64,000 nucleotides of DNA, taken from assembly GCA_003566885.1 (NCBI GenBank), contig PXBO01000010.1, forward strand, positions 1 through 64,000, read 5' to 3'. Shown here piece after piece: positions 1 through 64,000 of the stretch. Numbering within the stretch: position 1 is the stretch's first letter; every line of letters begins with the position of its first letter. Source of the stretch: Opitutia bacterium (GTDB taxonomy: Bacteria > Verrucomicrobiota > Verrucomicrobiia > Opitutales > T3Sed10-336). The position numbers and the translations under genes were made by a program. Under the pieces are notes generated by a model, which saw only the letters and a program-made list of their open reading frames with translations, had not been told where the DNA came from and searched no databases.

Positions 1-393
1 GAACTGCGCGCTGTTTTCGGTGTATTGCTGGACTTCGATCGCGATCCCGTTGGGATCCTTCACCCAGAACTGGAGTGTGGCGTCGGCACCCTCCTTGATG
101 GGGCCGGGTTGAAACCCGGCGGATTCGAGCCGTGACCGGAGAGACTCGATATCGTTCGTTTCCAGGCAAAAATGGCTCAATTGATTATCCGTTGAGGCGG
201 GTTCGGGGGCGTCGGCTTGAAACGCCTCGAGAAATAGGTTGTCCGCGATCTTGAGATAGAATCCGACATGTTTGCCGTCGCGGGTGAAATCAAACTGCTT
301 TTTAAACCCCATGAGGTCGCAATAAAACGATTCGGTGGCGCCGAGGTCGGCGGTTTTCAGGCAAACGTGTGCGAGGGCTGCGATTGTGCTCAT
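1..393 (-). CDS. VOC (glyoxalase/bleomycin resistance) family protein, C-terminus truncated by window edge
   Basis: Reverse-strand reading from the ATG at 393: MSTIAALAHVCLKTADLGATESFYCDLMGFKKQFDFTRDGKHVGFYLKI...LSHFCLETNDIESLRSRLESAGFQ...FWVKDPNGIAIEVQQYTENS; typical VOC half-module pattern. Not in the ORF track because it has no stop inside the window. Confidence 0.85.
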   Translation of the reverse strand, partial: MSTIAALAHVCLKTADLGATESFYCDLMGFKKQFDFTRDGKHVGFYLKIADNLFLEAFQADAPEPASTDNQLSHFCLETNDIESLRSRLESAGFQPGPIKEGADATLQFWVKDPNGIAIEVQQYTENSAQF

Positions 394-734
394 GGCGATA
401 GAATATCCGGAACCCCGCTGTCCGGGCAAGCTTTGCCCGGTTTCCTGCGCCAGGCTTCGTGCTCTTCGTGTCCTTGAGTGAAGCGGGTGGTGGCTTGATT
501 TCCGCAGTTAAGCACAGGGTAAAACGCCCCCGCATAGGGCAGATATCGCTGTGCTCGGTACAATCCTGATCCTCCGTGCCGGAAAACCTCCCGCTCCGAT
601 TAGGTCGAGATTGAAATTAAGAATACGTGGACCCGTTCCGGGCCTCGGCAAAACCGACTCCGAAACCATTCGCGAATACATCGTCTACGCAAAACGCCTG
701 GACTCTCCGAAACACCATTCACAATTTATAGCGG

Positions 735-1721
735 ATGACTCGTCGAACCAAACGGATCGTTGCCACGACTCTCGCACCATTCTTCCTTTGGTCGTGTTTC
801 GCCATTGTCTTTTCTCCGGCCTTGCCCCTGACGGCCGGTATCCTCCTGGCATTGGGCTGGGCGGTCGCGGTCGCGGCCGGGGGAGCCAGAAGGCGCTTCG
901 ATCGCATCTGGATCGGCGCAACGGTTGCCGGAATCGTCGTAATCGGTGCGATTCACTTCACGCGCCCACTGAGCGCCGCCCGCGCCTGGATCCCCGATCA
1001 GGAGAACGCGGTACGGGTCTCGTTCGTTGACGGAAGCGTCATCATCGAAAACATCCGAGACCGGACGTTTGGCGAAGACGGACGGGTGACCTCGCTCAAC
1101 TGGGAATCGGATACGTTCCCGGTCGACGGTGTCGAACGAGTCTATTTCGTTCACGAAATCCTCTCGCCCCGCGGCCTGGTGGCGCACGGCTTTCTGACCT
1201 TCGCCTTCTCCGATGGCCGGCACCTTGCGATCTCGGTCGAGGCCAGGCGAGCGGCCGGTCAATCCTACCATCCCCTTCCCGGCCTGTTCCGAAACTACGA
1301 ACTGATCTACGTGATCGGACGGGAAACCGACCTGATCGGCGAGCGTGCGAACGTGCGCGGTAACCCGGTGTACCTTTACCCGATTCGAACCTCCCCGGAA
1401 AACGCCCGGGCTCTCTTTCGCTCCGTGATCGAACGCGCCGACCGACTTTCGAGTCAACCCGAGTACTACAATTCCGTCACCAATAACTGCGTGACCAACA
1501 TTCTCCTCCACGTCAACGAACTGACCGAGCTTCCGCTACGATACGACCTCCGAATCCTCTTCCCCGGACTCGCCGACAACCTGCTTCACGAGCGCGAACT
1601 CCTCGACTTCACCGGCACGCGTGAAGAAGCACGGGAACGCTTTCGCATCAACGAGCGCAGCGAACCGATCGTCACTCCCCGCGAATGGTCCCGGCAAATT
1701 CGCGAGATCCCGGAGCCGTGA
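735..1721 (+). CDS. DUF4105 (Lnb N-terminal periplasmic domain-like) membrane protein
   Basis: N-terminal hydrophobic segments; YYNSVTNNCVTNILLHVNEL and LRYDLRILFPGLADNLLHERELLD match the DUF4105 pattern. Confidence 0.75.
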   Translation: MTRRTKRIVATTLAPFFLWSCFAIVFSPALPLTAGILLALGWAVAVAAGGARRRFDRIWIGATVAGIVVIGAIHFTRPLSAARAWIPDQENAVRVSFVDGSVIIENIRDRTFGEDGRVTSLNWESDTFPVDGVERVYFVHEILSPRGLVAHGFLTFAFSDGRHLAISVEARRAAGQSYHPLPGLFRNYELIYVIGRETDLIGERANVRGNPVYLYPIRTSPENARALFRSVIERADRLSSQPEYYNSVTNNCVTNILLHVNELTELPLRYDLRILFPGLADNLLHERELLDFTGTREEARERFRINERSEPIVTPREWSRQIREIPEP

Positions 1722-1806
1722 CAAGGTCTTATTCTTCGGCTTAATAGGCACAAGGATACTCGAATGGAATTTTTCCCATTTCGCCTTTGATCTCACAGGA
1801 AAGGGA

Positions 1807-2838
1807 TTAATTCGTCCGATCGCGGAAGCTCCGGAGGAAAGTGTCCATCACGCGGCTGGTTCTCGCAGCGGTCACGCCGGTACTGGGACAGCTTTTCGTC
1901 CTTTGGCGAAGATCGTTGACGAGGGTCTCGATCAGCGGCTGCTGAATGTGCGGCGGGTCGGAAAAATCCCATTCTTTGCGATCCCCATCGGCCTCGAGCA
2001 CCACGGGAACAGGTGCGAACGTCGAAAAAAGGATGCGCCCGCGAGTCCCGACAAACTCATTCGATTCCAAAGGAACGGGCGAAGCGAAGCACCACGTTCC
2101 GGTCCCAAGGACCCCCGAAGCGAATTCAAATGATCCGACAACCGTATCCTCGGCCGGATACGCGCCCATCCGGTTCGCAGCAAAACCGTCACAGGACGTT
2201 ATCGGGCCGAGGAGAAAATCCAGAAGATCCAGGGTGTGCGAAGCCAGGTCGACAAACAGCCCGCCTCCGGCAATCTTTGGATTCAGGCGCCACGGCATGT
2301 CCGAATCGCCGGAAATCGCCGGAACCATGAAATGCCGCACGTTCACCGTCAGCAACTCGCCGATCGCCTTTGCTTCAAGAAGTTCGCGGACCTTGAGAAA
2401 CCGGGGCAAGGCTCGCCGGTAATACGCGACAAAAACCGGGACACCGGCCGCGCGACAGGCCGCGATTACTTCCTCGCACTCGGAGAATGTCGGAGCCATC
2501 GGCTTTTCAATATACACCGGCTTTCCGGCACGTGCGGCCTGGATCGCATACATCGCATGGCTGGAAGGTGGCGTCGCTATATAGACGGCGTTGACTTCGG
2601 GATCGTCGATCAATTCAGACGCGTCGTCGTAGAAACGCGGAACGCCGTGCCTCCGCGCATAATCTTCCGCCTTCCTCCTGTCGCGGCGCATAACGGCAAC
2701 CAACGCCGATCCTTCGACCTTCTGAAGCGCCGGCCCGGATTTTCGTTCGGTCACATCGCCGCATCCCACAATACCCCACCGGATTGTTTTCATCGGATCC
2801 ACCCGACCGAAATCTAAGGCGACAGGATTTCGCCGCAA
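1807..2838 (-). CDS. Gfo/Idh/MocA family oxidoreductase
   Basis: IRWGIVGCGDVTERKSGPALQKV, VYIATPPSSHAMYAIQAARAGKPVYIEKPMAPTFSECEEVI. Confidence 0.9.
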   Translation of the reverse strand: MRRNPVALDFGRVDPMKTIRWGIVGCGDVTERKSGPALQKVEGSALVAVMRRDRRKAEDYARRHGVPRFYDDASELIDDPEVNAVYIATPPSSHAMYAIQAARAGKPVYIEKPMAPTFSECEEVIAACRAAGVPVFVAYYRRALPRFLKVRELLEAKAIGELLTVNVRHFMVPAISGDSDMPWRLNPKIAGGGLFVDLASHTLDLLDFLLGPITSCDGFAANRMGAYPAEDTVVGSFEFASGVLGTGTWCFASPVPLESNEFVGTRGRILFSTFAPVPVVLEADGDRKEWDFSDPPHIQQPLIETLVNDLRQRTKSCPSTGVTAARTSRVMDTFLRSFRDRTN

Positions 2839-3143
2839 CTCGAAATGCCGAGCAGGCTGGCCGGTTTCAGTATCGCGAACAAGGGCGGTGAGACGCCAGA
2901 AGGGCAGGCCAGAATATGTCGGGTCTTGACGGTAGGGAAATCAAATCGAAGCGAACTCGCACAAATCAGGGTGGAGGCCGAACGGTGGTAAGCCGGACAA
3001 TCTTGCGGGGGCCTGATGTGTTTGCCAATGGCCGATGAGGATATTGGTGAGCGGCGCAAAATCGGCGAATAAAGCTGTCGGGAAAGCCGTGGCGCTCGTG
3101 AGTCCGGTCTTGCGCCTCACCTGGTTTCGGGTAATCTGCCTGT

Positions 3144-3416
3144 ATGGACCTAACCGTAAAGATTCCGGACGATTTGGCTCGGGAGTTGGGTGCCGGATTC
3201 GAGGATCTGAGTCGGGCCGCCCTGGAGGCTCTGGCGGCGGACGCGTACGCGAAGAGCGTACTGTCGCTGGAACAGGTGCGGAAATTGCTGGAGCTTGAGT
3301 CCCGCTGGGAGGCACAGAAGATTCTTAGCGACCACGAAGTCTGGCCGGGACAAACGGCCGATGAAATCATCCGGGACGCCGATTCGTCGGAGGAATTCCG
3401 AGCTGATCTTCCGTGA
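3144..3416 (+). CDS. UPF0175-like antitoxin
   Basis: MDLTVKIPDDLARELG...LSRAALEALAADAYAKSVLSLEQVRKLLEL...; overlaps the downstream PIN-type ORF by 4 nt. Confidence 0.75.
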   Translation: MDLTVKIPDDLARELGAGFEDLSRAALEALAADAYAKSVLSLEQVRKLLELESRWEAQKILSDHEVWPGQTADEIIRDADSSEEFRADLP

Positions 3417-3904
3417 TCGTCGTTAGCGATACATCGGCGCTGTCGTGCTTCGCCGAGCTCGGGGAGCTGGATTTGCTTCACCGGCTTTATGGCTCCGTGA
3501 CGATCACTTCCACGGTACTCCGTGAATGTTGTCACCGTTCGGCCCCGGAGGGCCTGCGGCACTTTCTTTCCGCTCCTCCAGTATGGTTGACTCTCGTTGC
3601 GGACCCGAAGCCGGTGCTTGCGGAAACCAGGTCCCTCGATCCAGGTGAAGCTTCAGCGATCACTCTTGCATGGCAAAATCGAGGTTCCAGCTTGCTGATC
3701 ATTGATGAAAAACAGGGGAGGCGCGTGTCACTGGACCTCGGACTTCGCATTACCGGCGCCGCGGGCGTCCTGACCGATGCCGCCTCCGAAGGGTTGGTTG
3801 ATTTCGAAGCAACGTTTCAGCGATTGGCCCGGACGCAGTTCCGTCTCAAGTCTTCGGTGATCGACATCTTGCGCAAGCGCCTTGATGAACGTCGGATCCA
3901 ATAA
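3413..3904 (+). CDS. DUF3368 / PIN-like toxin
   Basis: MIVVSDTSALSCFAELGELDLLHRLYGSVTITSTVLREC...LDPGEASAITLAWQNRGSSLLIIDEKQGRRVSLDLGLRITGAAGVLTDAASEGL; DUF3368 pattern. Confidence 0.8.
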   Translation: MIVVSDTSALSCFAELGELDLLHRLYGSVTITSTVLRECCHRSAPEGLRHFLSAPPVWLTLVADPKPVLAETRSLDPGEASAITLAWQNRGSSLLIIDEKQGRRVSLDLGLRITGAAGVLTDAASEGLVDFEATFQRLARTQFRLKSSVIDILRKRLDERRIQ

Positions 3905-4200
3905 GCCTTGGAGTGCAGTGTTACGCCACCATTTTCTCCCGCAGCCACCTGTCGTAACTGCCTACCTGCGATAGTTCTGTCCGAGTAGAGCGACTGGTTC
4001 CCCGACCGTCCTCCCACAGACCCGGACGGGGAGACGGTCCGGCCCTCGAAAACGCAGGCAGGCCGATGTGGAACATACCGAATGGGAATCAACCTTTGCT
4101 GTCGGGATCTTTGGTATCGGCGAAGCCGGGTTGGATTCAACGTTGCCGGGATCCGATGAAATTATGGATTTGGGGTTTTTCATTTCCGGAAGATTCGGTG

Positions 4201-5169
4201 ATGGTTTCTCAGGAACTTATGGCAACCGGGCAAAAAAATCTCGCGCGTTGGTATCGGGAGGTGGCACAGCACCTGGCGGCGGGATTGCCGTTGACACGAG
4301 CTGTGGTTAACGCGGGAGGGCCGGCGCGGAAAGAGCGGAAACGAATGGAACAGGAACTTACCGCCGGGCGTTCCTGGAGCGACGTCTTGAATTCGGCGCG
4401 GTGGCTGCCGCCGGAGGACCGGGCGTTGCTGGTCGCGGCGGCCGAAAGCGGACGTTTGGTCGAGGTCCTGATGCCGCTGGCCAGAAAGCGGGCGTTGCTG
4501 GCGGAACAGAATCGCCGTGCGGTCGGGGCCTGCGTTTACCCGGTGGCGGTACTGCATTTCGGGGCTCTGGCGGTGCCGCTCCGGTTCCTGGTGATGGGCG
4601 AAACGGAAACCTACCTCGCCCAGGCGGGCACGGTGCTGATTCCGCTTTGGCTCGTCATCGGCGTCCTCGCATGGGGAGCCGGCGGCCGTCACGCCTGGCT
4701 GCAAATGCTGATGCGGATGGTTCCTTTCTTTCGCGCCTACAGCCGGCGGCGCGCCCTGGCGGATCTCGCCTTCACCCTGGAGGGCGGCGTGATCGCGGGT
4801 CAGTCGATCGTTCGCGCCTGGGAAAGCGCGGGAGCGGCCTCCGGTGACGGCCGCCTGCAACGCGCGGCCGACCGCATCGCCGCCGCCGCGCGGGAGGGCA
4901 ACGAACCCGGCGCGACCCTGTCGGATGAAAATGCGTTTCCGGATGACTTCGTCTCGCTCTATCTTACCGGGGAAAAGACCGGTCAACTCGACGAAAACCT
5001 GGGGCACCTGGCTCACCTGTACGGCGAACAAGCCTCGGACAGTCTGCGGGCCGCGTCGGCATTCTATCCCAAAATTCTGTTTCTGCTGGTCGCAGTTTGG
5101 GTCGCCTACACCGTATTGTCATTCTACGCCGGATACTTCGGACAGTTCGAAGAGTTGTTGCAGTTCTGA
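4201..5169 (+). CDS. Type II secretion system F family (GspF/PilC-like) protein
   Basis: ARWYREVAQHLAAGLPLTRAVVNAGG...; VSLYLTGEKTGQLDENLGHLAHLYGEQASDSLRAASAFYPKILFLLVAVWVAYTVLSFYAGYFGQFEEL; T2SSF architecture with C-terminal TM segments. Confidence 0.75.
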   Translation: MVSQELMATGQKNLARWYREVAQHLAAGLPLTRAVVNAGGPARKERKRMEQELTAGRSWSDVLNSARWLPPEDRALLVAAAESGRLVEVLMPLARKRALLAEQNRRAVGACVYPVAVLHFGALAVPLRFLVMGETETYLAQAGTVLIPLWLVIGVLAWGAGGRHAWLQMLMRMVPFFRAYSRRRALADLAFTLEGGVIAGQSIVRAWESAGAASGDGRLQRAADRIAAAAREGNEPGATLSDENAFPDDFVSLYLTGEKTGQLDENLGHLAHLYGEQASDSLRAASAFYPKILFLLVAVWVAYTVLSFYAGYFGQFEELLQF

Positions 5170-5253
5170 GTGGGCGGGCAAGGCCTGCCGCCGGCGTCGG
5201 CGACAGCGCTAGCACGCGCTCTTTTGCGGGCAGGATGCCCGCGCTCCCGGGGG

Positions 5254-6024
5254 TTAACGTCCCATCCAGCCGCCGTCCACCAGGAGGGTGGCGCCGTGCA
5301 CGTAGGATGCGGCGGGTGAGGCGAGGTACACCACCGCGCCCTTGAAGTCATCCGGTTCGCCCCAGCGGCCCGCCGGGACGCGGTCCAGGATCTGGCGGCT
5401 GCGCACCGGGTCGTTGCGGAGAGCTTCGGTGTTGTCGGTGGCGATGTATCCCGGGGCGATGGCGTTCACATTGACGCCGTGCCCCGCCCACTCGTTGGCG
5501 AAGGCCTTGGTCAACTGCCCCACCCCGCCCTTGCTGGCGGCGTAGCCTGGAACGGTGATGCCGCCCTGGAAGGTGAGCAGTGAGGCCGTAAAGATGATTT
5601 TCCCCTCGCCGCGAGTCACCATCTCTTTGCCGATTTCCCGGGTAAGAATGAACTGGGCGTTGAGATTGACCTCGATGATCTTGTCCCATGACTCATCCGG
5701 ATGCTCGGCGGCGGGGGCTCGCAGGATGGCGCCCGCGTTGTTGATGAGGATGTCGATGCCGGGGTGCCGTTCCTTCACCGTTTTGATGAAAGCGTACAAG
5801 GCGCTCCGGTCGGAGAAGTCGCAGGCGTAGCCGCTGAATGACCGTCCCAGGGCGACAACCTCGTTCTCCACCTCGCTGCCCTCGGGTTCCAACGTGGCGC
5901 TCACCCCGACAATATCGGCGCCCGCCTCGGCCAACCCCACCGCCATGGCGCGACCGATGCCCCGCCGGCACCCGGTGACCAGCGCCGTTTTTCCATCCAG
6001 TCTGAATTGATCGAGAACGCTCAT
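5254..6024 (-). CDS. SDR family oxidoreductase (KduD-like 2-deoxy-gluconate dehydrogenase)
   Basis: MSVLDQFRLDGKTALVTGCRRGIGRAMAVGLAEAGADIVGV; NNAG; YAASKGGVGQLTKAFANEWAGHGVNVNAIAPGYIATDNTEALRNDP; DGGWMGR C-terminus. Confidence 0.85.
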   Translation of the reverse strand: MSVLDQFRLDGKTALVTGCRRGIGRAMAVGLAEAGADIVGVSATLEPEGSEVENEVVALGRSFSGYACDFSDRSALYAFIKTVKERHPGIDILINNAGAILRAPAAEHPDESWDKIIEVNLNAQFILTREIGKEMVTRGEGKIIFTASLLTFQGGITVPGYAASKGGVGQLTKAFANEWAGHGVNVNAIAPGYIATDNTEALRNDPVRSRQILDRVPAGRWGEPDDFKGAVVYLASPAASYVHGATLLVDGGWMGR

Positions 6025-6106
6025 AAAATCCCGTTGAAGTAAAAAGTGAAAAGGTAGAAGGTAAAAGTCTGTCCACCCCATCTACGTCCCGCGGTCGCCG
6101 CGCCAT

Positions 6107-7132
6107 TTACGCACGATCGCCGCATTGTACCAGGATTTTCATGACATCGCCGCCGGTTGACATGAGGTCGAGCCCCTTCTTCAATTCGTCCAGGGAATAA
6201 ATGTCGCTGATCAGCCGGTCCAATGGCAAGTCGCCGGAGGCGGCGAGTTCGATGGCTTGGTCGAAATCCCGATTTTCATAGACGCGCGCGCCGCAGAGAC
6301 GCAGTTCGCGCCAGAAGAACTGGAAAAGATCGATTTCCGGCGGTTTCGCAAAAATGCCCACTGCGACAATCAGACCGCGGGCTTTGGGCAGGCGGGTCAT
6401 CATTTCCGCCGCCGAAGGATGCCCGGTCGCCTCGAAGACCACGTCGGCTCCGGCGCCCTCGGAGGACTCCTCCACGAGAGCAGGCAAATCCACCGCCCGG
6501 GGATCGACCGCCTCCAGCCCCAGGGCTTCCAGGTGCTGCTCCCGGTAGGGATTGATTTCCGACACGATAACCCGCGCTCCGGCCTGCCGCGCCACCAGGG
6601 CGATCAAGGTGCCGATCGGGCCGCCGCCGAGAACCACGGCGAGATCGTTGGGCGCCAATTCGGCCAGCCGAACGTCGTGACACGCCACCGCCAACGGTTC
6701 GATCAAGGCCGCGCGAGAGAGCGGCAGGTCCTCCGGCAGCCGCCGCACCGTATGAGCCGGCACGATCCAGCGTTCCTGAAAGGCGCCCGGGGTGTCTATG
6801 CCGAGAAACTTGAGGTTCTCGCAAATATGATCGTAGCCCGCCCGGCAAGTGGGGCATTCGCCGCACGGGTCGAGGGGCATCACCGTGACCCGGTCGCCGG
6901 CCGCGAACCCGGTCACTCCCTCCCCGACCGAACCCACCACCCCCGACATCTCGTGCCCCATGATCTGCGACGCCGTCACCCGCCAATCCATTTTCCCGTG
7001 GTAGATCCCGACGTCCGTGCCGCAGATGCCGCAGTACGCGACTTCGATTTCGATTTCTCCGGCACCGGGAGCGCCGCGCTCCGCTTCACCGATCCGGATT
7101 GCCTGGTTTCGTTCGTAAAAAGCGGCTTTCAT
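6107..7132 (-). CDS. Zinc-dependent medium-chain alcohol/sorbitol dehydrogenase
   Basis: YCGICGTDVGIYHGKMDW, GHEMSGVVGSVGEGV, DPCGECPTCRAGYDHICENLKFLGIDTPGAFQER. Confidence 0.9.
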   Translation of the reverse strand: MKAAFYERNQAIRIGEAERGAPGAGEIEIEVAYCGICGTDVGIYHGKMDWRVTASQIMGHEMSGVVGSVGEGVTGFAAGDRVTVMPLDPCGECPTCRAGYDHICENLKFLGIDTPGAFQERWIVPAHTVRRLPEDLPLSRAALIEPLAVACHDVRLAELAPNDLAVVLGGGPIGTLIALVARQAGARVIVSEINPYREQHLEALGLEAVDPRAVDLPALVEESSEGAGADVVFEATGHPSAAEMMTRLPKARGLIVAVGIFAKPPEIDLFQFFWRELRLCGARVYENRDFDQAIELAASGDLPLDRLISDIYSLDELKKGLDLMSTGGDVMKILVQCGDRA

Positions 7133-7378
7133 GGTGACCCCAGTCTAATCCCAATGAATGGATCAGGGAAACTAAAAACCAGGGAAACCGGCGGCCGGTG
7201 GATGCCTGTCGGGCCTAGCTGCTCTGCAACTCCGGTTTGGCGGGAGACAACCACTGAAACCGGCGCCGCTTCATAATCTTTCCGAATAAGCCCTATGCCA
7301 AATCCTGATCAACGCAGGCTTGCCGTGACGTGATCCGCACTCTAGAAACGGGCCATAACGCAACCGGAGGTTTTTACT

Positions 7379-7942
7379 ATGCGATATCGCGTTTTCATAC
7401 TTTTCACCGCAATGGCCGGGCTGGTTCTTGGTTCGGTCGCGCCCGCAATGGGGGCTTACGATATGTTTCTCAAGATCGACGGGATCGACGGGGAGTCGAC
7501 GGACAAAGACCATCAGGGATGGATCGAGGTGGAGTCGTTCTCCTGGGGCATGAGCGTCAGCGTCTCCTCCATTGGGACGGGAGGCGGAGCCGGGAAGGCC
7601 AACTTCCTCGAGCTTTCCATCGACAAGTTTCTCGACAAAGCTTCACCGCGGTTGATGCTGACCGGCGCGGAGGGTCGGCACCTTCCCGCGGTACACCTGG
7701 TGCTTCGCACGCAAGGGGAAACCCGTCACAGCTTCTTCGAGATCGAGCTCAAGAACGTATTTGTGACCAGTCTCGGCATCGAAGGCCAGGCCGGGGAACC
7801 GGTACCCACGGAAACCCTTTCGCTGAATTACGAGGAAATCAAAGTGACCTACACCCCGCAACGCGCCGATGGCGGAGCCGGGGATCCGGTTTCCGCCGGG
7901 TGGAACATCGCCGAAAACCGGCGGGTTGACACCGAGTCGTGA
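7379..7942 (+). CDS. Hcp-like (type VI tube protein family) protein with N-terminal signal peptide
   Basis: MRYRVFILFTAMAGLVLGSVAPAMGAYDMFLKIDGIDGESTDKDHQGWIEVESFSWGMSVSV...; Hcp-like core after a Sec signal sequence. Confidence 0.75.
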   Translation: MRYRVFILFTAMAGLVLGSVAPAMGAYDMFLKIDGIDGESTDKDHQGWIEVESFSWGMSVSVSSIGTGGGAGKANFLELSIDKFLDKASPRLMLTGAEGRHLPAVHLVLRTQGETRHSFFEIELKNVFVTSLGIEGQAGEPVPTETLSLNYEEIKVTYTPQRADGGAGDPVSAGWNIAENRRVDTES

Positions 7943-8766
7943 CAAGGAGCGCCGTGCGCTTGAAATCTTTGATTTTTATTGCTTTGGCGCTGACGGTTGC
8001 CGGTCCGGCGGCAACAGCGGCATACGATGCGTATCTGAAAATCGATGGCGTCGATGGCGGTTCGGAAGGCAAAGCGCGTGGAGGGTGGATCGACCTGCTC
8101 TCGGTCGCGCAGGGGATGAGCCGGCCGATGGGCGACAGTGGCGGGGGTGGCGCCTCCAAACCGGAGTTTTATGATCTGCTGATGGTCAAACCGGTGGATA
8201 AAGCCACTCCCCTTCTGATGCTGGCAGGCGCCGAGGGAAGACATTTTCCGGAAGCGACGCTCGATCTCGTGCGAGCGGATGGCTCCGCCGCCCGATTTTA
8301 CCGGATACGGCTCCAGGATGCCGTCATCACCCAAACCGAGGTCATGGGAAACGTCTTCCATGAGCAGCCCCTGGAAACCGTCGCACTGACCTACGGGTAC
8401 CTGGAATGGTCCTACGTGGAATTCGATCTTGAAGGGAAAGAGGTCGCGGAGCACCTCGCCTACTGGGATCTCCTGCAAAACCAGGGCGGCATTTCGGTCA
8501 TTCCCGCAAACGGCGGGCCCCCGCCCGACCCGCCGGACGGTTTTCGGCACCGGGTCGATTTCGGCGTCTCCACCGAAACCGGCACCGGCACGCTGAGCTG
8601 GAACAGCAAAAGCGGCAAAACCTACGGCGTCTACTACAGTCCCGACCTGAACGAACCGTTCGACACCCTGGTGAAGACCGTACCCTCCGAAGGCGACGAC
8701 ACGACCTCCACCACCGTCGAACTGTCCGGTTCGCGAGGGTTTTATATCATCCGGGAGATCGATTGA
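7939..8766 (+). CDS. Second Hcp-like exported protein with C-terminal extension
   Basis: SLIFIALALTVAGPAATAAYDAYLKIDGVDGGSEGKARGGWIDLLSVAQGM...; C-terminal GTGTLSWNSKSGKTYGVYYSPDLNEPFDTL resembles small beta-sandwich tails common in verrucomicrobial secreted proteins. GTG start overlaps the previous stop; exact start uncertain. Confidence 0.7.
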   Translation: MTRSAVRLKSLIFIALALTVAGPAATAAYDAYLKIDGVDGGSEGKARGGWIDLLSVAQGMSRPMGDSGGGGASKPEFYDLLMVKPVDKATPLLMLAGAEGRHFPEATLDLVRADGSAARFYRIRLQDAVITQTEVMGNVFHEQPLETVALTYGYLEWSYVEFDLEGKEVAEHLAYWDLLQNQGGISVIPANGGPPPDPPDGFRHRVDFGVSTETGTGTLSWNSKSGKTYGVYYSPDLNEPFDTLVKTVPSEGDDTTSTTVELSGSRGFYIIREID

Positions 8767-8790
8767 TTCTTGTTTCGGCGCACCAAACGC

Positions 8791-8815
8791 TGTGGCGTGC
8801 TCGCTTGCGAGCGCC
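8791..8815 (+). repeat. TGTGGCGTG-hairpin element, copy A
   Basis: TGTGGCGTG-CTCGCTTGCGAG-CGC. Confidence 0.8.
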
Positions 8816-9045
8816 TGCCTTCCGGGTTTGCGAACTCATTAGTCCGAATGGCACGGTTAAGGCGATTCATACGGTCTGATTTTCTCACAAAGGCACCAAG
8901 GCACGGAGGTTTTCTTTGTGTGCTTTGCGCCTCCGTGAGAGAAGGAATCTTTGTTTTTTTGCCTACGACGGAGTCGACGCCTTTGCAGGCGTTACTACGA
9001 CATGGGCTCTTAACCGAGCGGCATTCTCATTAGTCTCTTATTTCT

Positions 9046-9074
9046 GAAATCTTGCGCAAATCGCGCAAGATTTC
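9046..9074. repeat. 12-bp perfect inverted repeat
   Basis: GAAATCTTGCGC-aaatc-GCGCAAGATTTC. Confidence 0.95.
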
Positions 9075-9207
9075 CTGGAGGGCAACTCTCCGCCGTTGCC
9101 GCCGGAACGGCAAATCGGCAATCCCGGCTTGCCGGGGTTGCCCACCACGTAACACCTTTTTGGTACAGGCTCCGCCGGCTTGGGGGAAAGGCGATAAGCT
9201 CGGAGGA

Positions 9208-9231
9208 GCGTCCGCAAGCGGACACGCCACA
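9208..9231 (-). repeat. TGTGGCGTG-hairpin element, copy B
   Basis: Reverse strand TGTGGCGTG-TCCGCTTGCGGA-CGC. Confidence 0.8.
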
Positions 9232-9264
9232 AAAGGGTGGCAACGGGCCGGCCGATCCTTGTGA

Positions 9265-10341
9265 TCAACCCCGGCAGGAAGCGACGCACTCCGCCATATC
9301 GCCGGCCAGGTCGGCGACATCCTCGGGCGAGGTATCCCAGGAGCACATGAAACGGCAGAGGCCCGGGCCGCTCTCTCCGCCGCGGCCGATGAAATCGTAA
9401 AATCCCCAGCCGCGTGCGCGCAGGTCGGCGGCGGTTTCCGGGGGAAGGTGCAAGAATACGGCGTTCGCCTGAACCGGGTAGGCCGGTTCAATCTTAGGTA
9501 TTTCGGAAATCCGCCGGGCCAGTTCCGCTGCCATGGCGTTGGCGTGGGCGGCGTGTCGCAGCCAGGCGCCGTTTTCCAAAATTCCCGCCCAGGGAGCGGC
9601 CAGATAGCGCATTTTGGATGCGAGTTGTCCGGCCTGCTTGCAGCGAAAATCGAATTCCCGGGCCAAATCCTTGTGGAAAAACACCACCGCCTCCCCCACC
9701 GCGAGTCCGTTCTTGGCGCCACCCAGGCAGAGAACATCCACCCCCGCCTGCCAGGTGATTTCCTTGGGAGTCACCCCCAGCGCGGCCACGGCATTGGCGA
9801 ACCGGGCGCCGTCCATGTGCAGGCGCAGATCGAAATCCCGGCAGAGGGCGGCAATGGCCTGAAGTTCTTCCGGCGAATAGATCGTGCCCAGTTCGGTGGG
9901 CTGGGTGACGCTGACCACGCGCGGCTTCGGGTAATGAATGTCAGATCGACGCCGGACCATGCGTTCTATGGCCGGCGGGAACACACGTCCATTTTCGCCG
10001 GGCAGGAGCAGTATCTTGGTGCCGTTGGTGAAAAACTCCGGCGCCCCGCATTCATCGGTTTCAATATGCGCCGCCTCGTGACAGAGCACGCTGTGATACG
10101 AGCGGCACATGGAGGCGAGCGAAAGCGAATTGGCCGCGGTTCCGTTGAAGGTGAAAAAGACGTCGCAGTCCGTTTCAAAAACCTCCCGGATCAGATCGGA
10201 GGCTTTTTGCGTCCACTCGTCATCGCCGTACCCCGGAGCAAACCCTCGATTGGCCTTCTCCATCGCCTCCCACGCCTCGGGACAAATTCCCGCGCAATTG
10301 TCGCTGGCAAAGGTGTAACGGCTTGGCTCGGACGAAGGCAT
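9265..10341 (-). CDS. Low-specificity threonine aldolase-like PLP enzyme
   Basis: FASDNCAGICPEAWEAMEKANRGFAPGYGDDEWTQKASDLIREVFETDCDVFFTFNGTAANSLSL...LHMDGARFANAVAALG...DVLCLGGAKNGL. Confidence 0.88.
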   Translation of the reverse strand: MPSSEPSRYTFASDNCAGICPEAWEAMEKANRGFAPGYGDDEWTQKASDLIREVFETDCDVFFTFNGTAANSLSLASMCRSYHSVLCHEAAHIETDECGAPEFFTNGTKILLLPGENGRVFPPAIERMVRRRSDIHYPKPRVVSVTQPTELGTIYSPEELQAIAALCRDFDLRLHMDGARFANAVAALGVTPKEITWQAGVDVLCLGGAKNGLAVGEAVVFFHKDLAREFDFRCKQAGQLASKMRYLAAPWAGILENGAWLRHAAHANAMAAELARRISEIPKIEPAYPVQANAVFLHLPPETAADLRARGWGFYDFIGRGGESGPGLCRFMCSWDTSPEDVADLAGDMAECVASCRG

Positions 10342-10588
10342 AGAGAAAACGGATTACAACCTCTGATCGTTTTCCGGCTGGCGCGCAAGCGTTTATCAAG
10401 AGCCAAAGATCGGAAAGCCGCCTACGGCCAACGCGTGCGGAAAACTGGGCAGGTGCTGCGTAGCGATTTACGCGGATTCGGCGGATAATGGGGCCTAAAC
10501 AATAACGGCACGCTCAACGGATCCGCCCGTTCTCAGCACACGCAATTTTTCAACATTTCCCTGTGATTTTCAGGCAGTTCCACTTGTC

Positions 10589-10618
10589 GCATTCCGCAGG
10601 CGATGCGCTGCGGAATGC
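10589..10618. promoter_or_regulatory. 11-bp perfect inverted repeat at the start of the AraC/PocR regulator gene
   Basis: GCATTCCGCAG-GCGATGCG-CTGCGGAATGC. Confidence 0.6.
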
Positions 10619-11577
10619 CGACGCGAATTCTTATGGCTTACTATTGCTCTCGGTTGCAAACGCGTCTAGCGTTCATCGACGCGATGGAGCGACGGCAGAA
10701 ACTCTTTTTGGAGAAGCTTACGGCTTCCCGTATTTTTCAGGACTATAAACAGGCGTTCGAGTCGGGCACGGGATTGCCGCTGGCGGTCACGTCGTCGCAG
10801 TCCTGGGGTCTGCCCCACCGGTTCGGGGAGAAGGAAAACCCGTTCTGCTCCCTCATGGCAAAGTCCAGCAAGACCTGCGCCGCCTGTCTGGAAGTGCAAA
10901 AACGCCTTTCGGACGAGTCGGAGCACGGCCCGGTGACCCTGACCTGCTTTGCCGGGCTCTGTGACTCGGCGGTGCCCATCCGCATGGGTGAGGATCTGAT
11001 CGGACTGCTGCAAACGGGGCAGGTATTGGTCGAAGCTCCCGACGAAGCCGGTTTCAGCCGCATCACCCGCACCCTCATCAAATGGGGCATCGAGGCCGAC
11101 TTGAAGGATCTGCGAGAAGCCTATTTTGCCACTCGCGTGCTCGAACCGGACCAGTACCAGTCATTCGTGAGCATGTTGCACATTTTCGCCGAGCACCTGG
11201 CCCTGGTGGGACACCAGCTCGAGATCGCCGCCGAAAGCCGGGAAAGTCCGGTCATGCGGCGCGCGCGGGTCATTATCGAGGAAAAGCAGGCGGACGACAT
11301 CCCCTCGCGTGACGTAGCCAGGATGTTGAATACCAGCACCTTTTACTTCTGCAAACTGTTCAAAAAGGCCACCGGTCTGACCTTTACCGAATACCTGACC
11401 CGGGTGAGGGTGGAAAAGGCGAAGAATTTTCTGCTCAATCCGCACCTCCGCGTGAGCGAAATCGCCTACCAGGTGGGCTTCCGCTCATTGTCCCAGTTCA
11501 ATCGCTCGTTTCGCAACCTTGTGGGTCAGACGCCTTCCGAGTACCGGGAGGCGCGCGGGGTGTCGCCGTCGTCCTGA
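10603..11577 (+). CDS. AraC family transcriptional regulator with PocR-type sensory domain
   Basis: NPFCSLMAKSSKTCAACLEVQKRL...LTCFAGLCDSAVPIRMGEDLIGLLQTGQVL (PocR-like) then FYFCKLFKKATGLTFTEYLTRVRVEKAKNFLLNPHLRVSEIAYQVGFRSLSQFNRSFRNLVGQTPSEYR (AraC HTH). Start uncertain (10603, 10633 or 10684). Confidence 0.88.
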   Translation: MRCGMPTRILMAYYCSRLQTRLAFIDAMERRQKLFLEKLTASRIFQDYKQAFESGTGLPLAVTSSQSWGLPHRFGEKENPFCSLMAKSSKTCAACLEVQKRLSDESEHGPVTLTCFAGLCDSAVPIRMGEDLIGLLQTGQVLVEAPDEAGFSRITRTLIKWGIEADLKDLREAYFATRVLEPDQYQSFVSMLHIFAEHLALVGHQLEIAAESRESPVMRRARVIIEEKQADDIPSRDVARMLNTSTFYFCKLFKKATGLTFTEYLTRVRVEKAKNFLLNPHLRVSEIAYQVGFRSLSQFNRSFRNLVGQTPSEYREARGVSPSS

Positions 11578-13339
11578 CCGGCGACCTCCCCTGACGCCGG
11601 ATCACCCATTCCACCGGTGAAACGGAGTGCTCGCCTTTGGCTCGCATCGCCTCCACGGCCTCGATCGCCTCAAACAGCCGCCGACAGGCCACCGGGTACG
11701 ACACTCCGGTCAGATCCGCGATCAAGCGGGTCCCGCGGTCGATCAGCTTCTTGTTCCCTGGCGCCACACAGGTCATCCAATTACCGGTCACGCGTCCCAT
11801 TAAGGCCATGGTGGCGGTCGAAACGGCATTAAGGCAGAGTTTGAGCACCAGCCGCTCCCAGAGATCCAAAAAGGAGGAGGACACCGGACAATCGATAACC
11901 AGGCGCGGATCCGCGGGGAAAAGTAACGCGGCCCCGCCGAATTCGACTGCCGCCGCCCGCACGTAAGAATTCTTCACGCGCAGAAAAGCATCGTTCGCCA
12001 GCGACGAGGTCGAAGAACCGGTTTGCAGCGCAATCAAGGCGTCCTTTCCCGTACCGTACCGCGAAGGATCGTCCTCCGCGCCGATGCGAAACCGGAACAA
12101 TTGGTCCCGGCCCAACTGCGGAGGCTGACGGACCAAGGCTTCCGGGGCGCCCAATTCGGCATAAACGGAGGCACTCCACTCCAGGCAACGCGGTTCGCGC
12201 CCCAATAGGTCCCGCCAGGCTTCCTCCGTGGAAAGGACCGGATGCTTGAGAAAGGCCCAGGAATCCGGGGCGCCGGGATCGTCGTACTTCCGAAAAGGCG
12301 GCAAACTGAAAGTGGGCGACCTTTCGGTGGTGTCCGTAAGAATATCCAGCAGATAGTCGGATGCGGCGTAGGTCACCCGGCCGCCACCCGAGTATACTTC
12401 GCGCTCGAACTCGGTCCAGCCAGCCAAGGCGGCCAGGTTTTCGGGCGTCCGCAGGCGATCGAGCAATCCCTGGAATCGATCGGGGAGAGCTTCCGGTTCC
12501 GGGACCGCAAGGTCCAGTCTGGCGCGGACGTCGGCCGGCAGCGAAGCGTCCAGAAATCGAAGCAGTCCAAGTTCCAGCGCGGTTCCAATCACCAGAAGCT
12601 CCGCCGTCGTCGCCTGCATCCGGGTGGATCCGGCGATGGCCATCGGCCCGGCGGCGAGGTCGAGCGGCGTGATGCGGGGGTCCTCCAGGACCTCCCGCGA
12701 ACGTTCGACTGTGGCCGCCAGCAGCGGCGCCGGGTTGTTGAAAACAAAAAACACCTCGGCGCCGAGAGCCACCCCTTCCCGGGCGGTTCCGATCACAAAG
12801 GAGGTCTCGCCCCCTTCGGTGATTGCCACGACCACGTCGCCCTCCCCCGCCCCGCTCTCACGCAGCTGGTGCCGACCGAAACCGGCAAAGTCTTCAAACC
12901 CTTCCACCGATCGGATCAACGCGTAGTCCCCGCCGGCCATAATGCTGCGGGTCAGATCCTCCCGATCGGCCACCGATGCGGGCAGAGCGGGTCGCAAACG
13001 CCGCCAGGATTTCCTCCAGGCGGCATCGAGCAGGATACTGAGCCTCCCGGTGGCGCCGCATCCGGTAAAAATAATCCGCTTATTTTCGGATATCGCCCGG
13101 GAAAACGCATTCACCATGGCTTGGAACGGCGCGCTGCCCGTCACCCGGCGCAGCATCGGCACGAGATCCCGGTCGACGGAAAGCAGGAGATCGATTCCCT
13201 CGGCGGTATCCGCCGCCAACACCCGGTCCAGGTTCGCGGTAAGCGGGTGTGGCTGCTCCGTGGGCAGGGCGCCCAAGTGAAACTCGGTCTCGCTCGCGGT
13301 AAAATAGTCCGCCTTCTCACGGGCTCCCGGATTGCTCAT
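11498..13339 (-). CDS. Double SIS-domain protein, GKRP/MurQ-like
   Basis: KRIIFTGCGATGRLSILLDAAWRKSW, IMAGGDYALIRSVEGFEDFAGFGRHQL, VAITEGGETSFVIGTAREGV, LAAGPMAIAGSTRMQATTAELLVIG; about 613 aa from the ATG at 13339. Confidence 0.75.
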   Translation of the reverse strand: MSNPGAREKADYFTASETEFHLGALPTEQPHPLTANLDRVLAADTAEGIDLLLSVDRDLVPMLRRVTGSAPFQAMVNAFSRAISENKRIIFTGCGATGRLSILLDAAWRKSWRRLRPALPASVADREDLTRSIMAGGDYALIRSVEGFEDFAGFGRHQLRESGAGEGDVVVAITEGGETSFVIGTAREGVALGAEVFFVFNNPAPLLAATVERSREVLEDPRITPLDLAAGPMAIAGSTRMQATTAELLVIGTALELGLLRFLDASLPADVRARLDLAVPEPEALPDRFQGLLDRLRTPENLAALAGWTEFEREVYSGGGRVTYAASDYLLDILTDTTERSPTFSLPPFRKYDDPGAPDSWAFLKHPVLSTEEAWRDLLGREPRCLEWSASVYAELGAPEALVRQPPQLGRDQLFRFRIGAEDDPSRYGTGKDALIALQTGSSTSSLANDAFLRVKNSYVRAAAVEFGGAALLFPADPRLVIDCPVSSSFLDLWERLVLKLCLNAVSTATMALMGRVTGNWMTCVAPGNKKLIDRGTRLIADLTGVSYPVACRRLFEAIEAVEAMRAKGEHSVSPVEWVIRRQGRSPVRTTATPRAPPGTRKASDPQGCETSD

Positions 13340-13583
13340 GGGATGGCATTGTCCCTTCGGCGGCCGGTCTCGTCGACGGCAAAAACAGCGACGTTTCAGC
13401 GGGACCACGCAATCGGGTAATCCGGAAGGGTTTTTCGCCCGCGCCAACCCGGCCGCCACCGTTCCGCTTTTCTGCTTTACCGGAAAAACCACCTTCACCT
13501 AAACTCCAGCCGTCAAGGAGGGTCGGCGGGGGCTTCACCGGTCGGCTTCTCCACGCAACAAAAACCACTCATTCGACTTTGCC

Positions 13584-14156
13584 ATGAAAACCAAGCCTTG
13601 TTTCCTCCTTCGCACCCTGATCGCGGTTTCCCTGTTCTCTGGGGGCAGCGTCCTTTCGGCCGACATCCCCGACCAGGACATAAACGGTCCCGATGACAAT
13701 GGTCCTGTATTCACCGCCAAGGGACGGGCCGAACTGGGCTTTCACGCGAGTTATTCCATTCTCGATCCTGATGGTCAGGACAGCGTGGACATTCTCAGCG
13801 GACATCTGGATTTTTCATATTTCATCCTCGATAATTGGGCGCTCCGGCCACAGTACCAAGTCATCCGCTACGACAACGGCACTTCGCTCACCGCCCACGT
13901 GCTGGGGTTGGGGGTCGATTTTCACATTCCGCATGAGAACATCGCCTTTTATTTCGGCGGCGCGCCCAGCGTAGGATTTGTCAGCGCGGATAACTCGGAC
14001 AGCGACACGGAGTTTTTGATGGAGCTCCGGGGCGGCATCAAGCATTACCTGTCCCAACGCCTGGCCCTTAACACACAAATCTCCTACTCGTTCGGCAGCG
14101 ATTACTCGCTGACCCGGGCCACCATGGGATTGTCCGTGCTGTTCGGAGGAAACTAA
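13584..14156 (+). CDS. Outer-membrane beta-barrel-like protein
   Basis: Signal peptide MKTKPCFLLRTLIAVSLFSGGSVLSA; alternating amphipathic strands; C-terminal ATMGLSVLFGGN. Confidence 0.6.
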   Translation: MKTKPCFLLRTLIAVSLFSGGSVLSADIPDQDINGPDDNGPVFTAKGRAELGFHASYSILDPDGQDSVDILSGHLDFSYFILDNWALRPQYQVIRYDNGTSLTAHVLGLGVDFHIPHENIAFYFGGAPSVGFVSADNSDSDTEFLMELRGGIKHYLSQRLALNTQISYSFGSDYSLTRATMGLSVLFGGN

Positions 14157-15148
14157 TCGCCCTCCAGGCCGAAGGTCGGTTCGAAATAACGCCAGGATAC
14201 CGGGCCGCCGGTTTCGTCCAGCTCAACCTCCATCGAAAAGGGCGGCGGCTGATCGCCGGGCCGCAGCCTCTCCGCCCAGGGATGCAGGGTGCGAAAGCGT
14301 AAATCCGAGTACAAGACGGCCCGTCCATCATTCGACCGCCCGATTTCCTCCGATACCGCATAAACCGCGAACCACTCCCAGGTCGCGAAAAACGATTCCT
14401 CCGCCCCCCACTGACGCAATTCGTCCCGGTCGGCCCGCCGGAAAACTTCGAACCGGCCCTCCGGGGCGGTTCGGAAAAGGTGGAAGGGTTCGACCAGGTA
14501 TTCGTGTTCGGTTTCGACGATGAGTTTCCAGCGAAACGGGGTCAGAAAATCAGGATCGAGATGAATTCGCTCAAAAACCGCGCCTTGGTCATCGAGCGCT
14601 GACGCGATGCGCGCCTCAAGCAGGGTTTTTACGCCGAAATTCGTGAACGGGTAAACGATGATAAACCCCAGCGCCACCAGGCCATACCGCGGCTTGCGGT
14701 TGGATCCGACCAAAAGCGACCCCAGAAAAAGCACCAGGATCGTAATGGTGAGCAAAGGATCAATAATAAAGACGCTCCCCAGCGCGTAACGCGTGCTGGA
14801 GAACGGGGCGAACACCAGCGTTCCGTAGTTATTGATCCAATCGAGAAAAACGTGCAGCAGGACACAGGCGTAGGCAAAAAGAAAGAGTTGGGGAAACCGC
14901 CACGAACCGCGCTTGAAAATCCAGAAAAACCCGGCCACTGCCGCGGCGAGCAACATTCCACCGAAAACCGAATGGGTAAACGCCCGGTGGTAGAGCAGGT
15001 AGAATTCGGGATCACTGCTGAGAAAGTTATCGATGTCGGGCAGCCAGGCCGCGAGCATGCCGAAGGGCACGATCGCTTTGCCCGGAAAGCGGCGGCGCAC
15101 CGCCTGGCCTGCCAACCCGCCGGCGACAATATGAGTGACCGGATCCAT
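14153..15148 (-). CDS. Membrane-bound metal-dependent hydrolase (YdjM/DUF457-like)
   Basis: MDPVTHIVAGGLAGQAV...FGMLAAWLPDIDNFLS...HRAFTHSVFGGMLLAAAVAGF...HVFLDWINNYGTLVFAPFSSTRYALGSVFIIDPLLTI. Confidence 0.85.
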   Translation of the reverse strand: MDPVTHIVAGGLAGQAVRRRFPGKAIVPFGMLAAWLPDIDNFLSSDPEFYLLYHRAFTHSVFGGMLLAAAVAGFFWIFKRGSWRFPQLFLFAYACVLLHVFLDWINNYGTLVFAPFSSTRYALGSVFIIDPLLTITILVLFLGSLLVGSNRKPRYGLVALGFIIVYPFTNFGVKTLLEARIASALDDQGAVFERIHLDPDFLTPFRWKLIVETEHEYLVEPFHLFRTAPEGRFEVFRRADRDELRQWGAEESFFATWEWFAVYAVSEEIGRSNDGRAVLYSDLRFRTLHPWAERLRPGDQPPPFSMEVELDETGGPVSWRYFEPTFGLEGD

Positions 15149-15161
15149 AAGCCCGGCATCC

Positions 15162-15209
15162 TAGCAGCCTGTCGGACTTAGGCTACCGCCTAAGTCCGAC
15201 AGGCTGCTA
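15162..15209. repeat. Perfect palindrome, 22-bp arms, TACC loop
   Basis: TAGCAGCCTGTCGGACTTAGGC-TACC-GCCTAAGTCCGACAGGCTGCTA read directly. Confidence 0.95.
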
Positions 15210-15366
15210 ATGGAGGAAATTTCATGACAGAAGACTGGAATAGGTGTGAAAAAACTCATGAATGGTATGTAAAGGCTGCTTCAGGCTCGAGTCGCGTTCA
15301 TTCTCACCCAAGTTCTTCGCCTTTCTCGAAAAATTTCCCCGCCTTTTGTCATGATATTTCCTCTTT

Positions 15367-15400
15367 TAGTAGTCTGTCGGCGAAGCCCGACAGACTACTA
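15367..15400. repeat. Perfect palindrome, 14-bp arms, related core (CTGTCGG)
   Basis: TAGTAGTCTGTCGG-CGAAGC-CCGACAGACTACTA read directly. Confidence 0.95.
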
Positions 15401-15539
15401 GCCGACCCCGGACCCCGACAACAGCCGTAAGCCGAAAAATTCAAAGAAAAAGTATTGAAATTATGATCACATGTCCCTAGCCCTGATCCTTGGGGACCGT
15501 CGGTGCGGTCAATCCCCGATGTCACTCAAAGAAGCAGCC

Positions 15540-16634
15540 ATGGCCAAAGAAACCACCAACAGCAGAAAAAGCACGAACGCGGCCGCGTCGGAACGGGAAC
15601 AGAACCTCAATCTGGCGCTTTCCGCCATCACCAAGCAATACGGTGAAGGCTCCATCATGCGCCTGGGGAGCAACCGAAGGATGGATGTTTCCGCGATTTC
15701 CACCGGATCGCTCGCCATCGATCTGGCTTTGGGCATCGGAGGCCTGCCCCGCGGTCGTGTCTCGGAAATCTACGGCCCGGAATCTTCGGGTAAGACCACC
15801 CTTTGCCTCAGCCTCATCGCCGAGGCTCAGCGCCAGGGCGGCCTGGCGGCGTTTGTCGATGTCGAACACGCCCTCGATCCAAAATACGCCCGCGTGGTCG
15901 GGGTGAACCTCGAAGACCTGCTGGTGTCCCAGCCCGACAGCGGCGAGGACGCGCTCAACATCACCGAAAGCCTTATTCGCTCCAACGCCATCGACGTTGT
16001 GGTCATCGACTCCGTCGCCGCCCTGGTGTCGAAGGCCGAACTCGACGGCCAGATGGGCGACGCCACCGTCGGCTCGCAGGCCCGCCTGATGAGCCAGGCC
16101 ATGCGCCGCCTGACCGCGGTCATCAGCAGGACCCAGTGCGTCTGCCTCTTCACCAACCAAATCCGGGAAAAAATCGGCGTCATGTTCGGCAGCCCCGAAA
16201 CCACCCCCGGTGGACGCGCCCTCAAATTCTTTTCCTCAGTCCGTATGGACATCCGCCGCATCGGCCAGATCAAGGATCCGGGCGGCAAGGTCATCGGCAA
16301 CCGCACGCGCCTGAAAGTCGTGAAAAACAAGGTCGCCCCACCCTTCACCGAATGCGAGTTCGATATCATGTACAACGAGGGCATCTCCACCACGGGATCG
16401 CTAATCGACCTCGGCATCGAGCACAAGGTCCTGGAAAAGAAGGGCGCCTGGATTTCCTACAACGGCAACCTCATCGGCCAAGGCCGCGAAGCGGCCAAGC
16501 AGCACCTCATGGACAATCCGGACGTCGGCAAAGAAATCCACTCCGCAGTATCTGAAAAGATCCAGGAAGCCGCCACCCCCGCCCGCAGCAGCGCCAAATC
16601 CACCGCCGAAAAAGCCGAGACCAACGGCGAGTAA
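15540..16634 (+). CDS. recA: Recombinase RecA
   Basis: [110 protein letters not shown]. Confidence 0.99.
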
Positions 16635-17031
16635 GGGAGAAGTAGGAGGGACGAGTTAGGAATTATGAAGTGAGAATTCTGTTTCGGCGGTAGGGATAAC
16701 CGCTTATTCGCGCTAAATTACGCTTATACGAGCTGATCAAGAAATTAACCAAGAGACATCCTGCGAGCACCTTCATCCGATTGGTGAACGAAAACCGCGA
16801 GAGGCCGTACTTCAAATCATTCGTTAGAGGAGATCAGTCAAGATTAGCGGTTAACCAAACTGCCGAATTTAGTTTATTTTCCTCAAGTCCCTCCCTTCGT
16901 GTCTTTTGTGCTCTTCGTGGTGAAATCAACCACGGTTTTTGGTTTCAACGAAACGGATATCACCTCTTTCGCTGAATCCGATTCCTTGGGGTTGATACCG
17001 TCGCGTTTCTGATGTTGAAGAAGACAGCATC

Positions 17032-18387
17032 ATGATCAGTGACACCGATACCATCGTCGCGCCGTCGACACCCTACGGGGAGTCCGCCATCGCCGTAATA
17101 CGCGCCAGCGGACCGCGAGTGCCCGAGCTCCTGCGGGAGCTTTTCGGTCGCACTCCCCCGCCCCGCCGCGCCACCCGGGGGCTGTATCGCGACCTGAACG
17201 GTCACCGGGTCGACGACCTGGTGTACTGCTATTTCCAGAAACCGGCCTCCTACACCGGCGAGGATGTTCTCGAACTTTACCCCCACGGCAACCCGCTCAT
17301 CGTGAGGAAGATCACCGACGATCTTCTGGCGCGCGGCTGCCGTTCGGCCAGCCCGGGCGACTTCACGCGGCGGGCTTTTCTCAACGGACGTATGGATCTC
17401 AGCCAGGCCGAAGCCGTGATCGACCTCATCAGGGCTCGATCCGACCGCGCCTTGGAAGCGGCCGGACGGCAACTGCGGGGGGAACTCGGCGCCCGGATTC
17501 ATACGCTGACGGACACCCTGCTGCAAGTCCTGGCGGAGATCGAGGCCTATATCGACTTCCCGGAAGAGGATCTTCCGGGCGAAAACGCCGACGGCCCCGG
17601 AGCGCGTATCCGCAACCTTCTTACCGAAATCGAGCACCTCGCCGCTACCGCCCACTACGGCACCATGTTACGCGAAGGGGTCGGCACAATCATCCTGGGC
17701 GCCCCCAACGCCGGGAAGAGCAGCCTGCTCAACCGCCTGGCCAAACGCGAGCGGGCCATTGTCAGCGACCAACCCGGTACCACCCGGGATTTTCTTGAGG
17801 AACGGCTGCACCTCGCTGGACACTGTATCCGTCTTCTGGATACGGCAGGCTTGCGCGAGCGCGGCGACACCATCGAACGGATGGGTATGCAAAAGACCCT
17901 CCAACAAGCGGACGAAGCGGATCTCTTCCTGGTGGTACTCGACGCCACCCTCCCCCACCCTCCCCTTCCCGACACGCTTCGGAATCGTCTCACGCCCGCC
18001 AACACGCTGGTCATCCACAACAAGGCCGACCTCCTCGATAGCCGGCAGCCCGAATCTTTCCTCCCGGAATGCCGCCAGGTCCTGTTCTCCGCCCTGAACG
18101 GCGAAGGCATCGATACCCTGGAGGGCGCTCTGGAAGCTCTCCTGCAAAAAGAAGCCGAATCTCCCGGCGCCGACCGCATCGCGGTCAGCGCCCGCCACGC
18201 CCGCGCGCTGGATCAGGCCCGATCCGCTTTGGAAACCGCGCTCGAACACCTCCGCCAAGGCCAACCCCCGGAACTCGCCGCCAGCGAACTGCGCGCCGGC
18301 CTGGACGCTCTCGGTGAAATCGTCGGGCGTATCGACAACGAAGCCATGCTGGACAAACTCTTCGCCACATTTTGTATCGGGAAATAG
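17032..18387 (+). CDS. mnmE: tRNA uridine-5-carboxymethylaminomethyl(34) synthesis GTPase MnmE
   Basis: DTIVAPSTPYGESAIAVIRASGP, GDFTRRAFLNGRMDLSQAEAV, GAPNAGKSSLLNRLAKRERAIVSDQPGTTRDFLEE, C-terminal FATFCIGK. Confidence 0.99.
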   Translation: MISDTDTIVAPSTPYGESAIAVIRASGPRVPELLRELFGRTPPPRRATRGLYRDLNGHRVDDLVYCYFQKPASYTGEDVLELYPHGNPLIVRKITDDLLARGCRSASPGDFTRRAFLNGRMDLSQAEAVIDLIRARSDRALEAAGRQLRGELGARIHTLTDTLLQVLAEIEAYIDFPEEDLPGENADGPGARIRNLLTEIEHLAATAHYGTMLREGVGTIILGAPNAGKSSLLNRLAKRERAIVSDQPGTTRDFLEERLHLAGHCIRLLDTAGLRERGDTIERMGMQKTLQQADEADLFLVVLDATLPHPPLPDTLRNRLTPANTLVIHNKADLLDSRQPESFLPECRQVLFSALNGEGIDTLEGALEALLQKEAESPGADRIAVSARHARALDQARSALETALEHLRQGQPPELAASELRAGLDALGEIVGRIDNEAMLDKLFATFCIGK

Positions 18388-18412
18388 CGCGATATGTCGT
18401 AAGGGACTGTAT

Positions 18413-18444
18413 GTTAACCACAAAGAGCACGAAGGACACGAAGG
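18413..18444 (+). repeat. 9-nt tandem (CACRAAGRR)3 intergenic repeat
   Basis: ttaacCACAAAGAG-CACGAAGGA-CACGAAGGA. Confidence 0.9.
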
Positions 18445-18623
18445 ATTTTGGGGATAGACTCTGGACTTTGATCTTGTCGGAACGGCCTGTAGGCAAAGCC
18501 GGAAAAAAACCACACTAGGTCCGTCAACGGGATCCTGCAATCCGCCAGGTAAATCAGAATCCGAAATCTCAGTCCCGTCCCTTCAGAGTTCCGTGTTGGG
18601 CGTTTAACGTTCCCGCCGCTGGT

Positions 18624-18660
18624 CTTCCTCTTCGTGTCCTTCGTGCTCTTCGTGGTGAAA
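18624..18660 (-). repeat. 9-nt tandem intergenic repeat, inverted relative to 18413
   Basis: cttcctCTTCGTGTCCTTCGTGCTCTTCGTGgtgaaa. Confidence 0.9.
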
Positions 18661-18718
18661 AACTCCTATGTGAGCCATTTGTCTCTGCAAATCCGGGTTG
18701 AGGCCGATATTCTCTTGA

Positions 18719-18745
18719 ATTAGCGTATATTAGCGTCCATTAGCG
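18719..18745 (+). repeat. 10-nt tandem ATTAGCG repeat, 3 units
   Basis: ATTAGCGtatATTAGCGtccATTAGCG ending 19 nt before mnmG. Confidence 0.9.
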
Positions 18746-18764
18746 GTTAAGGGGCTTTTTCACT

Positions 18765-20636
18765 ATGCACGATTTCACCAGCACAATTTACGATGTCATT
18801 GTGTGCGGCGCCGGCCACGCCGGCACGGAGGCCGCGTTGGCGTCCGCCCGCATGGGCGCGGCAACGCTTTTATTGAGCGGCAATATCGACACCATCGGCC
18901 AGATGAGCTGCAACCCGGCCATCGGAGGCCAGGCAAAAGGACACATGGTGCGGGAAATCGACGCCCTGGGTGGAGAAATGGCGGTCAACGCGGATGTTAC
19001 CGGGATTCAATACCGAAAATTGAACGCGTCCAAGGGGCCGGCCGTGCAGGCCCCACGCACGCAGTGCGATAAAAAAGCGTACCAATTCCGCCTGAAACAC
19101 ACGATTGAGCTCCAGGAGAATCTGACCCTCTTCCAGGCCACGGTAAATAGCCTGATCTTCGAAGGAGATCGTGTGGTTGGCTGTCGGACGAATCTCGACG
19201 TGGATTTTTACGGAAAAACCCTGGTTGTGACCACCGGAACCTTCCTGCGAGGGTTGATGCACGTCGGGAAGAACAAGAACGAAGGCGGTAGGATGGGGGA
19301 CTACAGCGCCAAAACGCTCTCCGCCAGCTTCCTGGAAGCCGGAATCGAGCTGGAACGCCTGAAAACCGGCACTCCGCCACGTTTGTTGGGCCGAAGCATC
19401 GACTTTTCCGTTATGGAGGAGCAGAAGGGCGACGAGGAACCGAGTCTGTTCGGGTTCTACGACACCCGGGACGGGGAGGAATTGTTCCACGTGGAACAAT
19501 CCGCGGAACGGCGACTGGGGTGGAGGCCGGGGGAGAGCCAGGTTTCGTGTTTTATCACCTACACGACAGAAGAAACCGAACGTATCGTTCGGGAGAATCT
19601 GCACTTGTCCCCGATGTACAGCGGACAGATCGAAAGCACCGGCCCGCGGTACTGTCCGAGCATCGAGGACAAGTTCGTTCGTTTTCCCGACAAGCCGTCA
19701 CATCGCTTCTTCTTGGAACCGGAAGGGCGCAATACGAACGAATACTACATTAACGGCTGTTCCACCAGTTTGCCATTGGATGTGCAAATCGCCATGATTC
19801 ACAGTGTGCCTGGCCTGGAGAGGGCGGTGATTCTTCGTCCGGCCTACGCCGTAGAGTACGATTTTGCTCCGCCAACCCAGTTGAAGCCGTCCCTGGAGTC
19901 CAAAAAGGTGGAGAATCTCTTTTTTGCCGGACAAATCAACGGCACTTCGGGATACGAAGAGGCCGCCGCCCAGGGGTTGGTGGCCGGCGTGAACGCGGTC
20001 CGCAAGGGCAGGGGAGAGGAGCCGATGATTCTCGGGCGTCACGAGGGGTACATCGGGGTGCTGATTGACGACCTGGTGACCAAGGGCACTTCGGAACCCT
20101 ACCGCATGTTCACCAGCCGCGCCGAGTACCGCTTGCTGTTCAATCACGGCAGCGCCGAGCTGCGGTTGCGTCACCATGCGCGGCAACACGGGCTTCTTTC
20201 GGAGGCGCGTTTGGACCGAATCGACGCCAAAGCGGCGGCGATCAATACCTGGACCCAGCGACTGGAAACCGAACGGGCAGGGGAGGGGGGAACCTTCGCG
20301 GAGCGCGCCCGCCGGCGGGAAGACGGGATTCCGTTTCCGGTCGAGTTCAAGGCCCTCCCGGACGCCGTGCGCGAAGAGGTGCTTTATCGCGTGGTCTACC
20401 GAGGTTACCTGGAGCGCGAGTTGAAACAGATTGAAAAACTTTCCCAGGTGGAGAATCTGCGCGTCCCAGAGTCAATTAACTATTTGTCTATAAACGGGTT
20501 GCGTAAGGAAAGCGCCCAAAAGCTCGATGCCGTACGCCCCCGCACGCTGGGTCAAGCGGGCCGGATCAGCGGCGTCAATCCGGCCGATATTAACATCCTC
20601 ATGGTCCACCTGGCCGGGAAGCGGCGCCGGGAGTGA
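18765..20636 (+). CDS. mnmG: tRNA uridine-5-carboxymethylaminomethyl(34) synthesis enzyme MnmG (GidA)
   Basis: [105 protein letters not shown]. Confidence 0.99.
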
Positions 20637-20839
20637 CAGGATTTGGCCCTGAATTGAAAAGGTCTCACACGGAGCCACGGAGATCACGGAGGGAAGTCGG
20701 AACACAAAGGTCGGAAATCAGGACGTGACATTCTATCAGAGTTGATCCTGTCCGACTCCGGTTCCCGTTACGCCTTTTTCTCCGTGTCTCCGTGCCTCCG
20801 TGTGATCCTCTCTCTTGCGGGTTACCCTTCCGGTTTTCT

Positions 20840-21250
20840 TCAAGACCAGTCTTCGACTTGAACACCGGGAAGGTTTTGGAAGTGTTTGGCGTTCAGCGTG
20901 GCAAGGATGAGGTTATGCTGAATCGCGGTCGCGGCGATCAGTAAGTCGAAGTCGGCCCGCGGGGTTCCCTTCATTTCCTGCTCGGCTTTCAACCGGCCGA
21001 AAACGGCCGCCCCCGCCTTGTCCAGCGGGAGCACGGCCAGCCGGTTTTCCAAGTATTCGCGGTATTCCCGCCAAAGCCGGTCGGACCGTTTCTTCTCCAG
21101 TCCGTAAAGTAATTCGGCTTCCGCCACGGCGGGGATGGCCAGCGCCCCATCGCCCAAGTCCCGCCACCGGCGGATAACCCCCGGAAGCGGACGGGGGCGC
21201 AGCCTCTGGGAATAGACGCTGGTGTCCAAGAGGTGTGTGATACTGGGCAT
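20840..21250 (-). CDS. PIN-domain toxin VapC-like (copy 1 of duplicated module)
   Basis: THLLDTSVYSQRLRPRPL...AIPAVAEAELLYGLEKK...DFDLLIAATAIQHNLILATLNAKHFQNLPGVQVEDWS. Confidence 0.88.
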   Translation of the reverse strand: MPSITHLLDTSVYSQRLRPRPLPGVIRRWRDLGDGALAIPAVAEAELLYGLEKKRSDRLWREYREYLENRLAVLPLDKAGAAVFGRLKAEQEMKGTPRADFDLLIAATAIQHNLILATLNAKHFQNLPGVQVEDWS

Positions 21251-21255
21251 GTTGT

Positions 21256-21504
21256 TTAAAGCGGGGAAGGGCGATTCAGGGAGGGATCTCGGCGCGGCAA
21301 CTCCAAATCCTCCGTGAGAGGGCCGTAACGGGCCTGGGACTCTTCCACCGTATCCCAAACGGAGCCCGCTAAATCATTCACCGGGACGATTTTAACCAAC
21401 GGCTTACCCCGCCGGGTCACCGTGCACGGTTCTCCGGTTTGCGCCACCTGATCGCATATCTCGGATAACCGGTTTTTTGTATCAAACAGACCGAGCGTTT
21501 TCAT
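21256..21504 (-). CDS. Phd/YefM-like antitoxin (copy 1)
   Basis: MKTLGLFDTKNRLSEICDQVAQTGEPCTVTRRGKPLVKIVPV...; 5 nt upstream of the toxin. Confidence 0.88.
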   Translation of the reverse strand: MKTLGLFDTKNRLSEICDQVAQTGEPCTVTRRGKPLVKIVPVNDLAGSVWDTVEESQARYGPLTEDLELPRRDPSLNRPSPL

Positions 21505-21510
21505 AATTAT

Positions 21511-21538
21511 AAGCTAGCTGGCTGGATGGTTGTGTCAA
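21511..21538 (-). promoter_or_regulatory. Putative sigma70 promoter of TA copy 1 (TTGACA-N16-TAGCTT)
   Basis: Reverse strand TTGACAcaaccatccagccagcTAGCTT just upstream of the antitoxin ATG; conserved in copy 2. Confidence 0.55.
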
Positions 21539-21643
21539 TGCGACCTGAATCGAAAAGACTCAAAACGAGTGTAGCCGCCAAGCGGATTGTAACCTATGTC
21601 ACAACGGGACGAGGAGTTTTCTCAGGGAAGGAGGGGGGATTCC

Positions 21644-21667
21644 TGTGGCGTGTCTACTCGCAGACGC
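21644..21667 (+). repeat. TGTGGCGTG-hairpin element, copy C (degenerate)
   Basis: TGTGGCGTG-TCTACTCGCAGA-CGC. Confidence 0.7.
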
Positions 21668-21687
21668 TTTCCGGAAGCGCGGGCCGA

Positions 21688-21711
21688 GCGCTTGCAAGCA
21701 AGCACGCCACA
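21688..21711 (-). repeat. TGTGGCGTG-hairpin element, copy D
   Basis: Reverse strand TGTGGCGTG-CTTGCTTGCAAG-CGC. Confidence 0.8.
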
Positions 21712-21787
21712 AAGGGGAACGACGGAATCAGGAATTTCCGTTAGGTTTCATTATTTCCGGCGGGCTACACAACTATGGGTTTCGTCG

Positions 21788-21816
21788 TTGACATTACGAA
21801 TTTCTTCGTAGTTACT
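21788..21816 (+). promoter_or_regulatory. Putative promoter/operator of blaI-M56 operon
   Basis: TTGACA at 21788-21793, inverted repeat TACGAA-tttc-TTCGTA at 21795-21810, then GTTACT at the -10 position (17-nt spacer). Confidence 0.5.
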
Positions 21817-21866
21817 GTTCTTGTTCCATTTGCTATCCCTCTTTTCCGTCTGCGAATCCTTGCGTT

Positions 21867-22256
21867 ATGTCAAAATCAGATCTTCCCCGTCCGACCGACT
21901 CCGAATTGTCCATTCTCCGCGTCCTCTGGCGTCGGGGGCCGAGCACCGTCCGGGAGGTGCTGGAAGAGATGGCTCCCGGCACCGGGTACACCACGGTTCT
22001 CAAATTCCTCCAGATCATGGCGGAGAAGGGGCTCGTCCGGCGCGATGAATCCCGCCGCACCCACGTTTATCGCCCGGCGGCCAGCCGGGAGGAGACCCAG
22101 CGAAAGCTGACCGGCGACCTGATCAAGCGCGCCTTCAATGGCTCCGCGAAGAGCCTCGTCCTCCAGGCCCTCTCCGGCACGAAAGCCTCGGCCGAGGACC
22201 TGGCGGAAATCCGCCGCCTACTCGACGAGATCGAAACAAAAAAGGCCAAACGATGA
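21867..22256 (+). CDS. BlaI/MecI/CopY family repressor
   Basis: LPRPTDSELSILRVLWRRGPSTVREVLEEMAPGTGYTTVLKFLQIMAEKGLVRRDESRRTHVYRPAASREETQRKLTGDLIKRAFNGSAKSLVLQAL. Confidence 0.95.
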   Translation: MSKSDLPRPTDSELSILRVLWRRGPSTVREVLEEMAPGTGYTTVLKFLQIMAEKGLVRRDESRRTHVYRPAASREETQRKLTGDLIKRAFNGSAKSLVLQALSGTKASAEDLAEIRRLLDEIETKKAKR

Positions 22257-24937
22257 ACGCCGCCTCCACGCTCCTCGCCCAACCCTCCATCCAAACCCTC
22301 GGCTGGACCCTTCTTCATTTCGTTTGGCAGGGGGCCCTGATCGCGGCGGTTTTTGCGCTCGTCCGCTTCATCCTCAGAGGCCGTTCGGCCAACTCCCGCT
22401 ACCTCGCGGGGTGCGTCACCCTATTGGCACTCCTCGCCGCGCCCGTCGTCACCTTCTCCGTACTGAACCCGGGTCCGGCAGCGCCCCATACCGCTATCGC
22501 TCACGCCGAGCCACCCCCCACGTCCTTGGCCGCAAATCCGCCTGCCCCAACGGCGTCTCCCGATACCTCGACCGCCGCTTCGGCACCGGCGACGTTCGAA
22601 CCTCCACCTTCAGCAAAAACGGTCTCACCGCTTCCCGTCCGAATCGAACCCTGGCTGCCGTGGCTCGTGGCGGCGTGGTTCCTGGGCGTGTTCGTTCTAT
22701 CGGTACGACTTCTCCTCGGTTGGATCCATGTCCGGCGTCTCAGGACTCGCGGCAACGAGCGCCTGAGTGAAACCTGGCAGCGACGCTTTGAACAACTCTG
22801 CCGCCGCATGGCGGTTTCGCGACCGGTCCGGCTGCTGAGATCGAGCCTCGTGGAAGTGCCCGCCGTCATCGGCTGTCTGCGGCCGATCGTTCTGGTGCCG
22901 GGCAGTGCGCTAACCGGCCTCACCTCCGCCCAGCTCGAATCCGTGCTGGCCCACGAGCTTGCGCACGTTCGGCGTCACGACTACCTGGTCAATCTCCTCC
23001 AGAACGTCATCGAGACCCTGCTCTTCTACCACCCGGCCGTGTGGTGGGTGTCCCGTCGGGTGCGTGAAGAGCGTGAAAACTGCTGCGACGACCTTGCCGT
23101 AGCCGTTTCGAACGAACCCGTTGTCTATGCCGAGGCCCTGGCAAGCCTCGAAGAGCTGCGCCGTTTTACGCCCCAACTTGCCCTGGGTGCCGGGGGCTCG
23201 GATCTGCTTTCCCGCGTGCGCCGCATCCTCGGTCTGCCCGATGGAACCCGCGGGTTTCGTCCGCCGCTCGCCGGTTTCATCGCCCTGCTCGGAGTCACCG
23301 TCGTATTGACCTCCATCGCCCTTTACACGGCGCTTCAGCGCGAGCCCGTTTATTATGGAAAACCGGTCAGCACCTGGATCGGCATGCTGGGCACGAGCTA
23401 CCATCAGGCCGCGCACGACGTGCTGACGACCGCGGGCGACGAGGTATTGCCCTACCTCGAAAAAGCAATCGTCGCCCGGGAGTCCTGGTTTTCACAGAAA
23501 TACCGCTCAACACACGAAGTGCTGCCCGGGCTCCTGGCCGGGATAGTCCCGGAACCCAGAAGCCGAAATTTCTTCCAAGTCCGCGCCGCCACCGCCGAAC
23601 TGATTCCGGAAGTAACCTCCGATCCCGACCTCGCCCTTCCAATCCTGATGCGGCCGTTGGACGAAGCTGATACGGCCAGTCGAGAGGCGGTACGCGCTTT
23701 GGGGGAATTCCGCAGTAGCGCCGCGCCCGCCGTTCCCAAGCTGATCTCCCTTCTAAACGATCCCGATCACCGGATGCGAAGCAGTGTCGCGGCAACACTT
23801 CACCGGATCGGACCAGCGGCTAGGGACGCGGGCCCGGTGCTTGCAGCCTTGATGGAGGACGAGGAACGTCGGGTACGCATCTTCTCGGCTCAAACTCTCG
23901 GAGCGATCGGTGCGCATCCCGATGTAGCGATTCCCGCTTTGCTCGAAGCCGCACAATCCGACGATTCCGAGCTGCGCTTCCAGGCCATACAATCGCTCGG
24001 CCGATACGGAGCCAACGCAGAGCCAGCCGTACCCGAGATCGCCGAAGCTTTGGCTGACCCGGATCCGTCTGTCCGGCGATCCGTACTGGGGGCATTGGCG
24101 GGAATCGGGTCCTTTCCCGGCGACCTCGAATCAACCATCCAGGAATTGGCGACTCACGCCGAAAGTCCATCCGAGCGCGGTTGGGCCACCCTCCTGCTCT
24201 GGAGAACCACCCCGGACGATCCCGAGCTCACGGACGAACTTGTCACTTATCTGCGCTGGTCGGACCCTCCGACAGTGGGCAGTGGTATGCTCTACCGTCT
24301 GAGCCTGATGGATCCGGTCCCCCGGCACCTCGCGCCAATCCTTCGTGAAATCGTCGACGAAGGCGATTATTTCCCGTCCCGCCGATTCGCCGCGCAAATC
24401 CTGGTTAATCTCGATCCGGAGTACGGGTCGCTCGCGCACTATTTGGAACCGACAATCGCCCCTGCAAGGTCCGGCGAACTCGATCCGGCGCGCCAACGAA
24501 TCATCGAAATCTTCGCCCGCAACCATTTCGACTCGGAACGAATCGTACCGGAATTGTTGAATCTCCTCGATGACAAAGCGCTTGCCGCCGAAGCGGTCCA
24601 TGGCTTGATCGAAACCGAGCCAATGAACCGGCCGGGAACCCACCTGCTCTCTCTCCTGTCGGACAGAAGGCCTCACGTCCAGGTTGCGGCGCTCGATGTG
24701 CTCTCGACTACAGGATACATTCCCCGTGCGGGTCTCGCCGTGCTTCCCGATCTCTTACTGCATCCCGAGGATTCCATTCGCGTTCCGGCGGCCAGGCACA
24801 CGATCACTTACGTCGGATCGTATCCCTCCGACATTCCGCCCACACTCCGCCCCGCACTCGAGGCCGCTGCTTCCGACCCGAACGAAGAATTCCGCACCCT
24901 TGCCGCCCGCGCGCTGGACCGTCTCGAAGCAGAGTGA
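22253..24937 (+). CDS. M56 (BlaR1-like) membrane metallopeptidase with C-terminal HEAT repeats
   Basis: LESVLAHELAHVRRHDYLVNLLQNVIETLLFYHPAVWWVSRRVREERENCCDD (HEXXH) after TM segments; C-terminal repeats such as AVPKLISLLNDPDHRMRSSVAATLHRIGPAARDAGPVLAALMEDEERRVRIFSAQTLGAIG. Confidence 0.9.
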   Translation: MNAASTLLAQPSIQTLGWTLLHFVWQGALIAAVFALVRFILRGRSANSRYLAGCVTLLALLAAPVVTFSVLNPGPAAPHTAIAHAEPPPTSLAANPPAPTASPDTSTAASAPATFEPPPSAKTVSPLPVRIEPWLPWLVAAWFLGVFVLSVRLLLGWIHVRRLRTRGNERLSETWQRRFEQLCRRMAVSRPVRLLRSSLVEVPAVIGCLRPIVLVPGSALTGLTSAQLESVLAHELAHVRRHDYLVNLLQNVIETLLFYHPAVWWVSRRVREERENCCDDLAVAVSNEPVVYAEALASLEELRRFTPQLALGAGGSDLLSRVRRILGLPDGTRGFRPPLAGFIALLGVTVVLTSIALYTALQREPVYYGKPVSTWIGMLGTSYHQAAHDVLTTAGDEVLPYLEKAIVARESWFSQKYRSTHEVLPGLLAGIVPEPRSRNFFQVRAATAELIPEVTSDPDLALPILMRPLDEADTASREAVRALGEFRSSAAPAVPKLISLLNDPDHRMRSSVAATLHRIGPAARDAGPVLAALMEDEERRVRIFSAQTLGAIGAHPDVAIPALLEAAQSDDSELRFQAIQSLGRYGANAEPAVPEIAEALADPDPSVRRSVLGALAGIGSFPGDLESTIQELATHAESPSERGWATLLLWRTTPDDPELTDELVTYLRWSDPPTVGSGMLYRLSLMDPVPRHLAPILREIVDEGDYFPSRRFAAQILVNLDPEYGSLAHYLEPTIAPARSGELDPARQRIIEIFARNHFDSERIVPELLNLLDDKALAAEAVHGLIETEPMNRPGTHLLSLLSDRRPHVQVAALDVLSTTGYIPRAGLAVLPDLLLHPEDSIRVPAARHTITYVGSYPSDIPPTLRPALEAAASDPNEEFRTLAARALDRLEAE

Positions 24938-25043
24938 ACCCTTTTATCCCCCCCAACCTGAACGATTCGCCCGGATCTTCCTTCTTCAATCCGCCGACAG
25001 CTTTCCTCTGGATTCCGGCGGGCGGCTGTGCTATTGCGGGGCA

Positions 25044-26621
25044 ATGCGTTATATCCTCGGCCTAGACCTTTCCACTCAGAGTTTCTCTTCGGTGCTTATC
25101 GATCCCGACGAGAATCGTGTGATCGATTCGGAATCGGTGAGTTTCGGGAAAGATCTTCCCCAATATAAGTCGCCAAACGGTTTTCTGCCGGAGACTGAGG
25201 ACGGGCAGGTCCATTCCGACCCGCGCATGTGGCTGGAAGCGTTCGATCTCCTATTGGAGCGGATCCGGGCGAAAGGGATCGATCTGGGCCGGGTGGCCGC
25301 GGTTTCCGGGGCGGGACAGCAGCACGGCAGTGTTTATCTCGACGCGAGCTGGTTCGACCGGTTGGCGGCGCTCAAGCCGGATAAATCGCTTGCGGACCAG
25401 ATCGCGCCCGCGTTTTCCCGCACGACGTCTCCGATCTGGATGGACAGTTCGACCGGCAAGGAGTGTGCGGAGATCGCCGAAAGTCTCGGCGGCGACGCGG
25501 AGGTCTGCGCGCGGAGCGGGTCGGTGGCAATCGAACGGTTTACGGGACCGCAGATCCGGGCGTTCTGGAAGCGCGATCCCGATGCCTACGGTAATACCGC
25601 CCGCATTCACCTGGTGAGCTCGTTTATCGCAAGCCTGCTGGCGGGCCGGGAGGCCCCCATCGATCACGGCGACGGAGCGGGCATGAACCTGGCGAATATC
25701 CACCAATGGCGCTGGGACGACGACCTGGCGAAGGCGACCGCGCCGGACCTCATCGAAAAGCTCCCGCCCCTCAAGCCGTCGGCGACGGTGGTCGGGACGG
25801 TTGCGGAGTATTTTCAAAAGAAATACGGATTTTCGCCGGACGCGCGGGTTGTGGCCTTCACCGGGGACAATCCCAGCAGTCTCATAGGCATGGGCGCCGG
25901 GGCGCCGGGGCGGGTGGTCATCAGTCTCGGCACCAGCGACACGCTCTTCGCCGCCATGGAAGACTGCCACACCGATCCGCAGGGATTCGGTCATGTCTTC
26001 GGCAATCCAACCGGCGGGTACATGAGCCTACTCTGCTTTCGCAACGGTTCTTTGGCGCGCGAGAAAGTGCGCGACCGGCTGGGAGCGAGCTGGGACGATT
26101 TCGACGTCGACGGGCTGAGCGCGACCCCGCCGGGAAACAATGGCAACCTCATGATCCCTTTTTTCGGCGCGGAAGTCACCCCTCGAGGCTCCCTGCCCGA
26201 GCCAGTCCTATCAGGGGCGGACGCCTTCGTCCGTTACGACGACAAACCGGCCGTTGTGCGCGCCTGCCTGGAAGGACAGTTTCTCAACATGTGGCTGCAC
26301 ACCCGTTGGCTGGCGCAGGAGACCTCGTCGATTTCGCTCACCGGCGGCGCTTCCCAAAACAACGGCATCGCCCGGATCGTGGCCGACATCTTCGGGGCCG
26401 ACGTCAATCGTCTGGCCGTGTCCGGATCGGTGGCGCTCGGCGGCGCGCTGCGCGCGGGACAGGCGGCTCTCGGACTCGACGGCGCGGAGCTAGCGCAAAC
26501 CTTCTGCCAGCCGGACCCGGGCTCGACCGTCCGCCCCGACTCCAACGCGACCCCCGTTTACCGCAAGTTGGCGGAGACGTTTCGGGATTTGCTCGAAAAA
26601 TCGCTGCAGCCGCCGGAGTGA
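25044..26621 (+). CDS. FGGY-family carbohydrate kinase (xylulokinase-like)
   Basis: MRYILGLDLSTQSFSSVLIDPDENRVI; SGAGQQHGSVY; VISLGTSDTLFA; ISLTGGASQNNGIARIVADIFGADV. Confidence 0.92.
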   Translation: MRYILGLDLSTQSFSSVLIDPDENRVIDSESVSFGKDLPQYKSPNGFLPETEDGQVHSDPRMWLEAFDLLLERIRAKGIDLGRVAAVSGAGQQHGSVYLDASWFDRLAALKPDKSLADQIAPAFSRTTSPIWMDSSTGKECAEIAESLGGDAEVCARSGSVAIERFTGPQIRAFWKRDPDAYGNTARIHLVSSFIASLLAGREAPIDHGDGAGMNLANIHQWRWDDDLAKATAPDLIEKLPPLKPSATVVGTVAEYFQKKYGFSPDARVVAFTGDNPSSLIGMGAGAPGRVVISLGTSDTLFAAMEDCHTDPQGFGHVFGNPTGGYMSLLCFRNGSLAREKVRDRLGASWDDFDVDGLSATPPGNNGNLMIPFFGAEVTPRGSLPEPVLSGADAFVRYDDKPAVVRACLEGQFLNMWLHTRWLAQETSSISLTGGASQNNGIARIVADIFGADVNRLAVSGSVALGGALRAGQAALGLDGAELAQTFCQPDPGSTVRPDSNATPVYRKLAETFRDLLEKSLQPPE

Positions 26622-26823
26622 TTCCGGGACGCCGCTTTGTCCTTGCGGAGCGAGGCGTTTGGCGGGAGAAACCGCACCGCTGAACGTCCGGAAGCCCGTT
26701 GGGACGGCAGAAAACCCGATGCCGGACACCTATTGGGGTCCATCCGGTAGGGAAGACACTGAGGCGAAGAAAAACTCGCGCGGAGACGCTGTGGCGCGGA
26801 GGTTTCTTGTTATCGAAACAACC

Positions 26824-27234
26824 TCAAGACCAGTCCTCCACGATAAGGTTGGGGAGAGCGTCGAAGTGACGGATGTTCAGGGTTACGAGAATAAGCCGGT
26901 GGCGGATGGCGGTGGCGGCAATCAGCAGATCGAAATCCGCCCGGGTCGTCCCCTCAGCCTCCTGTTCGGCTTTGAGTCGTCCAAAAACCGCCGCGACCGC
27001 CTTATCTACCGCTAGCACCGCGAGCCGGTTCTCCAGGTAGTCGCGGTATTCACGCCAGAGGCGAGGGGAGTCCTTCTTCTCCAATCCGAAGAGCAATTCC
27101 GCTTCCGCGACGGCGGGTATTGCCAGCGCCGCATCACCCAACGTCCGCCAGCGGCGAATCACTCCAGGCAGCGGGCGGGGACGGAGTCTTTGAAAATAGA
27201 CACTGGTATCCAGGAGATGGGAAATAACAGCCAT
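26824..27234 (-). CDS. PIN-domain toxin VapC-like (copy 2 of duplicated module)
   Basis: MAVISHLLDTSVYFQRLRPRPLPGVIRRW...; about 80% identical by eye to 20840..21250. Confidence 0.88.
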   Translation of the reverse strand: MAVISHLLDTSVYFQRLRPRPLPGVIRRWRTLGDAALAIPAVAEAELLFGLEKKDSPRLWREYRDYLENRLAVLAVDKAVAAVFGRLKAEQEAEGTTRADFDLLIAATAIRHRLILVTLNIRHFDALPNLIVEDWS

Positions 27235-27483
27235 TTAGAATGGGGTGGGGCGATTGCGGGAAGGATCTCTGGACGGCAGCTCTAATTCCTCGGTCAACGG
27301 ACCGTAACGTGCCCGGGATTCTTCCACCGTATCCCAGACCGACCCTCCGGAATCCTCCGCCGGGACAATCCTGACCAACGGCTTGCCCCGCCGGGTCACC
27401 GTACACGGCTCACCGGTTCGTGCCACCTGGTCGCAAATTTCCGATAAACGATTCTTGGTATCGAATAGACCGAGGGTTTTCAT
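27235..27483 (-). CDS. Phd/YefM-like antitoxin (copy 2)
   Basis: MKTLGLFDTKNRLSEICDQVARTGEPCTVTRRGKPLVRIVPA...; about 85% identical by eye to 21256..21504. Confidence 0.88.
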   Translation of the reverse strand: MKTLGLFDTKNRLSEICDQVARTGEPCTVTRRGKPLVRIVPAEDSGGSVWDTVEESRARYGPLTEELELPSRDPSRNRPTPF

Positions 27484-27489
27484 AGGATT

Positions 27490-27517
27490 AATCTAGCTGG
27501 CTGGCTGCTTATGTCAA
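27490..27517 (-). promoter_or_regulatory. Putative sigma70 promoter of TA copy 2 (TTGACA-N16-TAGATT)
   Basis: Reverse strand TTGACAtaagcagccagccagcTAGATT upstream of the antitoxin ATG. Confidence 0.55.
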
Positions 27518-27581
27518 GGGAGTGCCACCGGTTTCCGGCTGGCCCGAAACCCGCCGTCGAACCCTTGACAAAATATCAAAC

Positions 27582-27599
27582 CAGACCAGACTTGGTCTG
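27582..27599. promoter_or_regulatory. Inverted repeat (putative TA operator) abutting antitoxin start codon
   Basis: CAGACCA-gact-TGGTCTG immediately before the ATG at 27600; TTGACA at 27565-27570. Confidence 0.5.
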
Positions 27600-27875
27600 A
27601 TGAAGGTTGTTAATATCCAGAACGCCAAAACCCATCTTTCCCGGTTGCTGGAGGATGTCGTTGCGGGCGAGGAGGTGGTGATCGCCAAAGCGGGCAAACC
27701 CCTGGCGCGGCTGACCGCTTATGAGGAGTCCCGGAAGCCGCGGAAACTGGGGGCTTTGAAGGGGGCGATCACCGAAACCTCCGACTGCTGGGCGCCGGAT
27801 CCGGAGATCGATGCGTTGTTTTACGGAGCCGAAGACGACTTGCCGGAAAACCGTGTTGCGGAAAGTCAGAGATGA
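27600..27875 (+). CDS. Phd-like antitoxin
   Basis: MKVVNIQNAKTHLSRLLEDVVAGEEVVIAKAGKPLARLTAYE...; Phd/VapB pattern; 4-nt overlap with the PIN toxin. Confidence 0.9.
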   Translation: MKVVNIQNAKTHLSRLLEDVVAGEEVVIAKAGKPLARLTAYEESRKPRKLGALKGAITETSDCWAPDPEIDALFYGAEDDLPENRVAESQR

Positions 27876-28249
27876 ACATCCTGCTCGATTCCCACGCCCT
27901 GATCTGGGCTCTGCACAATCCGGGCGAACTGCGGCCCGCCGCGCGCCAGGCGCTGGAAAATCCGGAAAACCTGGTGTTTTTCAGTGCCGGCGCGGCGTGG
28001 GAGTTGGAACTGAAAGCGGCCAAGGGGAAATTGGTCCTCCCGGAGCGATGGCTGGAGGCGGCAGTCGAAACCGGGTTTCGAGCGTTGCCGGTGACGGCAG
28101 AAGACGCCGCCGCCAGCGCCCGGCTTCCCTGGCATCACAACGATCCCTTCGACCGGCTGTTCATCGCCCAGGCCGCACGACGAGGCTGGCGCATGGCCAC
28201 CCGGGACGCGTTCTCGCCCCGCTACCCTGTTCGCATCCTAGCGGTTTAG
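27872..28249 (+). CDS. PIN-domain toxin
   Basis: MNILLDSHALIWALHNPGELRPAARQALENPENLVFFSAGAAWELELKAAKGKL...DPFDRLFIAQAARRGWRMATRDAFSPRYPVRIL. Confidence 0.9.
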   Translation: MNILLDSHALIWALHNPGELRPAARQALENPENLVFFSAGAAWELELKAAKGKLVLPERWLEAAVETGFRALPVTAEDAAASARLPWHHNDPFDRLFIAQAARRGWRMATRDAFSPRYPVRILAV

Positions 28250-28509
28250 TGACCACGATCCGGGATCCAAGGGAACTTTTCGCGCAGATGACACATGGAA
28301 TTGGAATGTCGGGGGAATCGTTGAATGTCGTTAACGATCACAGAGCCCAACATCCGGAGAAAACCTCAGCGTCTCCGCGCCTCCGCGTGAAATATTGTGC
28401 CTTTGGGCCGGAACGAGGTAATACTGGAAGGCAAACGGTGTGAAGACCGACACCGATGGTTAAAATTTGCCGCCGCGTCAATTAGCGGTTCGATAGTCTG
28501 TCGTTTCCG

Positions 28510-29130
28510 ATGAAAGTTCCGTACGTCACCGCCGCTTTGCCGGATAACATCTCCAAAGGTTACCGACGGATCCTCGAGGCTCGTCGCGACAACCTGCTCG
28601 CATCCCTTGAGCGCGTTCCCGGCGCCCGTGAACCTTACGACCTGGAAATCGGGTGCGGGCACGGTCATTTCATGGCCGGATACGCCGCCGCGCATCCGGA
28701 GAGGTACGGCATCGGCATCGACATCTCCGGGGGACGCCTGGAACGGGCTCAACGGAAAACCGACCGGTCCGGCCTGAACAACGTCTCCTGGATCCAGGCC
28801 GAAGCGGAACTCTTCCTGGAATCCGTCCCGGAAACCATTCGGTTTTCACGTGTCTTCATTCTTTTTCCCGATCCCTGGCCCAAAAAGCGTCACCACAAGC
28901 ACCGCCTGGTGAGTTCCGGGTTCCTCAACGCGTTGGCCACCGTGTGCACGGCCGGAGCCACTCTCTATTTCCGCAGCGACCACTTTCCCTATGTGGATGC
29001 GGTGCAAAACGTCATCGCGGCGAGCTCTGAATGGGAACCGTCAGCCGACGCCCCATGGGCTTGGGAGGAACCGTCCGTGTTTCAGGAACTGGCAGATCAG
29101 TACCGCTCGCTGGTCGCTATCAGGGCGTGA
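28510..29130 (+). CDS. trmB: tRNA (guanine-N7)-methyltransferase TrmB
   Basis: YDLEIGCGHGHFMAGYAAAHPERYGIGIDISGGRLERAQRK, FILFPDPWPKKRHHKHRLVSSGFLNALA, FRSDHFPYVDAVQNV. Confidence 0.93.
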   Translation: MKVPYVTAALPDNISKGYRRILEARRDNLLASLERVPGAREPYDLEIGCGHGHFMAGYAAAHPERYGIGIDISGGRLERAQRKTDRSGLNNVSWIQAEAELFLESVPETIRFSRVFILFPDPWPKKRHHKHRLVSSGFLNALATVCTAGATLYFRSDHFPYVDAVQNVIAASSEWEPSADAPWAWEEPSVFQELADQYRSLVAIRA

Positions 29131-29211
29131 GGCGAAGCGCCCGTGACTCTTATCGGAAGATTCGCTCGAGCGGGAGCCCGACGCCATAACGGCATAAACC
29201 CAACGGGCAGT

Positions 29212-29412
29212 TCAAAAAAACTCCAGCCAGGCGATCAGGAAAAACTGCAACAACGCCATGCAGAACACCAGAACCAGTGTCGCCACAAAAAACGCGTCGA
29301 GCGCCATCGTTCGTCCATTCCGTCTGCGTTTGGGCACGGAGGCCCGGCGTGCCGGTTTCTTCTTCGCGGGCCGGCGGTAGAGGGACTCGGTCAAGTTGTC
29401 TTTCGGCGGCAT
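29212..29412 (-). CDS. Small putative membrane protein, Lys/Arg-rich N-terminus and one TM helix
   Basis: MPPKDNLTESLYRRPAKKKPARRASVPKRRRNGRTMALDAFFVATLVLVFCMALLQFFLIAWLEFF; fits the gap between trmB and rnd. Confidence 0.4.
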   Translation of the reverse strand: MPPKDNLTESLYRRPAKKKPARRASVPKRRRNGRTMALDAFFVATLVLVFCMALLQFFLIAWLEFF

Positions 29413-29519
29413 GAGGGCTAATCGGCTTTCGAGGAACCGGCAACGCGCCCGGATTCCTGAAATTCAGTCGTTGAGTTCCCCTTTGACTTTAGGGTTAAAC
29501 CGGTTCCCATACTCCAACC

Positions 29520-30695
29520 TCACTTCAGATCCAGCCCCTCCCGCAGCAGTTCGGCCTGCCAGGGCAAAAGGAGTTCGTCCATTTTAGTCTGGTTGCGGCT
29601 GAGCACCGCCAGCTGGGTGCGATTGGCGATCAGCGACGGATCGATGCCCAGCTTCGTCGCCTTCCGGTCGCGCAGCTCGCGCAACGCCTCCTGCCGCTCC
29701 AGTTCCTCCGCGCTGAACGGCTGACGGCGGCGCCCCTCGTTCGGGCGGCTGGGAAGAGAATCCGGGTCGCGTTCCCGTCCGCGCTGGATCGCCTTTTCCA
29801 ACGCTTTGCGATGCCGGGCGAAAAGGCGGGCCGGCAAGGCCTTGTGCCATTCGGTTCCCGAAGACCGTCCCGCGGCGGCGGCCACATCGACCAAAAAGTT
29901 GTTGTTCAGTATCTTGAAGGGCGGCAGATCGGCTTTTTCGGCCGACCGTTCCCTCCAGTGCCACAGTTCATAGAGCACCGCCTGGCTGCGAGGGGGGAGC
30001 CGCGTGGAGCCGGCCAATCGCCAGGCATTCTCATCCTTTTCGCCAAAACCGTCAACCGCGGCTTCGATCTGGAATTCGCAGCGCTGCTGCAGCCAATCAA
30101 CCCGCTTCTTCCGTTTCAATTCCGCCAGCATCTTCTTCCGGATCTCTTCCAGGTACAGAACGTCCTCGGCGGCATAATCAAGCATCTTTTTGGGAAGGGG
30201 TCGCTTCGACCAGTCGCTCTTCTGATGACCTTTGGGCATTTCAATGCCCACGTAATGTTCCACCAATCCCCCCAAACCGGTCTTGGGCAAGCCGAGCAAC
30301 TGGGCGCCGAGCATCGTGTCGAAAAGCCGCTCCGGACGAAAGCTGTAGTGGTCGGCCATCAGGCGCAGATCGAAATCACTGCCGTGCATGATCAACAGCC
30401 GGGTCCTGAAAACCTCCATCAGGCCCCGCATGTCCAGATCCTCCAGCACATCGACCAGGAAGATGCGATCACCCGCCTTTATCTGGAACAGGCAAATCCT
30501 GTTCCGGTAGTGGTACATGTTGTCGGCTTCGGTATCGAGCGGCACCTCATCGAAGTTCGCGATAATATCGACCAGAGTATCCAGTTCCTCCTGCCGGTCG
30601 ATCCATTCGTAGGCTTTGCTCACTCGCGTTTTCGTTTCGGTTCGATTCGGCAAACGAAAGAGTCGGCGCCAAGGCGCCCCGGAGATAAATTTCAT
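29520..30695 (-). CDS. rnd: Ribonuclease D-like 3'-5' exonuclease with HRDC region
   Basis: VPLDTEADNMYHYRNRICLFQI, DTMLGAQLLGLPKTGLGGLVEHYVGIEMPKGHQKSDWSKRPLPKKMLDYAAEDVLYLEEI. Confidence 0.92.
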   Translation of the reverse strand: MKFISGAPWRRLFRLPNRTETKTRVSKAYEWIDRQEELDTLVDIIANFDEVPLDTEADNMYHYRNRICLFQIKAGDRIFLVDVLEDLDMRGLMEVFRTRLLIMHGSDFDLRLMADHYSFRPERLFDTMLGAQLLGLPKTGLGGLVEHYVGIEMPKGHQKSDWSKRPLPKKMLDYAAEDVLYLEEIRKKMLAELKRKKRVDWLQQRCEFQIEAAVDGFGEKDENAWRLAGSTRLPPRSQAVLYELWHWRERSAEKADLPPFKILNNNFLVDVAAAAGRSSGTEWHKALPARLFARHRKALEKAIQRGRERDPDSLPSRPNEGRRRQPFSAEELERQEALRELRDRKATKLGIDPSLIANRTQLAVLSRNQTKMDELLLPWQAELLREGLDLK

Positions 30696-30837
30696 GGCCC
30701 CCGGCCGTCCTCCCTTTCGGCATTTGAAAAACTGATCACGCCCATTTTGTATTAACGATCCTGAGCGTTTTCAAGCCCGGTCTCCGAAACGTCGTGGCCC
30801 GAAAATCAAAAGCGTGGTAGGGTTGGGAGATCAAGCC

Positions 30838-31605
30838 ATGAAAACCATCGTACTCTGCAGCGGCGGGATGGATTCCGTCACCGCCCTCTACCAGGCGCAC
30901 CGCGAACATGAGGTGGCCGGAGCGCTCGGATTCCATTACGGTTCCAAGCACAACGACCGGGAGTTGCCCTGCGCCCGGCACCACGCCGCCAAACTCGGTG
31001 TGCCGTTCCGGGTGGTGACCCTGGATTTCATGGACGCGCTCCTGGATTCTCACCTGCTTCGGTCCGGAGGCGACATACCCGACGGGCACTACGCCGAGGA
31101 AACCATGAAACAAACGGTGGTCCCTTTCCGCAACGGCATCCTGTTGTCGATCGCCGCCGGCTACGCCGAAAGCGCCGGGGCCGGAGGCGTCCTCATCGCG
31201 GCCCACTCAGGAGATCACGCCATCTACCCGGACTGCCGGGAACCGTTTATGGAGGCCATGGGTCGGGCCATGGCAACCGGGACTTACCCCGGCATCCGGC
31301 TGTTGCGCCCCTTTATCGCCCTGGATAAAGCCGGAATCGTTCGAATCGGCGCGGAGCTTGGAGTCGATTACGCCCACACGTGGTCCTGTTACAAAGGCCG
31401 GGAACGCCATTGCGGGGTCTGCGGCACCTGTGTGGAACGGCGTGAGGCCTTCCTGCAAGCCGGAGCGACCGATCCCACCGCATACGAAAAAACCCCGCCC
31501 CTGCCGGCGGCGCCCGCGGGTGCCGTCCCATCCGGACCCCCGATCGGAGAAAGGTCCGATGCCACGGGGCAGACCGTTGACCGCACCCGGAGCGCCGGTC
31601 AGTAA
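30838..31605 (+). CDS. queC: 7-cyano-7-deazaguanine synthase QueC
   Basis: MKTIVLCSGGMDSVTALYQA, FHYGSKHNDRELPCARHHA, VPFRNGILLSIAAGYAES, TWSCYKGRERHCGVCGTCVERREAF. Confidence 0.95.
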   Translation: MKTIVLCSGGMDSVTALYQAHREHEVAGALGFHYGSKHNDRELPCARHHAAKLGVPFRVVTLDFMDALLDSHLLRSGGDIPDGHYAEETMKQTVVPFRNGILLSIAAGYAESAGAGGVLIAAHSGDHAIYPDCREPFMEAMGRAMATGTYPGIRLLRPFIALDKAGIVRIGAELGVDYAHTWSCYKGRERHCGVCGTCVERREAFLQAGATDPTAYEKTPPLPAAPAGAVPSGPPIGERSDATGQTVDRTRSAGQ

Positions 31606-32305
31606 TCGAATCGTGCGGATTTCCGAAATATTTCATTCCATCCAGGGGGAAGGTCAACTGACCGGCATTCCTTCGGTCTTTGTGCGCACCTCGGGATGCA
31701 ATCTCCGTTGCGGTTGGTGCGACACCCCCTACGCGTCCTGGAATCCGGAAGGGGATCATCTCACGGTTCCGGAAATTGTCGACCGGGTCCGGGCGTATGC
31801 CTGCCGTCACATCGTCCTCACCGGCGGCGAACCGATGGTCGCTGACGAGGTCCCTGAACTCGCCGCCGTCCTGCGCGAAACCGGACATCATATCACCATT
31901 GAAACCGCCGCCACCGTGCCTCCGAACGGCATCGCCTGCGACCTGGCATCCCTCAGTCCGAAACTCTCCAATTCCGATCCCGGCCCGGAAGCACCGGGGG
32001 ATTGGCGGGAGCGACATGAGGCGCGGCGTCTGCGACCGGAGGTCATTCGATCCTGGATCGACGCCTATTCCTGCCAGTTGAAATTCGTGGTGGCGGGGGA
32101 GGAAGACCTCCCCGAGATCCAGGACCTTCTGGCCTCGCTCAACCGAACGATTCCCCCGGAAACGGTGCTGCTGATGCCGGAAGGGATAGATCCAGCCGTG
32201 CTGCGCCAACGTTCCCTATGGCTGGCCGAACTCTGCCGACGACACGGCTATCGCTTTTCGCCCCGGCTTCACATCGAACTCTTCGGCAACACCCGGGGAA
32301 CGTGA
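31559..32305 (+). CDS. queE: 7-carboxy-7-deazaguanine synthase QueE (radical SAM)
   Basis: ISEIFHSIQGEGQLTGIPSVFVRTSGCNLRCGWCDTPYASW (CxxxCxxC), HIVLTGGEP; overlaps queC 3' end. Confidence 0.94.
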   Translation: MPRGRPLTAPGAPVSNRIVRISEIFHSIQGEGQLTGIPSVFVRTSGCNLRCGWCDTPYASWNPEGDHLTVPEIVDRVRAYACRHIVLTGGEPMVADEVPELAAVLRETGHHITIETAATVPPNGIACDLASLSPKLSNSDPGPEAPGDWRERHEARRLRPEVIRSWIDAYSCQLKFVVAGEEDLPEIQDLLASLNRTIPPETVLLMPEGIDPAVLRQRSLWLAELCRRHGYRFSPRLHIELFGNTRGT

Positions 32306-32653
32306 GCGATTGCGGATTGAAGATCGAAGAATGAAGAATGAGAGCACTCGGTTAGGGCAGGTTGCTGGAATTTTCGTGGCCTCGGGCCTTCGCCCGATGA
32401 GTGAGGGGGCGGGTACGAAAGGTGAGTTTCGAAGACATCTCCAGCGTTCGAAACGTTTCCCACCGAGCGTCATCCGGCGAAGGCCCCCGGCCAGCCGGAA
32501 CCACGATGGTCTCGAAATCCATCCTTAACTGAGGGCCATTCCAATTAGGGGTTTTATGGACGGAGCCGCGCTCTCCATCAAAATGATGTTGGCCTCACGC
32601 GATATTTTAGAATTTCGGGACGGGGACGCTTGCTCCGACGAGAGGGCTTGGGT

Positions 32654-33472
32654 ATGACGGAGCGCATGAAAATTGTGCGTTATCGGGATGAAGCCGGGAC
32701 CGTTGGTTATGGGGCGGAACGGGAGAACGGAGATTGCCTGGCGATCGAGGGCGATATTTTCGCCGATTATTCCCTTACGGATCGCCCGGTCCGGGTGGCC
32801 AAACTCCTGGCGCCGGTGACCCCGCCACTCATTCTCTGCATCGGGCTCAATTACCGCAAACACGCCGAGGAGACCGGGGCGAAAGTTCCGGAATTTCCGG
32901 TGGTGTTTCACAAAAGCCCGGCGGCGCTGCAGCATCCCGGTGAACCGATCCTCCTGCCCAGATTTCTGCCGAGCGACAAAGTCGACTATGAGTGCGAACT
33001 GGCCGTGGTGATCGGCCGCGCCTGCAAAAACGTACGCCGGGAGAACGCGCTGGATCACGTTCTCGGATACACCTGCGGCAACGACGTCAGCGCCCGGGAC
33101 TGGCAGAAGGAAAAGGGCGGGGGACAATGGTGCCGCGCCAAGAGCTTCGACACCTTCGCCCCGCTCGGACCCTGTCTGGTTACCCCCGACGAGATCCCCA
33201 ATCCGAACGCCCTGAAAATCACCACCCGCCTGAACGGGGAAGCGGTCCAGGAGAGCAACACCTCCGACATGATTTTCGACGTGCCCGCCCTGATCGCGTT
33301 TCTCAGCGGCAGCACCACGCTGCCCGCGGGCACTGTCATTCTGACCGGTACCCCCGAAGGCGTCGGCATGGCTCGCACCCCGCCCCTGTGGTTGAAAAAT
33401 GGTGACACGGTGCAGGTAGAAATCGAAAAAATCGGAGAACTCAGCAACCCGGTGAAAACGGAGGAGGCCTAA
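32654..33472 (+). CDS. Fumarylacetoacetate hydrolase family protein
   Basis: ILCIGLNYRKHAEETG, VDYECELAVVIGRACKNV, GYTCGNDVSARDWQ, GTVILTGTPEGVGMAR. Confidence 0.92.
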   Translation: MTERMKIVRYRDEAGTVGYGAERENGDCLAIEGDIFADYSLTDRPVRVAKLLAPVTPPLILCIGLNYRKHAEETGAKVPEFPVVFHKSPAALQHPGEPILLPRFLPSDKVDYECELAVVIGRACKNVRRENALDHVLGYTCGNDVSARDWQKEKGGGQWCRAKSFDTFAPLGPCLVTPDEIPNPNALKITTRLNGEAVQESNTSDMIFDVPALIAFLSGSTTLPAGTVILTGTPEGVGMARTPPLWLKNGDTVQVEIEKIGELSNPVKTEEA

Positions 33473-33604
33473 AGCTCCCCGCCGGAATCACCCGGGGTAA
33501 ACCCGGTCGCCACGATTAGGATACCAGCGTGGCGACGGGCTCTACGCCCGGAGAGCCCTCTTGGATTGTTTTCCGATCAAGACACTCCGGGCGGTCCACA
33601 CCCC

Positions 33605-34593
33605 TCAACCCTTCAATTCCTCTTCCACTACCGCCCAGCGCTCTTCCGGCAGGGTGGCGCCCATGACCTGGACCACTTCGGCGCCCAGGAGCGAACCGAA
33701 TCGGCCGCAATCCGCCAACTCGCGGCCGTGGAGCCACCCGTAGAGAAATCCGGCCGCCCACAAATCCCCGGCGCCGGTGGTATCGACGACGTTGTCGACC
33801 CGGACCGGATCGACGCGAACCACCTTCTCACCGCGGGCAATGTAGGAGCCTTCCTTGCCCACCTTGACCACAGCCGTGTCACAGAGCCGGGCCAATTCCC
33901 TGGCCATGGCCTCGTAGTCATTGCCCTTGCCGCAATAGGCGCTGGCTTCCTCTTCGTTGGCGAAAACCACGTCCACGTAGTCACGGAGAATGCCGGGCAG
34001 GACATCCCTGGTGCCATTCACCACTTCGAATGACGCCAGATCGACACTGATGGAACAGCCGGCCTCTTTGGCCGAGTCGAGGACTTTTTGCATCAGGTCG
34101 CGGTTGAAAAGCAAGTACCCTTCGATATGCGCATGCTGACAATCCCGGAAATCCTCGACGCTGACCTCGTCGGGGGTCAGCGTCATCGCCGCGCCGAGAT
34201 CGGTGCGCATGGTACGTTCGGAATCGGGGGTCACCAGCGAAAGACAACGTCCATTCGGAACCCCGCCTTCCTTGAAGCGCGAGGTGTCGCCGCCCAGGTC
34301 TGCAAATCGCCGTTTATAAAATTCCGCTCCGGCGTCGTTGCCAATCTTTCCCAGAAAGGTGGCGGGTACCCCCAGGCGAGCCAGCGTGAAGATACTGTTC
34401 CCGGCTGAACCGCCGGCGGCTTCCACCAACTCGCCCTCGACCTTCGCCAACAGCGCTCCCATGGTTTCCGTATCCACCAGTTCCATGCCGCCTTTGGCTC
34501 CTTCGATAGCTTCCAGGAACGCATCCTCAACCCGCGCCAGTGAATCCACGATAGGCGAGCCTACTCCGATGATTTTGTATTTTTTCTCTGCCA
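33605..34593 (-). CDS. PfkB-family carbohydrate/nucleoside kinase (adenosine kinase-like)
   Basis: MAEKKYKIIGVGSPIVDSLARV, AAGGSAGNSIFTLARLGVPATFLGKIGNDAGAEFY, VDTTGAGDLWAAGFLYGW. Confidence 0.92.
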
Positions 34594-34846
34594 TAAATTC
34601 GTCGTCCCCGCGCCACCCTCTTGCGATCGATTGCGGCGCACGAATTACCATTACATCCACAAGCCTGTCAGCGGGGCAACGAGAAAAACATCGCGAGCTA
34701 TCGGCTCCGCCAAAAACAGGGTCGAAAACTCTTCACGCAAAATCGTCCGGCCCCCGGTTTCGACACGGAAACGTCGATACGCACTCGTCCAAAAAAAAAG
34801 AGGCCAAAAACGCCGGGTTTCAGTTCGATTACGCTTGCAAAAACCC

Positions 34847-34880
34847 GTTACAATTCTGTAACAAAATGAATTCCATTCAT
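34847..34880. promoter_or_regulatory. Two adjacent inverted repeats upstream of porin-like gene
   Basis: GTTACA-attc-TGTAAC (34847-34862) and ATGAAT-tcc-ATTCAT (34866-34880). Confidence 0.5.
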
Positions 34881-34943
34881 CATCGCATGGTAACCGATGA
34901 CGAGAACCGCATCAATAAAACCCTTATTGCAGACAACGAAAAA

Positions 34944-36140
34944 ATGAAAACTCATTCATCTCGATCGATACGTTATGCCTCCCTGTTGGGGGTCGCCGCC
35001 CTAATGGTGCCGGCAGGTTTGAACGCACAGAATGACGCCATGGATGCCTTGGAACCCGTGCTGAGTTCGGTAAGCGATCTCCGGCTGAAGGGTTCCTTCG
35101 GCGCGGAGTTCGGCGCCTCCAGCGCCAACCGCAACCGCGGGGGCGCGGGTAATACGGAAAGTTTCCATACTTTCAACATCTCGCACGTTCGCTTCGGCGC
35201 CGAAGCAACCGTGTATGATGATTTCCACCTCGATGCCACCGTATCCCTGCTTCCCACATTCGGAAACGTCATCCACGATCTCGGGGGTGAGGGCGCGGGC
35301 GTGAACCTTTATCATGCCTCACTTGCCTACACCGGCTTCGAAGTCACCGATCTGACTTTCGGATACATGTTCCCGCGCTTCGGACTCGAGAGGAACACCG
35401 CGGATGAAGATATTATCACCATCACTCGTACCGCCCTTACCGGCCTCGTCGCCCCGTTCCAGCACACCGGTCTGGCCGCCCACGGGGATTGGGACATCTT
35501 CGATTATCATGTGGGAATCTACAACGGTGATGCCGGCGGCGGAACCAACCCGTCCGGGCAGTATCCGGTCGGCTATCTCTTCAACCTCAGCGGCGGTGTC
35601 GATCTCGATGAATACGCCGCCGCCCTGCATGAGGACCTTTCCGCCGATCTCCGTGTGGACTTCCTCTACAACGACGAGGTCGGTACCGGCGCCGGGGGAG
35701 AAGCATTCAAAAATGCCGTGGCAATCGGGACCAACGTCAGCTTCTTGGGAATCGACGTGACCTACGAATACATGTGGGCCCGGGCCACCAACAACCTCGG
35801 CCTCGCCAGCCGCCCCAAGGTGCACGGGTATTACATCATGCCTTCCTACTTCGTAACCGATCGGTTCCAGGCCGTGGCCCGTTATGAGAGGATGCGAAAC
35901 ACTGAAGGAAATGTCATCGGAGGCGCCTTCTCCCACAACGTGTACGCCGCCGACATCGCGGGGATTTCCGCCGGAGGGAACAAGTACCAGGCCATTTACC
36001 TGGGCGGCAACTACTACCTCCATGGAGAGAATCTCAAACTGATGGCAGGCCTCGAGCTTGCGGAATTGCGCAATACGACAACGACCAACTTCCAGAGCCG
36101 CACCCACACGGCCATGACCGCGTTGCGCATGCAGTTCTGA
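34944..36140 (+). CDS. Porin-like outer-membrane protein (OprO/OprP-like by eye)
   Basis: Signal peptide YASLLGVAALMVPAGLNAQ; ~395 aa beta-rich with terminal aromatic (MTALRMQF). Confidence 0.65.
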   Translation: MKTHSSRSIRYASLLGVAALMVPAGLNAQNDAMDALEPVLSSVSDLRLKGSFGAEFGASSANRNRGGAGNTESFHTFNISHVRFGAEATVYDDFHLDATVSLLPTFGNVIHDLGGEGAGVNLYHASLAYTGFEVTDLTFGYMFPRFGLERNTADEDIITITRTALTGLVAPFQHTGLAAHGDWDIFDYHVGIYNGDAGGGTNPSGQYPVGYLFNLSGGVDLDEYAAALHEDLSADLRVDFLYNDEVGTGAGGEAFKNAVAIGTNVSFLGIDVTYEYMWARATNNLGLASRPKVHGYYIMPSYFVTDRFQAVARYERMRNTEGNVIGGAFSHNVYAADIAGISAGGNKYQAIYLGGNYYLHGENLKLMAGLELAELRNTTTTNFQSRTHTAMTALRMQF

Positions 36141-36167
36141 TTCACCTCACGAGCTGTTACAATTCCC

Positions 36168-36200
36168 AAAGCGGGCTTCCTCACGGGAGCCCGCTTTTTT
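36168..36200 (+). terminator. Rho-independent terminator after porin-like gene
   Basis: AGCGGGCT-tcctcacggg?-AGCCCGCT followed by TTTTTT. Confidence 0.85.
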
Positions 36201-36247
36201 GCCGGGGGTACGAATTCATTCGACCTGTTGCACCGAACAGAGAGGGC

Positions 36248-37675
36248 TCAGCCGGCCGGCTCGATATCGTAACCGTCCTTGCGGTCGAGCACCTTCCATC
36301 CTGCCTCCGTCAGCTCCTGGCGCAGGGCGTCCGCCCGGGCAAAGTCCCGCGCTGACTTCGCCTCCCAGCGTTCGTCGGCCAGACGGCGAATTTCATCGGG
36401 AACTTCTCTCGCCTTGGGTTCTTGTTCGGAGTGCAGGTTGATTCCAAGTGCAAAGAGAACAAAAGCGTATGCAAACGCGTTGCCCCTGCTTTTGTCTTCG
36501 GCGCCGCCGATGACCCGAAAAAGCTCTCCCAGTGCGGCCGGTGTGTTCAGGTCGTCCAGCAGCCGCTCCCAGGCACTCTGGAAGGGGCCCAACGATTCCG
36601 GCCGGTTTTCCAGAATGGTCTCCCTGTCGTAGAATTCCGATTTCGTGAGTCCGGAACTCTCCATAAACCGGTCCGCCTTGCGACGGAGTTTCTTCAGCGC
36701 GCTCTCCGCTGCCTGGAGCGAGTCCAGGGTGAAATTGAGCTGCTGACGGTAATGGGCGGAAATGAGTTCATAACGGAGGGCCATGGGCGAAAACCCTTTG
36801 GCCTGGAGGTCCTCCAGCGTGTAGAGGTTGCCCAGGCTTTTGCTCATTTTTTTGCCGTCGACCATGAGGTGGGCGCAATGAAACCAATGGCGCACGAACG
36901 GCTTGCCAGTGCAGGCTTCACTCTGGGCGATTTCGTTCTCGTGGTGGGGGAAAACCAGGTCGACTCCGCCGCCGTGAACGTCGAAGGTTTCTCCCAGGTA
37001 ATCCATGCTCATGGCGCTGCACTCCAGGTGCCATCCCGGACGTCCCGCCCCCCAGGGGCTGTCCCAGTAAATCTCACCGTCCTCTTCCTTGCGGGCTTTC
37101 CACAGGGCGAAATCGGCGCCGGAGTCGCGTTCGTATTCGTCGGCGTCGATCGGCCCGCCGGCGGCGGGCTCACGGCCGGTGGTGATCTCGCGCTCCTTGA
37201 GACGCGACAGCTTGCCGTATTCGTCGAATGAGGACACCCGGAAATAAACCGACCCGCTGTCCGTGGCATAGGCGTGCCCAGCGTCAATAAGCCGGGAAAT
37301 CAGGTCGATCTGACTCTTGATATGGTCCGTCGCCGCCGGTTCGAACGCCGGAGCAAGCAGGTTCAGCTTCTTCGCGTCATCGTGAAATCGCTCCGTCCAT
37401 TTGCGCGTGAATTCCTTCAGGGGCACCCCTTGCTCGCGGGACTCCCGAATCGTCTTGTCGTCGACATCGGTCAGGTTGCGTACGTGTTTGACCGGAATTC
37501 CGGTCATCTCCACCGTGCGACGGAAGACGTCCTGCAACAAAAATGTTCTTAGATTGCCGATGTGCGCCGGCCCGTACACCGTCGGACCGCAGCAGTAAAA
37601 GCGCAGGGCTTCGCCGTCCTCCGAACGGATTTCGCGCTGGGAACGAGTCAGGGTGTCGTACAGATGAACAGGCAT
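36248..37675 (-). CDS. cysS: Cysteinyl-tRNA synthetase
   Basis: LRFYCCGPTVYGPAHIGNLRTFLLQDVFRR, HLECSAMSMDYLGETFDVHGGGVDLVFPHHENEIAQSEACTGKPFVRHWFHCAHLMVDGKKMSKSLGN. Confidence 0.98.
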   Translation of the reverse strand: MPVHLYDTLTRSQREIRSEDGEALRFYCCGPTVYGPAHIGNLRTFLLQDVFRRTVEMTGIPVKHVRNLTDVDDKTIRESREQGVPLKEFTRKWTERFHDDAKKLNLLAPAFEPAATDHIKSQIDLISRLIDAGHAYATDSGSVYFRVSSFDEYGKLSRLKEREITTGREPAAGGPIDADEYERDSGADFALWKARKEEDGEIYWDSPWGAGRPGWHLECSAMSMDYLGETFDVHGGGVDLVFPHHENEIAQSEACTGKPFVRHWFHCAHLMVDGKKMSKSLGNLYTLEDLQAKGFSPMALRYELISAHYRQQLNFTLDSLQAAESALKKLRRKADRFMESSGLTKSEFYDRETILENRPESLGPFQSAWERLLDDLNTPAALGELFRVIGGAEDKSRGNAFAYAFVLFALGINLHSEQEPKAREVPDEIRRLADERWEAKSARDFARADALRQELTEAGWKVLDRKDGYDIEPAG

Positions 37676-37822
37676 GATTCGTGAAAACGGATGTCCCCAC
37701 AACAAACAACCCAATTCCGGTAAAGATCAAACCTATCTTCGGATTCGTTGCCCGTTACCCGACAACGAACAAGCGACAAATAGGATTCCCCCCATGTCCG
37801 AAGTGGCTTAAGGTCCTCCACC

Positions 37823-38833
37823 ATGAAGGAGAGTTTTCATCTCGAACTGACCTCACGTCCGCGGCGGCTGCGCGCTTCGGCCTCCCGCCGGGCACTGGTG
37901 GCGGAGACCACGCTTTCTCCATCGGATTTCATTGCACCCTTGTTTGTCATAGAAGGGGAGGGCGAGCCGCAGCCGGTGGACGCGATGCCGGGCGTATCCC
38001 GTTTACCTATCGCGAAACTGGTGGAGGAGTGCCGGACCTTGAGCGCCCTGGGCATTCCGGCAGTGGCGCTTTTTCCGTGTTTGGATGCGAGCCTGAAGGA
38101 CGATAACGGAACGGCCGCGCTGGAGGAAAACGCCCTTATTCTTCGCGCCGTGCAGGCGGTAAAACGGGAGGTTCCCGGCCTTTCCGTGATCACGGACATC
38201 GCACTCGACCCGTACACGACGCATGGTCACGACGGCCTGCTGAACGAAGCCGGTACGGATGTTTTGAACGACGCCACGGTGGAGGTACTGGCGAAAATGG
38301 CCGTCCTCCACGCCCGGGCCGGAGTCGATTGGGTGGCTCCCTCCGACATGATGGACGGACGCGTCGGCGCCCTCCGTCGCGCCCTCGACTCCGCCGGCGC
38401 CGTGAACACCGGAATCCTGGCCTATTCCGCCAAATTCGCGTCCGCCTTCTACGGTCCCTTCCGCGAAGCCGTGGGTAGTGCGGTGCCGGCCGGACGTCCG
38501 CCCCTGGACAAGCGCACCTACCAGCTCTCGCCCGGAAACCGCCGCGAGGCCCTGCGCGAGATCCGTCTGGACGAGCAGGAAGGCGCTGACGTGCTGATGG
38601 TCAAACCGGCCGGCCCCTACCTCGACATCATTCGCGCGGTGCGCGAAAATACGGACTTACCGGTGGCCGCCTACCAGGTTTCAGGTGAATACGCGCAGAT
38701 TCACGCCGCCGCCCAACGCGGCTGGCTCGATCTCAAGGCCTGCCGCGACGAATCCCTGCTCGCCATCAAACGCGCCGGCGCGGACATGATTCTTACCTAT
38801 TTTGCCCGCGCCGCAGCGGAGGAACTCACCTAG
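37823..38833 (+). CDS. hemB: Delta-aminolevulinic acid dehydratase (porphobilinogen synthase)
   Basis: DVALDPYTTHGHDG-type motif (ITDIALDPYTTHGHDGLL), VDWVAPSDMMDGRVGALR, AYSAKFASAFYGPFREAVGS, ADVLMVKPAGPYLDIIR. Confidence 0.97.
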   Translation: MKESFHLELTSRPRRLRASASRRALVAETTLSPSDFIAPLFVIEGEGEPQPVDAMPGVSRLPIAKLVEECRTLSALGIPAVALFPCLDASLKDDNGTAALEENALILRAVQAVKREVPGLSVITDIALDPYTTHGHDGLLNEAGTDVLNDATVEVLAKMAVLHARAGVDWVAPSDMMDGRVGALRRALDSAGAVNTGILAYSAKFASAFYGPFREAVGSAVPAGRPPLDKRTYQLSPGNRREALREIRLDEQEGADVLMVKPAGPYLDIIRAVRENTDLPVAAYQVSGEYAQIHAAAQRGWLDLKACRDESLLAIKRAGADMILTYFARAAAEELT

Positions 38834-38880
38834 GAGTCCGTCGGGTTTCGCCGACGAACCCTCAAGACACCGACACCGGT

Positions 38881-39696
38881 TCACCCCTTTTTCCGGCCGC
38901 GCGGACTAGACTCCTCGTCCTCGTCCTCGAGGTCGTCCTCCTCCTCGTCCTCTTCTTCGTCGTCGTCCTCCAACTCATCCAGATCCTCTTCGTCGTCCAC
39001 GGCGATGGAATCGTCGTCCTCATCGTCGTCTTCATCCTCCTCCCACCGAAGGGATTCATCCTTCTTGAGTTCCTCCTCCTCCTTTTCATCAATATCCGGG
39101 AAATCGTCGCTGACTTCCTCTTCAATGGCACGCGTCTTGCCTTCCTCTTCATCGTCGGATTCGTATCCGGCGGGAACGTACTCCAGGATATTGACGATTT
39201 CGGTGAACAAATGAACGGCGCTTCCCTCGATGAAGTTGGTGTTCTGTTCCTCCCGGATCTCCTCCTCGATTTCGTCCATGGTCAACTTCTGCTCGAAGTC
39301 GATGGTGTCGTTGAGAAGCTTTACCCGCAATTTGGTGATATGATCGACAAAGTCGGCGTAAGGACCGGTTTCTTCATCAATGAGGTTGGGCAGGGCGAAA
39401 AGGTGCTCCTCGGTGTCGAGAAAAGTCTCGTTGGCCCGGCGCAAGTGCACGCGGCCTTCCCCCAGATCTTTTTCAATGCGGAACGGAAAAAACGCCGCCT
39501 CCAAAAGGTTCGCTTCGAAGCCGTAGTCATTGAGCGGTTCGATCAAGTCGATGATGTAGCTCATCTGCCGGGGATCGATGATACTCAAACCGTCGACATC
39601 CCAATGAACATCGTCACTGATCTCATCAACCCACCAATTGAGATCCTCTCCCAACCGTACCACACACCACTCAAGCTGCCTTTTTGTTTTCGCCAT
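38881..39696 (-). CDS. Hypothetical protein with long polyacidic C-terminal tail
   Basis: Globular ~180 aa N-terminal part (MAKTKRQLEWCVVRLGEDLNWWVDEISDDVHWDVDGLSIIDPRQMSYIIDLI...) followed by ~75 residues dominated by D/E, ending SSPRGRKKG. Confidence 0.7.
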   Translation of the reverse strand: MAKTKRQLEWCVVRLGEDLNWWVDEISDDVHWDVDGLSIIDPRQMSYIIDLIEPLNDYGFEANLLEAAFFPFRIEKDLGEGRVHLRRANETFLDTEEHLFALPNLIDEETGPYADFVDHITKLRVKLLNDTIDFEQKLTMDEIEEEIREEQNTNFIEGSAVHLFTEIVNILEYVPAGYESDDEEEGKTRAIEEEVSDDFPDIDEKEEEELKKDESLRWEEDEDDDEDDDSIAVDDEEDLDELEDDDEEEDEEEDDLEDEDEESSPRGRKKG

Positions 39697-39944
39697 AAAA
39701 AATTCGCTACCTTGCTGAGATTTTTGTTTCGCAACCGACCTTTGCCCTACAGCAGGAAAAAACCCGCACCGGCGGTCAAGTCAACCTGCGAAATGATGAA
39801 TTTTTCGCTATTTTCTCATGATTTGGCTGGCGCGACAAATTCCAGCCCTGCAGGCTGGTCGAATCACGCCGTCACCGGCGCCGCCGCGGGGCCAATTCTT
39901 ACCTGGTGGTTGCACTACGTTTACCGCCGCAGAAATCGGCATTT

Positions 39945-41012
39945 ATGGGATTCTGGTACGACAAGACGATCAAACCGTATCTTTTTCGCAAGGATCCGGA
40001 AGCCGCGCACCATCTGGCGGTGCGAGGCATGCACCTGGCGAGCTCAGTGCAACCGCTCTGCCGTTTATTGGCGCGTCTGAACCGCCCGGGAGGGCGGTGC
40101 CGGCCGATCGAACTATTCGGACTTCATTTTCCCAACGCGGTTGGCCTGGCCGCGGGATTCGATAAGGACGGGGTCTGTTGGCCGGCGGCCGCCGCGCTCG
40201 GATTCGGACATGTGGAGATCGGCACGGTGACCGCGCAACGCCAACCGGGCAATCCGCGCCCGCGTGTTTTCCGTTATCCGCAGGAAGAGGCCGTCATCAA
40301 CCGTATGGGTTTTAATAACGATGGCGCCGAGATCGTCGCTCAACGCCTGGCCCGGCAACCCCGTCGGCGCCGCACCGTTCCACTGGGGATCAACATCGGC
40401 AAATCACGCGCGGTTGGAATCGACGACGCAGCCGAAGATTACCTGGCCTCCTTTCGTGCGCTTGCCGATCACGCGGACTACATCACGATCAACGTCAGCA
40501 GCCCCAACACTCCGGATTTGCGCCTGTTGCAGGAAAGCTCGCATCTGGCAGGGTTGCTCGGGACGCTTTGCGAGGCCAACCTGCACCGCACTCAAGACCA
40601 AGGTAAGACGCGGGTGCCTCTGCTGATCAAAATAGCACCCGACCTGAGTTACCGTCAGATCGACGCGCTGCTGGAGACGGCGGCCGACCTGGGCCTGGAC
40701 GGCGTCATCGCGACCAATACCACACTGGACCGGCCCGGACCCTGCGCGACTATGCGTGAATCCGGTGGCCTGAGCGGCCGGCCTTTGCGCACCCGGGCGA
40801 CCGACATCGTGCGCTACATTCACCGGCACACCGAAGGGAAACTTCCCATTATCGGAGTCGGTGGAATTCACGACCTGGAAGCCGCCGGAGAAAAGATGGA
40901 TGCGGGCGCCTCCCTGGTTCAAATCTACACGGGCATGATCTATCAAGGGCCGTTCTTCGCGCGGGACGTGGCCCGCGCCCTTGCGCACCACCAGCGAGCG
41001 GACTGGATCTGA
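39945..41012 (+). CDS. pyrD: Dihydroorotate dehydrogenase (quinone, class 2)
   Basis: FPNAVGLAAGFDKDGVCWPAAAALGFGHVEIGTVTAQRQPGNPRPRVFRYPQEEAVINRMGFNNDG, ITINVSSPNTPDLRLLQ, GVGGIHDLEAAGEKMDAGASLVQIYTGMIYQGP. Confidence 0.97.
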   Translation: MGFWYDKTIKPYLFRKDPEAAHHLAVRGMHLASSVQPLCRLLARLNRPGGRCRPIELFGLHFPNAVGLAAGFDKDGVCWPAAAALGFGHVEIGTVTAQRQPGNPRPRVFRYPQEEAVINRMGFNNDGAEIVAQRLARQPRRRRTVPLGINIGKSRAVGIDDAAEDYLASFRALADHADYITINVSSPNTPDLRLLQESSHLAGLLGTLCEANLHRTQDQGKTRVPLLIKIAPDLSYRQIDALLETAADLGLDGVIATNTTLDRPGPCATMRESGGLSGRPLRTRATDIVRYIHRHTEGKLPIIGVGGIHDLEAAGEKMDAGASLVQIYTGMIYQGPFFARDVARALAHHQRADWI

Positions 41013-41141
41013 GACCGTGGTCGGGCCGCATCCACAACCGCATAGGATTGAATGGACATGTCGCGACGCACACCGTGCCACGGCAGGTATTTTCTCCTCG
41101 CGGAATTCCGAGGCGCCCGTTAATTTCCCCATTTTTGTATC

Positions 41142-42041
41142 ATGGTGAACGAGCGGCAAATCGACGTGGACGAACTCATCGCCAAGGCCCGGGTCTTGCT
41201 CGAAGCCCTGCCTTATATACAGCGCTTCAAGGGATCCACTTTTGTGGTGAAGTACGGAGGCAGCTTCATGGACGATCCTGATCCGGAGGTTCGTTCGCGG
41301 CTGGCGGTGGACATCGTTTTTCTGGCCGCGGTCGGAATCAATGTGGTCGTCGTACACGGAGGCGGCAAAGCCATCTCGCAAGCCATGGAGGTCGCGGGAC
41401 TGACGCCGGTTTTCAACAACGGCCTTCGGGTAACCAACCGCGAAGCGATCGCAGTGGTCCGCAAAACCCTGAACGACGTGGTCAACACCGACATCTGCTC
41501 CATGATCCAGGCAAAGAAAGGCTCGGCCGCCGGCATGCCGGGGCAGTCCATCATGCTCTGCCGAAAACTGCAGGAAGACGACGAAGGCCGCTCCATCGAC
41601 CTGGGATTCGTGGGCGAAGTGACCGAGGTAAAGATCAAGCTGATCAAGAAAGGCCTGGCGGAAAACCGTATCCCCGTCATTTCTCCCCTGGCCAGCGACG
41701 ACACCGGGCAGATTTACAATGTGAATGCCGATCTCGCGGCCGCCCGGGTGGCCGGAGCTCTCCGGGCCCGCCGCCTGGTGTTTATGAGCGATGTGCCCGG
41801 ACTGCTGGCCGACCCTTCCAACGCGGACAGCCTGATATCCACTTTGCACGTGGACCGGGTGGAATCCCTGAAACGTACCGGCGTCATCCACAAAGGAATG
41901 CGCCCCAAGGTCAATGCCGCGGTTCGCGCCTTGAGCGAGGGCGTTCAACGGGTCCACTTCATCGACGGCCGCATGCCCCACAGCCTGTTGCTGGAGATTT
42001 TCACCGACCGGGGAGTGGGCACCGAAATCGTACACAAGTAA
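41142..42041 (+). CDS. argB: Acetylglutamate kinase
   Basis: [76 protein letters not shown]. Confidence 0.97.
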
Positions 42042-42047
42042 ACGCCA

Positions 42048-43259
42048 ATGGAATCGTTTCACCACGAGGATACCCAGGAACTCTACGACAAGTATGTCCT
42101 GAAAAACTACGCCCCGGCACCCTTGACGCTGGTGCGCGGCGAAGGGGTTTACGTATGGGACAGCGACGGGCGCCGTTACCTTGATTTCGGAGCCGGCATC
42201 GCGGTCAGCGCTCTGGGGCACGGCCATCCGGCCTGGGTGGCTGCGATCAAAGAGCAGCTTTTTCGTCTGACCCACGTAAGCAACCTCTACCGGAATCGCA
42301 ATCAGGGACGTCTGGCGAAAAATCTGGTCTCCCGGTGCGGGCCCGGACGGGTGTTCTTCTGTAACAGCGGCGCGGAAGCGAACGAGGCCCTGCTCAAGCT
42401 TGCGCGCCTCCACGGCGTTCACAAAGCCGGCCGGGAAGGCGTCTGCTACAAGGTCGTGACGGCCCTGAACGGCTTTCACGGACGCACCTTCGGCGGCATG
42501 AGCGCCACCGGACAAGAGAAAATCCGCCAAAATTTCGCCCCGCTGCTGCCGGGGTTCTCTTTCGGCAAGCTGAACGATCTCGCCGATTTCGAACGGTTGA
42601 TCGACCCGGAAACCGCGGCCGTGTTCCTGGAAACGATCCAGGGGGAGGGCGGAATTCATCCCTGCACCGTCGAATTTCTCCAAGGAATCAGGGACCTTTG
42701 CGACCAACGCGGGGTACTCCTGATCCTCGACGAAGTGCAGTGCGGCATCGGGCGCACCGGACGGTTTTTCGCCTATGAAAAGGCCGGCATTCGCCCCGAC
42801 GCCATCGGCATGGCCAAGGGACTGGGAAGCGGGTTTCCCCTCGGCGCGATCTGGGTCGACGAAAAATATGCCGACCTGTTCACTCCCGGCTCACATGGAA
42901 CGACCTTCGGCGGTACGCCACTGGGATGTGCCGCCGGACTGGCGACCCTGCACGTGATCGAGAAGGAGCTTCTGATGGAAAACGTGGGCAGCAACGCCCC
43001 GGGCTGGCTTGCCAACCTGCAGACGGTGCGGGACGAGTTTCCGGACCAGGTGCTTTCCGTGCGCGGCGAGGGTTATATGGTGGGCGTGCAACTGGCGATG
43101 AACCCTCTTCCCACGGTGGCGGCCATGCGGGATCGCGGTATGCTGGCGGTACCGGCCTCCGGCGACGTAATTCGTTTTCTGCCGCCGCTCATAGCCACGG
43201 CGGAGCACCTGCGGCAGTCGACGGAGATCTTTCGCGACGCCCTTGCCGCCACCGCCTGA
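42048..43259 (+). CDS. argD: Acetylornithine aminotransferase (class III aminotransferase)
   Basis: YLDFGAGIAVSALGHGHPAWV, FFCNSGAEANEALLKLAR, LNGFHGRTFGGMSATGQEKIR, LILDEVQCGIGRTGRFFAYE, GSHGTTFGGTPLGCAAGLATL; follows argB. Confidence 0.95.
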   Translation: MESFHHEDTQELYDKYVLKNYAPAPLTLVRGEGVYVWDSDGRRYLDFGAGIAVSALGHGHPAWVAAIKEQLFRLTHVSNLYRNRNQGRLAKNLVSRCGPGRVFFCNSGAEANEALLKLARLHGVHKAGREGVCYKVVTALNGFHGRTFGGMSATGQEKIRQNFAPLLPGFSFGKLNDLADFERLIDPETAAVFLETIQGEGGIHPCTVEFLQGIRDLCDQRGVLLILDEVQCGIGRTGRFFAYEKAGIRPDAIGMAKGLGSGFPLGAIWVDEKYADLFTPGSHGTTFGGTPLGCAAGLATLHVIEKELLMENVGSNAPGWLANLQTVRDEFPDQVLSVRGEGYMVGVQLAMNPLPTVAAMRDRGMLAVPASGDVIRFLPPLIATAEHLRQSTEIFRDALAATA

Positions 43260-43272
43260 GCTTTTTTCCGGC

Positions 43273-44061
43273 ATGAGCGAATCGCCCCGGCAATCTCGAA
43301 AGCCTTTCTTCACCAAAACGATCCTGCCCGTCCGGTACTGGATCGTTTGCCTCCTGGCACTTGGAATTGCGGTCCTTTACTTCGCGGGCATCGAATGGGA
43401 CCTCCACTCCTTCCTGGAATGGATACGGGACCAGGGGCCCCTGCCGTTCTTCCTGGCCCTGGCGCTGTTGCCCGCTTTCGGATTTCCCATCACTCCTTTT
43501 TTCCTGGTGGCCGGAGCCGCCTTCGGCGTCTGGACGGGTATCATCGGTTCGATAATTAGCCAGGCGATCAACCTCATCCTTTGCTATTGGCTGGCCACCC
43601 GCTACCTGCGCGGTTTCCTCGAACGTCTGATTGCCCGAACGCCTTACCGTATTCCCCAGATTCGCCGGGAAAACCGGTTAAAGGTGACCCTGCTGATAAA
43701 AATCACCCCCGGACCGCCGAACTTTCTCAAGAGTTATATTCTCGGTCTGGCGGGCATTCCCTTCGGCATGTTTTTCCTGGTATCCCTGCCCACCTCGGTC
43801 GGCTACGGCATCGGAATCATCGTGCTGGGTGATTCTCTCCTCGACGGAAACATTGGCCAGTCCGTGGTCGGGATCTGCATTCTGGTATCGCTGCTGATCG
43901 GCGTCAGGCTCCTGCGCGACTACCTGCTGCGCCGCAAACTCCGCAGTGAATCCGCGGAAAAAAAGGGCGACGAAAAACCTGACCAGACGGCGTCTTTAAA
44001 CCCGGAAGCCTCGGCTGAATTCACCACGAAGAGCACAAAGGACACGAAGGGAGGGACTTGA
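43273..44061 (+). CDS. TVP38/TMEM64 (VTT/DedA-like) membrane protein
   Basis: LLPAFGFPITPFFLVAGAAFGVWTGIIGSIISQAINLILCYWLATRYLRGFLERLI; C-terminal TTKSTKDTKGGT encoded by an intergenic-type repeat. Confidence 0.85.
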   Translation: MSESPRQSRKPFFTKTILPVRYWIVCLLALGIAVLYFAGIEWDLHSFLEWIRDQGPLPFFLALALLPAFGFPITPFFLVAGAAFGVWTGIIGSIISQAINLILCYWLATRYLRGFLERLIARTPYRIPQIRRENRLKVTLLIKITPGPPNFLKSYILGLAGIPFGMFFLVSLPTSVGYGIGIIVLGDSLLDGNIGQSVVGICILVSLLIGVRLLRDYLLRRKLRSESAEKKGDEKPDQTASLNPEASAEFTTKSTKDTKGGT

Positions 44062-44294
44062 GGAAATTATAGCGTCTTCACCAAACGCCCAACGTCCTAA
44101 TCTTAATCTTAAACCTTAACGTCGTTCTGTCCGAACGCCATGTGTTCCCGACTGGGATGCTCGGGGATTAAGATTAAGACAGAGAAGAAGTTGGGGGATT
44201 CGAATCGACTTCGCATGAAAGGCAACCCGCTGAAACCAGCGGGAGGCCTATTTTTTACTTCTTACTTCATACTTCTAACTTTTCTCGGTTTCGG

Positions 44295-44927
44295 TCAAAA
44301 CCGCCCGCGACCGTGTTTGGATTCCCAGTAGAGCAGGAGGCCAAAACCGAACACCATCCCGCCCAGGTGGGCGAAGTGGGCGATTCCGCCCAGGGCGCCG
44401 GTCATGCCGGCCAGCAGGGACAAAGCGCCAATGATGATGACCAGGTATTTCGCCTTCATGGGAACCGGCGGAATCAGGAGCATGATCATCTGATTCGGGA
44501 AAATCCGTCCGAAGGCAACTAAGACTCCAAGCACGCCTCCCGACGCCCCAAGCACCGGAGCACCTCCGCCCGGAGCCAGAACGCCCACCGCCAGATGAAA
44601 TAAGCCGGCACCCAGCACACAGAAGAAATAAAAAAAGGCAAACCGCCCGCTGCCCCAGAGGTTCTCGATCTGCACCCCGAACATCCAAAGGACGAACATA
44701 TTCACCAGAATGTGCATGAAACTGCCGTGCAGAAAGCCATACGATATGAGTTGCCAGGGATAAAAGCCAGGCCCTCTCGCATCCTCTCCCAACGGCCAAA
44801 GAATCAGCCGGTTGATGACCTCCGCCGGAGCCATATCCTGCAGCAGGAACATCACGGCACACGCCCCGATAAGGGAAGTGGTGACCGGCGGAAATGCTTG
44901 TTGATTCATCGACATCCCTTGACTCAT
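44295..44927 (-). CDS. Rhomboid family intramembrane serine protease
   Basis: YGFLHGSFMHILVNMFVLWMFGVQIENLWGSGRFAFFYFFCVLGAGLFH, LGASGGVLGVLVAFG (GxSx), HLGGMVFGFGLLLYWE. Confidence 0.93.
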   Translation of the reverse strand: MSQGMSMNQQAFPPVTTSLIGACAVMFLLQDMAPAEVINRLILWPLGEDARGPGFYPWQLISYGFLHGSFMHILVNMFVLWMFGVQIENLWGSGRFAFFYFFCVLGAGLFHLAVGVLAPGGGAPVLGASGGVLGVLVAFGRIFPNQMIMLLIPPVPMKAKYLVIIIGALSLLAGMTGALGGIAHFAHLGGMVFGFGLLLYWESKHGRGRF

Positions 44928-44999
44928 CGCCGCAACCCTACCGCAATTTGCGACAAAACCAAGCCGGAAACGGACCGTGGAGCCCCGCCCCGTGACGCT

Positions 45000-45635
45000 C
45001 TAAAGAAAAACCCGCAGAATCAGGTAAAATGGCAGGGCGATCAGGCTCAGGAGGGTGCCGAACAGCGCCCGGAAACCAGGAATGTTAATCAGAATGATGA
45101 TAATGACGAAACCCCAGGCCGTAAGTTGATGGTAAAGCTCGTCGCGCATCCGTATGGCATGACGCAGAAAATGGGACCCGTCGAGCGGGGGTATCGGAAT
45201 CATGTTGAACAGGAACAGCACACAATTGAGTTGGATGGTGCGCACCACGATATCAACCGCAGCCGGCACAAAGAGCAGCAGAATTCCTCCCCCCAACGCA
45301 GCAGCCAGCGCGATGGCGAGGTTGGAAAGGGGGCCGGCGATGGTGATGATGAGGTCGTCGCGCACCGGGTGACGATGATTCCGCGGATCCACTTGCACCG
45401 GCTTGCCCCAGCCGATGATGAAGAACGGCAGCACCCCGAAAATCACCACCAGCGGCAGCACCACCGTTCCGATGGGATCGATGTGGGCGATAGGATTCAA
45501 AGTCACGCGACCCTGCGAACGCGGCAGGGTGTCGCCCAACTTATCCGCCGCATAGGCGTGCGCCCATTCGTGAATGGAAATGCTGCCGACCAGGATCAGA
45601 AAAATGATCAGGCCTTCGTGGATCGAGACGTTCAT
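45000..45635 (-). CDS. Site-2 protease family (M50) zinc metalloprotease
   Basis: ISIHEWAHAYAADKLGDTLPRSQGRVTLNPIAHIDPIGTVVLPL, FNMIPIPPLDGSH. Confidence 0.95.
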   Translation of the reverse strand: MNVSIHEGLIIFLILVGSISIHEWAHAYAADKLGDTLPRSQGRVTLNPIAHIDPIGTVVLPLVVIFGVLPFFIIGWGKPVQVDPRNHRHPVRDDLIITIAGPLSNLAIALAAALGGGILLLFVPAAVDIVVRTIQLNCVLFLFNMIPIPPLDGSHFLRHAIRMRDELYHQLTAWGFVIIIILINIPGFRALFGTLLSLIALPFYLILRVFL

Positions 45636-45670
45636 AATCTCTTATTAACCACGGAGAACACGAGGAACAC

Positions 45671-45702
45671 AAAAAACGGCGGGAATAGTTCCCGCCGTTT
45701 TT
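45671..45702. terminator. Bidirectional rho-independent terminator-like hairpin
   Basis: AAAAAACGGCGGGAA-TAG-TTCCCGCCGTTTTTG between two minus-strand genes. Confidence 0.8.
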
Positions 45703-45724
45703 GCGATCAAAGGAATCGTTCGGT

Positions 45725-46636
45725 TCAGCTCTTCCGCCGGCGACGGATCCAGACCGTTCCGGCGAGAACCAGCGCTCCGAAGAGCATCGCGTAAGTCGAA
45801 GGCTCGGGAACCGCGATAAAATCACCCGGGTCGAGTGCGCCTTCAGTGAAACGGACGTTGTCGACATTTCCGGTCATCCAATCGGCAAGACCTCCATCCC
45901 ACCAGCCGCGTCCGACCGTCCAGACCGCTCCGGTAGTGGCCAAGGCATTGTCAGGACTGTCCGCGACGTCAAAATCCTGCGACCCAACGAGCTGATAATC
46001 AAAATTGTTATCGGTCACGTAAAAACTGACCGTGGTACCATCGCTGGTGGCGGCAAGCCCGGTCCAGCGGTTGTCCTGAGGGACAATCCCTCCATCTGCC
46101 GAATCAATGATAATCCGCTCGCCGGTGACGGTGGCGAAGTCGAGCCGATAGGTGGAACCGGTGCCAAACGTCTGCAGGTAGAAATTCGCTTTGGGCTCAC
46201 CTTCGAAAGAAGACTCATCGCGTCCCACCAATGTCTGGTTCGGCGAGGCGACATTGTCGAGCCGAACCGCAAGCTCGATGGTCCATGAGGTCGGACTCCA
46301 GTTGTTCAAGGCGTTGTTGTTCTCATGCCCGGTGAAGGCGTCCTGGCCAACGGCACGCATGCTCAAGCCGGTGCCGAAGACGCCACCACCCGCTTGGGAG
46401 AACGAAGGCCCGGCATCCTCGTTCCATCCGGACAGCCAGAAATCATTACCGGACTGGTCCGGAACATCCGGGGTGGCACCACCGTCTTCTCCCGGAGAAA
46501 ACGGCTCGCCGGGCGTGCCCTGGTTAAAGTTCCAATGCGCAAACGTTTGCGCTCCGGCCGAGGCAGCCGCCAACAATGTAGCCATTCCCAAAACGGAAAC
46601 GCCAAAATATCGAGCGATAGTTCCTGTTGTTTTCAT
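45725..46636 (-). CDS. LamG-like secreted protein with PEP-CTERM sorting signal
   Basis: Signal peptide MKTTGTIARYFGVSVLGMATLLAAASAGAQ; LamG-like body; C-terminal VPEPSTYAMLFGALVLAGTVWIRRRRKS. Confidence 0.9.
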   Translation of the reverse strand: MKTTGTIARYFGVSVLGMATLLAAASAGAQTFAHWNFNQGTPGEPFSPGEDGGATPDVPDQSGNDFWLSGWNEDAGPSFSQAGGGVFGTGLSMRAVGQDAFTGHENNNALNNWSPTSWTIELAVRLDNVASPNQTLVGRDESSFEGEPKANFYLQTFGTGSTYRLDFATVTGERIIIDSADGGIVPQDNRWTGLAATSDGTTVSFYVTDNNFDYQLVGSQDFDVADSPDNALATTGAVWTVGRGWWDGGLADWMTGNVDNVRFTEGALDPGDFIAVPEPSTYAMLFGALVLAGTVWIRRRRKS

Positions 46637-46742
46637 AAAGACCAAAAGAGGTTGAAAGCGGTGTCCGTCGGCGAAAAAAAAACGGACGGGCAACAATAAG
46701 CAGGAGTGTGAGGGCGTTGAATAAAAATGGCAAGAACAAAAC

Positions 46743-48128
46743 CTATCGATTAGGCGAGGTTTTCTGTGTCATTCCGCTCCGAAGCTCCTCCAGCACGTCG
46801 AAAAAATGGGGGAACGTTTTGGCGCAGCAGCCAGGGTCCTTGATGTTTAGCCAGGGTCTGCCGTCGCCGCGCAGGTCATAGCTGCCCAAAATGGCGAAAC
46901 TCATGGCGACGCGGTGGTCGTTGTAGGTGGTGATTTCCATATCCGGGACCAGAGGGGCCGGATGGATTTCCAGGGAATCTTCGGTTTCCCGGACGCCCTG
47001 CCCGAGTTTGCGCAGTTCGAAGGACATGGCGTGCACCCGATCGGTCTCCTGCTTGCGGGTGTGCGCGATACCGCTGATGCGGGTCGGGCCCTCGAGCAGG
47101 GGGGCGATGGCGGCGAGGGTGAGGAAGGTATCGGAAATCGCGGTGAAATCGCGTGCCACCCCGTTTGGTTTGCGGGCTCCCGCGGGCCGCCGAGCCCAGA
47201 GGCCCTCCGGTTTGGCCACGATCTCCGTGCCGGTCGCCGCCAGCACCTCGGCAAAATCGACATCTCCCTGAAGTCCGGAATAACGCATATCCCGGACCAG
47301 GATTTCCCCTCCGACCGCGGAGGGAAGGGCCAGGAAATAACTCGCGGCGGTGGCGTCTCCTTCCACCGGGTACACCCCGGACAGGGGAGGGCGGTAGGGA
47401 TTGCCCGCCGCGACTGAGAAGGTGTCGCCCGTCTTGGTCTGATAAAAGGGCTGACCGAATTGGTGCATCATGGCCTCGGTCATATTGACGAAAGGCCGGG
47501 AAACCGTCCCCGACTCGAGCTGAATTCGAAGGTCCGACCGCGCCAAAGGGGCCACCATCAGCAGGGCGGACAACATCTGACTGCTGGCCTGGGCGTCGAT
47601 GGTGATCTCGCCGCCGCGAAGACCGGTGGTTTCGATCTCGAGGGGAAAGGAGTCCCGTTCCGATGCGTTGATCCGCACCCCGAGTCGCCGGAGCGCCGCC
47701 ACCAAACCGGCCATGGGCCGGTGCCGCATCTGCGGCACTCCGTCCAGACGATAGCGTCCACGGGAAGCCACTGAACAAAAGGCGGTTAGGAAACGGGCCG
47801 CGGTACCCGCATTTCCGACCTGGAGGTCGGCCTTTTTCACCGGGATAACACCGCCCTGTCCATCGACCTCAATGGTGGCGGCCGCCTGATCGTCTCGCAC
47901 CGCGAACCCGAGATCCTTGAGCGCCTGAATCATAATCAGGGTGTCCTCGCTGAATAATGCGTTTTCCAGGCGGGTCGTTCCCTCCGCCATGGCAGCCAGT
48001 ACCAGGGCGCGGTTCGTGATGCTCTTGGACCCGGGCAGCGTCACCGCGCCGGAGACCGGCTGCGAGATGGGAACGATGGGCAAACTCCTGAGCATGGTGG
48101 ATTGAAATGGAACGAGGTTGGTCGGCAT
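46743..48128 (-). CDS. aroA: 3-phosphoshikimate 1-carboxyvinyltransferase (EPSP synthase)
   Basis: LPGSKSITNRALVLAAMAEGTTRLENAL, LQVGNAGTAARFLTAF, DFTAISDTFLTLAAIAPLLEGPTRISGIAHTRKQETDRVHAM, YNDHRVAMSFAI; start may be 48095. Confidence 0.96.
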   Translation of the reverse strand: MPTNLVPFQSTMLRSLPIVPISQPVSGAVTLPGSKSITNRALVLAAMAEGTTRLENALFSEDTLIMIQALKDLGFAVRDDQAAATIEVDGQGGVIPVKKADLQVGNAGTAARFLTAFCSVASRGRYRLDGVPQMRHRPMAGLVAALRRLGVRINASERDSFPLEIETTGLRGGEITIDAQASSQMLSALLMVAPLARSDLRIQLESGTVSRPFVNMTEAMMHQFGQPFYQTKTGDTFSVAAGNPYRPPLSGVYPVEGDATAASYFLALPSAVGGEILVRDMRYSGLQGDVDFAEVLAATGTEIVAKPEGLWARRPAGARKPNGVARDFTAISDTFLTLAAIAPLLEGPTRISGIAHTRKQETDRVHAMSFELRKLGQGVRETEDSLEIHPAPLVPDMEITTYNDHRVAMSFAILGSYDLRGDGRPWLNIKDPGCCAKTFPHFFDVLEELRSGMTQKTSPNR

Positions 48129-48161
48129 GTGATGAAGCAGTCGATGAACCGGATCTCTAAG

Positions 48162-49043
48162 TTAAAGTTTGTCGCGATAGGCCTTGCCCCGGTCAAGAAA
48201 GTGGCGGGCCAAATAGTAATCCTCGTTGGCGAGGGCGGTTTGGAAGCCGTGAAGCTCGTCCTGATAAGCTCGCAGCGCCCGCAGGATCTCGGACCGGTTT
48301 TGCTGCAGGATTTCCCGCCACATCTCGGTGTTGCCTGCGGCGACCCGGGTGGTGTCGCGCAAACCGGCGCCGCCGAATTTGATCCACGACGAATCCTTGA
48401 GGCCGAGAAAACTGCACAGGGTCGATGCGATGACATGCGGCAAGTGACTGATGTGGGCGACGATCTCGTCGTGCTCCTCCGGATTCATGGTCATGACATC
48501 CGCCTCCAGGGCTCGCCAAAAGGCGACCACCCGCTCGGCCGCCTCGGGATCGCTTTCCTCCAGGGGGGTGACGAAACAAGGCCGGCGAACGAACAGATCG
48601 TCCCGGGCATGCTCCATCCCCGACTTTTCCGACCCGGCCATGGGATGGGAACCGATAAATCGTCCCTTATCCCCGATCAGGTGATGGCTCTTGCGGCAGA
48701 TGAGACTTTTTACGCTCCCGACATCCGTCACGATCGCGCCGGGCGGCAAACTGTCACGAATCGCTCCCACCAGCTCCGGAATCCGTTCGACCGGAGTGCA
48801 GACGATCGTGAGCTCCGCTTCCCGGCAGGCCTCTTGCGGGGCCGAAAAGACGCTGTCGCACCAGGCGGCCTCCTGCAACTGCAGGCGGGCCTCCGGCCGC
48901 CGGGCCCAGACGGAGATCTTGTCGGCCACCCCGTGCTTCCGCACCGCCTGAGCCAATGAGGCGCCTAGCAACCCGGGAGCGAGTATGGAAATCTGTTGAA
49001 ACACTATTTCGCGGATTTTTCGCGGCGCATGAAAGGAATGCAC
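48162..49043 (-). CDS. Prephenate/arogenate dehydrogenase
   Basis: ISILAPGLLGASLAQAVRKHGVADKISVWARR, VTDVGSVKSLICRK, RFIGSHPMAGSEKSGMEHARDDLF, DEIVAHISHLPHVIASTLCSFLG. Start uncertain. Confidence 0.93.
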   Translation of the reverse strand: MHSFHAPRKIREIVFQQISILAPGLLGASLAQAVRKHGVADKISVWARRPEARLQLQEAAWCDSVFSAPQEACREAELTIVCTPVERIPELVGAIRDSLPPGAIVTDVGSVKSLICRKSHHLIGDKGRFIGSHPMAGSEKSGMEHARDDLFVRRPCFVTPLEESDPEAAERVVAFWRALEADVMTMNPEEHDEIVAHISHLPHVIASTLCSFLGLKDSSWIKFGGAGLRDTTRVAAGNTEMWREILQQNRSEILRALRAYQDELHGFQTALANEDYYLARHFLDRGKAYRDKL

Positions 49044-49174
49044 TGTCCCGATGCTGCGGCCGCCTATTATATGCGGTGATGATATTCCGTGAGCGTTCTT
49101 GAAATCAATGCAAACGAAATGCTATTATGTTGTCTTTTAGCCTTTGAATCTTTTTTTACGGTCACAGGAGCGAA

Positions 49175-50905
49175 ATGCCCTATAAGAAAACCATAAGCAA
49201 GCGAGAGAAGCTCAGGCGAGGAGCCTATGTTTTTTTCTTTTCCGTCATCATCGGAGTAATCGGATTTATTTTCTACCTGATCTTCGAGCCCGGAGGCGGC
49301 CCCCGGGGACCGGTTGGCGCTCAAATCGAAGCGGCCGCGCCGGGAGAGCGTCAAGCTCTGATGGAGGAAAGCCGCGAACTCGAAGCCCGTTTCCGGCAAA
49401 TGATCTCGGATGAAGAGCCGCCGAACGAAGACGCCATTGCGCTCCTGCGCCGAGCCTACGATAACCAGCGTCGCGCTCTGGTCAACCACCCGACCGCCCC
49501 CCAGGAGGAACGCAATCGTCTGGATCGCCTGCAACGGGATTTGACGGAATTCGAGGGCGCCTACCTGGGAAGCCGCGTGGCGACCCTGCGGGAAGAAGCC
49601 GCCAACCTCCGCGCCGAAGGCGACTTCGATGGCGCCATCCTTCTCCTGCAGGAAGCCCAGGAAGCGCAGGAACGCATCAACAGGGAAATGCGAAACTCCC
49701 CGCACGCCTCCACCGCCGCCGCCACCTCACTCGCCCGGGACATCGTCAATTGGCGGGCCGAACCGCTGGTTCGCCTCAGCCGGGAATCCGAGGACCTGGC
49801 ACGGACCGCGGTGCGCGAGGAACGTTGGGCGGAGGCGCTGGAGTATTTCACCGATGCCCGTGACGCCCAGGTCAGAATCAACGAGGAGTTTGCCCGGACC
49901 CCGTTTGTCAATCGCGGCCGCGTGACCAGTCTCGAATCGGAAATCGCCGACCTCCGCACCCAGGAAATCCGCGCGACCATCAATACCAGCCGGGAATCGG
50001 GTTCCCGACTGCTGGACGAAGGTTCCTTCGCCGCCGCTGCCGAGCACTTCGCCGAGGCCGCCGGTCGTCAACGAGAACTCAATCGCGAGTTCCCCGGGAG
50101 CCGATTCGCCTCCAGCGCCGCGCTGCGCGAATTGGAAGCGGCCCGGGAAACCGCCCTCAGCGGCGATCTGGCGAACCAACTGAACACCGCCGTAACCGCG
50201 CTGGAAAACAGCCTCCGCAACTGGCGCGGAACCGAAGCCCGGCAACACTTGAACACCGCTCGCACCGCCAGTGAAAGGCTGCGGGCCGATTACCCGCTGA
50301 GCGAGTTCCACGACGAAAACCTGGCCTTCCGCATCACCTACCTGGACAGCCTGCGCGACCGCCTGCCGGGACTCCTGGAAGGAATCAGCCAAAACCTGCG
50401 GCCGGTTCCGGAACACCCCGGCAGCGCCATTTTCGCCCGGGAAGTCTCCCAGGAACTCTACCGCGACGTGATGAACCGCAATCCCAGCCGCCAGATCGGC
50501 GAGCGATTGCCGGTGGACTCGGTCAACTGGGACGAAGCCGTCGAATTCTGTCGCCGCCTGTCCTGGGTGCTGGCCCGGGAGGTCCGTTTGCCCACGCGGG
50601 AGGAATTCCTCGCCGCGGCAACCGAAGGCGAAGTCGCCGCCGGCCTGGCCTGGCACCTGTCCAACAGCAACGGAGAATCGCAGCCTACAGGAACCCGCGA
50701 CCCCAACGAGCACGGGATCCACGACCTTTGGGGCAACGTCGCCGAATGGCTCCAGCCCGCGGTGAACCGGCGCGCTCCGGTGGCGGGCGGCAGCTACGAC
50801 GACAACCTGGCGGATCTGACCGAGCCGCCGATCGAACAGGTGGACACCAATCAGCGCTCGCGTTCCATCGGCTTCCGCTTCGTGGTGGAAACGGAAGAGG
50901 ATTAG
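49175..50905 (+). CDS. Membrane-anchored helical/coiled-coil protein with C-terminal FGE-sulfatase (SUMF1-like) domain
   Basis: One N-terminal TM segment; helical repeats; C-terminal VDSVNWDEAVEFCRRLSWVLAREVRLPTREEFLAAATEGE...NEHGIHDLWGNVAEWLQP...SIGFRFVVE. Confidence 0.85.
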   Translation: MPYKKTISKREKLRRGAYVFFFSVIIGVIGFIFYLIFEPGGGPRGPVGAQIEAAAPGERQALMEESRELEARFRQMISDEEPPNEDAIALLRRAYDNQRRALVNHPTAPQEERNRLDRLQRDLTEFEGAYLGSRVATLREEAANLRAEGDFDGAILLLQEAQEAQERINREMRNSPHASTAAATSLARDIVNWRAEPLVRLSRESEDLARTAVREERWAEALEYFTDARDAQVRINEEFARTPFVNRGRVTSLESEIADLRTQEIRATINTSRESGSRLLDEGSFAAAAEHFAEAAGRQRELNREFPGSRFASSAALRELEAARETALSGDLANQLNTAVTALENSLRNWRGTEARQHLNTARTASERLRADYPLSEFHDENLAFRITYLDSLRDRLPGLLEGISQNLRPVPEHPGSAIFAREVSQELYRDVMNRNPSRQIGERLPVDSVNWDEAVEFCRRLSWVLAREVRLPTREEFLAAATEGEVAAGLAWHLSNSNGESQPTGTRDPNEHGIHDLWGNVAEWLQPAVNRRAPVAGGSYDDNLADLTEPPIEQVDTNQRSRSIGFRFVVETEED

Positions 50906-50979
50906 TACGGGATCTGCGACGATTTTTCTCAAATGGGCGTTGACAGGCCCGGGGGGCGGGGTTCTATTGTCGACCCTTT

Positions 50980-51105
50980 ATGAAAGTCGTAACATCACTG
51001 AAATCCGTAAAAAGCCGTCATCCCGGTTGCCAGGTTGTGCGCCGTCGCGGCAAGGTTTACGTCATCAATAAACTGAATCCTCGATTCAAAGCCCGCCAGA
51101 GGTAA
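50980..51105 (+). CDS. rpmJ: 50S ribosomal protein L36
   Basis: [41 protein letters not shown] (41 aa); below the ORF track length cutoff. Confidence 0.93.
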
Positions 51106-51127
51106 GGCAACCACCGACTTTTTTGCT

Positions 51128-51382
51128 GTGAAAAAGGATATTCATCCCACCCTGAACCACGTCGCTTTTGTCGACGTCGCTTCCGGAAAACGATTTCTCA
51201 CTCGCTCCGTAGCCCGTTCACCGCGCAAAGAGAGCATTGACGGCGTGGAACACTTCGTGATCCTTCGGGACATCACCTCCGATTCCCATCCGGCCTACAC
51301 CGGAGAAAAGCGTATGGTGGACTCCGCCGGCCGCGTGGAGAAATTCGAGAAGAAATTCCGCCGCGTCCGTCGCAAGGACTGA
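51128..51382 (+). CDS. rpmE: 50S ribosomal protein L31 type B
   Basis: MKKDIHPTLNHVAFVDVASGKRFLTRSVARSPRKESIDGVEHFVILRDITSDSHPAYTGEKRMVDSAGRVEKFEKKFRR. Confidence 0.95.
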   Translation: MKKDIHPTLNHVAFVDVASGKRFLTRSVARSPRKESIDGVEHFVILRDITSDSHPAYTGEKRMVDSAGRVEKFEKKFRRVRRKD

Positions 51383-51404
51383 CCCCGGCTTTAGCCGTTT
51401 CGAA

Positions 51405-51438
51405 CGAAAAAGCCTTCCCGAAATCGGGAAGGCTTTTT
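51405..51438 (+). terminator. Rho-independent terminator after rpmE
   Basis: AAAGCCTTCCCG-AAAT-CGGGAAGGCTTTTT. Confidence 0.9.
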
Positions 51439-51497
51439 CGTGTTTGACCGAGTGGCACAGTCCGCCTCCGCACCGGGCGAGAGGACGGGATCCTCCC

Positions 51498-52739
51498 TCA
51501 GTCCAAGGTGTGGACCACCAGGCCGCTGCGCAGCTTGGGTTCGAACCAGGTGGTTTTGGGCGGCATGATGTTGCCGGTGTCGGCGATGGTCATCAATTGT
51601 GGCATGGTGACCGGGTACAGCGCGAAGGCGACCTTCATCTCTCCGCTGTCCACTCTTCGTTCGAGTTCCTCCATTCCGCGGATGCCGCCTACGAAATCGA
51701 TTCGTTTATCAGTCCGCAAATCGCGAATCCCCAGAATTTCATCCAGGACGTGTTTCGACAGGGCGGTGACATCGAGTGCCCCAATGGGGTCGTTGCCGTA
51801 GGCTTCCGGACGGGCCTTCAGGGCATACCACCTGCCCTCCAGGTACATGCCGAAGGTTCGGGGCTTTTCCGGTTTGGCGGGCCCCGGCCGGACCTCTTCC
51901 ACATCGAAAAAGGCGCGCAGCTTTTCCAGCAAGGCCGGAGCCTCGAGACCGTTGAGGTCTTTGACCACCCGGTTGTAGTCGATGATGTTCAATTGGTTGT
52001 CCGGAAAGAGCACCGCCATGAAAAAGTTGTACTCCTCATCGCCGGTGTGCCCCGGATTATTCTTCCGCTTTTCCGCGCCCACCAGGGCGGCCGCGGCGGT
52101 GCGGTGGTGTCCGTCGGCCACATAAAACGCCGGCACTTTGGCGAACAACTCCTCCAGGCGCCCGATGGTCGGATCGTGATCGATCAGCCAGAACCGGTGC
52201 CCGAACCCGTCGTCGGCGACAAAATCGTACTCCGGCTCCCCCTCGACCACTACGCTGACGATACGATCGATTTCATCCACCGCCGGATAAGTGAAAAAGA
52301 CCGGCTCGGCATTCGCGTTGGTCACCCGCACGTGTTTCATCCGGTCTTCTTCCTTGTCCTTGCGCGTGAGTTCGTGTTTTTTGATCACCTCGTTGAGGTA
52401 ATCCTCCACCGCGGCGCAGCCGACAATGCCGTACTGGGTCCGTTCGCCCCAGGTCTGGGCGTACACGTAGTACATACGCTTGGGATCGCGGACCAGGAAT
52501 CCCTGGTCGACAAACCGGCGAAAGTTCTCCCTCGCCTTGGTGTAAACCGCCTCGGAGTAATGGTCCGTATCCTCCGGCAGTTCGATCTCCGGCTTGACCA
52601 CGCGCAGAAAACTGTGCGGGTTGTCGCCGGCTTCAAGACGCGCTTCCTCCGAATCGAGGACATCGTACGGGCGCGAAGCGAGCGCCTGGACCAAATTCTG
52701 CGGCGGCCGGTAGCCCTGGAATGGTTTCAAAATAGCCAT
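51498..52739 (-). CDS. DUF1015 family protein
   Basis: MAILKPFQGYRPPQNLVQALASRPYDVLDSEEARLEAGDNPHSFLRVVKPEI..., FYVADGHHRTAAAALVGAEKRKNNPGHTGDEEYNFFMAVLFPDNQLNI. Confidence 0.92.
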   Translation of the reverse strand: MAILKPFQGYRPPQNLVQALASRPYDVLDSEEARLEAGDNPHSFLRVVKPEIELPEDTDHYSEAVYTKARENFRRFVDQGFLVRDPKRMYYVYAQTWGERTQYGIVGCAAVEDYLNEVIKKHELTRKDKEEDRMKHVRVTNANAEPVFFTYPAVDEIDRIVSVVVEGEPEYDFVADDGFGHRFWLIDHDPTIGRLEELFAKVPAFYVADGHHRTAAAALVGAEKRKNNPGHTGDEEYNFFMAVLFPDNQLNIIDYNRVVKDLNGLEAPALLEKLRAFFDVEEVRPGPAKPEKPRTFGMYLEGRWYALKARPEAYGNDPIGALDVTALSKHVLDEILGIRDLRTDKRIDFVGGIRGMEELERRVDSGEMKVAFALYPVTMPQLMTIADTGNIMPPKTTWFEPKLRSGLVVHTLD

Positions 52740-52870
52740 AATTGTCTCTGGTGCAAAAACGACCACTTTTCCGGCAGGCGACTGGTCAAGGCAAGAAGAA
52801 AGGGCCTTTCATTTTTTGCTTGGGATCGCCGCCCAAGGGAATCATTGATGGAGCTTTCGCCTTTACCGCC

Positions 52871-54217
52871 ATGAACGTCACCGGTCTCGCCATCGTCCCA
52901 CCGCCAGACGCCTCCGCCATGCCGCGCGTCACACCGGAGTTGCTCGCCTCGGTGCTGGCCCGTTACTCCCGCAGCAACGACGGGCTGCAAGCCATCCTGG
53001 CCAAAGTCGACCTCGACGACCCGGATGCCTCCATCGACCGGATCCTTCGTTTTGTCGACTACGGTCACGCATCCATCGGCGGTCTTACCGGCGGCATTGC
53101 AATGGCGGTGGACGACGTTTCCATGTGGCTGGCCTACAAGATGTTCGAGATAGCGCAAATGGCCGATGGCCAGGAGTCGAGCACGCGCTACATCACCATG
53201 AGTTCGACCAACCTTCCGCAACCGGACGAGATAGGTTTGCCGCCGGAATTGGCCGACGAATGGACCGGATTAATGGCGGCTTCGTTCGAGGCCTACACCG
53301 AAGAGTACAGGCGCCTGGACCGGCTGGCGGAGGAGAACCCCGATGTGGTCCGGTACCCCGAAGATTCCAAACCGGCATTGATCCGGCGCTTGCGCAAGAA
53401 TTTCGCCTTGGATCGCGCCCGCTATTTCGTGCCGTTCGCCACCCGCACCAACCTCGCCCTGGTCATGTCCTCTCGCATGTGGGCGGAAACGGTCAAACAC
53501 CTGGATTCCCTGCCCCAACCGGAAGCCCGTCGCGCGGCGGAACTGCTGCGGAACGAACTGGAGAAAATCTCTCCCCGCCTGATGCGCCACAGTCGGCGCG
53601 ATACTTCGTTCGCCGCCCAGGCGGAGGCGGACCTGGAGTACAGTTTCGAAACCGGACTCGCCGGCCTGTCCCCGGATCACCTGTCCGATCAGGTCTGGGT
53701 TAAAACCGACGCCGACGCGCCCCCCTTTCTGCCGGAAACCCAGAGCACGGTCAACGCCCTCCGCGACCGCACCAACCGTTACAGCCGGGTGGGACGCGCG
53801 CTGCGACGGATGCGCGTGACCTTTGCCTGGAACAACCTGGCCGTCGCCGAACTGCGCGATCTGAACCGTCACCGCACCGGTCACCGCTTTACCCCGCTCG
53901 TCCAGCACGGATTTTATTTGCCTCCCGAAATCGACGCCGCGCGGCACCGACAGCTCCTGGAACGCCAAACCAACCTGTTGAAACGTCTTTTGGAGATGGG
54001 CTCCCCGGCCTACCCCTACGCCCTGTTGCTCGGCAGCCAAACTCCCTTCGAACACAGCACCCAGGCGGACAAGTTCGTGTATGAAGCGGAGTTGCGCACG
54101 GGCATGGGCGCTCATTTCCGCTACGCCGAACACCTCGGCGCCGCGTTGAGGGAGTTCTACAAGTCGGTTCCGGAAGTCCAACCCTGGGTGCAGGAAGGAA
54201 AGGCCGAACCGGAGTGA
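52871..54217 (+). CDS. Long FAD-dependent thymidylate synthase (ThyX)-like protein, two ThyX-like lobes
   Basis: Lobe 1 DYGHASIGGLTGGIAMAVDDVSMWLAYKMFEIAQMADGQESSTRYITMS; lobe 2 YSRVGRALRRMRVTFAWNNLAVAELRDLNRHRTGHRFTPLVQHGFYLP; ~449 aa. Confidence 0.75.
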   Translation: MNVTGLAIVPPPDASAMPRVTPELLASVLARYSRSNDGLQAILAKVDLDDPDASIDRILRFVDYGHASIGGLTGGIAMAVDDVSMWLAYKMFEIAQMADGQESSTRYITMSSTNLPQPDEIGLPPELADEWTGLMAASFEAYTEEYRRLDRLAEENPDVVRYPEDSKPALIRRLRKNFALDRARYFVPFATRTNLALVMSSRMWAETVKHLDSLPQPEARRAAELLRNELEKISPRLMRHSRRDTSFAAQAEADLEYSFETGLAGLSPDHLSDQVWVKTDADAPPFLPETQSTVNALRDRTNRYSRVGRALRRMRVTFAWNNLAVAELRDLNRHRTGHRFTPLVQHGFYLPPEIDAARHRQLLERQTNLLKRLLEMGSPAYPYALLLGSQTPFEHSTQADKFVYEAELRTGMGAHFRYAEHLGAALREFYKSVPEVQPWVQEGKAEPE

Positions 54218-54269
54218 TCCCACCGCAAAGGCTTGATCTCGGAGTGATTTTCTCTCTAATCACCTGATC

Positions 54270-54830
54270 ATGCCTTTCCACGCGGTTTATTCTTTCGGGT
54301 TCTGTGCCATGTTGCTGCTCGCGCCATCGCTTCTGTCGGCTCGCGATATCACCCAGCCGGATTATTCCAGCCGCGTACCTTTCGAAGGCGACCGTCTTTC
54401 CGCGCCGTCGAAAACCTTTGAGCGTAACTCCGCCATTGCCGAAAAACGATTCCCGGTAACCGAGTGGCACGCCCGCTACAGCACGATCGGCCGCCAGCGC
54501 GCCAACATCGAAATGACGGCCCGCGAACGCGAAGTTCTGGCTCACCGCACGCTCTCCTTTGACCGGATCACCCCCTCGGTGTCCCGATTCGACGGACGAC
54601 AGGCCTACCTGCGGAATTTGGACGACGTCGAACGCTCGGTGGACGGTCGCGTCCTGGAGGACGCCAGGGTTCGACGCTTCGATGGCCCCATGCGGGAAAT
54701 TCAGGCCGATCTGGGCGGGAGTGAAGATCTCTCCCTGGGTGACCTGAACCGGTTTTTTTATATGCGAAACCGCCCCGGCGCCGATGGCTCCGGACCTCCG
54801 CCGGTCCAACAACCCGGCGGCGGCCAATAG
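54270..54830 (+). CDS. Hypothetical secreted protein
   Basis: Signal-like N-terminus MPFHAVYSFGFCAMLLLAPSLLSARD; 186 aa; no family recognised. Confidence 0.55.
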   Translation: MPFHAVYSFGFCAMLLLAPSLLSARDITQPDYSSRVPFEGDRLSAPSKTFERNSAIAEKRFPVTEWHARYSTIGRQRANIEMTAREREVLAHRTLSFDRITPSVSRFDGRQAYLRNLDDVERSVDGRVLEDARVRRFDGPMREIQADLGGSEDLSLGDLNRFFYMRNRPGADGSGPPPVQQPGGGQ

Positions 54831-54965
54831 CGCAACCGATTCCGGTATCGGCGGGATCCGCGACGGAGTCGGGGGGTACAGGCGCTTGTCCCGAAACCGC
54901 CTGCCGGCGGAAACGATGGAGCGTTGCCCGCCAAATCTTTGGTATAAGCCTAAAGGGAGAATCCG

Positions 54966-56495
54966 CTAACCGGCCTCTGCCGGCGGCTCGAGGCCTTTAG
55001 TTTGCGGCCCCCGCGATAACTCCTGCGCGGGGGTGTGCAGGAAGGCGTGGAGGCGGGCGGCGGATTGCGGACCGATGCCGTCCACCTCGGCGATTTCGGC
55101 CGGAGTGGCTCGTTTCAGGCGTTGCAGGGAGCGAAACCGGGCCATGACCGCAGCCTTGCGTTTGGGTCCGAGCCCGGGAAAATCGTCGAGCATGGATTCC
55201 CGGATCCTCTTGCTGCGAAGCTCCGCGTTAAAGGTATTCGCAAAGCGGTGGGCCTCGTCGCGAATCCGTTGCAGCAGGCGCAGCGGAGGACTGTTGGAGG
55301 GCAGGTTGAGCGGAGCCCGTTCGTCGGGAAACACAATGGTTTCCTCCCGCTTGGCCAGACCGACCAACGCCGGCGGTTCAAGGTTGAGGACAAAGAACGC
55401 TTTCAGCGAAGCGGTCACCTGCCCGCGTCCCCCGTCGATCACCACCAAATCGGGGAACGGTTTTCCCTCGTCCGCCAATCGCCGGTAGCGTCGACCGACG
55501 ACCTCCTCCATGGCGCGGAAATCGTCGTTCCCCTCGAAGGACCGGATCCGGTAGCGCCGGTATTGGGTTTTGTCCGGGCGGCCGTCGGTAAAACGCACCA
55601 TCGAGGCCACGGAGTAGGTCCCCGAAATATGCGAAATATCGAAACATTCAATTACCCTGGGCGATCGGGACATTCCCAAAACCTCCATGAGTTCGGCCAG
55701 TTCGCCCCCGGGACGAAGCCCCGCCAGCGGGTCGCGGGTAAACTTGCGGGTCTTGAGCAGGGTCTTTTCCAGAGCCAACACCACATCGCGCAGTTCCGCC
55801 GCCTTTTCGTACCGCTGTTTTTCCGCCGCAGACGTCATGTCCGATCGCAGCCGCTCCAACCACTCCCGCGCCTTTCCTTCCAGAAAGGCACAGGCGTTTT
55901 CCACCCGATCACGGTACTCATCCGGCGAGACTTCGTTGGGAAACACCGTCAGTTCGCGCCGAACGTCATCGTACAGGCGATAACGGCCGTCGGGAAGGCG
56001 CGCCGGCGAGGCGTCCGCCAGGATTACGCCGAAACGGCGTCGCAATTCCTCAAGCGTTTTACGCAGGGGGCCGGCGTGAGCGAACGGTCCGAAGTAGCGT
56101 GAACGCTCGTCGGTGCGATTGCGGACCAGCCGGAAACGCGGTATGACCGCCTCCAGATCCACCCGCACCAGGAGAAAACGTTTGTCGTCGGTGAAATCGG
56201 TGTTGTAGCGGGGTTTCCACTCCTTGATCAGGCGGCCCTCGAGGAGGAGCGCCTCAGATTCCGATTTAACCTCGATCACGTCAAAATCCCGGATCATGGA
56301 GATCAGAGCCCGGATTTTCGGTTGGTGGATTCGACTGCGCGATGGTTGGAAATAAGTGGATACGCGTTTTTTGAGATTCTTCGCCTTGCCCACGTAGAGA
56401 ATCGTCCCCAGCCGATCCTTCATGAGATAAACTCCGGGACCGGAAGGCAATTTCCTGACCTTTTCCTTGATTTTGCTGGCGCCGCTCTCTGGCAT
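54966..56495 (-). CDS. uvrC: Excinuclease ABC subunit C
   Basis: LPSGPGVYLMKDRLGTILYVGKAKNLKKRVSTYF, ECFDISHISGTYSVASMVRFTDGRPDKTQYRRYRI, LVVIDGGRGQVTASLKAF, C-terminal HhH. Confidence 0.98.
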   Translation of the reverse strand: MPESGASKIKEKVRKLPSGPGVYLMKDRLGTILYVGKAKNLKKRVSTYFQPSRSRIHQPKIRALISMIRDFDVIEVKSESEALLLEGRLIKEWKPRYNTDFTDDKRFLLVRVDLEAVIPRFRLVRNRTDERSRYFGPFAHAGPLRKTLEELRRRFGVILADASPARLPDGRYRLYDDVRRELTVFPNEVSPDEYRDRVENACAFLEGKAREWLERLRSDMTSAAEKQRYEKAAELRDVVLALEKTLLKTRKFTRDPLAGLRPGGELAELMEVLGMSRSPRVIECFDISHISGTYSVASMVRFTDGRPDKTQYRRYRIRSFEGNDDFRAMEEVVGRRYRRLADEGKPFPDLVVIDGGRGQVTASLKAFFVLNLEPPALVGLAKREETIVFPDERAPLNLPSNSPPLRLLQRIRDEAHRFANTFNAELRSKRIRESMLDDFPGLGPKRKAAVMARFRSLQRLKRATPAEIAEVDGIGPQSAARLHAFLHTPAQELSRGPQTKGLEPPAEAG

Positions 56496-56565
56496 TTTTC
56501 GGAAACCGATGTATGCTGATTATTGCATTCTTTCAACCCACTCCACCCTGTGACTATATTCAATA

Positions 56566-57834
56566 ATGGGCTCCGGCAAGAATCTCGAGATAATCACCAT
56601 CGGCAACGAATTGCTGCTTGGCCGCGCCTACGAAAAACACCTGGGCTACCTGGCCGCGTGGCTCTATCCCCGCGGAGTGCATATTCGGCGCAGCGTGGTG
56701 GTCCGCGATTCCCCTGAGGAAATTGAGGACGAAGTGCGGAGAGGCTGGGAGCGGGCGGACCTGGTGATTACCACCGGGGGACTCGGCCCCACCTCCGACG
56801 ACCTCACGCGGGAAGCGGTGGCCAGGGTGCTGGGAGTGACGCTGTTTCGGGACGAGGAAACCGTCGGTCGGCTGGAGGCCTATTTCCGCGAGCGCGGGCG
56901 TCCCATGACGCCGAACAACCTGCGCCAGGCCGACCGGCCGCAAGGCTCGGAGCTGATCCCCAACCGGAACGGCACCGCTCCCGGAATCTGGTACCGCCGG
57001 GGAAACAAGGTCCTGATCATGCTCCCGGGACCCGCGGAGGAATTGCACCCCATGTTCGAAAACGAAATTTTGCCCCGGCTGGACACCGCGGGGTTGCTGG
57101 AGCCGGAGACGCCCTTTGTCGAGATCCGTACCGCCGGTTTGGGCGAGTCGGTATTGGAAACGACGCTCGAACCCCTTTTGAATCGTTTCCCCGGGATCAA
57201 AATTTCCTACCGGGCGCACAGCGCCCTGGTCGACGTCCGTCTCAGTTCCGAGGACGGCGCCTACGACCGCGAAGCTCTGGAAGCCATCGGAGCGGAATGC
57301 GCCGAGGCCCTGGGGGAAGATTTTGTGGGCTTTGGCTGTCAGATGCTCAGCCGGATCCTCTCCGACAAGTTGCGGGAACGCGATCAACTCCTGGCGGTGG
57401 CGGAATCCTGTACCGGGGGTCTGCTGGCGAGCTGTTTCACCGATATTCCCGGTGCCTCCAAAACCTTCGCCGGCGGGGTCGTGGCCTACACCAACGCCGC
57501 CAAAGTGCAGCTCCTGGGGGTTCCGGAATGCCTGCTCGCCCAACACGGCGCGGTGAGCCCGGAAGCCGCCGCGGCCATGGCTACCGGGGTCGCGGAACGC
57601 CTTTCCGCCGAGTACGCGCTAAGCATCACCGGTTTCGCAGGTCCCGGAGGCGGGAACCGGGAAAATCCGGTCGGCACCATCTACCTGGGACTGCACACCC
57701 CGGAAGGCGTCTGGTCCCGCCGGGTCAACTTCCCCGGCAGCCGCACCACCGTCAAGACCCGCGCCGTCAACGCCGCCCTCGACTGGCTCCGCCGGGAACT
57801 GGCGAAACCGATCGCCACCCCGAGCAACGCCTGA
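56566..57834 (+). CDS. cinA: CinA family competence/damage-inducible protein
   Basis: IITIGNELLLGRAYEKHLGYLAAWLYPRGVHI, VITTGGLGPTSDDLTREAVARVLG; C-terminal amidase domain LAVAESCTGGLLASCFTDIPGASKTFAGGVVAYTNAAK. Confidence 0.96.
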   Translation: MGSGKNLEIITIGNELLLGRAYEKHLGYLAAWLYPRGVHIRRSVVVRDSPEEIEDEVRRGWERADLVITTGGLGPTSDDLTREAVARVLGVTLFRDEETVGRLEAYFRERGRPMTPNNLRQADRPQGSELIPNRNGTAPGIWYRRGNKVLIMLPGPAEELHPMFENEILPRLDTAGLLEPETPFVEIRTAGLGESVLETTLEPLLNRFPGIKISYRAHSALVDVRLSSEDGAYDREALEAIGAECAEALGEDFVGFGCQMLSRILSDKLRERDQLLAVAESCTGGLLASCFTDIPGASKTFAGGVVAYTNAAKVQLLGVPECLLAQHGAVSPEAAAAMATGVAERLSAEYALSITGFAGPGGGNRENPVGTIYLGLHTPEGVWSRRVNFPGSRTTVKTRAVNAALDWLRRELAKPIATPSNA

Positions 57835-58025
57835 GTCCTAGCCTGCTCCCGGCCCTCCAACAAGACTTTCTGTCAAGTATATTTAGCCTGGCAAATTATT
57901 TACCCTCCTTGAATCGAATGCCCGGGCAATCTGGGGGTGGGAGGCAATGCCGCCCGTTCTCGAATAGACTTGTCCGCCCTTCCTCATCGGGACATTTTTC
58001 AGATTCCTGCTCCATTCCTTTCAAT

Positions 58026-60302
58026 ATGAAGACTCAACCCTCCAGTTTATTGTCGTTTTTCCATGGACTAATCCGGTCGTTACCCCGGGGCCTGATGCCG
58101 GGTTGGCATCACCGACGGGCGGTGACGTTCTGTGCCTTCATGGTCACCGGGCTCGTTGCCGGTCAGCCCTTTACCCAGGGGGCCGAAAACCTGGTGTGGG
58201 AATGGCGGAATCCGCTGCCCCAGGGAAATACGCTTCAAAGTGTCGTTCACGTTGACGACAAGCTGATCGCTGTCGGATCCGGTGGAACGATTATTACGAG
58301 CGACGGGATCGAATTGAGCACTCAGACGCTCGGTTCGACCATCAATCTGTTCGATATCGCCAGGAACGGATCGATCTATGTCGCCGTGGGGAGTAAAGAC
58401 GGCAACCTCGTCACGGTCTCAAGTCACGATGGAGAATCCTGGTCCATTCAGACTTTCGAAGATGCGGGATCCCTTCGTGCGGTGATTTGGAACGGGAGCT
58501 CATTTTTCACGGCGGGCACAGGCGGGCGCATACGTCAAAGCGAAGACGGAACCCATTGGGAAACACGCGATGTATCGGCATCGGCATGGTTCGAAGCCAT
58601 TGTGTGGACGGGAGATCAACTGGTCGCCGTCGGCGGGGTACCCGGCGGGGGTAGAACGCCCCCAAGACGGGTCGTCGCCACCAGCGCAGACGGAATCGAC
58701 TGGGATGTCCAGGAAACCACCGACGCCACGCCACTTACCTCAATTGCCTGGAATGGCTCCCGCTATATTGCCACCGTGGACTGGTACCCTTCGATCCTGG
58801 GCAGCACCAATGCCACGGATTGGGAAACCGTCCATTCCACAGGGGATGCCAGGGCGCAATCGGTGACCTCGAACGGGAGTGAATTCCTCGCCGTTGGCAC
58901 AAACGGCAGCCTTTTCCGCAGTACGGACGGTCTGAGTTGGACCCATCAGGAAATCGGGTTCGGGGGCGTGCTTCAATCGATCACCCCAACGCCTAATGGG
59001 GCCGCCGTAGTGGGAAACGGCGGTTTTTTCGCGTTCAGCGATACGCTTTCCGACTGGACCACTCTCGCAAGTGGATTTTTTGAAACCCTGCACGACGTTT
59101 CCTGGAACGGGGAACGCTTCATTGCTGTGGGCGATAACGGCCGGATACTCACCAGCACGGAAGGAATCGATTGGACACCGGTTGAATCCGGAACAACGGA
59201 AATCCTTTTCGGCCTTTTGGAAACCGAAGAAAGAATCGTGGCCGTTGGCACAAACGGGCGAATTGTTGTCAGCGAGGCTGGCACGCCTTTCGAGGTTCGT
59301 GATTCGGGAGTGAGCACAACTTTAAGGGATATTGCCGACAGCGGTGAACGGTACGTCGCGGTCGGCCACAGCGGTACCATCGTGACGAGTGCTGACGCAG
59401 CAACCTGGTCCGAGGTGGAAACGTCCACTAACGTAACACTGTACAGCATCGCCTGGCAAGATGGCCTCTTTGTCGCTGTGGGAAGCAACGGCACAATCTT
59501 GACCAGTCCTGACGGAAACGAATGGGAGATCGAGGATTCCATTACCATATGGCCGCTGGAAGGCATTGCTTCAAATGGCACGACGTGGGTGGCTACCGGG
59601 AACCAACAATCAGTGGCGACGAGTTCCAACGGCAAGGATTGGCAAAACATTGCGAACGCCGTCGAACACAACATTTCTTCACTTTTTTGGAGCGGAACTG
59701 AGTTTATAGGCCTGGGCACGGGCTGGATTTCAACCAGCCCGGACGGATCGAATTGGGAATCCGCGCGTTTACCCGTAACCCATGCCCTCAAGGCCGCCGC
59801 GTGGGACGGCCGACAGTATATCGTAGTTGGAACCCATGGATCCATCCTCTCTGGAGAAGCGCACAGTCCTGAAAACACGTTTACCGCCTGGCTGCACGAC
59901 CATTTTGACGAAACCGAGCTGGAGAACGAAGTCCTTTCCGATCCGGAATCGGATCCGGGTGGTTTCGGAATCAACAATCTCCTGCGTTACGCCTTTGATC
60001 TCGATCCGCGTCATCCCAATATCCACGATATTTCTCACGTTGCGACCACCTCGCTTGAGGATCCCGAAGGTGACTATATCGTCATAACCTTTTCGCGGCG
60101 CGCCAACGCGGCCGATCTTGAATACCAAGTGGAGAGCGGCGACCAGCCGGGATCATGGCAGCACCTTGATGAGAATTACTTTGTCGAGGCTTCCCCGACG
60201 GAAAACGAGGCGTTGGAATTGGTCACCTATCGCGACAGCGTCCCCATCGGCGAAACAGACTCGCGCTTTATGCGAGTGACGGTAAAGCTTGTGGATCCCT
60301 AA
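58026..60302 (+). CDS. Secreted Ycf48/WD40-like beta-propeller repeat protein with verrucomicrobial-type C-terminus
   Basis: ~10 repeats of form W(N/D)G..FVAVG..G.I.TS.DG..W; C-terminal FTAWLHDHFDETELENEVLSDPESDPGGFGINNLLRYAFDLDP and ITFSRRANAADLEYQVESGDQPGSW. The ORF track's 57297 start runs through cinA in another frame and is not credible. Confidence 0.8.
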   Translation: MKTQPSSLLSFFHGLIRSLPRGLMPGWHHRRAVTFCAFMVTGLVAGQPFTQGAENLVWEWRNPLPQGNTLQSVVHVDDKLIAVGSGGTIITSDGIELSTQTLGSTINLFDIARNGSIYVAVGSKDGNLVTVSSHDGESWSIQTFEDAGSLRAVIWNGSSFFTAGTGGRIRQSEDGTHWETRDVSASAWFEAIVWTGDQLVAVGGVPGGGRTPPRRVVATSADGIDWDVQETTDATPLTSIAWNGSRYIATVDWYPSILGSTNATDWETVHSTGDARAQSVTSNGSEFLAVGTNGSLFRSTDGLSWTHQEIGFGGVLQSITPTPNGAAVVGNGGFFAFSDTLSDWTTLASGFFETLHDVSWNGERFIAVGDNGRILTSTEGIDWTPVESGTTEILFGLLETEERIVAVGTNGRIVVSEAGTPFEVRDSGVSTTLRDIADSGERYVAVGHSGTIVTSADAATWSEVETSTNVTLYSIAWQDGLFVAVGSNGTILTSPDGNEWEIEDSITIWPLEGIASNGTTWVATGNQQSVATSSNGKDWQNIANAVEHNISSLFWSGTEFIGLGTGWISTSPDGSNWESARLPVTHALKAAAWDGRQYIVVGTHGSILSGEAHSPENTFTAWLHDHFDETELENEVLSDPESDPGGFGINNLLRYAFDLDPRHPNIHDISHVATTSLEDPEGDYIVITFSRRANAADLEYQVESGDQPGSWQHLDENYFVEASPTENEALELVTYRDSVPIGETDSRFMRVTVKLVDP

Positions 60303-60306
60303 TGAT

Positions 60307-61422
60307 ATGGCGGACAAACCATTCACTTTTATCGGCGGCGCGGATGATTTCCTGGTCGAGCGGGCGGGCAAGGAACGTTTCGCGCGGATGACCGAGGGCG
60401 TGGAAGACGACTTGGCCAAGGAGATCGTGGACGGCTATGCCAACAACGTGGGCGAGGTGGAAAAGGCGGTGAACCAGTTCGTCCAGGCGGTGGACACGCT
60501 GCCGATGTTCGGCGGGAAAAAAGTGGTGTGGTTCAAGAGCGTGTGTTTCCTCGCCGACTCGGTAACCGGCCGGGCCGAGGGTACCTTGAAACAAGTGGAG
60601 CGGCTCCAGGAGGTGCTCGGAAGGCTCGATCCGGCCTCGGTTTCGGTCCTCGTCACCGCGTCACCGGTGGATCGTCGCCGCAGCTTCCCGAAATGGCTTG
60701 AGAAGACCGCCGACATCCAGTGGCTGGCGGCCGCGGGGACCGGCCGCAATGACGACCCGCGTGCTCTGGAGGACCTGGTCCGCCGCGAGTGCGCCGCCTT
60801 TGGCGTCGAAATCGCGCCCAACGCTCTGGCGCTGCTCACCGCCAAGGTCAATGCCAACACCCGCCTGGTGGTGGAGGAGGTCCGCAAACTGGCCACTTAT
60901 CTCGGAAAAGAGGGCGGCGTGATTGAGGAAGCCCTGGTGGCGGAGTTGGTCCCGGATTTTGGCGAAGGTGACTTCTTTGAAGCGGCGGAGGCCTTTTTTT
61001 CCCGCGACCTGGCCTGGACCCTGGACGCCCTGCGGCGCCATTTTTTTGCCGGACACGACGCCCGCGGCCTCATCACCACCCTGCAAAACCGCAACCGCAT
61101 TCTCATCCAGCTCAAGACCCTGCTCGATGCCGGTGAAATCCGCATGGGCTACCGCGGCCTGGACAAAACCACCTTCGAACAGGCCGCCCGTGCCCACCGC
61201 GAGGCCTTCGGCGATTCCGAAACCAAATCCCATTTCAACGTTTTCACCCAGAACCTCTGGTACCTCGGCAAACTTTCCGACGGAGTGAAAGGGCTGACGC
61301 TGCGCCGCCTGATCGACCACCAAACCGAATTCATCCGCGCTTTCGAACGGATACTGACCCACCCTAACGAGCAGGAGGAAGTCATGCGCGAAACCGCGAT
61401 ACGGTGTCTGGGGGAGTCGTGA
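60307..61422 (+). CDS. holA: DNA polymerase III subunit delta
   Basis: TFIGGADDFLVERAGKERFARM, VDTLPMFGGKKVVWFKSV, LGRLDPASVSVLVTASPVDRRRSFPKWLEKTADIQWL. Confidence 0.9.
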   Translation: MADKPFTFIGGADDFLVERAGKERFARMTEGVEDDLAKEIVDGYANNVGEVEKAVNQFVQAVDTLPMFGGKKVVWFKSVCFLADSVTGRAEGTLKQVERLQEVLGRLDPASVSVLVTASPVDRRRSFPKWLEKTADIQWLAAAGTGRNDDPRALEDLVRRECAAFGVEIAPNALALLTAKVNANTRLVVEEVRKLATYLGKEGGVIEEALVAELVPDFGEGDFFEAAEAFFSRDLAWTLDALRRHFFAGHDARGLITTLQNRNRILIQLKTLLDAGEIRMGYRGLDKTTFEQAARAHREAFGDSETKSHFNVFTQNLWYLGKLSDGVKGLTLRRLIDHQTEFIRAFERILTHPNEQEEVMRETAIRCLGES

Positions 61423-61454
61423 TTCGTTATCCGTGATTCGTCATTTGTGATTCG
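61419..61454 (+). repeat. 14-nt tandem GTGATTCG repeat, 3 units
   Basis: GTGATTCG at 61419, 61433 and 61447, overlapping the holA stop codon. Confidence 0.9.
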
Positions 61455-61480
61455 ATCACGAAGCTACGAATCACCTTTTT
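61447..61480 (+). terminator. Terminator-like hairpin between holA and purB
   Basis: GTGATTCG-atcacgaagcta-CGAATCAC followed by CTTTTTT. Confidence 0.6.
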
Positions 61481-61521
61481 AACGTGCCATTCTCCCGGCG
61501 CGGTTCTAGTGTCTTCCGCTT

Positions 61522-62940
61522 ATGATTCCCAACGTGCTCGCAGAACGGTACGCGTCGACGCAAATGCAATCCATCTGGTCGGCCCAGGGGCGGGTTCTCA
61601 TTGAACGCGATTTCTGGATCGCGGTCATGAAAGCCCAGCGGGACCTCGGGCTGGATATTCCGGAGGACGCCATCCGGGCCTACGAAACGGTGCGGGAAAC
61701 GGTCGACCTGGAATCGATCGACCGGCGGGAACGCAAGACCCTGCACGACGTAAAGGCGAGAATCGAGGAATTCTGCGACCTGGCCGGCTGGCAGCACATC
61801 CACAAAGGACTCACCAGCCGCGACCTGACGGAGAACGTGGAGCAACTCCAAGTGCACCGTTCTCTGGTCAACCTGCGAATCAAAACCGCCGCCGCGCTCG
61901 GGCTGCTGGCGGAGCGGGCCCGGGAGTATCGCGATCTCATCGTCACCGCCCGCACCCACAACGTGCCCGCGCAACCGACCACCTTCGGCAAACGCCTGGC
62001 CATGTCGGGCCAGGAACTCCTGCACGCCTTCCGCCGGCTGGAATCCCTGATCGAAAGCTACCCGGTGCGCGGCCTGAAAGGGGCGGTCGGCACCCAACTC
62101 GATCTGATGACCCTGTTCGGCGGTGATCGGGCCAAGGTGGCCGAACTGGAGAACCGGATTCTGGAGTACCTGGGATTCCGTCACTCCCTGGCCAATACCG
62201 GCCAGGTGTATCCGCGGAGCCTCGATTTTGAGACCGTCACCTGCCTGGCTCAGCTTGGCGCCGGGGCCGGCTCCTTCGCCCGCACCCTGCGCCTGATGGC
62301 CGGTCACGAACTGGCCAGCGAAGGCTTCCTGGAGGGTCAGGTGGGCTCCTCGGCCATGCCGCACAAAATGAACAGCCGGAGTTGTGAACGGATCAACGGA
62401 TTCAACGCCATCCTGCAGGGCTACGTCGCCATGACCGCGGCCCTGGCCGGCGATCAGTGGAACGAAGGCGACGTGTCCTGCTCGGTGGTGCGCCGGGTGG
62501 CGCTGCCCGACGCGTTTTTTGCCATCGACGGTCTGCTGGAAACCTTTTTGACCGTCCTGCACAACATGGAAGCCTACCCGGCCGTGATCGAAGCCGAGAA
62601 CCGTCGTTACCTGCCCTTCCTGGCCACCACCACTTTCCTGATGGAAGCGGTCAAGGCGGGGGCCGGACGCGAGGAAGCCCACCAGGCGATAAAGGAACAC
62701 GCTTTGGCGGCGGTACGCGCGTTGCGCTCCGGAGAGACCACGGAAAACGATCTGCTGGAACGTCTGGCCGGCGACCCCCGCCTTCCCCTGGAACGTTCCG
62801 CCCTGGATGCCATTCTGGCAACTCCGGAGCGCTTCCTCGGCACCGCGCCGGAACAAGTCGATCGTTTCACGGAAGACGTCGATTCCGTGCTGATCCGTTT
62901 TCCCGACGCCGCCGGTTACAGACCGGATCGTATTCTGTAG
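61522..62940 (+). CDS. purB: Adenylosuccinate lyase
   Basis: HKGLTSRDLTENVEQLQVHRSL, ARTHNVPAQPTTFGKRLAM, GSSAMPHKMNSRSCERINGF. Confidence 0.95.
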   Translation: MIPNVLAERYASTQMQSIWSAQGRVLIERDFWIAVMKAQRDLGLDIPEDAIRAYETVRETVDLESIDRRERKTLHDVKARIEEFCDLAGWQHIHKGLTSRDLTENVEQLQVHRSLVNLRIKTAAALGLLAERAREYRDLIVTARTHNVPAQPTTFGKRLAMSGQELLHAFRRLESLIESYPVRGLKGAVGTQLDLMTLFGGDRAKVAELENRILEYLGFRHSLANTGQVYPRSLDFETVTCLAQLGAGAGSFARTLRLMAGHELASEGFLEGQVGSSAMPHKMNSRSCERINGFNAILQGYVAMTAALAGDQWNEGDVSCSVVRRVALPDAFFAIDGLLETFLTVLHNMEAYPAVIEAENRRYLPFLATTTFLMEAVKAGAGREEAHQAIKEHALAAVRALRSGETTENDLLERLAGDPRLPLERSALDAILATPERFLGTAPEQVDRFTEDVDSVLIRFPDAAGYRPDRIL

Positions 62941-62995
62941 TTTTCCGGAGTCACGAAAACGGGAAAGCGGCCGGAAAAAGACTCGCCGCCCCCAA

Positions 62996-63826
62996 TCAGT
63001 TGAGAGCCGGCTCGGTTTCCTCCGGAATCCACGGTTGGCGGGTCTCGAGGCGCAATTGCCCCGCGCGGCGCAAACCCTCACGGACCTGACCCGAGCTCAG
63101 GTGCGGCACAATATGCCGGAGTGCCTCCGGATTTCCGCCATTTGACATAGAAAGATAACACCAGGCGTAAGCTTCCACGAAACTTTGCGGCACACCGCGG
63201 CCGTAATAATACATCATACCAAGATTGTACTGCGCGCGCGCGTAATTCTGGCGGGCGGCCTGGCGGTACCATGAGACCGCTTCCGCCGAATTCAGCGACA
63301 CCCCTTCTCCATTGGCGAAAAGCACCCCCAAATTGTTCTGGGCCGGGGCATAACCCTGGTCGGCCGCACGACGGTACCATTCCGCCGCTTCGGCCTGGTT
63401 GCGCGCCACCCCTTCCCCATAGTCGTACAGCATGGCGAGATTGTACTGGGCTCGCACATGTCCCTCTTCGGCCGCCCGGCGATACCATTCGGCCGCCTTC
63501 TCCAGATCCTGTCCCACGCCTTCGCCGCGATCGTAAATCACCCCCAGACGGTACATGGCGTTTACGTACCCCTGATCGGCGGCCATGCGATACCAGCGAA
63601 CCGCTTCAAAATTGCTCTGCGGCTCGTGTCGCTGCTTTTCGTACATCCACCCGAGGTAATACTGAACCCCGACCTCTCCGGCTTCCCCCTCGTCGATAAG
63701 ATTCTGCAGGTTGCGTCCGGCGGAGTTTTCCGATCCTGGATTGGAATTGGCCGTCAGACAGCCATTGAAGAGTGACAGGGCAAACAGGGCGCCCAGGAAC
63801 GAAAAAATAATGCGCGGTGAAATCAT
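62996..63826 (-). CDS. Sel1-repeat lipoprotein
   Basis: Lipobox-like LFNGC after the signal; repeats A..WYRRAA(D/E)QG(Y/H)..AQ.NLG.(L/M)(Y/F)..GEGV. Confidence 0.92.
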   Translation of the reverse strand: MISPRIIFSFLGALFALSLFNGCLTANSNPGSENSAGRNLQNLIDEGEAGEVGVQYYLGWMYEKQRHEPQSNFEAVRWYRMAADQGYVNAMYRLGVIYDRGEGVGQDLEKAAEWYRRAAEEGHVRAQYNLAMLYDYGEGVARNQAEAAEWYRRAADQGYAPAQNNLGVLFANGEGVSLNSAEAVSWYRQAARQNYARAQYNLGMMYYYGRGVPQSFVEAYAWCYLSMSNGGNPEALRHIVPHLSSGQVREGLRRAGQLRLETRQPWIPEETEPALN

Positions 63827-63902
63827 GCGGAACAGAGATTAACTCCAATAAATGACCCGAGAGAGGTCGTTGTTTCAAACTAAATCCGGATGTAGAACAC
63901 CG

Positions 63903-64000
63903 CTAATAGCGGTTGGTCGCACCGAAATAACTAAGAAGCCAGACTTCCTTCCAAACCCGGTACCGTCCTTCCCAGGTGATTTTCCCGTGTTCGTCGCGCA
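63903..64000 (-). CDS. C-terminal fragment of an unidentified CDS (truncated by window edge)
   Basis: Reverse-strand reading RDEHGKITWEGRYRVWKEVWLLSYFGATNRY* with stop at 63905-63903; too short to assign. Confidence 0.4.
   Translation of the reverse strand, partial: RDEHGKITWEGRYRVWKEVWLLSYFGATNRY

What the first reader, a model, noticed from the sequence alone, without database searches (positions are those of the whole stretch)
7379..8766. Tandem exported Hcp-like proteins without any type VI secretion genes
Seen: two adjacent, overlapping ORFs each begin with a Sec-type signal peptide and continue directly into an Hcp-like core (AYD[MA][FY]LKIDG[IV]DG...GW[IL][ED][VL].S...GM). No TssB/C, ClpV, VgrG or other T6SS component is recognisable in the 64 kb. 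Canonical Hcp is cytoplasmic and lacks a signal peptide. Inference: these Hcp-fold proteins may have been repurposed as periplasmic or extracellular ring/tube-forming proteins. The second carries an extra C-terminal beta-sandwich-like tail, suggesting a homotypic pair with divided roles (e.g. structural unit versus cap/anchor). This is my best candidate for an under-described system in the window.
Basis: partly seen in the sequence, partly recalled or inferred. Interest (0 to 1): 0.7.

Follow-up and report, generated by a model that had tools for sequence, protein, structure and literature searches.

The report
Exported Hcp pair without T6SS
Two neighbouring genes make copies of the ring protein that normally forms the inner tube of a bacterial molecular spear, but here both carry export tags, the spear machinery is missing, and the same two-gene unit recurs across the phylum, so the ring protein seems to have been reused outside the cytoplasm.

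Summary
Genes A (7379-7942) and B (7939/7954-8766) both encode a signal peptide followed directly by a full Hcp domain (Pfam T6SS_HCP, E 3.6e-35 and 6.4e-28; predicted folds match Hcp1 1y12). The own genome (68% complete) has no other Hcp and no TssB, TssC or VgrG.

Among 390 genomes of the phylum, 33 have Hcp. All 13 that also have TssC carry leaderless Hcp; 19 of the 20 without TssC carry exported Hcp (Fisher p 2.4e-8). Sixteen of those have the tandem unit, and two database loci add to it. In 20 of 20 complete pairs the order is short A, then B = Hcp plus a C-terminal extension. No other shared gene was seen.

B's tail is usually a generic C-terminal domain found at the very end of many large proteins of these bacteria, often after TSP3-like repeats. 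In two genomes B instead carries a lectin, or Ig-like and cadherin domains.

Trees reject a single origin of the exported forms, which suggests repeated recruitment.

Best reading: a Sec-exported, non-T6SS Hcp pair, probably a surface ring or stack in which B anchors or displays modules. Export and absence of T6SS are well supported; ring assembly and surface role are inferred.

The parts
7366..7370 (+). Shine-Dalgarno-like GGAGG upstream of gene A
   Evidence: read directly
7379..7942 (+). gene A: exported Hcp, 187 aa, Hcp domain only
   Evidence: PF05638 E 3.6e-35; NCBIfam TIGR03344 above cut-off; PDB 1y12 E 6.9e-38; AlphaFold pLDDT 86, 1y12 TMt 0.93
7379..7453 (+). signal peptide of A (25 codons, cleavage after AMG by inspection)
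   Evidence: sequence; rule-based call
7939..8766 (+). gene B: exported Hcp with C-terminal extension, 275 aa from GTG 7939, or 270 aa from GTG 7954 (more likely)
   Evidence: PF05638 E 6.4e-28; AlphaFold pLDDT 83, 1y12 TMt 0.91 over the Hcp part
7944..7949 (+). AAGGAG, likely ribosome-binding site of gene B if GTG 7954 is the start
   Evidence: read directly
7954..8019 (+). signal peptide of B (from GTG 7954; cleavage after ATA by inspection)
   Evidence: sequence; rule-based call
8020..8490 (+). Hcp domain of B (approximate limits)
8536..8763 (+). C-terminal beta domain of B, a generic end-of-protein domain in this phylum
   Evidence: profile A3; structure

Best explanation
A and B are a self-contained two-gene unit that uses the T6SS tube protein Hcp outside the cytoplasm and independently of any T6SS. 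Shown: both are encoded with Sec-type leaders followed directly by a complete Hcp fold; the unit recurs as a tandem in many genomes of the phylum that lack T6SS; the first protein is always Hcp alone and the second always Hcp plus a C-terminal extension. Inferred: after export A assembles into Hcp-type hexameric rings or short stacks; B enters or terminates the same assembly through its own Hcp domain, and its C-terminal module tethers the assembly to the cell surface or displays binding modules (a generic C-terminal domain in most, a legume-type lectin or Ig/cadherin-like domains in some). The likely product is a multivalent surface ring or stack for adhesion, binding or scaffolding. Rough likelihoods: exported and not T6SS 0.93; A forms rings 0.6; surface display or anchoring role for B 0.4-0.5.
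For: Domain and fold. TssC-negative Hcp genomes carry leaders in 19 of 20, TssC-positive in 0 of 13 (Fisher 2.4e-8). TssB is absent from all 20 TssC-negative Hcp genomes and from the genomes of L034, L071 and L106, with positive controls ringing; VgrG is absent from 13 of the 14 tested. Two carriers, G254 and G322, are single-contig genomes. Order A-then-B in 20 of 20 pairs, same strand, gaps of -4 to 101 nt. No shared neighbours in the flanks inspected. B tails: TSP3, Lectin_legB, Big_9 and cadherin by Pfam; generic C-terminal domain. Window A keeps 69% and B 44% of the 52 positions that are at least 85% conserved in 77 canonical Hcps.
Against: No experiment, and no multimer prediction was possible. 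B and many A relatives are diverged (median retention of canonical positions 0.52 for A, 0.31 for B), so the ring interface may be lost in some. One TssC-negative genome (G237) has a leaderless tandem. The surface location rests on leaders plus tail domains only; a periplasmic location is open.
Confidence: 0.5

Rival explanations
1. Exported but not assembled: the Hcp fold is used as a stable monomeric or small-oligomer beta scaffold, and A and B are ordinary secreted binding proteins.
For: Many A and B relatives have lost most positions conserved in canonical Hcp; B carries ordinary extracellular modules.
Against: Window A is about 45% identical to Hcp1 over its full mature length; a strict tandem of two Hcps is unexpected if they do not interact.
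Confidence: 0.25
2. Part of an unrecognised secretion or surface device whose other parts lie elsewhere in the genome, with A as tube and B as an exported end piece.
For: Tube-like fold and paired subunits; B tails vary as tips do.
Against: No conserved neighbour; tube proteins of contractile machines assemble in the cytoplasm, whereas these are exported. Co-occurrence across whole genomes was not tested.
Confidence: 0.1
3. Envelope decoys against incoming T6SS: exported Hcp subunits meet, cap or co-assemble with tubes fired by neighbours.
For: Carriers lack T6SS themselves; several exported Hcps stay close to proteobacterial or planctomycete Hcps in the tree, as repeated capture would give.
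Against: No direct evidence; diverged copies could hardly co-assemble with foreign tubes; the tail domains are not explained.
Confidence: 0.07
4. Orphan T6SS Hcp genes (relics or spare tube subunits) whose leaders are annotation artefacts.
For: Orphan hcp genes away from T6SS clusters are known (PMC3942780).
Against: Leaders occur in 19 of 20 TssC-negative and 0 of 13 TssC-positive genomes; ribosome-binding sites precede the leaders here; two single-contig carriers have no TssB, TssC or VgrG.
Confidence: 0.03

Closest known systems
Hcp/TssD, T6SS inner-tube protein (PF05638, TIGR03344; 1y12, 3eaa, 4tv4, 7fcf)
   Same: Same fold; window A about 45% identical to P. aeruginosa Hcp1 over its full mature length
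   Different: Sec leader, tandem with an extended copy, no T6SS in the genome
Hcp-ET, evolved Hcps with fused toxin domains (Ma et al. 2017, as cited in PMC8262886)
   Same: Hcp domain followed by a C-terminal extension, as in B
   Different: B has a leader; its tails are anchoring or adhesive-type domains rather than toxins; no T6SS
Orphan hcp genes outside T6SS clusters (e.g. Pantoea ananatis, PMC3942780)
   Same: Hcp gene away from T6SS genes
   Different: Those are described in T6SS-positive strains; here there is no T6SS and the proteins are exported
Generic C-terminal domains of secreted proteins (PEP-CTERM, T9SS-type CTDs) and TSP3_bac repeats
   Same: B usually ends in a domain shared by many large proteins of related genomes, often after TSP3-like repeats
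   Different: No PEP-CTERM motif in B; the domain matched no Pfam model above its cut-off and its sorting role is untested

Membership tests
Hcp (PF05638) protein family | Significant full-length match to the Hcp profile | tested here: met
   (A above and B just below the NCBIfam cut-off, 57.3 vs 58.9 bits)
Hcp (PF05638) protein family | Hcp fold | tested here: met
Hcp (PF05638) protein family | Hexameric ring assembly | not testable with these tools
   no multimer prediction offered
Type VI secretion system tube (TssD) | Leaderless, cytoplasmic subunit | tested here: not met
Type VI secretion system tube (TssD) | Sheath genes TssB/TssC in the genome | tested here: not met
   (own genome 67.6% complete; relatives up to single-contig)
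Type VI secretion system tube (TssD) | VgrG spike in the genome | tested here: not met
   (absent from own genome; one weak hit in a short frame in G120)
Hcp-ET effector | C-terminal toxin domain | tested here: not met
   no toxin domain in window B or the seven other long B proteins scanned
PEP-CTERM / exosortase substrate | C-terminal PEP-CTERM motif | tested here: not met
   no match in B, although another window protein has one

The most novel reading that the evidence does not exclude
The T6SS tube protein has been taken repeatedly and independently out of its machine, given Sec leaders and tandem duplication, and turned into an extracytoplasmic ring or stack system with a displayed partner, in a phylum that mostly lacks T6SS.
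Probability: 0.45. Interest if true: 0.75.

Novelty: new variant of a known kind. Interest (0 to 1): 0.58.

Why it matters
Hcp is treated as a marker of the T6SS, and automatic annotation would name these genes T6SS tube proteins (window A passes the NCBIfam cut-off). If exported Hcps form rings on their own, they are a T6SS-free Hcp nanoring system and show that the tube subunit can be domesticated; it also means that calling a T6SS from Hcp alone is wrong in this phylum.

Tried and rejected
Conserved neighbours: none in the flanks inspected. A single origin of exported Hcps: rejected by AU test with all rows (p 0.0007) and again without the longest branches (p 0.0004); clades of A and of B are not recovered either, but deep branches are weak and the bootstrap had not settled, so the number of origins is not claimed. 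Spread beyond the phylum: among the Planctomycetota and Actinomycetota hits inspected, four planctomycete loci (L236, L240, L248, L253) and one actinobacterial locus (L106) have leaders, all single genes without the tandem. Promoter and terminator scans gave nothing above chance. Literature: ten searches found no description of signal-peptide-bearing Hcps, but the library is partial. Searches returned errors and gave no data. L020's A has the leader-like stretch but no ATG/GTG/TTG start for it; it was counted as exported because its leader resembles that of L139. L137 B and L154 A were missed by the rule but read as leaders by eye.

Full report
Observation. The window has two adjacent plus-strand genes. 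A (7379-7942) reads MRYRVFILFTAMAGLVLGSVAPAMG then AYDMFLKIDG; B (ORF 7939-8766) reads, from the likely GTG start at 7954, a leader ending GPAATA then AYDAYLKIDG. A has GGAGG and B AAGGAG shortly before the start. Both match Pfam T6SS_HCP over its whole length (E 3.6e-35 and 6.4e-28), match solved Hcp structures by sequence and are 38% identical to each other. AlphaFold models of both give the Hcp fold (1y12: TM by target 0.93 for A and 0.91 for the Hcp part of B). The alignments used for folding held other Hcps; no templates were used.

Genome context. The own genome (2.5 Mb, 67.6% complete) has no other Hcp, no TssC, no TssB and no VgrG. Neighbours are a zinc-type dehydrogenase, a short-chain dehydrogenase, a beta-eliminating lyase and a T2SS-F-like protein; none of them was seen beside the other copies whose flanks were read.

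Comparison across the phylum. PF05638 was found in 33 of 390 genomes and TssC in 15, 13 of which also have Hcp. Reading the starts of these Hcps gave a clean split. In the TssC-positive genomes the Hcp begins at the core (MAFDTY..., MALDAF...). In 19 of 20 TssC-negative genomes it begins with a signal peptide; the exception is G237, a leaderless tandem. Fisher exact p is 2.4e-8; relatedness of genomes is not corrected for. Carriers include the single-contig genomes G254 and G322. Sixteen of the 19 carry the tandem unit, some twice (G243, G254, G322), and three carry a single exported Hcp. A GTDB scan added two more pairs, L034 (Opitutia MAG, closest to the window: A 49% identical, similar B tail) and L071 (Verrucomicrobiales MAG), and one single, L106 (Actinomycetota MAG); the other Hcps of that scan are leaderless. 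The three genomes behind these loci have no TssC or TssB. The named relatives suggest that the window is from Verrucomicrobiota; this is an inference.

Architecture. In 20 of 20 complete pairs the first gene is Hcp alone and the second is Hcp plus about 74-796 extra residues; the intergenic distance is -4 to 101 nt. B extensions hold TSP3-like repeats (one Pfam match above and three below its cut-off), a legume lectin and SdrD_B domain (L071), or Big_9 and cadherin domains (G243). The common final ~70-residue domain (alignment A3) is not specific to B: it is found 8, 18 and 35 times in G120, G322 and G250, and in most cases inspected it ends 1-6 residues from the stop of a large protein. In G000 it was found only in B. 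It is best read as a generic C-terminal domain, possibly for sorting or anchoring; that role is untested.

History. A tree of Hcp domains scatters exported forms among canonical ones. Examples are L071 A with planctomycete and proteobacterial Hcps (starred), and L135 A and B inside the canonical part of the tree. One clade for all exported Hcps is rejected (p-AU 0.0007; 0.0004 after dropping long branches). Several recruitments from T6SS Hcps are the natural reading, but gene transfer and model error on long branches limit this.

Mechanism. Shown: leaders, fold, absence of T6SS, recurrent ordered pair. Established knowledge: Hcp of T6SS forms stacked hexameric rings (PMC8262886). Inferred: mature A makes rings; B joins through its Hcp domain and tethers or displays its C-terminal modules. 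Window A keeps 69% and B 44% of 52 strongly conserved canonical positions, so A is the better candidate for ring formation. Purpose (adhesion, binding, scaffolding) is a guess from the module types.

Verdict. A real, recurrent use of the Hcp fold for which no description was found in the searched library. The family is known and the setting is new, so it is rated a new variant of a known kind.

Noticed in passing
45728-46696 (-): Laminin_G_3 protein with a PEP-CTERM motif, suggesting that the genome has an exosortase-type sorting system; B does not carry this motif.
   Followed up: no
L106:1278-1823: An Actinomycetota MAG carries a single signal-peptide-bearing Hcp (PF05638 E 5.3e-36) with no TssC or TssB found in its genome.
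   Followed up: partly
L236, L240, L248, L253: Four planctomycete loci have single Hcps with apparent signal peptides; TssC was not checked in those genomes.
   Followed up: no
L156:1068-2054: G237 has a leaderless tandem of two diverged Hcps without TssC or TssB in the genome; unexplained.
   Followed up: no
L025:8514-11085: The T6SS cluster of G080 holds four diverged leaderless Hcps in a row beside TssC.
   Followed up: no
4066-5169 (+): T2SS-F-like protein (PF00482, E 2.8e-23) about 2 kb upstream of the pair; not seen beside other pairs.
   Followed up: partly
22253-24937 (+): BlaR1-type M56 peptidase joined to a long HEAT-repeat region, preceded by a small ORF at 21867-22256 that looks like a BlaI-type regulator by its sequence.
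   Followed up: no
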